Below, piece by piece: positions 1 to 34,668 of a stretch of DNA of 34,668 nt. Source of the DNA: Clostridiaceae bacterium (lineage in GTDB: Bacteria; Bacillota; Clostridia; DSM-8532); the NCBI GenBank assembly GCA_012518025.1, contig JAAYTP010000027.1:1-34668 (forward strand). Direction: 5' to 3'. How positions within the stretch are numbered: position 1 is the first letter of the stretch; each line of letters begins with the position of its first letter. A program made the translations under genes and the position numbers. The notes beneath the pieces were generated by a model. It was not told the DNA's origin and ran no database searches. It was given only the letters and a program-made list of their open reading frames with translations.

Positions 1-61
1 AAAAATTTTACGGACAATACCGCAGGTAAGCAATGAGCCAATTATATCATTTTTAAATTTC

Positions 62-102
62 GATTTACAAGCATAATACCGGGCATACTAAGCTTGTAAA
101 TC
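62..102. repeat. Perfect 11-bp inverted repeat GATTTACAAGC / GCTTGTAAATC with a 19-nt loop
   Basis: Arms at 62-72 and 92-102 are exact reverse complements; intergenic, upstream of the first CDS; no clear U-tract on either strand. Confidence 0.6.
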
Positions 103-227
103 CGTGTTGAATACGCTGAAAGCGCTTGGTCTGCTCAATGATCCTCCTTCCTTTTAATGCATAACTCTGTCATGTTGACCAGTTGTCCCACATAAGAATG
201 AAATGGCAACGGGAGTGAGAGTGGAAA

Positions 228-1442
228 ATGGTCATGAGAATCATAAGCACGGCTATCAGCGTTTTACTGCTTGCCTTAAACCTACATACGGCAGCTTTGA
301 TATCTGTTCATAACATAACTACTTTTTATGGGGTTTATCCATACAATAGTCCAGAATGTGAGATTCGCCCATCAGGCTGCATTACAGACCCGGTACTGGA
401 TCCTGCAAGGGATCCGGAAAGCCAGCCGGAAACCGCGGGTTTAGCGGAGGAATATGGGACTTTGGACAACGGGCAGGAAGTTCCTTTTGAGTCCGAGGAC
501 TTACCTGAAACCCAGCCTGAGGAGGAAACAACGGATCTGAGAGGACCCATCAGGACATCCCTTCCTGAGATGGATGCTCTCGACCTTAGTTATATTTCTT
601 TTAAAAAGGAAGTCCATGCCATCATCGATGGAGCCAGGAAATCTTCAGGAATCAAGACGCCGGTTGGTGTTTTTGTAATGGATCTGACCTCAAATTATTA
701 CACCGGTGTCAATGATACCCGTACAAAAGTTGATCCCGATGATGGGGCGCGGGAAGGGTATTTCAACAGTGCCTCGGTGATCAAGCTGTTTCAGGGGTAT
801 ATCCTGTATGATATGCTCCGTCATGGGGAACTTGATGAGGACATGATCTATACCGACCGGGTAACCGGATGGTCCTTCAAACTGGTGGATATGATCCATA
901 CCATGATTTCCAAAAGCGACAACAACTATTCCAATGCCTGTCTGAGACTTGTGGGCAACACAAAATCCAATGAGGTTTTGGCGAGGCTGGGAATAACCGA
1001 TTCGGTCATCTATGGCGAGATGTCGGGCGCAATCGGCTACAGCCTCAGGAATAACCTTGAAAACTATGGCACCACCAAAAGATGTGCCAGGATTACTCCA
1101 AGGGATGCAGGGCTCATCCTGTATAATGTATATATAAATAAAGAGAGTGACCCCTACATGGCTTCCATGAACAGGGCACTCCTTGATAACATCTATAATA
1201 CCCGGATCCCCGTCGGGGTGAAAAAGGTTGATAAAGGATATGAGATTGCCCACAAGACCGGCACCAACAGTTCCCTTGGGGTATATAACGATGCGGGAAT
1301 AGTGTATGGGAATCGTCCGTTCATCCTGGTTGCATTTACACAGGGCACCACATCGGAAGCTGGTCATACCTTTATAAGAAAGCTGGCGCAGGATCTGACC
1401 AGATATTTCGACAGCATAGCAATGGGCGGCGGCACGGCATAA
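228..1442 (+). CDS. Secreted or membrane-anchored serine hydrolase of the class A beta-lactamase/PBP-like fold
   Basis: N-terminal hydrophobic segment, low-complexity acidic linker, then SxxK (SVIK), SDN (SDNN) and KTG (HKTGTN) motifs in the expected order. Paralogous to 18641-19846. Confidence 0.8.
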   Translation: MVMRIISTAISVLLLALNLHTAALISVHNITTFYGVYPYNSPECEIRPSGCITDPVLDPARDPESQPETAGLAEEYGTLDNGQEVPFESEDLPETQPEEETTDLRGPIRTSLPEMDALDLSYISFKKEVHAIIDGARKSSGIKTPVGVFVMDLTSNYYTGVNDTRTKVDPDDGAREGYFNSASVIKLFQGYILYDMLRHGELDEDMIYTDRVTGWSFKLVDMIHTMISKSDNNYSNACLRLVGNTKSNEVLARLGITDSVIYGEMSGAIGYSLRNNLENYGTTKRCARITPRDAGLILYNVYINKESDPYMASMNRALLDNIYNTRIPVGVKKVDKGYEIAHKTGTNSSLGVYNDAGIVYGNRPFILVAFTQGTTSEAGHTFIRKLAQDLTRYFDSIAMGGGTA

Positions 1443-1462
1443 AATAATAAAGAAAATGGGTA

Positions 1463-1492
1463 TTGACATCCATGAATGAAGGCTGGTATAAT
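1463..1492 (+). promoter_or_regulatory. Sigma-A promoter of the branched-chain amino acid operon
   Basis: TTGACA (1463-1468), 18-nt spacer, TATAAT (1487-1492), directly upstream of the T-box leader. Confidence 0.85.
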
Positions 1493-1526
1493 TAGGCCTA
1501 ATCATAACTAAATAGTCCCTCTAAAT

Positions 1527-1793
1527 GTGATGAAGGAGCCGTGCACGACTGTATAAGTCAGCCCAGAGAGCCGATGGTTGGTGTGAATCGGTGTGATGAC
1601 AGTTTTTGCAGATCTCTCCCGAACAGTTATTCTGAACTATAGTAAGAATAAACGGTAAGCCCCGTTACAGGCGAAGGTTTGATGGAACCTCATGAGTTTT
1701 TCATCGCGAGATGAAAATAAAATAGGGTGGTAACACGTGGAGTATATCCCTCGTCCCTGCTGTTTGATGTAACAACGGATCGAGGGTTTTTTT
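1527..1793 (+). promoter_or_regulatory. T-box leader (tRNA-sensing riboswitch) controlling the ilv/leu operon
   Basis: Stem I-like region with CAGAGAG and GGTTGGTG elements, T-box sequence AGGGTGGTAACACG at 1724-1737, followed by a terminator hairpin and a T7 tract upstream of ilvB. The TGGT bulge is compatible with a tRNA discriminator A. Confidence 0.9.
1748..1793 (+). terminator. T-box-regulated intrinsic terminator
   Basis: CCCTCG (1748-1753) pairs with CGAGGG (1781-1786), plus inner pairs, then TTTTTTT (1787-1793). The 5' arm region can alternatively pair with the AGGG of the T-box. Confidence 0.85.
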
Positions 1794-1818
1794 ATACCAT
1801 GAAAAGGTGGTGAAGCTG

Positions 1819-3423
1819 GTGAAAGCAGCAGAAGCAATTGTTAAATTTCTGGTTGAAGAAGGTGTGGATACCGTATTCGGCTATCCCGGAGGATATATCG
1901 TTCATGTTTATGAAGCTCTGAGAAAATCCGGAATCAGGCATGTCCTTGTACGCCAGGAGTCGGCAGCCGCCCACAGTGCAAACGGTTACGCCAGGGTCTC
2001 CGGTAAAACAGGGGTATGCATCGCAACCTCCGGCCCCGGTGCAACCAATCTGATCACAGGAATAGCCACTGCCTATATGGATTCTATCCCGTTGGTGGTA
2101 TTGACAGGGCAGGTTCCCAGTTCCATGATCGGAAGGGACGTTTTTCAGGAAGCCGACATTACCGGAGCAACCGATTCCTTTACCAAGCACAATTACCTTG
2201 TGAAGGATGCGAGCCAGTTACCGCGTATTTTTCGCGAGGCTTTCCATATCGCATCAACCGGAAGGCCGGGTCCTGTACTCATCGACCTTCCTCACGATAT
2301 TCAGACTGAGGACATTCCCTATGATTACCCTGAAAGTGTTCAAATCAGCGGCTACAAGCCTACATTCAAGGGGCATATGGGGCAGATCAAACGGGCGCTG
2401 AAGGCCATTTCAGAAAGCGAGAGACCGCTGATCCTGGCCGGAGGCGGCGTGAATCTTTCCCACGCCCATGCTGAGCTATTGACTTTTTCAGAAAAATCGG
2501 GCATTCCTGTGGTTCATACCCTGATGGGGAAGGGGGCATTCCCGTCCAATCATCCTCATTATGCGGGCATGATAGGGACTCATGGCTTTTCATACGCCAA
2601 TGAGGCGGTCAGAAAAGCAGATCTTATGATTTTCATAGGAGCACGAATTGCAGACAGGACTGCCGGGGGAACACAGATACTTCCTGAAAACATGAGAATT
2701 GTCCATATCGACGTGGATCCTGCTGAGATCGGTAAAATTGTGGGAACCCACATACCCCTTGTCGGGGACGTGAGAGAGATCCTCAGACAGATGAATGAAA
2801 AAATCAAACGAAAGAATACCGATGCCTGGCTGGAAACACTGAAAGGCATGAGAACTGAAGAGTCCTACCTGACAGGTTCGCTGGTGAATCCCAAGAAGGC
2901 CATTCGCCTTTTGTCAGATAAGCTCAGCGACACTGCCATCATGGTGGCCGACGTGGGGCAGAACCAGTTCTGGGGTGCAAGGCATTTTGAAGACCTGCCG
3001 GGAAGAAAGTTCATGACATCGGGTGGTATGGGCACCATGGGCTATGGAATTCCTGCTGCGGTGGGTGCGAAGATTGCGGCACCCGACAGGCAAGTTGTGG
3101 CGGTTACTGGTGACGGAGGCTTTCAGATGAGCTTGTTCGAGCTGGGAACCATGGCTGCCAACCAAATAGACATCTTGATGATACTGTTCAATAATTCCAA
3201 TCTGGGCATGGTCAGAGAGATGCAGCACAGAATGTTTGGCAAAACCAGCCACACAGCCCTGGAAAGAAACCCTGATTTTGTCATGCTGGCCAAGGCCTAC
3301 GGCATAAATGGTGTGCGCGTTCATAAGGATGAGGAACTGGAATCAGCTTTTGATCAGGCATTGAGCCATAAGGGTCCCTTCCTTGTGGAATGCGTTGTGG
3401 ATCCTGACGAAAAAACATTGTAA
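1819..3423 (+). CDS. ilvB: Acetolactate synthase large (catalytic) subunit, copy 1
   Basis: ThDP-enzyme motifs: GYPGG, RQESAAAHSANGYAR (catalytic Glu), SGPGATNLITGIATAYMDSIP, GDGGFQMS...NN. ORF track starts at 1807; AAGGTGG at 1804-1810 favours GTG at 1819. Confidence 0.93.
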   Translation: MKAAEAIVKFLVEEGVDTVFGYPGGYIVHVYEALRKSGIRHVLVRQESAAAHSANGYARVSGKTGVCIATSGPGATNLITGIATAYMDSIPLVVLTGQVPSSMIGRDVFQEADITGATDSFTKHNYLVKDASQLPRIFREAFHIASTGRPGPVLIDLPHDIQTEDIPYDYPESVQISGYKPTFKGHMGQIKRALKAISESERPLILAGGGVNLSHAHAELLTFSEKSGIPVVHTLMGKGAFPSNHPHYAGMIGTHGFSYANEAVRKADLMIFIGARIADRTAGGTQILPENMRIVHIDVDPAEIGKIVGTHIPLVGDVREILRQMNEKIKRKNTDAWLETLKGMRTEESYLTGSLVNPKKAIRLLSDKLSDTAIMVADVGQNQFWGARHFEDLPGRKFMTSGGMGTMGYGIPAAVGAKIAAPDRQVVAVTGDGGFQMSLFELGTMAANQIDILMILFNNSNLGMVREMQHRMFGKTSHTALERNPDFVMLAKAYGINGVRVHKDEELESAFDQALSHKGPFLVECVVDPDEKTL

Positions 3424-3483
3424 TGGTTGATGAATATTAAACGCTGGCAATAATACGAGTATTGCAGCCGAGAGTAAGGGGAG

Positions 3484-4005
3484 ATGAGTGTGAAAAGGTA
3501 TATTCTATCAGTTCTGGTTGAAAACCAGTCCGGCGTCTTAAGCCGTGTATCCGGCCTTTTCAGCCGAAGGGGCTATAACATCGACAGTCTGTCGGTGGGC
3601 GAGACCGAGGATCCTGGCATATCCCGCATGACCATAGTTGTCAGGGGGGACAGTTACATCCTTGAGCAGATCAAGAAGCAGCTTAATAAACTCATCGATG
3701 TAATCAAGGTGATAGAGCTGAACAAGGATAAGTCTGTATTCAGGGAATTGATGCTCATCAAGGTGAATGCCAAGGAGAACTCACGCGCGTCCATCATTGA
3801 GATTGTGGACATTTTCAGGGCAAATGTCGTGGATGTGTCCAATGAGACCCTAACCATTGAAATGACAGGTGACGAGAACAAGATCGAAGCCTTTGTCAGC
3901 CTGATGAAGCCTTATGGCATTCGTGAGATTGTACGAACCGGACTGACTGCCCTTGAAAGGGGCAGCAAGGAAATAAAAAGCTATAGGAAGTACGAGGAGG
4001 AATAA
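3484..4005 (+). CDS. ilvN: Acetolactate synthase small (regulatory) subunit, ACT domain
   Basis: [39 protein letters not shown] is typical IlvN/IlvH; directly follows ilvB. Confidence 0.95.
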
Positions 4006-4009
4006 AGTC

Positions 4010-4999
4010 ATGGCAAAGATGTACTACGAAAAGGATTGTAATCTCTCCCTGCTTAAAGGGAAAACAGTAGCTGTTATCGGTTATGGAAGCCAGGGTCATG
4101 CCCATGCCCTGAACCTTCACGAATCCGGAGTGGATGTTGTGGTAGGCCTCTATGAGGGAAGTAAATCATGGAAGGCCGCAGAAGAGGCAGGTCTTAGGGT
4201 GGCAGTGGCTGCCGATGCAGCCAGGGAAGCTGATATCATTATGATTCTTGTCAACGACGAGAAGCAGCCAAAGCTCTACAAGGAGAGCATAGAACCCGGG
4301 CTGAAGGCAGGAAAATCCCTGGTGTTTGCCCACGGCTTCAATATTCATTTTGGACAGATCGTGCCCCCTGCCGATGTGAACGTTTTCATGGTTGCACCCA
4401 AGGGACCGGGTCATACCGTAAGAAGCCAGTATCAGGAGGGTAAAGGCGTACCGTGTCTTATAGCCGTTTACCAGGATGCCACAGGAAAAGCCAAAGAGCT
4501 GGCTCTTGCCTATGCAGCAGGTATTGGCGGTGCCAGGGCAGGCGTACTGGAAACCACCTTCAAGGAGGAGACCGAGACCGATCTCTTCGGTGAACAGGCG
4601 GTTCTCTGCGGTGGCGTTGTCGAACTGATGAAGGCCGGGTTTGAGACCCTTGTTGAGGCAGGATACCAGCCCGAGAGCGCATATTTCGAATGTGTCCATG
4701 AGATGAAGCTCATCATTGACCTTGTAAATAGGGGCGGCTTCGAATTCATGAGGTATTCAATAAGCGACACCGCTGAATACGGTGACTATGTAACAGGCAA
4801 GCGCATCATCACTGAGGAAACCAGGAAGGAAATGAAGAAGGTTCTTCATGAAATCCAGGATGGTACCTTCGCCAGGAACTGGATCCTTGAGAATCAGGCT
4901 AACAGACCCAACCTCAATGCCAGGAGAAGAATGGAAAAGGAGCACCAGGTGGAGAAGGTGGGCAGAGAGCTCAGGAAGATGATGAGTTGGAACAAGTAA
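4010..4999 (+). CDS. ilvC: Ketol-acid reductoisomerase
   Basis: [27 protein letters not shown] nucleotide-binding motif; [39 protein letters not shown]; full length. Confidence 0.97.
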
Positions 5000-5076
5000 G
5001 GATGAGATATAAGCAAAAACAGACGCAGCAAAGGATACGGACTATATAAACGTATCAACAGGAAGGAGAATGTGGC

Positions 5077-6666
5077 ATGACGCGCAAGGTGGATATATTT
5101 GACTCTACATTAAGAGATGGCGCGCAGGCTGAAGGGATATCTTTTTCAGTGGAAGACAAACTGAAGATTGTCCGAACACTGGATGATCTGGGTATCGATT
5201 ATATCGAGGCAGGAAATCCCGGATCCAATCCCAAGGATATTGAGTTTTTTGAAAGAATGCGCAATGTAAAGCTTAAGAACGCCAGGCTTGCAGCTTTTGG
5301 AAGTACTAGAAGGCGCGATATTACGGTTGAGGAGGACAACAATGTCCAGTCTCTTCTGTCTGCCGGAACCCCTGTCATCGTCATATTCGGGAAGAGCTGG
5401 GATTTCCATGTCACCAATGTGATAAAGACAACCCTTGAAGAGAACCTGAATATGATCAGGGAAACCGTGGCCTTCTTCAAAAAGAAGAAAAAGGAAGTCA
5501 TATTTGATGCTGAGCACTTCTATGACGGCTATAAAGCCAACGCCGATTATGCCATGAAAGCACTTAAGGCAGCGGTGGAAGGCGGAGCTGATTGCCTTGT
5601 GCTCTGCGATACAAACGGTGGAAGCTTTCCCAGCGAGATATTTGAAATCACAAAGAAGGTTACAGAATCCTTTGATGTAAAGATTGGGGTTCACGCCCAT
5701 AACGATTCGGGAATGGCAGTTGCCAACTCCATTATGGCTGTGGAGGCCGGGGCATCCCATGTTCAGGGAACCTATCTTGGTTACGGCGAGCGTTGCGGAA
5801 ATGCAAACCTTTCCACCATCATACCCAACCTGCAACTGAAAAAGGGTATAACCTGCCTTCCTCAGGACAGAATGGTGAAGCTGACCCATGCAGCCAGGAA
5901 GATTGCTGAAATCTCGAACATTACCATGAATGAAAGGGATCCCTATGTGGGCAACAGTGCTTTTGCCCATAAGGGCGGGATGCATATCGACGGTGTAGCC
6001 AAAGCATCCAAGTCCTTTGAACATGTGGATCCTGACCTGGTAGGCAACAAGAGACGCTTTTTGATGTCCGAGGTGGCAGGAAGAAGAACCATTCTGGATA
6101 AGATCAGGGAAATCTGTCCGACGGTCACCAAACAGTCCAGTGAAACCGAGGCCATCATTAACCGGCTTAAGGAACTGGAGCATCAGGGATACCAATTTGA
6201 GGGGGCTGAGAGTACCTTTGAACTGGTCATCCGAAAGCAGTTGGGAAAATACCGGCCCTTCTTTGAACTGGAAGCCTTCAAGCTGATTACCGAACAGCCT
6301 TCTCCGTCGGCTCCCAGCGCATCGGCTCTTATCAAGGTAAAGGTTGACGGTATGTCGGAGATAACAGCTGCAGAGGGCGACGGACCAGTACACGCTCTTG
6401 ACCGTGCTCTGAGAAAAGCACTGGAGGTATTCTATCCTGAACTCTCATCGGTTCACCTCACAGACTTCAAGGTGCGTGTGATCGACTCTGAATCGGCTAC
6501 AGCAGCAAAGGTTCGTGTTCTTATTGAATCCACCGATGGGGAGTCTGTCTGGACCACCGTGGGGGTATCCACAGACATTATAGAGGCCAGCTGGATCGCC
6601 CTTGTGGATTCCATTGAATACAAGCTTATTAAGGATCTTGAGAAGAAAATAAGAGTTTACTTATAA
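5077..6666 (+). CDS. cimA: (R)-citramalate synthase (CimA-type DRE-TIM family), pyruvate route to isoleucine
   Basis: [48 protein letters not shown] is the CimA-type N-terminus, distinct from Leu[15 protein letters not shown]-terminal LeuA-type allosteric domain. Confidence 0.88.
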
Positions 6667-6683
6667 GGAGGCAGTTTGGGAAA

Positions 6684-7955
6684 ATGGGTATGACTATGAC
6701 GCAGAAGATACTTGCCGCACATGCAGGTCTGAGCAGCGTTGAGCCGGGACAGCTTATAGAAGCTGATCTGGACCTGGTTTTGGGAAACGATATAACTTCT
6801 CCCGTAGCCATACGGGAATTTCAAAAGATGGGTGTCAATGAAGTTTATGATAAGGAAAAGGTTGCCCTGGTACCCGATCACTTCACTCCCAACAAGGACA
6901 TCAAAGCGGCTGAGCAATGCAGGTTCGTAAGAGAGTTCGCCCACAAGATGGAAGTAGAGAACTATTTTGAAGTAGGCGAGATGGGCATTGAACACTGCCT
7001 CCTGCCCGAGAAGGGTTTGGTGGTTCCCGGGGATCTGGTGATTGGCGCCGATTCCCACACATGCACCTATGGCGCCCTTGGAGCATTCTCCACCGGCGTT
7101 GGCAGCACCGACATGGCTGCCGGCATGGCTACAGGAAAGTGCTGGTTCAAGGTACCGTCAGCCATAAAATTTGTACTTAAGGGCAAGCCCGAAGGATGGG
7201 TAAGCGGGAAGGACATCATCCTTCATATCATAGGAATGATCGGCGTGGACGGTGCATTGTACAAATCCATGGAGTTTATGGGGGACGGCCTTCAGCACAT
7301 CTCCATGGACGGGCGCTTTACCATGGCCAATATGGCTATTGAAGCGGGAGCAAAGAACGGGATATTCATGGTGGACCAAAAGACCATTGAGTATGTGGAG
7401 GCTCATTCCCAAAAACCCTGGGCGGTATTCAAGCCAGATGATGATGCTGTTTACGACGAGGTTTATGAGATCGATCTGTCAAAGATCCGTCCTACAGTGG
7501 CATTTCCACATCTTCCCGACAACACAAGAACCATCGATGAGGTGGGGGATGTGGCTATCGATCAGGTTGTTATCGGATCATGCACCAATGGCCGCATAGA
7601 AGATCTGAGGGTAGCAGCAAAAATCCTTGGGGGCAGAAAGATCAAGAAGGGTGTAAGAGTCATCGTATTCCCGGGTACCCAGAAGATTTATCTGGATGCC
7701 CTGAAAGAAGGGCTTATCGCTCAGATGGTCGAAGCAGGCGCTGTAGTATCCACACCTACCTGTGGTCCCTGCCTGGGTGGACACATGGGCATTCTGGCAA
7801 AGGGTGAACGGGCTGTGGCCACCACAAACAGGAACTTTGTGGGCAGAATGGGCCATACCGAATCCGAGGTCTATCTGGCCAGTCCCGCAGTGGCGGCGGC
7901 ATCAGCCGTCACGGGAAGGATCACCGATCCGGACACCCTGTTGAAAGCCGAATAA
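6684..7955 (+). CDS. leuC: 3-isopropylmalate/(R)-2-methylmalate dehydratase large subunit
   Basis: Aconitase-family motifs: [50 protein letters not shown]. Confidence 0.95.
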
Positions 7956-7966
7956 GGAGGAGTTTT

Positions 7967-8461
7967 ATGAAAGCAAAGGGTAGAGTATTCAGATATCAAA
8001 ACAATGTGGACACCGATGTTATAATTCCCGCCCGTTACCTGAACACTTCAGATCCAAAGGAACTGGCTGCCCACTGCATGGAGGATATTGATCCTGATTT
8101 TGTAAAGAATGTGAAGCCGGGCGATATCATTGTGGCAGACAGGAACTTCGGATGTGGGTCTTCCCGTGAACATGCACCCATTGCAATAAAGGCTTCCGGG
8201 ATTTCCTGTGTGATTGCCTCCACATTTGCCAGAATCTTTTACAGGAATGCCATCAATATTGGGCTTCCCATTCTGGAATGTGAGCAGGCAGTAAAGGGAA
8301 TCGAGGCAGGGGACGAGGTGGAAGTAGACTTCGATACCGGAGTAATAAAAAACCTGACCAAGGGCACAACCTTCAAGGCCCGCCCGTTTCCTGAATTTAT
8401 GAAGAAGATCATGGCTGCCGATGGGCTGGTCAACTATATCAGAGCAAAGGCAGAGGACTAG
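7967..8461 (+). CDS. leuD: 3-isopropylmalate/(R)-2-methylmalate dehydratase small subunit
   Basis: [60 protein letters not shown]. Confidence 0.96.
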
Positions 8462-8468
8462 TGGGACT

Positions 8469-8505
8469 GGGGCGATTTCAGTGATAGGAAAATGAAAGCG
8501 TCCCC
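8469..8505 (+). repeat. Intercistronic hairpin between leuD and leuB
   Basis: GGGG-CG-A-TTTCA, 12-nt loop, TGAAA-G-CG-T-CCCC: 11 bp with one mismatch and one bulge; no U-tract. Confidence 0.5.
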
Positions 8506-8532
8506 ATGTCTGCCATCGAAAAGGAGAAGAGT

Positions 8533-9603
8533 ATGGAGTACAGAATCGCTGTATTGCCGGGTGACGGAATAGGCCCGGAAGTAACAGAACAAACGCTACT
8601 GGTGCTGGAAAGGATTGGGGAAAAGTTCAACCACAGATTTCAGTTCCAGAAACTATTGGCAGGCGGATGTGCCATTGATGCCATCGGGAACCCCCTTCCG
8701 GAGGAAACCCTGGAGGCTTGCAGAAAAAGTGATGCAGTTCTTTTGGGAGCGGTGGGAGGCCCGAAATGGGATAACCTGCCGGGGGATAGGAGGCCTGAAG
8801 CAGGGCTTTTAGGACTTCGTGGAGGCCTTGGACTCTTTGCCAATTTACGCCCTGCCATTTTGAACAAGGAATTACGTGACGCTTGTACCTTAAGGCCTGA
8901 TATCATTGGTGAGAGCATGGATATCATGGTGGTACGGGAGCTTACCGGCGGAATCTATTTCGGAGAACGGGGAAGACGCAGCGGAAAAATGGGGGAAGAG
9001 GCCTTTGATACCGAGTCCTACAGCGTTGGAGAGGTTGAGCGTATTGCCAGGCTGGCCTTTGAAATCGCGCGGAAGAGAAGTAAAAAGGTTACCAGTGTTG
9101 ACAAGGCCAATGTTCTGGAAAGCTCACGCCTCTGGCGGGAGGTTGTTTTGAGGGTAGCTAAAGACTTTCCCGATGTAGCCCTCGACCATATGTATGTTGA
9201 CAATGCAGCCATGCAGCTGGTGCGAAACCCCAAGCAATTTGACGTGATAGTAACCACCAATATGTTTGGAGATATCCTGTCCGATGAGGCCAGTATGATC
9301 ACGGGTTCCATCGGCATGCTGCCCTCAGCCAGCCTGGGCGAGGGAGAATTCGGCATGTACGAGCCCATCCATGGTTCGGCGCCCGATATAGCGGGTAAGG
9401 ATATGGCAAATCCTTTGGCCACCATTCTTTCCGCTGCCATGATGCTAAGATACACCATGCATCTGGAGAAAGAGGCAAAAGCTGTTGAAGATGCTGTAAA
9501 CAAGGTGCTGGAGGAAGGCTACAGAACCGGCGATATCATGAGTCCCGGCAAGAAGCAGGTGGGTACTTCCGAAATGGGAAGGCTTGTGGCAGAGCGGATT
9601 TAA
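8533..9603 (+). CDS. leuB: 3-isopropylmalate dehydrogenase
   Basis: [63 protein letters not shown] track starts at 8506, but AAGGAG at 8521-8526 supports ATG at 8533. Confidence 0.95.
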
Positions 9604-9616
9604 CCGGATTAACAAC

Positions 9617-9656
9617 GGGGACGGGTAATATTACTGCACTATAAAAGAACCGTCCC
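9617..9656 (+). repeat. Intercistronic hairpin between leuB and ilvD
   Basis: GGGACGG (9618-9624) pairs with CCGTCCC (9650-9656); loop contains palindromic GTAATATTAC. Confidence 0.45.
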
Positions 9657-9685
9657 TTCCAATACCTAAAGAAAGGTTGAATATT

Positions 9686-11347
9686 ATGAGAAGCAATTGT
9701 GTAAAGAAAGGTGTTGAAAGGGCTCCTCACCGGTCCCTTTTCAAGGCCATGGGTTATACCGACGAAGAGATCTCAAGGCCATTGATAGGGGTTGTAAATG
9801 CCAAGAGTGAGATCGTACCCGGTCATATCGGGCTGGACACCATTGCCGAGGCTGTGAAGGCAGGTATCCGCGCCGCAGGAGGAACACCCTTTGAATTTCC
9901 TTCCATCGGTGTTTGCGACGGTATTGCCATGGGGCATGCCGGCATGCACTATTCACTGGCATCCCGGGAGCTCATTGCGGATTCCATTGAATCCATGGTC
10001 ATGGCTCACGGGTTTGACGGGATTGTTCTGATACCCAATTGCGATAAGATAGTTCCAGGCATGCTGATGGCAGCAGCCAGGATCAATATACCAGCCATTG
10101 TGGTAAGCGGTGGCCCAATGCTGGCTGGCAGGGCAGGCAGCAATGGAATCAGTCTGACCAACATGTTTGAGGCTGTGGGAGCCGTGAGCGCCGGAAAGAT
10201 GACCAATGAGGAGCTTGAAGCCTATGAGAACAGCGCTTGCCCCAGTTGCGGATCATGTTCAGGCATGTTTACGGCCAACAGCATGAACTGTCTTACAGAA
10301 GCCCTTGGCATGGCTTTGCCCGGTAATGGCACCATACCTGCTGTAATGGCTGAACGGGTGCGTCTGGCAAAAAAGACAGGTTTTCAGATCATGGAACTGG
10401 TGAAAACCGATATCAAGCCACGGGATATCCTGACTCCGGAGGCATTTTCAAATGCGCTGGCTGTGGATATGGCTCTTGGGTGCAGCACCAACAGCATGCT
10501 CCATTTACCGGCCATTGCATATGAAGCGGGTGTTAAATTCAACCTGGAAATGGCCAACGAGATTAGCGAAAAAACGCCCAATCTTTGCAAGCTGAGCCCT
10601 GCCGGAAACCATTTTGTGGAGGATCTTCATGCCGCCGGAGGCGTTTATGCGGTGATGAAGGAACTGTCAAAAAAGAGTCTCATCAACATGGATCTTACTA
10701 CTGTTACTGGAAAAACCGTGAGCGAGAACCTGGATGGTGCAAATAACAGAAACCCACAGGTGATAAGACCCATAGAGGATCCATATAGCGCCACAGGCGG
10801 TATAGCTGTTTTGAAAGGCAATATCGCTCCCAATGGCTGCGTGGTGAAAAGAAGCGCAGTGGCAGAAGAAATGTTGGTTCATGAAGGACCTTGCCGGGTA
10901 TTCGACTCTGAGGACGAATGCATCAAGGCCATACTTGCAGGTTCCATCAAGAAGGGCGAGGTCGTGGTCATCCGGTATGAAGGGCCAAAGGGCGGTCCCG
11001 GTATGAGGGAGATGCTCATGCCCACTTCGGTGCTGGCAGGAATGGGCCTCGATGAAGATGTGGCTCTGATTACCGATGGCAGGTTTAGCGGTGCCACAAG
11101 GGGCGCCAGTATAGGTCATGTATCTCCGGAAGCAGCAGAAGGCGGTCCCATCGCTCTGGTTCAGGATGGTGACATCATTGCCATTGATATGAATAATTGC
11201 ACCATCAGCCTGAAGGTTACAGAGGAAGAGCTGGCCAGGAGGCGAAAGGACTGGGTTTGTCCTCCTCCCAAGGTGAAGGGCGGATATCTGGCCCGCTATG
11301 CAAGAATGGTATCGTCCGCTGATGAAGGAGCGGTTTTAAAAATATAA
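9686..11347 (+). CDS. ilvD: Dihydroxy-acid dehydratase
   Basis: IlvD/Edd motifs: [83 protein letters not shown] track starts at TTG 9677; ATG 9686 preferred. Confidence 0.96.
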
Positions 11348-11374
11348 AGATAGATGAGCCAAATGAAAAAAGAG

Positions 11375-11392
11375 GCTGCCTTATTGGGCAGC
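11375..11392 (+). repeat. Intercistronic hairpin between ilvD and the second ilvB
   Basis: GCTGCC-TTATTG-GGCAGC perfect 6-bp stem; no U-tract. Confidence 0.4.
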
Positions 11393-11425
11393 AAGTTGAG
11401 AATTGAGCTGGAATGAGGTGTTTTC

Positions 11426-13096
11426 ATGCAATTAACCGGTGCTGACATTCTGCTGGAATGTTTATTGGAACAGGGTGTAGACACCATTTTTGGGTTCCCG
11501 GGGGGAGCAGTATTAAATATCTATGATTCCCTGTATAAATATCGTGAAAAAATCAGGCATTATCTAACCTCCCACGAACAGGGTGCGGCTCATGCCGCAG
11601 ATGGTTATGCCCGGGTTACGGGAAAGGTAGGGGTGTGTCTTGCCACCTCAGGGCCTGGTGCCACCAATCTTGTGACAGGGATTGCCACTGCCTATATGGA
11701 CTCGGTACCCATAGTGGCCATAACAGGGAATGTATCCCTGAGCCTCCTCGGAAAGGACAGCTTTCAGGAAGTGGATATAACGGGCGTTACCATGCCCATC
11801 ACAAAGCATAATTTCATAGTAAAGGATGTCAATGATCTGGCTGACATTGTAAGGCGTGCCTTTTATATTGCCCAGGAGGGAAGACCGGGGCCTGTGCTGA
11901 TCGACATTCCGAAGGATATCACTGCGCAAAAGGCAGAGTATAAACCAGTTGAAAAGCCGGAGATTCCCAGGCGTACCGATAACATATCCGATAAGGCGAT
12001 TAATTATGCCGTGGAATTAATCAGGAACAGTTCAAAACCCCTTATATATGCCGGAGGAGGTGTGATAACCTCCGATGCGTCCCAGGAGCTTCTGGAGTTT
12101 GCAGAAAAGGTCAACGCACCTGTAACCCTCAGTCTGATGGGGATGGGGGGATTTCCTGCAACACATCCCAATTACACTGGTATGATAGGCATGCATGGAA
12201 CCAAGACATCCAATATGGCCGCCACCCAGTGCGATCTGCTCATAGCTGTAGGTGCCCGTTTCAGCGACCGTGTTGTGAGCAAGATGGAGCGCTTTGCGCC
12301 CCACGCACGGATTCTCCACATAGATATTGATGAGGCGGAGGTCAATAAGAATATCCGATCCAGCAGGTACATTATCGGGGATGTGCGTGAGGTGCTGCGC
12401 ACGCTGAATAATAGGATAGAAAGGGTTGAAAGAAAGGAATGGATGTCATTCGTTGAAGAAATGAAGGCACAGTATCCTTTAAGCTATACTGAAGACATCC
12501 TCACACCCCAGTATATTCTTGCGAAGATTTACGAACTGACTGGCGGGGATGCCATCATATCCACAGAGGTAGGTCAGCACCAAATCTGGACAGCCCAGCA
12601 CTATAAGTTTACCAAACCCAGAACCTTTGTTTCTTCCGGTGGCCTTGGAACCATGGGATTCGGCCTGGGAGCCTCTCTGGGAGCTCAAATCGGCGTCCCT
12701 GGCAAGCGGGTGTTCAATATCGCCGGCGACGGGAGTTTCAGGATGAATATGAACGAACTGGCTACGGCGGTGGAATACAATCTTCCAGTTATTGTGGTTA
12801 TCATGAACAATCATGCTCTGGGGATGGTGCGCCAGTGGCAGAATCTGTTCTACGACGGGCGCTACTCCCAGACCACACTGGACAGGAGCACTGATTTTGT
12901 AAAACTGGCTGAGGCATTCGGCGCCGTGGGATATAACTTAACCGAAAAGGCTGATGTGGAAGAAACCATTAAAAAGGCCATGGCACAGAACAGACCCGTG
13001 GTGATTAACTGTGAAATTGACAGGGATCTTAAGGTGTATCCCATAGTTCCTCCGGGAGCCCCCATTGAGGAAGTGATTATGGATATGGGTGATTGA
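11426..13096 (+). CDS. ilvB: Acetolactate synthase large subunit, copy 2
   Basis: GFPGGAVLNIYDSL, HEQGAAHAADGYARVTGKVGVCLATSGPGATNLVTG, GDGSFRMN...MNNHALGMVRQWQNLFYDGRYSQT; canonical AHAS catalytic subunit. Confidence 0.94.
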   Translation: MQLTGADILLECLLEQGVDTIFGFPGGAVLNIYDSLYKYREKIRHYLTSHEQGAAHAADGYARVTGKVGVCLATSGPGATNLVTGIATAYMDSVPIVAITGNVSLSLLGKDSFQEVDITGVTMPITKHNFIVKDVNDLADIVRRAFYIAQEGRPGPVLIDIPKDITAQKAEYKPVEKPEIPRRTDNISDKAINYAVELIRNSSKPLIYAGGGVITSDASQELLEFAEKVNAPVTLSLMGMGGFPATHPNYTGMIGMHGTKTSNMAATQCDLLIAVGARFSDRVVSKMERFAPHARILHIDIDEAEVNKNIRSSRYIIGDVREVLRTLNNRIERVERKEWMSFVEEMKAQYPLSYTEDILTPQYILAKIYELTGGDAIISTEVGQHQIWTAQHYKFTKPRTFVSSGGLGTMGFGLGASLGAQIGVPGKRVFNIAGDGSFRMNMNELATAVEYNLPVIVVIMNNHALGMVRQWQNLFYDGRYSQTTLDRSTDFVKLAEAFGAVGYNLTEKADVEETIKKAMAQNRPVVINCEIDRDLKVYPIVPPGAPIEEVIMDMGD

Positions 13097-13115
13097 TACT
13101 CAGATGCGATTATAA

Positions 13116-13139
13116 GGCCATCTTCCAGCGGAGATGGCC
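13116..13139 (+). terminator. Possible operon-end hairpin
   Basis: GGCCATCT-TCCAGCGG-AGATGGCC perfect 8-bp stem 20 nt after the ilvB2 stop; downstream sequence is AT-rich but has no real T-run. Confidence 0.5.
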
Positions 13140-13377
13140 ATACTTATATTTAATACCCGGATGAATTGCCGGATAAAACTGTAAGTGAAAGAGAATGTTA
13201 TATATACGTCCAATAATATATTTGGATGAGACTTAATTCTTTATAGCAATGATGATGGTTTTATGTTAAAATTCTATTGGCTTTTTACTAATAAATAATC
13301 AGAAGCCATGCAGCCACCAAGTTTTTGTGGCTGAGTATAGCTGAGTATAATAATGAGTATCCGGGGGAAACAAGACC

Positions 13378-15090
13378 ATGTGGAAGATTATTCTTGACGC
13401 ATTGCCAAGCCTTTTAGGCGGACTTGCTCTCTTTATTTTCGGTATGAACTATATGGGTGAGGGTCTTCAAAAGGCAGCCGGCGAAAAAATGCGTCATATT
13501 CTGAAAATCCTTACCAAAAACCCTTTCATGGGTATACTTGTGGGAATGCTTGTGACAACCGTCATCCAGAGCAGTAGCGCTACAACTGTAATGGTGGTCG
13601 GTTTTGTCAGCGCCGGCCTCATGAGCCTGAACCAGGCCATAGGAGTTATCCTGGGAGCTCATATCGGTACCACCATTACGGCTTGGCTTGTTTCCATCAA
13701 GATCACCGATTATGCTTTTCATATTCTGGCCATTGGCTTTGTAATCTATTTCTTCTTTAAAACTCCCAGAATTAAATATCTCGGACAGGTACTCTTCGGA
13801 TTCGGTGTGCTCTTTGCAGGTTTGAACATTATGAGCGCTGCGATGAAACCATTGGCAGGAAGTGTAGAAATACAGAATCTAATGGCAAGTGTCAGTGATA
13901 ACAGAATCTTGGGCGTAACTGTTGGAGCACTTGTTACTGGTATCGTTCAGAGCAGCAGTGCAGTTATAGCAGTAATACAGAAACTGGCGATCACAACAAC
14001 GCCCGAAGGACTGCCTCTTATAGGGATCACCGCAGCAATACCACTGGTTTTGGGCAGCAACATAGGTACAACCGTAACAGCAATGCTGGCCTCTGTTGGA
14101 GCGAGCCTTAATGGCAAGCGGGCTGCATTTGTCCATGTCATTACCAATACTGTTGGTACGGTAGTATTCCTTTTCTTTGTCCCACAGGCAGCCTGGGTTA
14201 TCACGCAGTTCATGGGGGATCCGATCCCTGCTGGAAGCATGGACGTAGCCATCGCCAACTTCCATACCTTTTTTAATGTGGTGAATACGGCCATAATGCT
14301 CCCGCTTATACCTTTATTGGAGAAGATTGTTACCAGAGTATATAAGGGAGACGAGCTTGTGCCCGAAACCTCTCTTTCCAATATTGATTCCAAGGTTTTC
14401 AGTACACCATCCATCGCCATGAACCTGGCGGTTAATGAGCTCAAACAGATGAGCAAATTCATCCAGACCATGGTGGGTAAAGCCAGGGAGTCCATTATTA
14501 ATATGGATGTATCGGCTGTAGAGGAAACCCTTAAGCTGGAGGACATCATCGATATGATGAAGCGTGAGGTGGTGGACTTTCTTTCCAAAATCCTGTCCCG
14601 AAGCCTTACACCGCGCCAGTCAATACGTCTGACAGGGTTGATGCGTATCGCCCATGATATTGAGAAGGTGGGTGATCACTGCAAGGATATCAGTGAAATA
14701 GCCATGAATATGATCAACTCCAAGACCAGGTTCTCAGGATCGGCAATCAACGAGATCAATGATGCCTTCGGGCATATTGAAAAGATCACGACGGAAATGA
14801 GGAAGGCCTTTGAGGAAGGAGATATGGAGGCTGCCAGAAATGTCCTCAGGCTGGAAGAGCAGTTTGACGAACGGGAAGAACTTTTAAGAGAAAGGCATAT
14901 CGAACGCCTTAACAGGGGCGAGTGCAAACCAATGGCAGCCATCAACTTTCTTGAACTGATTCACTATATTGAGCGTATTACTGACAACTGCAAGAACGTT
15001 GCGGAGGCGGTTATGGACGACATCAGCCGGAAGCTTTTCAGTGATGCAGATCAAAAACCGCTTCCTGTGACTCCGGTGACAAATAAATAA
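13378..15090 (+). CDS. Na+/phosphate cotransporter (NptA/PNaS family) with C-terminal PhoU-like domain
   Basis: Duplicated QSSSA motifs (VIQSSSATTVMVVGFVSAG and IVQSSSAVIAV), GANIGTT/GSNIGTTVTA-like repeats, multiple TM segments, PhoU-like helical C-terminus. Confidence 0.92.
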   Translation: MWKIILDALPSLLGGLALFIFGMNYMGEGLQKAAGEKMRHILKILTKNPFMGILVGMLVTTVIQSSSATTVMVVGFVSAGLMSLNQAIGVILGAHIGTTITAWLVSIKITDYAFHILAIGFVIYFFFKTPRIKYLGQVLFGFGVLFAGLNIMSAAMKPLAGSVEIQNLMASVSDNRILGVTVGALVTGIVQSSSAVIAVIQKLAITTTPEGLPLIGITAAIPLVLGSNIGTTVTAMLASVGASLNGKRAAFVHVITNTVGTVVFLFFVPQAAWVITQFMGDPIPAGSMDVAIANFHTFFNVVNTAIMLPLIPLLEKIVTRVYKGDELVPETSLSNIDSKVFSTPSIAMNLAVNELKQMSKFIQTMVGKARESIINMDVSAVEETLKLEDIIDMMKREVVDFLSKILSRSLTPRQSIRLTGLMRIAHDIEKVGDHCKDISEIAMNMINSKTRFSGSAINEINDAFGHIEKITTEMRKAFEEGDMEAARNVLRLEEQFDEREELLRERHIERLNRGECKPMAAINFLELIHYIERITDNCKNVAEAVMDDISRKLFSDADQKPLPVTPVTNK

Positions 15091-15105
15091 GCATGATAAA
15101 CTGGG

Positions 15106-15125
15106 GGGTGACCGTAAGGTCACCC
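15106..15125 (+). terminator. Possible hairpin terminator after the Na/Pi cotransporter
   Basis: GGGTGACC-GTAA-GGTCACCC perfect 8-bp stem; only a short TT follows. Confidence 0.4.
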
Positions 15126-15259
15126 TTAAAAAAGCATTCAGGAAAAAACAGTAATTCTGATCATCGCTATGACAAGTATATATAATCCGTCTTACATGCA
15201 AGAAAGAATCTATAAAATAGATAAAGCATATGTTTTACTAAATTTGTGGAGGTAAAGAT

Positions 15260-16609
15260 ATGGGAAGAATATTTGAAACCGATGGAGTAAGGGGCGTCGC
15301 CAATACAGAACTAACCTGTGATTTGGCCTTCAAGCTTGGCAGGGCGGGTGCGTTTGTATTATCGGGCGAAAACGCTAAAATGCCCAAAATCCTTGTGGGC
15401 AAGGATACCCGGCGCTCAGGTGATATGCTGGAAAGCGCATTGGTGGCTGGTATCTGCTCCGCCGGTGCCCAGGCAATTCTTGCTGGTGTCATCCCCACCC
15501 CCGCAGTGGCTTGTCTTGTACGAAAATATGGCTGTGATGCAGGAGTTGTCATCTCGGCCTCTCACAATCCAGCCGAGTTTAACGGTATCAAGTTCTTCAA
15601 CTCGGAGGGCTATAAACTGCTGGATGAGATTGAGGAAAGAATAGAACGTATAATACTGGACGATCCTGAGGAGATTCCCAACCCCGTTGGTGACCAGGTT
15701 GGTACAGTACATACAATAGAGTCGGCTGCTGAAGATTATGTGGATCATGCCATTCAAACCATTAAAACCGATTTATCAGGACTGAGGGTTGCTTTGGACT
15801 GTGCCAATGGAGCTTCCAGCATTACATCTCCCACAGCGATACGCAGACTGGGTGCCGAAGTGCTGGTCATCAGCAATCAGCCTGATGGTATGAATATAAA
15901 CAGGGATTGCGGCTCAACACACCTGGACATGATTAGAAAGTTCACCGTGGAGAACCGATGCCATATTGGTCTGGCCTTTGATGGTGATGCGGACAGGGTT
16001 CTGGCCGTTGATGAGAAGGGGCGGCTGGTGGACGGCGACCATATAATGGCTATCATAGGGCTGGATCTTAAAAATAAGGGACTTTTAGCCCACAATACCA
16101 TTGTGGCCACGGTCATGAGCAATATGGGCTTTGACGAAATGGCAAGGAATAATGGGCTTAATATTATAAAGGCTCCTGTGGGTGATCGCTATGTTCTGGA
16201 GAAGATGCTGGAGGGGGGCTTTGTCCTCGGAGGTGAGCAATCGGGGCATGTGATCATGACTGAGCATAACACTACCGGGGATGGACTTATTACAGCTCTC
16301 ATGCTGCTCTCAGTTCTCAAGGACTCGGGTAAGAGTTTATCCGAGCTGAATTCAGTTATGAAGGACTACCCCCAGGTTCTCAGGAATGCCAGGGTCTGCA
16401 ACAGCAAAAAATATAGCTACAGGGAAGATCCCATCATTGAAGAGCATTGCAGCCGGCTGGAGCAGGCCTTCCATGGCGAGGGTAGAGTACTTATCCGCCC
16501 ATCGGGAACCGAACCGCTGGTAAGGGTCATGATTGAAGGAAAGGATCAGGATTACATAACTGAAAAGGCTGAGGAACTGGTAAGGATCATAGAGGAGCGT
16601 TTGGGATAA
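15260..16609 (+). CDS. glmM: Phosphoglucosamine mutase
   Basis: MGRIFETDGVRGVANTELT, VISASHNPAEFNGIKFF (active-site Ser), AFDGDADRVLAVDEKG, RPSGTEPLVRVMIEG. GGAGG ribosome-binding site upstream. Confidence 0.96.
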   Translation: MGRIFETDGVRGVANTELTCDLAFKLGRAGAFVLSGENAKMPKILVGKDTRRSGDMLESALVAGICSAGAQAILAGVIPTPAVACLVRKYGCDAGVVISASHNPAEFNGIKFFNSEGYKLLDEIEERIERIILDDPEEIPNPVGDQVGTVHTIESAAEDYVDHAIQTIKTDLSGLRVALDCANGASSITSPTAIRRLGAEVLVISNQPDGMNINRDCGSTHLDMIRKFTVENRCHIGLAFDGDADRVLAVDEKGRLVDGDHIMAIIGLDLKNKGLLAHNTIVATVMSNMGFDEMARNNGLNIIKAPVGDRYVLEKMLEGGFVLGGEQSGHVIMTEHNTTGDGLITALMLLSVLKDSGKSLSELNSVMKDYPQVLRNARVCNSKKYSYREDPIIEEHCSRLEQAFHGEGRVLIRPSGTEPLVRVMIEGKDQDYITEKAEELVRIIEERLG

Positions 16610-16672
16610 GCTTTATCGGAGGGTGTAGCAACACTTGAACATCAGGACGCAATATATGCTGACAAGTAAAAG

Positions 16673-16697
16673 GGGAACCGGATAAATACCGGTTCCC
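16673..16697 (-). terminator. Hairpin between convergent glmM and nagB
   Basis: GGGAACCGG-ATAAATA-CCGGTTCCC perfect 9-bp stem; on the minus strand it is followed by CTTTTAC, giving a short U-tract for nagB. Confidence 0.65.
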
Positions 16698-16713
16698 TAT
16701 GTATAAGCCCCCT

Positions 16714-17535
16714 TTAATAGCTGGGATGGAAGGCGTTATTCAGGTTCTCTCTGTGCATATAGTGTTCTGTGTTTTTAAGTTCCGAGGAGGCCTCCCTGTC
16801 AAGCACCACGGTGATCCCGCCGCTAAATAGCTGGATTGCGGAGGCGGTGATCTGGGAGGTTACAGGCCCTTCAAGTGCCTTTGCAATCACGGTTGCTTTT
16901 TTCTTTCCATTGGCCATCATCAGAATGTTTCTGGCTTCCAGGATGGTTCCAACCCCCATGGTAATGGCATAGTGGGGCATTTGATCTCTGGCAATGCCGG
17001 CCTTTTTATAAAAACTCTCATAGTTGTCATCAAGGGTTTGCTTTGTCAGAGCCTCAACCCGTGTTCTGGATGCCAAAGATGATCCGGGTTCGTTAAAGGC
17101 CCAATGACCATCGCAGCCTATTCCCAACAACTGCAGGTCTATACCGCCAACCTTATTTATCTGCTCTTCGTATGCTCTGCAGAACTCATCCGGATCTTCA
17201 GCCATCCCGTCGGGAAGAAAAATGTTTTCCTTTTTAATATTTACATGCTTGAAAAACTCCTCATACATAAACCGGCCGTAGCTTTGGTCCATTTCATAGG
17301 GCATTGTCATATCCGGCCCAACGCCAAGATATTCGTCAAGATTAAAGGTTCTGACCCGGGAAAAATCCAGGCCTTCTTCCCTATGCATTCTTGCGAGTTC
17401 CCGGTATGCACCCACTGGTGTACTGCCGGTGGCCAGCCCCAAAACGCAATCGGGCTTTTCCCTGATCATGGAAGCGATCACTTCTGCTGCGTACTTGCTC
17501 ATTTCTTCATATGTATCTCTGATAATGATATTCAT
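16714..17535 (-). CDS. nagB: Glucosamine-6-phosphate deaminase
   Basis: MNIIIRDTYEEMSKYAAEVIASMI, LGLATGSTPVGAYREL, FNLDEYLGV, LLGIGCDGHWAFNEPGSSL, ITMGVGTILEARNILMMANGKKKA. Confidence 0.95.
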   Translation of the reverse strand: MNIIIRDTYEEMSKYAAEVIASMIREKPDCVLGLATGSTPVGAYRELARMHREEGLDFSRVRTFNLDEYLGVGPDMTMPYEMDQSYGRFMYEEFFKHVNIKKENIFLPDGMAEDPDEFCRAYEEQINKVGGIDLQLLGIGCDGHWAFNEPGSSLASRTRVEALTKQTLDDNYESFYKKAGIARDQMPHYAITMGVGTILEARNILMMANGKKKATVIAKALEGPVTSQITASAIQLFSGGITVVLDREASSELKNTEHYMHRENLNNAFHPSY

Positions 17536-17586
17536 GACTATGCTCCTTTGCCTGCAAGAGGTTCTTGCAATATAACTGCTAATACA

Positions 17587-17616
17587 ATAATAAAAACTAT
17601 TCTATACATATGTCAA
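17587..17616 (-). promoter_or_regulatory. Probable sigma-A promoter of nagB
   Basis: Minus strand TTGACA (17611-17616), 18-nt spacer, TATTAT (17587-17592). Confidence 0.65.
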
Positions 17617-17631
17617 TCAGAACTTTCTGCA

Positions 17632-17703
17632 TAATCAATTGGTTGAGTATTATTCTGAAAATAATTGTTTTATTCCTCCAATATGTGGTATTAATCAATT
17701 GGT
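17632..17703. repeat. 12-bp direct repeat TAATCAATTGGT, two copies exactly 60 bp apart
   Basis: Copies at 17632-17643 and 17692-17703, each with a near-palindromic AATCAATTGGTT-type core, upstream of the nagB promoter. Confidence 0.6.
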
Positions 17704-17725
17704 CCCTACTGGGAGTTTTGTTTTT

Positions 17726-17755
17726 GCCCTCTTGTCTATATGAGGGCCTTTTTTT
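17726..17755 (+). terminator. Strong intrinsic terminator on the plus strand with no plus-strand CDS just upstream
   Basis: GCCCTC (17726-17731), 10-nt loop, GAGGGC (17742-17747), then CTTTTTTT. Confidence 0.75.
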
Positions 17756-17783
17756 GCGCTGAATTCTGAGACGAAGGATCTGT

Positions 17784-17810
17784 ATATTATCTGGGAAACA
17801 GTCATACTGT
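17784..17810 (+). promoter_or_regulatory. Candidate sigma-E-type sporulation promoter for ytrHI
   Basis: ATA (17784-17786), 16-nt spacer, CATACTGT (17803-17810), resembling the Bacillus sigma-E consensus ATA-N16-18-CATACAnT. Confidence 0.4.
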
Positions 17811-17842
17811 ATAAGAGACAGACATGCCAGGGGGGTGCAGCA

Positions 17843-18181
17843 TTGCCATCCTTCTTTACCAGTGTCGTACATAATTTCTTCGTTGCCTTCGGCGTCGTAA
17901 TCGGAGCCAGTGTTTTTGCAGGAATCAGCGCTATTCTGACTAATCAGCCACCTCTTGAAGCCATGATGGACATTGCCGGTTCCATAAAAATATGGGCCAT
18001 GGCCATTGCACTTGGTGACACCTTTTCCTCCTTCAAGGTTATTGAGAAGGGTATCTTCCAGGGCGAATTCCTGTCAATCATAAAGCAGGGCATTCATGTA
18101 GTCACAGCGCTGCTGGGCGCCAACGCAGCCTATGGTTATATCAGGCTCATCCAAAGGTTCGGTGCCTTATGGGGGGAATAA
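17843..18181 (+). CDS. ytrH: YtrH-like sporulation membrane protein
   Basis: FFVAFGVVIGASVFAGISAILTNQPPLEAMMDIAGSIKIWAMAIALGDTFSSFKVIEKGIFQGE; TTG start behind a GGGGGG SD; followed by a ytrI-like gene. Confidence 0.8.
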   Translation: MPSFFTSVVHNFFVAFGVVIGASVFAGISAILTNQPPLEAMMDIAGSIKIWAMAIALGDTFSSFKVIEKGIFQGEFLSIIKQGIHVVTALLGANAAYGYIRLIQRFGALWGE

Positions 18182-18636
18182 GGACAAAAAAGCCAGCGAT
18201 AATCATTGGTTTCTATACCGGCGTCATAACCGGGGTTCTGATAGGCCTGGCGGTTATGACTACAATTGTCAGTTACCGCCTGGAAAACTTTCATAGGATG
18301 AATGCCTATCTGGAAAGTGTTATCACTGAGAAGAACGCACAGCTGGAGCAACTGGAGAAATCGGTAAACAAGGGCAAATACATTGTCAAATCAATTGATG
18401 TTGTGTTCCTGTGCGATTATGAAGGGGTTGACATCCTTCTGTTTGAAACCGAACTGAAGAAGAAATATAATGCGCTGCTCGGCAAGGAGGTCAAAACCCT
18501 TGACGCTGAAATGATAGCCGAGGTGGCAGACAAGCGTATCTTTCGTCTGGATAACGGCCAATATCAGCTCTTTGTCAAAAAACTCATCCTGGCAGAGAAC
18601 CTTAAGATATGGGTTGAGATCCATCCCCTTGGATAA
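18169..18636 (+). CDS. ytrI: YtrI-like sporulation membrane protein
   Basis: Single N-terminal TM segment and coiled coil, immediately after and overlapping ytrH by 13 nt in another frame; assigned largely by synteny. Confidence 0.6.
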   Translation: MGGIRTKKPAIIIGFYTGVITGVLIGLAVMTTIVSYRLENFHRMNAYLESVITEKNAQLEQLEKSVNKGKYIVKSIDVVFLCDYEGVDILLFETELKKKYNALLGKEVKTLDAEMIAEVADKRIFRLDNGQYQLFVKKLILAENLKIWVEIHPLG

Positions 18637-18640
18637 GTCC

Positions 18641-19846
18641 TCATGCCTTGGAGTCGAAATAGCGGGTCAGCTGCTCAGCCAGGCTTCGGATAAAGTTCTG
18701 GCCTGCACTGGATGAGGTGGATTGGGTGAAGGCTACCAGAATGAAGGGGCGCTTGCAATAGATGATGCCCGCATCGTTATATACTCCCAGATGTGAATTG
18801 GTACCGGTTTTGTGAGCGATTTCATAATCCCGGTTTACCCTTGAAACTCCTGCAGGAATGCGTGTGCTGTAGATATTGCCTATGAGAGCCTTGTTCAATG
18901 TTTCCATATAGATGTCGTTTTCCCGGTTGATATAGATGTTGTAGAGGATCAGCCCGGTATCGCGGGGTGTAATCCGGGCACAGCGCTTGACAGTGCCATA
19001 CTTTTTCAGGTTGTTTTCCCTGCTGTAGCCTATCGCCCCCGACATCTCTCCATATATCCTGCTCTTATGTATTCCAAGGCGGTTCAGTACCTCATTGGAT
19101 TTCTGGTTCCCTATGAGCCTCAGGGCGGCATTGGAATAATTGTTGTCGCTATAGCTTATCATGTCCCTGATCATTCTAAGCAGCTTGAACCTTCTGCCTG
19201 TAACAGAATCATAATAGACTTCATCCACGTTTAACTCACCCCGGCGCATCATATCGCAGAGGATGTATCCCTGAAAAAGCTTGATGACAGAGGCGCTGTT
19301 GAAGTAGCCTTCCTCCATGTTATCATAGGGATCGATCCGGGTGAGGTTTTCATTAACACCGCATGAATAGTTGTTTACAAGATCCAGGACAAATACACCA
19401 TATACTGTTTTGATGCCCGAAGATCGCTCAGCCTGGTCTATGATCGCCAACACTTCGTTTTTAAACACTGTGTATTCCCAGATGCACATATCCGGAGAGG
19501 GGAAGCTGTCGGCAATGACTACCTGTTCCTCATCCTGGACTTCTTCCACAGACGTTTTGCCGTCATCATTTTGGGATGCTGGCGGATCATTCTCCTCCTG
19601 TTCTGAGGAGGATTCTTCCGGTAATGGCGACAACGCCCCGGCGACGGTTTTATCGGGCTGTTCCTCTGGTGCAGGGGATGCTGATTTATCCGATGGTGCC
19701 GGGTTTGCTTCCACATGAACCTGAGGGGTTGTTTCTGTGGTTTCCATAGTTGCTGGAACGGTATTCCAGGGAATGCCTGAACTTCCCGTTATGGGCAGAA
19801 CAATTAGAGTTAGGAGGATGATGACAAGGATGATTCTCGATGGCAT
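18641..19846 (-). CDS. Secreted or membrane-anchored serine hydrolase, class A beta-lactamase/PBP-like fold, second paralogue
   Basis: SVIK, SDNN and HKTGTN motifs; long near-identical blocks with 228-1442 (EGYFNSASVIKLFQGYIL, GEMSGAIGYS, KRCARITPRD); Ser/Glu/Pro-rich linker. Confidence 0.82.
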   Translation of the reverse strand: MPSRIILVIILLTLIVLPITGSSGIPWNTVPATMETTETTPQVHVEANPAPSDKSASPAPEEQPDKTVAGALSPLPEESSSEQEENDPPASQNDDGKTSVEEVQDEEQVVIADSFPSPDMCIWEYTVFKNEVLAIIDQAERSSGIKTVYGVFVLDLVNNYSCGVNENLTRIDPYDNMEEGYFNSASVIKLFQGYILCDMMRRGELNVDEVYYDSVTGRRFKLLRMIRDMISYSDNNYSNAALRLIGNQKSNEVLNRLGIHKSRIYGEMSGAIGYSRENNLKKYGTVKRCARITPRDTGLILYNIYINRENDIYMETLNKALIGNIYSTRIPAGVSRVNRDYEIAHKTGTNSHLGVYNDAGIIYCKRPFILVAFTQSTSSSAGQNFIRSLAEQLTRYFDSKA

Positions 19847-20027
19847 GAACGGTTAATGCTCCGGAGTTTTTGTCCACTAAATCAATATATGGGCATGGAA
19901 CGATAATTATCCTGATTTGCCTGCTGCACATTGGTTGTACATGCTCAGAAATGGTGGTATCATTAAAGCTGATAAACCGCCGTGCTTAAAACGCTGAAAG
20001 ATAAGGAATTACGTTGGTTAACAAAGG

Positions 20028-22148
20028 ATGGAGCCGGTGAATTTCTTTACATTGCTTAAAGATGAATATGGTATAGGTCTGAATTCTCAGCAGCGTCAGG
20101 CTGCCGGTCATGTTGACGGTCCCGCCCTTGTGCTGGCCGGTCCCGGATCCGGGAAAACAACGGTTATCACTATAAGAACCTTAAGGCTGATCCTCTCGGA
20201 AGGGGTTATGCCTGAACGCATTCTCACCATGACCTTCAACAAGGCGGCACAGGTTGAAATGCAAACCCGTTTCAGAGATCTTTTTGGAAAAGAGGGCAGT
20301 AAAGCCCGATTCTCCACCTTTCACAGTTTTTGCTATGGAATTCTCCATGATTATGAAAAACGCCAGGGAAATCGATTCAGACTGATTGAAGGATCCGGGG
20401 ATCCCCATGAGAGCAAGGCTGCTATTTTGAAAAGCATTTGGCGTGATATGAATCAGAGGCAGGCCGGCGACGATGAACTGGAAACCCTGATCAATGAGAT
20501 CGGTCTGGTTAAAAACCGGATGGTGCCCGAAAAGGAGTTCGAGAGCCTTGGGCTTCAGACCCGGCGATTCACAGAACTGTTCAGGGCTTATGAGGAGTAT
20601 AAAAGAGCCCGTGCCATGATAGATTTTGATGACATGCTGGTTCATGCCTGGACCATCTTGAACAGGTGCCCGGACATCCTTTCGCGGTATCGCAAAAGGT
20701 ATGATTTTTATCAGGTGGATGAGGGCCAGGATCTGTCCAGGCTTCAGTGGGAAATCCTTAAGCTTATCATGCCGTGTGATGAGCCAAACGTCTTTGTTGT
20801 GGCCGATGATGATCAGAGTATCTATGGCTTTCGTGGTGCCGAGCCCGGGCAGATTCTGGGCATGAAGGAGCAGTATCCCGGTCTGAAGCTTTTTGTACTA
20901 GAGAATAATTACCGTTCATCCCGAAATATAGTGGAGATCAGTAGTAGTTTTATAAAGAGCAATAAAAAACGTTTTGACAAGAACCACAGCACCAAAAACG
21001 ATTATCTTGTACCGCCCTTTATTATCAATGCTTCAGATGGAGGCGGGCAATTAAGATACATAACCGGCCGTATACAAGAACTATGGGAGCGTCATGAGAA
21101 TATGAGCATTGCGGTGCTTTACCGGAACAACCTGTCTTCGGTATGCCTGGTGGATTGTTTTGAACGCATGGGTATCCCCTACAGGGTGAGACAGAGTAAG
21201 GTTCATTTCCATCAGCATTGGATGATACAGGACATAATGGCTTTTTTCCATTTTGCACTGGATCCTTATGACAGGGAGTCCTTTTTGAGGATCTGCTACA
21301 GGATGAACCGCTACATTTCAAAGGCAATGGTTCAGGAAGTGACAAGGGATGAAAACTCCACGGTTATGGACGCCATTATCGCAAGCCCCGGTCTGAACAA
21401 GTTTCAGCGAAGCAAGATGGTGGAACTGAAACACGAGTGGAAAAGGTTTTCGAAAATGTCGCCCGGAAAGGCCCTTAATTATATAGAGGATGAATTCATG
21501 TACTTTTCAGGGATCAGAACCCATTGCGAGAAAACAGGGCAATCCTTTGACCAGGTTTATACTATGTTTGGAATCCTGAAAACCCTGGCGGATGGGATTG
21601 GGAGCATACCTCTTTTTCTGGAGCATATGGAGAGGCTGGAGATGATTCTTGAATCGACTGCCATACCCTGCGGGGAGAATTATGTTACATTAACCACTCT
21701 TCATGCGGGAAAGGGTCTTGAATTCGATACAGTATTTATGGTGGATCTTGTGCAGGAGGAGATTCCCGGATCAAGGGCACTTAAACAGTTGGATAACGGC
21801 AGCGAAGAGCTGATGGAAGAGGAGAGGCGGCTTTTCTATGTGGGAATGACAAGAGCAAGGCATTATCTTTATATGATGTCCCCTCAACAAAACCATGGGA
21901 CACAGGTAGCCCGCTCCACCTTTGTAAATGAGGTGGCAGCGCTTTTGAACCAGGAATCCATGGAAAAGATTCGAGAGGGAACGGTATTATATCATAAGAA
22001 ATATGGGCGGGGGATTGTTGCTGGTATTTCTGATCCGGATACCAGGAATACCGTCATCAGAGTGGACTTCAGGGGAAAGACCAGAAGCCTGGATCTGGCC
22101 ACATGTTTGAAGTATGGTATCATAACCGTGGACACATCAGCAAAGTGA
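20028..22148 (+). CDS. UvrD/PcrA/Rep-family (SF1A) ATP-dependent DNA helicase
   Basis: LNSQQRQAAGHVDGPALVLAGPGSGKTTVITIR (Q motif and Walker A), VDEGQDLSRLQ, VADDDQSIYGFRGA, TTLHAGKGLEFDTVF, EEERRLFYVGMTRAR. Confidence 0.93.
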   Translation: MEPVNFFTLLKDEYGIGLNSQQRQAAGHVDGPALVLAGPGSGKTTVITIRTLRLILSEGVMPERILTMTFNKAAQVEMQTRFRDLFGKEGSKARFSTFHSFCYGILHDYEKRQGNRFRLIEGSGDPHESKAAILKSIWRDMNQRQAGDDELETLINEIGLVKNRMVPEKEFESLGLQTRRFTELFRAYEEYKRARAMIDFDDMLVHAWTILNRCPDILSRYRKRYDFYQVDEGQDLSRLQWEILKLIMPCDEPNVFVVADDDQSIYGFRGAEPGQILGMKEQYPGLKLFVLENNYRSSRNIVEISSSFIKSNKKRFDKNHSTKNDYLVPPFIINASDGGGQLRYITGRIQELWERHENMSIAVLYRNNLSSVCLVDCFERMGIPYRVRQSKVHFHQHWMIQDIMAFFHFALDPYDRESFLRICYRMNRYISKAMVQEVTRDENSTVMDAIIASPGLNKFQRSKMVELKHEWKRFSKMSPGKALNYIEDEFMYFSGIRTHCEKTGQSFDQVYTMFGILKTLADGIGSIPLFLEHMERLEMILESTAIPCGENYVTLTTLHAGKGLEFDTVFMVDLVQEEIPGSRALKQLDNGSEELMEEERRLFYVGMTRARHYLYMMSPQQNHGTQVARSTFVNEVAALLNQESMEKIREGTVLYHKKYGRGIVAGISDPDTRNTVIRVDFRGKTRSLDLATCLKYGIITVDTSAK

Positions 22149-22252
22149 GATATTGTAATTTTTTGTGTATTATCCCTGTCGTAAATGATGTATCATAGTG
22201 GACAGGATGGCGGCAATTAAGACAACCTTTTTTGGGTGGAAAGGTGGAAACT

Positions 22253-24730
22253 ATGAAAAAGAGATGGCTGTATCTGTTATTTGTAACAGTGGCCATGCTG
22301 GCATTGAGTATTATTTCTATGGATGGCTCACTTCAGACCGCAGGTTTTTTTAATGGGTCCTACAGTCGGGACGTCCATATCGTCATAAACGAGGTCATGG
22401 CTGTTAATCATACCGGCATTACCGATGAGGATGGGGATAGAGGGGACTGGATTGAGCTCTACAATCCGGGAGTCATGCCTGTAAACCTGTCGGGTTACGG
22501 CTTGTCTGATAAGCAGGATATGCCCCATTTATGGGTCTTTCCCGATATAACAGTATTGCCCGGCGAATACTTGCTTGTATGGGCAGACGGGAAGGACAGG
22601 GTCTCCTATGCGGGACTTCATACAAATTTCAAAGTAAGTGCCGGCGAGGTTATCACTCTATCCAATCCATCAGGAACGCTTGTTGATTCCATTCATCTTA
22701 ACAGAATCATTCCCAATATCTCATATGGCAGACTCCCTGATGGAACCGGATATTCATTCCTTGCTGAGGGTACTCCCGGCAGAAGTAATTCTGATACCAT
22801 TTTGGATCCCACCCCATATTTTGCTCAGGTTTCACCTCCCGAGTTTTCCAGGGAAAGCGGTTTCTACGGCGAGGAATTCGAACTGGCTCTCAGCTGTGCT
22901 GATCCCGACGCAGTTATTCGTTATACCCTGGACGGGTCAGAACCTACCATCGACTCTCCTCTTTATGAGGAACCAATTGTTATCAGGTCGAGGGCGGGGG
23001 AACCAAACATTTATTCTTCAAAAACCGGGATTTCCCTTGATGACAGGCCGCCTTCTAAAGAAGTGTTCAAGGGCACAGTTGTAAGAGCAAGGGTATTTGA
23101 ATCAGATTTAATAATGAGTGATACCGTAACCCACACCTATTTTGTTGAAGAGAACATGGCAGAGCGCTATAAGCTTCCCATTATCTCCCTTGTGACGAAC
23201 CCGGAGAACCTGTTTGACTACTTCACGGGCATCTTTATGAAGGGCAAGGTAATGAGCGACTGGCTAAGCGAGAACCCTGGGACAGTAGTGGATGGCGGTA
23301 CACCCGGCAACTACAACCAACGGGGTATAGAATGGGAAAGGGAAGCGACCATCACCTTCTTTGAACCTGATGGAACCGTGGGATTTACCCAGAATGTGGG
23401 AATTCGCACCTTCGGTGGATGGAGCCGATCATATCGGCATAAGCCTCTGCGTGTGGTAGCCCGCAAACGATATGACCAGTCCGGGACCATTGAATACCCT
23501 GTTTTCCCCGAACTGACCAAGAGAGGAAATCCCGAAGAACCCTTAACCTCTTTCAAACAGCTTCTGCTTAGAAGCTCGGGGAATGACTGGGAATACACCC
23601 TGTTCAGGGATGCCATGATGCAAAGCCTTGTTGCCGGATTAGGTGTGGATACTCAGAGCTACAAACCCTGTATCCTGTTTATCAACGGGGAATTCTGGGG
23701 GATTTACAATATCCGCGAAACTTTTGATGAATACTTTATCAACACTAATTACAACGTGGAATTTGATGATATAGTAATTTTAGAGGGTGTTTCCTATGAA
23801 GATGGGATGGGGCTGTATTACGGACAGGAAGGGGATGTGGAAAGCTTCCACAGCATCATCGATTTTGTAAGAACACACGATATGTCCATTCAGGAGAACT
23901 ACGAATATGTTGTTGATCAGATAGATGTGGACAACTTTATTGTTTACCATGCGGCTCAGATTTATTATGCCAACACCGACTGGCCCGGGAACAATGTAAA
24001 GGTATGGAGGAAGCGCACCGAAAAGATAGAGCCGGATGCCCCTCCGGGACACGACGGACGCTGGCGGTGGCTGCTCTTTGATACCGACTTTGGTTTTGGA
24101 TTATACGGTATACACTCCACGGTAAGCCATAGGACTCTGGAGTTTGCCACCACACCCAACGGCGAACCCTGGCCAAACCCCGACTGGTCTACCGTACTGC
24201 TTCGCTCCCTCTTGACCAATGATGAGTTTAAAGCAAAGTTTATAGCAAAATTTGTGGACCTTTTGAACAGCAGATTCCATGCCGATTATGTCACAAAGCG
24301 CATAGTGGAAATGCGTGATGTGATTGCGCCCGTCATGCAGGAGCATCTGGATCGCTGGATGATCAACAATGCGAGCATGGATGCATGGAAAGCACAGACC
24401 AATGCCCTGATTAGTTTCGGGTTGGACAGGGTGAGGTTTATAACCCGCGATCTTAGAGATTATTTCGGTCTGGAACGGTACAAGATCTCACTGGAGGCCT
24501 CAGATCCCTCAGGAGGCACGATCAAGCTGAATGATATGGATATAGACATTAAAGGCTCCAGGTGGAATGGAGTCATTATGGAGGATATTCCGGTAACCCT
24601 GGAGGCCGCTCCCGGGGCAGGATACAGATTCGCTGGCTGGGAAACCAATGTGGGCTACTTTGAAGATCCGGCTATCACCCTGGTTCCCAAAACCTATCTG
24701 GAGATTCGTGCGGTTTTCGTAAGAGAATGA
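22253..24730 (+). CDS. Secreted CotH-family protein with lamin-tail domain, chitobiase/FN3-like domain and C-terminal InlB-type repeat
   Basis: Signal peptide MKKRWLYLLFVTVAMLALSIISM; LTD-like INEVMAVN...DWIELYNPG...LSGYGLSD; AVIRYTLDGSEPT...; CotH-type FINGEFWGIYNIRETFDEYF and RWRWLLFDTDFGFGL; C-terminal GYRFAGWETNVG. Start moved from 22232 to ATG 22253 (SD GGTGG). Confidence 0.85.
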   Translation: MKKRWLYLLFVTVAMLALSIISMDGSLQTAGFFNGSYSRDVHIVINEVMAVNHTGITDEDGDRGDWIELYNPGVMPVNLSGYGLSDKQDMPHLWVFPDITVLPGEYLLVWADGKDRVSYAGLHTNFKVSAGEVITLSNPSGTLVDSIHLNRIIPNISYGRLPDGTGYSFLAEGTPGRSNSDTILDPTPYFAQVSPPEFSRESGFYGEEFELALSCADPDAVIRYTLDGSEPTIDSPLYEEPIVIRSRAGEPNIYSSKTGISLDDRPPSKEVFKGTVVRARVFESDLIMSDTVTHTYFVEENMAERYKLPIISLVTNPENLFDYFTGIFMKGKVMSDWLSENPGTVVDGGTPGNYNQRGIEWEREATITFFEPDGTVGFTQNVGIRTFGGWSRSYRHKPLRVVARKRYDQSGTIEYPVFPELTKRGNPEEPLTSFKQLLLRSSGNDWEYTLFRDAMMQSLVAGLGVDTQSYKPCILFINGEFWGIYNIRETFDEYFINTNYNVEFDDIVILEGVSYEDGMGLYYGQEGDVESFHSIIDFVRTHDMSIQENYEYVVDQIDVDNFIVYHAAQIYYANTDWPGNNVKVWRKRTEKIEPDAPPGHDGRWRWLLFDTDFGFGLYGIHSTVSHRTLEFATTPNGEPWPNPDWSTVLLRSLLTNDEFKAKFIAKFVDLLNSRFHADYVTKRIVEMRDVIAPVMQEHLDRWMINNASMDAWKAQTNALISFGLDRVRFITRDLRDYFGLERYKISLEASDPSGGTIKLNDMDIDIKGSRWNGVIMEDIPVTLEAAPGAGYRFAGWETNVGYFEDPAITLVPKTYLEIRAVFVRE

Positions 24731-24780
24731 TTACCTAGTGACACAAGGAAGGTGCGCCCCGCTATAATGACGCCTCTATA

Positions 24781-25114
24781 TGTCATTGCGAAAAGGCCTT
24801 TCATGTCTGTCATTGTGAGAAGTCCTTTTCCGTCTGTCATTGCGAGAAGCCCTTTCCCGTCTGTCATTGCGAGGAGGCAAAGCCGACGAAGCAATCTTAT
24901 AGATCGCCGCGCTCCACTTCGTTCGCTCGCGATGACATGCTCGGAGATCTTTCCTGTCTGTCATTGCGAGGAGGCAAAGCCGACGAAGCAATCTTATAGA
25001 TCGCCGCGCTCCGCTGCGCTTTGCTCGCGATGACATACTGATGTCTCGCAGACGTACGGCACGGCTACCGTATGAGGATTGCCGCACTTCGCTGGCGCTT
25101 CGTTCGCAATGACA
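24781..25114. repeat. Cluster of TGTCATTGCGAG...CTCGCGATGACA palindromic elements: three truncated 27-bp units, two full copies (76/77 bp) and one degenerate half copy
   Basis: 27-bp units at 24781, 24808 and 24835; full copies 24862-24937 and 24959-25035 with inverted termini; half copy ~25075-25114 ending TTCGTTCGCAATGACA. Confidence 0.9.
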
Positions 25115-25132
25115 ACGTAGATCCGGATCGAT

Positions 25133-26149
25133 CTATTGCAGTCTGGGGTTCAGGACCGAAAATTTGTAGATCTGATCCTGCTCCTTAAGTAGATTTGTTT
25201 CCTTCCAGACCCCGGCAAACTTGATATTCTCGCGAATCAGCAGATCCTCACCATTGGTAAGCCTTACGAAGTCGAATCTGTAGAACTGGCTGTTTCCGAC
25301 AGCATAAACCATGTATATGCTGTCATTCTTATCTATGGAGTCAATCTTATCAATAATGCCATACCAGTTTCCATAAACGATTTCCACCAAAGCTGAGGCA
25401 TCCCAGTACCAGCTATGATAGGGTGCGCAAAGAAAGTCTTCGGGGACATAATCAACCCTCTTTATCTTCCATCCCTCTCTGCCGGTATCTTCAACAGTGA
25501 TAAGACCGTAGTAATAGGCAAAGTAGCTGGGCTGCGGCTGATTTTTTGTTTCGCTTGTGATTTTTGGTCCGGTTATAACCTCTATCTCCACCATGTAATA
25601 CTGAAGGCTTTCGGGCGTGTCAGGAGGTGCCCAGGCCGGATGAAGCTTCAACAGCGTTGTATGTCCAGTTCCATTGAAGGATTCTATGAATTTCTGAAGG
25701 GGTAGTTCTTTTCTGTAATCCTCGGCTAAAAGCTTCCATGCATAGGGATAGGGAGATTTGTGAAAACCTATGGTGCCGCAGCCGCCGTGATAACCATCCA
25801 TGTTGGAGGCTTCCCGCAGCAGGCCGTAGTATGCTTTTATAAGATCTTCGGGATTTTTAAAAGTTGGCACGGTTTCATGGGTGTTCTGAAGATCAAGGAA
25901 GGAATACTTGGTGTTGAGGGCGGGCTGGCAGGAGGGTCTGTGAAAGCGCTCGGAACTTATGTCGGCTATTTCTGCAACGGCCAGGGTGCCTTCGAACTCT
26001 TCTGCATCGTGCATGAAAGGATGAACCAGGGCGCCCATAATGTATACCGTATTTGTATGATTGTAAATGACCAATAGTCCTATAACAAAAGCAAACGCCA
26101 GAGATAGTATCATGAGAGGCTTTCTATATTTCTTAAACACTTCATGCAT
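25133..26149 (-). CDS. Hypothetical protein with N-terminal membrane anchor
   Basis: 338-aa ORF; N-terminal KKYRKPLMILSLAFAFVIGLLVIY TM segment; convergent with cotH across the repeat cluster; no family recognised. Confidence 0.7.
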   Translation of the reverse strand: MHEVFKKYRKPLMILSLAFAFVIGLLVIYNHTNTVYIMGALVHPFMHDAEEFEGTLAVAEIADISSERFHRPSCQPALNTKYSFLDLQNTHETVPTFKNPEDLIKAYYGLLREASNMDGYHGGCGTIGFHKSPYPYAWKLLAEDYRKELPLQKFIESFNGTGHTTLLKLHPAWAPPDTPESLQYYMVEIEVITGPKITSETKNQPQPSYFAYYYGLITVEDTGREGWKIKRVDYVPEDFLCAPYHSWYWDASALVEIVYGNWYGIIDKIDSIDKNDSIYMVYAVGNSQFYRFDFVRLTNGEDLLIRENIKFAGVWKETNLLKEQDQIYKFSVLNPRLQ

Positions 26150-26390
26150 GGCGGCACTTCCTCATACCATATAGTGAGGCACAGAATACTCTTGCATTAC
26201 CGGCCTAATTTAATATATGTTAGAGGCAGCTGGGCATACCATGTAATTATGGGAGAAGCCCTTTAAGTCTGACCTAGGCAGGCATGGTCCGGTCCCATGA
26301 CTCATTTACTATACCAGCACAGGACTAATTATGGTAGGATATTCCTAATGTAAGTGGAAATAACATACAACAGATGGAGGCATCAATATA

Positions 26391-27896
26391 ATGAGACTAT
26401 CTGATTTGTTGGTTTACGACAGAATCATCATCCAATGCCATGACAATCCGGACGCAGACTCAATCGCTTCAGGGTTCGCTCTGCTGACCTGGTTCAGAGA
26501 AAAGAAAAAGGATGCCAGTCTAATATACAGTGGAAGGGCCAGGATTTCAAAACCCAATCTGCTTCTGATGGTGAAGGAACTGGAGATACCCATTGAACAT
26601 GCTGAATCCATCGGCGACTTTGATGGTCTTCTCATAACAGTTGATTGCCAGTATGGAGCAGGGAATGTTAAAAGGTTTGATGCCCAGAACGTTGCTATTA
26701 TAGACCACCATCAACAGGAAATATACGATATATCCCAATCAGAGATCAGAAGCTTTTTGGGAAGCTGTTCGACCCTGGTATGGGATATGCTCATGGAGGA
26801 GGGCTTTGCCGTCAATGATCATTCCGATGTTTCCACTGCACTGTGGTATGGTCTTTTCACCGATACCAACGGCTTTTCTGAACTGAATCACCCCATAGAC
26901 CGTGACATGAGGGACAGCATTGTACCCGATAAAAACCTTATACGCAAGCTGAGAAACAGCAATCTTACCCTGATGGATCTGGAAACAGCTGGTACGGCAC
27001 TTATCCGCACCTCATACAACAGGAAAAACCGGTTTGCAGTGATAAAGACAAATCCCTGTGATCCTAACCTTTTGGGGTATATCAGTGACCTTGCCCACCA
27101 GGTGGATGTTATTGATGTATGCGTTGTCTACAACGAAATAAGTAATGGTATCAAATACTCGGTGAGGAGTTCGTCCCATGAAATCATGGCCAGTGAGCTG
27201 GCGGCCTGGATAGCCAATGATATCGGTTCCGGGGGCGGTCACGCTGAAAAAGCTGGTGGTTTTATCAGCAACCTCAGGTTTGAAGAAAAACATCCTCATA
27301 TGAATGCAGATGAGTATCTGCTTTCCAGGATGAGCGAGTATTTTTCGAGTTTTGATATCATATATGCCGATAAGTATGAAATCGACCCCTCGGAGATGAA
27401 ATGCTACAAGAAACTTCCTGTGGTATGCGGGTATGTCAAAAGCTCTGACGTACTGCCTGAAGGAACCCCCATGTTGGTCAGAACCCTTCAGGGCGACTAC
27501 GACGATCTTGTTTCCGGTGATGATCTGTATCTGATGATAGGTATAAAGGGAGAAGTTAGTCCCATAACAAGGCAGATTCTTGAGAAAAATTATATTGTAT
27601 TTGAAGAACCTTTTGATCTGGAAACCGAGTATTTCCCAAGCATTCGAAACAAGATAAGTGGAGAGAGCATCAATCTCAATACCGTGGCGCGAAAATGCAT
27701 CAGCAAGGGTGAAGCCCGTATTCTTGCGAAGCCTCTTACGAGAGCTACAAAGGTGTTCACCATGTGGGACAAGGATACATATATGCTTGCAAAGCCAGGT
27801 GATTATCTTGTAGCAAGGAAAGAGGATTATCATGATATCTATATTATAGGTAAGGATATATTCAGCCAGATATATGAGGAAACCAGCCATGAATAA
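26391..27896 (+). CDS. DHH/DHHA1-family phosphoesterase with a C-terminal extension
   Basis: IIIQCHDNPDADSIASGFAL, LLITVDCQYGAGNV, VAIIDHHQQEIYD (DHH), LAAWIANDIGSGGGHAEKAGGFI (DHHA1), then about 170 extra residues. Confidence 0.85.
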   Translation: MRLSDLLVYDRIIIQCHDNPDADSIASGFALLTWFREKKKDASLIYSGRARISKPNLLLMVKELEIPIEHAESIGDFDGLLITVDCQYGAGNVKRFDAQNVAIIDHHQQEIYDISQSEIRSFLGSCSTLVWDMLMEEGFAVNDHSDVSTALWYGLFTDTNGFSELNHPIDRDMRDSIVPDKNLIRKLRNSNLTLMDLETAGTALIRTSYNRKNRFAVIKTNPCDPNLLGYISDLAHQVDVIDVCVVYNEISNGIKYSVRSSSHEIMASELAAWIANDIGSGGGHAEKAGGFISNLRFEEKHPHMNADEYLLSRMSEYFSSFDIIYADKYEIDPSEMKCYKKLPVVCGYVKSSDVLPEGTPMLVRTLQGDYDDLVSGDDLYLMIGIKGEVSPITRQILEKNYIVFEEPFDLETEYFPSIRNKISGESINLNTVARKCISKGEARILAKPLTRATKVFTMWDKDTYMLAKPGDYLVARKEDYHDIYIIGKDIFSQIYEETSHE

Positions 27897-28111
27897 GCCC
27901 TGATCTTAATGGTAAATTGGCCGAAAAAGAATTATATAAACCATTGGCGGAAAATTTTGTTTTTAGTATGGTAAAATATTACAAAATGTTATATAATAAG
28001 ACTGTTGCACGGTTCAGCGTGGCGCTTGCCAGTGATCAAAACTATTCAAACAGCTGTTAAGTCACGTTACAGGTTAAGTCTCTCTATAATATGGTAATGG
28101 AGGATAGTGTG

Positions 28112-29293
28112 ATGAAACAATACCCTGCAGAACGGGAACACGGCACGTCTATCATATTAAAAAATGGGCTTGTCAAGAATGTTAGTCAAAGCTTTACCTC
28201 CCTGACAGGCTACAGGCCGGAGATGGTTACGGGCAAGACCATAGAGGAATTACTTGTAAACGATCTAAAAGCAACCCTGGATGGACCAGAGTTGATAAAA
28301 AAGGCTGAAAACCTCCATTGTTTTATCTACAATCGTTGGATGATACCGGAAGAAGTATATATCTCATTCACGGAATATGCAGCTTCCGGCGAAACCATAG
28401 TCTCAATTCATACTTTGGATTCATCAGACGACGATAGATCCCAAAAAGAAAAATATGAAAGGCTTCTGGAGAAGGAGCGGAGTGAAAAGGAAGACCTGAA
28501 GAAAGCTCTCAAAGCAAAGGACGATTATTTTCTGTTCATCGCCCATGAACTTAAAACACCACTGGCCATCATTCATTCTGCCGTACAGGCAATAGAGTAC
28601 CTTTGTAAAGACGAGTTGAGCGATAAATGCAAGGGTTTCCTGCAGAAGATCAAACAGAATACCCACAAACAGCTGAGACTGATCAACAATGTTCTGGATA
28701 TCTCACGGCTTAATGCGGGAGGCTTAAGGATCGACAGGCGAAATCTGGATGTCGTGGGTTTGTCCAGGGAAATAACAGAATCGGTCAAACTCTATGCACA
28801 ACAAAAGAATATCAGCTTAAAATTTGATTCTACAGTGGACAGCATGATTATGGGTTTGGACGAGGATATGTTTGAGCGCATGCTCTTAAATCTCTTGTCC
28901 AATGCCATAAAGTTTACCCCGGCAGGTGGGGAGATCAATGTTTCCATTTCAAAAACCAGTTCCAGATCAAGTGATTATGCATGTATAATGGTTAAGGATC
29001 AGGGAATTGGAATACCGGAAGATAAGCAGGAGCTGGTATTTGAATGCTTTGGTCAGGCGGATTGCACACTGTCACGGCAGGTTGGTGGCACCGGAATAGG
29101 ATTATCCCTGGTAAAGAAGATCGCATCTGCTTTTGGCGGGGAGGTTTTCCTGGAAAGCAAGATCGGGGAAGGGAGCACCTTCATAATCCAGCTTCCTGTT
29201 TATCTGGTTCAGGAGTGCAGGGCATGTGAAACCTCATCTGGAAAGGATCTCACACAGACTATTGCGATGGAATTCAGCGATTATCTCTCTTAA
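28112..29293 (+). CDS. Soluble PAS-domain sensor histidine kinase
   Basis: N-terminal PAS-like region (GLVKNVSQSFTSLTGYRPEMVTGKTIEELL); H box FIAHELKTPLAIIHSAV; N box LLNLLSNAIKFTP; G boxes VKDQGIGIP and GGTGIGLSLVKKI. No evident TM. Start moved from 28091 to ATG 28112 (GGAGGA SD). Confidence 0.9.
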   Translation: MKQYPAEREHGTSIILKNGLVKNVSQSFTSLTGYRPEMVTGKTIEELLVNDLKATLDGPELIKKAENLHCFIYNRWMIPEEVYISFTEYAASGETIVSIHTLDSSDDDRSQKEKYERLLEKERSEKEDLKKALKAKDDYFLFIAHELKTPLAIIHSAVQAIEYLCKDELSDKCKGFLQKIKQNTHKQLRLINNVLDISRLNAGGLRIDRRNLDVVGLSREITESVKLYAQQKNISLKFDSTVDSMIMGLDEDMFERMLLNLLSNAIKFTPAGGEINVSISKTSSRSSDYACIMVKDQGIGIPEDKQELVFECFGQADCTLSRQVGGTGIGLSLVKKIASAFGGEVFLESKIGEGSTFIIQLPVYLVQECRACETSSGKDLTQTIAMEFSDYLS

Positions 29294-29387
29294 TATACGC
29301 TTTTTGAATTAGTATAAAGCTGGTTGTCCATGTCCCTGATTCAAGGGTGACATTTTATTCCGAAAAATCAATTCCGGAAGAATACTA

Positions 29388-29422
29388 GAAACATTTGAAT
29401 CCTAGACCTTGTCTGATATAAA
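29388..29422 (+). promoter_or_regulatory. Candidate promoter(s) of the NfeD-flotillin operon
   Basis: TTGAAT-N16-TATAAA (29395-29422); overlapping ECF-like GAAAC (29388-29392)-N16-TTGTCT. Confidence 0.35.
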
Positions 29423-29446
29423 ATAGAAGGGAAGGAGGGCGGATTA

Positions 29447-30088
29447 ATGTTAAACTGGTGGAACGAATTAAGCTCTTTACAGCAGGTGTTTACATACTTT
29501 GCCATCCCAGCTACCCTGATTCTCATCATCCAGATCATATTATTCATAATAGGATTATCCGATGGTGACGGGGATACCGATGTTTCTCACAGTGATATTG
29601 ACAGCGATGGCCTGGAGGCAGATGACGAGCCCGGCGGCGACATAACCGAGAGCAGCGACATGGCTGAAGTAAGGCTGCTTACCTTTAGAAGTATTGTAGC
29701 CTTTTTCGCAGTCGGCGGGTGGACTGGTGTTGTGTTGGGAGGTCTGGATCTGCCGCTTCCTGCAGTTGTTATGATATCCCTGCTGGCTGGCTGGGCTGCG
29801 CTGTATTTTGTATCCTGGTCGATTCGGATGGCTCTGAGACTTCAGCACAGCGGTAATATACAGATCGCCAATGCCATAGGAAAAGTCGGCGAGGTTTATA
29901 TCACCATCCCGGCAGCAAACAAAGGGTACGGCAAGGTAAATGTCATCGTGCAGGAGCGATTCTGCGAATTTGAAGCTGCCACCAGTGCGGATCGTGATCT
30001 GAAAACCGGTGAATCGGTTTTCGTTACAGGTATTACGGAGGATAATGTATTGACTGTAATACCCAATGATGAAGTCAGTACCGGATGA
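29447..30088 (+). CDS. NfeD/YuaF-like membrane protein with C-terminal OB-fold domain
   Basis: Multiple TM segments, acidic loop, C-terminal IGKVGEVYITIPAANKGYGKVNVIVQ...VFVTGITEDNVLTVIP; directly upstream of flotillin. Confidence 0.8.
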   Translation: MLNWWNELSSLQQVFTYFAIPATLILIIQIILFIIGLSDGDGDTDVSHSDIDSDGLEADDEPGGDITESSDMAEVRLLTFRSIVAFFAVGGWTGVVLGGLDLPLPAVVMISLLAGWAALYFVSWSIRMALRLQHSGNIQIANAIGKVGEVYITIPAANKGYGKVNVIVQERFCEFEAATSADRDLKTGESVFVTGITEDNVLTVIPNDEVSTG

Positions 30089-30115
30089 CAAAACTTTCAT
30101 GGAGGAGAATGGATT

Positions 30116-31540
30116 ATGATAGAGACTTTAACCCTTATCAGTGTTATTGCAATCCTTGTTTTGTTCACTTTTTTGTTCATCATCTCTCGTTATCGTAAAT
30201 GTCCTTCGGACAAGATCATGGTCATATACGGAAAAGTGGGATCAAGGGATGGAACGGCTTTATCAGCCAAATGCATCCACGGCGGTGCCGCTTTCATATG
30301 GCCGATCATACAGGCCTACGAATACATGGATCTGACACCAATGTCCATCAGTGTGGATCTTGAAAACGCCTTGAGTAGACAGAATATAAGGATTAATGTT
30401 CCTTCCCGCTTTACGGTTGGTATCTCAACCGAGCAAGGCGTCATGCAGAATGCAGCAGAACGCCTTCTGGGTCTTAAGCTGACCGAGATTCAGGAGTTGG
30501 CCAAGGATATCATATTCGGACAATTGCGCCTTGTTGTCGCTACCATGGATATTGAAGAGATAAATACCGACCGTGATAAGTTCCTGGAAGCGGTATCAAG
30601 GAACGTCGAGACTGAACTCAAGAAAATAGGACTTCGCCTCATAAACGTGAACGTTACCGATATAACTGATGAATCCGGATACATTGAGGCACTTGGCCGT
30701 GAAGCTGCTGCCAAGGCCATCAACGATGCCAAGAAATCTGTTGCGGAGAAGAACAGGGACGGTTCCATTGGCGAGGCCAATGCCAGCAGGGATGAGAGAA
30801 TACAGGTTGCTGCTGCTAATTCTGAGGCTATAAAAGGTGAGAACGAAGCCCAGGCTGATATTGCTCAGTCCAATGCCATTCTTCGTGAACGCCAGGCTGA
30901 GGCGCTGAAGCGTGCTACCTCCGCAGAGAGAATACAGAAAGCAAAAGCCCTCGAAGAGGCATATGCGGCTGAGCAAAAAGCGGAGCTTGCCCGCGCCGAC
31001 CGTGAAAAGGCTACCCAGGAAGCGGATATTCTTGTTAAGAGCGAGATTGAGAAAAGGCGCATTGAACTTCAGGCCGAAGCAAGGGCAGAGGAAGCGAGAA
31101 GGCTTGCCAAGGGTGAGGCCGATGCTATATTTATGAAGATGGAGGCTCAGGCTCGCGGTATGCAGGAATTGCTGACCAAGCAGGCTCAGGGCTTTGCACA
31201 GCTTGTTGCGGCTGCAGGAGGCAATGCAGCTGATGCCACCAGAATGATGTTGGCGGATAAGATGGAAGATCTGATGAGTATTCAGGTTGAGGCCATCAAG
31301 AACCTCAAGATCGATAAGGTAACTGTTTGGGACAGTATGAATGGCAAGGACGGCGCACCAGCTACTGCAAACTTCCTTTCCGGTATGTTGAAGTCCATAC
31401 CACCCATGAATGAGATGTACAAGATGGCAGGGCTGGAGCTTCCCGAATATCTGGGCAAAGAGATAAAGGAGCCGGCTGACGTGAAGAGTTCATCGGAGCC
31501 TGAAGTCCCGGACGAAGCTGAAGCTGAAAAGTCAGAATAA
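30116..31540 (+). CDS. Flotillin-like SPFH-domain protein (FloT/YuaG family)
   Basis: N-terminal membrane segment, SPFH domain (YGKVGSRDGTALSAKCIHGGAAFIWPIIQAYEYMDLTPMSISV), long Ala/Glu-rich coiled coil with AEAR..EARRLAKGEADA. Confidence 0.93.
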   Translation: MIETLTLISVIAILVLFTFLFIISRYRKCPSDKIMVIYGKVGSRDGTALSAKCIHGGAAFIWPIIQAYEYMDLTPMSISVDLENALSRQNIRINVPSRFTVGISTEQGVMQNAAERLLGLKLTEIQELAKDIIFGQLRLVVATMDIEEINTDRDKFLEAVSRNVETELKKIGLRLINVNVTDITDESGYIEALGREAAAKAINDAKKSVAEKNRDGSIGEANASRDERIQVAAANSEAIKGENEAQADIAQSNAILRERQAEALKRATSAERIQKAKALEEAYAAEQKAELARADREKATQEADILVKSEIEKRRIELQAEARAEEARRLAKGEADAIFMKMEAQARGMQELLTKQAQGFAQLVAAAGGNAADATRMMLADKMEDLMSIQVEAIKNLKIDKVTVWDSMNGKDGAPATANFLSGMLKSIPPMNEMYKMAGLELPEYLGKEIKEPADVKSSSEPEVPDEAEAEKSE

Positions 31541-31571
31541 CCAGATAGTGCATGTCCGGTGATACATCAAA

Positions 31572-31603
31572 CCCCGGCGATTAAATTCGCCGAGGTTTTC
31601 CAA
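31572..31603 (+). terminator. Intrinsic terminator after flotillin
   Basis: CCCCGGCGA-TTAAAT-TCGCCGAGG (one mismatch) followed by TTTTCC. Confidence 0.6.
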
Positions 31604-31636
31604 ATCAGATTAGTCCAAAATACATGAGTGTTCTGG

Positions 31637-31685
31637 GGAATATGTCTGAGATCTATGAATTCAGGCATATTCCTTGATTTTTTTT
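31637..31685 (+). terminator. Second long-stem intrinsic terminator
   Basis: GGAATATGTCTGA (31637-31649) pairs with TCAGGCATATTCC (31661-31673), 13 bp with one G.U, followed by TTGATTTTTTTT. Confidence 0.75.
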
Positions 31686-31755
31686 ATGACTAAACGTAAT
31701 ATAAAGGAGGAAAGACCAGCCAGTAGAGGATCATTGATGGCCCAGGAGATAAAGG

Positions 31756-33087
31756 ATGCAAAATAAGATAAAAAGAATTCTTATCAGGCTTGAGTCCCTC
31801 ATGGTATTCAGAGACCTGCTAAAGGACGAAGTTGTCAAAAAATTTATTCAATTACTTGAAACCTGTGATAAAAAGCAGAGTTCCAAGGAATTTGTCAGTC
31901 GTTATTCGGATTTTCTCCACCATCTGGTGGAGCATAACATGATGCTCAAACTATCCGAAGTCTGTTCATTTGGTGATTATTTGATCCATGCCATTCTATA
32001 CCGTGAAAATTCAGTAAGCAAAATGGCGGAACAGGTAAGTCCCGGGCAGCTTCCGGATTGGATGCCCCGTGAATTGACAAAGGAACTCAATATTCTAGGG
32101 GAGCTGGCAGCCCTTTCTTCCCCCAGGATCAAATCCGAATGGTTCCACAACCATGAGCCTGAAGAAATCATCAGTGACCTGCCCGAATGGGAGGCCTTCC
32201 CTAAAATGTACAGCATTTTTGAGCCTGATAAGCCCTGGGGCGAAGGCTCAGCCCGTTTGCTTGATTTCTACAGCAAGTATGGGTCGGGTATCTTTGCCCG
32301 TTATAAGGGGTTTATATGGGAACGTAGCGGTGATCAGGGAAGCCTTCGTGGCGTGGATGATCCCGACCCGGTCAGACTGAGTGATTTTATAGGTTATAAG
32401 CTGCAAAGAAATGAGATTGTGGAGAACACCCTTCGGTTTATTAAGGGCTACCCGGCAAACAACCTGCTACTTTACGGAGACCGGGGCACTGGTAAATCCT
32501 CAACGGTTAAGGCACTCCTAAACGAATATTATGATCTCGGCCTTCGCATTATTGAAATACCCAAGGAGTTTTTGGCTGATTTCGGTCAAATCCTGAGGAT
32601 GATCCGGAACAGGCCTCAAAAGTTTATTGCTTTTATAGATGATCTTTCCTTCAGTGATGAAGAGAGCAGTTATACCGCGCTAAAAGCGGTTCTTGAGGGA
32701 AGTCTTGAGAACCGGCCTGAAAATCTTCTTGTATATGCAACTACCAACAGAAGGCACCTTATAAAGGAGAGGTTCAGTGACAGAGCTGGGCTCGCATCTG
32801 GTCAGGCTGATGATGAGATCCATGCGGCGGACACCATGGAAGAAAAACTGTCCCTGGCCGACCGCTTTGGCATGACCATCACCTTTACAGCTCCGGATCA
32901 GGAAGAGTACCTTACAATTGTGGAAGGACTGGCAGATAAACGAGGTATCAGGATTGATAAGGACGTACTGCACAAGAAGGCTATACAATGGGAGATGCTG
33001 TACAACGGGCGTTCTCCAAGGACGGCATTGCAGTTCATCAACTGGCTGGAAGGTCAACAAAAAATGAACAGGGAATCAGGAGGCTAG
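31756..33087 (+). CDS. DUF815-like AAA ATPase
   Basis: Walker A GDRGTGKSST, Walker B KFIAFIDDLSF, ATTNRRHLIKERF, C-terminal NGRSPRTALQFINWLEG; N-terminal helical region typical of DUF815 ATPases. Confidence 0.85.
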   Translation: MQNKIKRILIRLESLMVFRDLLKDEVVKKFIQLLETCDKKQSSKEFVSRYSDFLHHLVEHNMMLKLSEVCSFGDYLIHAILYRENSVSKMAEQVSPGQLPDWMPRELTKELNILGELAALSSPRIKSEWFHNHEPEEIISDLPEWEAFPKMYSIFEPDKPWGEGSARLLDFYSKYGSGIFARYKGFIWERSGDQGSLRGVDDPDPVRLSDFIGYKLQRNEIVENTLRFIKGYPANNLLLYGDRGTGKSSTVKALLNEYYDLGLRIIEIPKEFLADFGQILRMIRNRPQKFIAFIDDLSFSDEESSYTALKAVLEGSLENRPENLLVYATTNRRHLIKERFSDRAGLASGQADDEIHAADTMEEKLSLADRFGMTITFTAPDQEEYLTIVEGLADKRGIRIDKDVLHKKAIQWEMLYNGRSPRTALQFINWLEGQQKMNRESGG

Positions 33088-33088
33088 G

Positions 33089-34668
33089 ATGATGGTCAGA
33101 TTAGGCAAAGTATTCATACTGACTGTTGTCTGCGTCCTGGTCTCGGGTATTCTATTCAGCAGTCAGGTAGCGGATGAGCAGGTTGTCAATGCCAGCATCA
33201 CATCTTTCAGCGAATATATGCCAGGAGGTAAAACTGCTGATTCAGTGTTAATTGAAATGGCTGCGGCAGGGCATGAATATCAGCCGGATGAAATTTTCGG
33301 GGCTGAATTTGGGACTGCCGGGTTTATTGGAGAAACGGAAAGAGGCCCTGAGACACCACAGCTTGTGACTAGTTTTGAAGAGTATGCAAGAATCTACGGC
33401 AGCCACCCCGGAAGGTCCTTTATGCCATACGAGGTAAAAGGCTATTTTGATAATGGCGGACGACGACTCTATATAGCCCGGGTTATATCTCAAACCGCCG
33501 AGACAGCCCAGGCCGGACTTAAAAGAGGGAAGAAAAACGCCTGCACAGTGCGCGCAATCAATGCCGGGGAATGGGGAAACCGGGTTGCGGTGAAGGTCCT
33601 TCAGGGTATGAATTCTACAGAATCGGATCCCACCTTCACATTGGAGGTATTATGCTTTACACGTAATAAATTCATCTCTATGAAATCCAACAAGCCTGAT
33701 CCTGCCCTTGCCGATATAATTGAGGTCTACAACGATGTTTCGTTAATTGAAGGGTCTCCATATTACTATGAGAACGTTATCAACCAAAATTCGGCATTGA
33801 TAAGGATGGATATTGCGGAAGATAATGATGGCAGCATAATACCCGATGCCGCCGATAAACCTATCTGGCTTTCAGGAGGTTCGGATGGTGATGTGCCGGT
33901 TCTGGAAGACTTTTTAGGAAGTGATGGGCTGGACTTAAATGCTGCAACCGGTCTTAAGGCTCTTGAAAAGATAAGTACTGTTTCCACTCTTTATTCTCCC
34001 GTATCCTGCCAGTATGATGGACTGGATCAGGCTTTGATACAGCAATGCGAAGCTCTGGGTGACAGAACAGTCATTCTGGATACGGCATTTGACGATCCTC
34101 ATCCCACCCCCTGGAGCTGCCTGATAAGTAGCTATGTATCATGCTATTCACCATGGATACAGATTACTGGGCCTGACTCAAAGGATATCATGGTTCCGCC
34201 CGGAGGATTCATTGCGGGTCTTTACGCCAGGAACGACTATGTTAAAGGACCCGACAAGTTACCGGTCAATGAAGTCCTGGTGGGTGTAACCGGAGTGGAG
34301 ATTCAGCTTTCGCCCCAGGCCAGAAAAGCCTTATCCATCAGAAGGATAAACCCCATCACAGAGATTCCGGGCATTGGTTACGTCGTGGATGAGTTCATGA
34401 CATTGTCGGATTTAGCTGACGATTATGGATCGCTCAGTTTCAGGCGCTATATTAATTTCATTAGGGATTCCATAAGCACCAGTCTGTTTTGGGTATCCGG
34501 CCAGGAATGGACACAGGATCTTCAAAGCACAATAAAGCTCAGCATAGAGGATTTCCTGGACAGGGAGTGGAAACGCGGGGCGCTTCTGGGAAGCACCCAG
34601 ATAGAAGCCTATTATGTCAAGGTTGATCCTCAGCAAACAGCAGACAGGGAGGGTCTTCGGCCTTCTGT
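33089..34668 (+). CDS. Contractile phage-tail/CIS sheath protein with N-terminal signal-peptide/TM-like segment (3' end beyond window)
   Basis: Open frame from ATG 33089 to the window end, behind AGGAGG (33078-33083). N-terminus MMVRLGKVFILTVVCVLVSGILFSSQVADEQ; sheath-type GTAGFIGETERGPETPQLVTSFEEYARIYG, LSGGSDGDVP, VPPGGFIAGLYARNDYVKGPDKLPVNEVLVGVTGVEIQLS, FRRYINFIRDSISTSLFWVSGQEWTQDL...FLDREWKRGALLGSTQIEAYYVKVD. Absent from the ORF track because it has no stop in the window. Confidence 0.88.
   Translation, partial: MMVRLGKVFILTVVCVLVSGILFSSQVADEQVVNASITSFSEYMPGGKTADSVLIEMAAAGHEYQPDEIFGAEFGTAGFIGETERGPETPQLVTSFEEYARIYGSHPGRSFMPYEVKGYFDNGGRRLYIARVISQTAETAQAGLKRGKKNACTVRAINAGEWGNRVAVKVLQGMNSTESDPTFTLEVLCFTRNKFISMKSNKPDPALADIIEVYNDVSLIEGSPYYYENVINQNSALIRMDIAEDNDGSIIPDAADKPIWLSGGSDGDVPVLEDFLGSDGLDLNAATGLKALEKISTVSTLYSPVSCQYDGLDQALIQQCEALGDRTVILDTAFDDPHPTPWSCLISSYVSCYSPWIQITGPDSKDIMVPPGGFIAGLYARNDYVKGPDKLPVNEVLVGVTGVEIQLSPQARKALSIRRINPITEIPGIGYVVDEFMTLSDLADDYGSLSFRRYINFIRDSISTSLFWVSGQEWTQDLQSTIKLSIEDFLDREWKRGALLGSTQIEAYYVKVDPQQTADREGLRPS

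Follow-up and report, generated by a model that had tools for sequence, protein, structure and literature searches.

Contractile tail sheaths are, to our knowledge, described only as cytoplasmic or as working within released particles. Phage tail sheaths (T4 gp18, PHROG 23) are encoded in tail operons, and the closest sequence match to the protein described here, the haloarchaeal sheath 9ezm of Halogeometricum borinquense, belongs to a full contractile machine. Contractile injection systems (CIS) linked to membranes do exist, including the thylakoid CIS of Anabaena (PMC8894136) and the S. coelicolor CIS with its membrane protein CisA (PMC12237407). In the known membrane-linked systems the sheath stays in the cytoplasm and a different component provides the anchor; in the Anabaena system the anchor sits in the baseplate rather than the sheath. 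In the literature that we searched, which left out most subscription papers and preprints, no exported or orphan sheath was described.

Here we analysed a 34,668-nucleotide stretch of DNA (the window), which is the whole of contig C159 of a clostridial genome (G000; 2.0 Mb, 164 contigs, 99% complete). At its right end, a frame open from 33089 to 34668 encodes 526 residues and runs off the contig; compared with congeners G030 and G031, the window copy lacks about 20 residues of the sheath C-terminus, and no continuation of the contig past the gene was found in its own genome. An earlier note, made without database searches, had read this frame as a contractile-tail sheath homologue carrying a signal-peptide- or membrane-like N-terminus. 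Its frame, its sheath motifs and the AGGAGG at 33078-33083 (+ strand) held when the sequence was re-read; its start, placed at the first ATG (33089, at 5 nt spacing), was revised. All orthologues align to the second ATG, 33092 (MVRLGK...), which is therefore the likelier start, 8 nt after the Shine-Dalgarno sequence as in G030 and G031, and we place the gene for the putative exported orphan sheath at 33092..34668 (+ strand; truncated on its 3' side where the contig stops), with 33089 as the alternative. An internal start past the anchor, at a conserved methionine near residue 43, was ruled out, as no Shine-Dalgarno sequence lies at the right spacing in the window. The roughly 60 extra residues that the earlier note counted before the sheath were also an overstatement: a canonical sheath begins about 20 to 25 residues before the core, so the real extension is about 40 residues.

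The protein belongs to the tail-sheath family by both fold and homology. The best match in a phmmer search of the PDB was the solved sheath 9ezm (E = 1.1e-56), and the protein matched the PHROG tail sheath family at 1.1e-26. Pfam Phage_sheath_1 scored 8.9e-5 on the window protein, below its curated cut-off; for Phage_sheath_1 and Phage_sheath_1C, proteins P0001 and P0002 fall under the curated cut-offs and their relatives P0004 and P0005 over them. An AlphaFold2 model, built with window and viral-contig sequences as input, had a pLDDT of 80.9 and a pTM of 0.80. It was confident from about residue 68; the very low confidence for residues 1-63 is what an export segment with its linker should give. 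Foldseek searches with this model returned only sheaths as top PDB matches, 9ezm again first (2.1e-39, TMq 0.72). We delimit the sheath core, on sequence search, model and Foldseek together, as residues 69-526 (33293..34666, + strand). The 9ezm sheath shares the common sheath fold but lacks an N-terminal export segment, and phage tail sheaths share the fold and the C-terminal domain but resemble the window protein only weakly (<30% identity).

The N-terminus has the features of a genuine export segment. Residues 8-23 (33110..33157, + strand) form the predicted hydrophobic core of a signal-anchor or signal peptide, with a Kyte-Doolittle 19-residue mean of 2.48; two basic and no acidic residues precede this core, and the net charge after it is -2. 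By the same measure, cytosolic enzymes encoded in the window do not exceed 1.04, and its membrane or secreted proteins score 2.02-3.05. After the core comes a linker predicted to be disordered (33158..33292, + strand; pLDDT mostly <40). It takes the place of most of the canonical N-terminal arm (YLSPGVYVEE), which is degraded in the window genus (g1). Codons 1-30 are under purifying selection, with mainly synonymous changes (dN/dS 0.17-0.42, against 0.05-0.16 in the sheath core).

Such a segment is present in nine genomes besides G000. The sheaths of congeners G029, G030 and G031 (74-90% identity) begin in the same way as the window copy, and in both the sister-genus sheath of G003 (36% identity) and that of G021, from a further genus, a basic stretch precedes a hydrophobic run (2.85 and 2.54, respectively). 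A class-level search of 391 genomes added G362, G243, G345 and G262, all from genus g95 of another clostridial family, in which the sheaths carry cleavable-looking signal peptides. Plausible signal-peptidase sites are seen there (VNA|AD, VYG|EE), and G345, the weakest exported form by hydropathy (1.67), carries a signal peptide of textbook form, MKNCRINYMALVIAVSFAFGQVPVNA|AD. No clear site was found in the g1 anchor, so topology may differ between the anchored g1 form and the g95 form. Among 80 viral-contig sheath ORFs (about ten without a true start) there was no export segment (maximum hydropathy 1.52), and there was none among the canonical CIS and phage sheaths of genomes (maximum 1.57). 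A phylum-wide draw of 398 genomes gave no further exported sheaths, and a scan of genome contigs returned a single relative, G029, in pieces. That the N-terminus is a real and conserved export segment, with a basic n-region and a hydrophobic h-region, is thus well supported in silico, on hydropathy, charge pattern and (-3,-1) residues and without experiment. The export- or membrane-like N-terminus claimed in the earlier note held on these same grounds and passed the proposed check of conservation in orthologues; its sheath-fold claim held as well, since sequence and structure searches both returned sheaths.

To place the gene in its setting, we compared the loci of its carriers. In the window genus, flotillin/NfeD genes are followed by a DUF815 AAA ATPase (31756..33087 in the window, + strand, directly upstream of the sheath and syntenic within the genus), the sheath, a LysM protein and an acyltransferase; G030 has an extra reverse-strand gene in this neighbourhood. 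A fifth congener, G028, has the syntenic locus with DUF815 and with the sheath cleanly absent, which makes the sheath an accessory gene. The ATPase was considered as a dedicated, eCIS- or ClpV-like partner and set aside: DUF815 occurs in 22/32 genomes of the family, mostly without a sheath, so a dedicated partnership is improbable. The interval between DUF815 and the LysM gene is a variable slot, since in some congeners it holds, on the opposite strand, a protein of 842-847 residues with a membrane-like N-terminus (L222:8881-11424 in G028, L017:7265-9793 in G030). No gene neighbourhood that would point to function is conserved across the carrier lineages.

The sheath gene also appears to stand apart from any phage or CIS cluster. 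In G030, G031, G021, G362 and G243, no CIS genes lie beside it and the flanks are unrelated housekeeping genes; the G000 and G003 loci are cut off by a contig edge. We searched for the tube family PF06841 (Phage_T4_gp19) and the baseplate wedge family PF04965 (GPW_gp25), core eCIS domains (PMC8213781). Neither was detected in any of the ten carrier genomes, and both were detected in the two positive controls, G022 and G223, which are relatives possessing genuine eCIS loci. Most carriers are fragmented metagenome-assembled genomes, and the g95 genomes, 71-97% complete, leave gaps in which a CIS might lie; with this reservation, the solitary state of the gene is well supported in silico. Most other sheath loci examined at class and phylum level proved to be canonical clusters of CIS or phage genes, in which the sheath adjoins tube genes and starts MPEYLSPGVYVEE or similarly. 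An exception is a solitary homologue of 390 residues in G748 (L133:8180-9352), without an export segment, flanked by cysteine synthase-like and macrodomain-like genes and with no CIS cluster in 18 kb. In G020, a truncated remnant of a G021-type exported sheath (L075:436-961) indicates that the gene can decay.

A maximum-likelihood tree placed the exported sheaths from the window genus, G003 and g95 in one clade of six rows (SH-aLRT 100), which joined the eCIS sheaths of G499, G586 and G774 with a support of 88. These three Firmicutes loci (L116, L117 and L118) each carry two adjacent sheath genes and hold the nearest canonical relatives of the exported sheaths. Together with the Streptomyces CISSc sheath (8bky/8bl4), their sheaths are homologous to the exported ones over the core and form their sister group; unlike the exported sheaths, they start MPEYLSPGVYVEE, adjoin tube genes and are cytoplasmic. 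The exported sheath of G021 grouped with a different eCIS group (support 87). Forcing all seven exported rows together cost 21 log-likelihood units (AU p = 0.049), and a single origin is rejected only marginally, given the long branches. The tree shows that the exported forms derive from eCIS sheaths, with at least one origin certain; two origins are probable without being assured.

We then assessed how much of a working sheath remains, using 194 positions conserved across 20 canonical CIS sheath sequences. The N-terminal core positions are kept in all exported forms, as is the insertion domain except in G021, where the domain is absent and a linker of about 100 residues lies between membrane segment and core. 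In the window genus, 45-47 of 80 C-terminal core positions are kept, against 55-74 in contractile phage sheaths, as are 5-7 of 14 N-terminal arm positions. The C-terminal arm survives in part (5-10/13); G003 and G021 retain both arms, and conservation in G003, G362 and G021 is inside the phage range. Loss of CIS-invariant residues was therefore rejected as a mark of all exported forms, since against the phage baseline only the window genus lies outside the normal range. Because many such positions are lost in g1, polymerisation there should not be assumed, and because arm and core residues are among them, a contractile device in the window genus is unlikely.

The most probable reading, on in silico evidence only, is a domesticated, tubeless sheath that works outside the cytoplasmic membrane and has ceased to belong to an injection machine; its localisation, polymerisation and contraction are at most inferred. 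In this view, an eCIS-type sheath would have been captured as a single host gene and have gained an N-terminal signal-anchor (window genus, G003, G021) or a cleavable-looking signal peptide (g95). Export would be Sec-dependent. Judging from charge pattern and signal type, the sheath would be inserted N-in/C-out, or secreted in g95, and the flexible linker may tether the core on the outer membrane face. There it would have a structural or binding function in the envelope, the role that we favour, and it may still multimerise through the partly kept C-terminal arm without driving a tube. In silico, the gene is shown to be maintained vertically under purifying selection, with a clean absence in one congener. 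The earlier note had left open a sheath tethered to or exported across the membrane and a sheath-fold protein repurposed at the envelope; the absence of a CIS cluster, tube and gp25 supports the latter. A working contractile machine tethered to the membrane is disfavoured.

Such a machine, T6SS-like or thylakoid-CIS-like, with its other genes on other contigs, would be compatible with a window contig that ends inside the sheath gene, and the membrane-linked CIS cited above are precedents. However, intact relatives show a LysM protein and an acyltransferase after the sheath rather than CIS genes, and tube and gp25 went undetected genome-wide in ten carriers while the controls were detected. The Anabaena system likewise links a sheath homologue to a membrane, but as a complete CIS rather than an orphan. 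We regard this explanation as very unlikely. It is also unlikely, though less so, that the gene is a cytosolic remnant or a decaying prophage or CIS gene whose hydrophobic N-terminus is a chance, functionless fusion. The truncated copy in G020 shows that decay occurs, and contractile-signature positions are eroded in g1; against this, the gene is full-length in several species, both its core and codons 1-30 are constrained, its Shine-Dalgarno sequence is conserved, and export segments occur in two unrelated families.

It remains possible, with no image or oligomer data, that the protein still self-assembles without a tube into an anchored, tubular polysheath and so forms an appendage of the cell surface. 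T4 gp18 by itself forms polysheaths (PMC3004832), so by analogy a tubeless sheath could polymerise, and the C-terminal arm is partly kept, with both arms kept in G003 and G021; the degraded N-terminal arm and C-terminal core signature in g1 speak against it. The bolder version, in which the tubeless sheath is a spring-like or tubular polymer, anchored or secreted, on the outer membrane face, we consider improbable. A place in the envelope of the spore or forespore, in the coat or the intermembrane space, has no direct evidence and is unlikely; the earlier note had raised the spore envelope. The carriers are Clostridia, the window holds a CotH-family gene, and a SafA-like LysM protein lies downstream of the sheath in congeners, but the LysM matches are generic and one further lineage has no such neighbours.

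A conserved, exported and tubeless family would demonstrate that the sheath fold is able to function alone outside the membrane, and would offer a simple single-gene system for asking what a sheath does without a tube. Such a family also cautions that CIS surveys keyed only to the sheath can mistake orphan exported genes for injection systems. Were the less likely polymer reading true, the Gram-positive envelope would gain a new class of structure, built from one domesticated phage-tail part and arising independently in two clostridial lineages.

Elsewhere in the window, two related secreted serine hydrolases of the beta-lactamase family (PF13354) are encoded on opposite strands at 228-1442 and 18641-19846, and two acetolactate synthase large-subunit-like genes (1807-3423 and 11426-13096) bound one ilv-leu gene cluster. 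The CotH kinase protein at 22232-24730 has lamin-tail and chitobiase-like domains and a signal-like N-terminus. Just after it, a short ORF of near-identical repeats (SPFPSVIAR) at 24752-25033 is probably a non-coding repeat.
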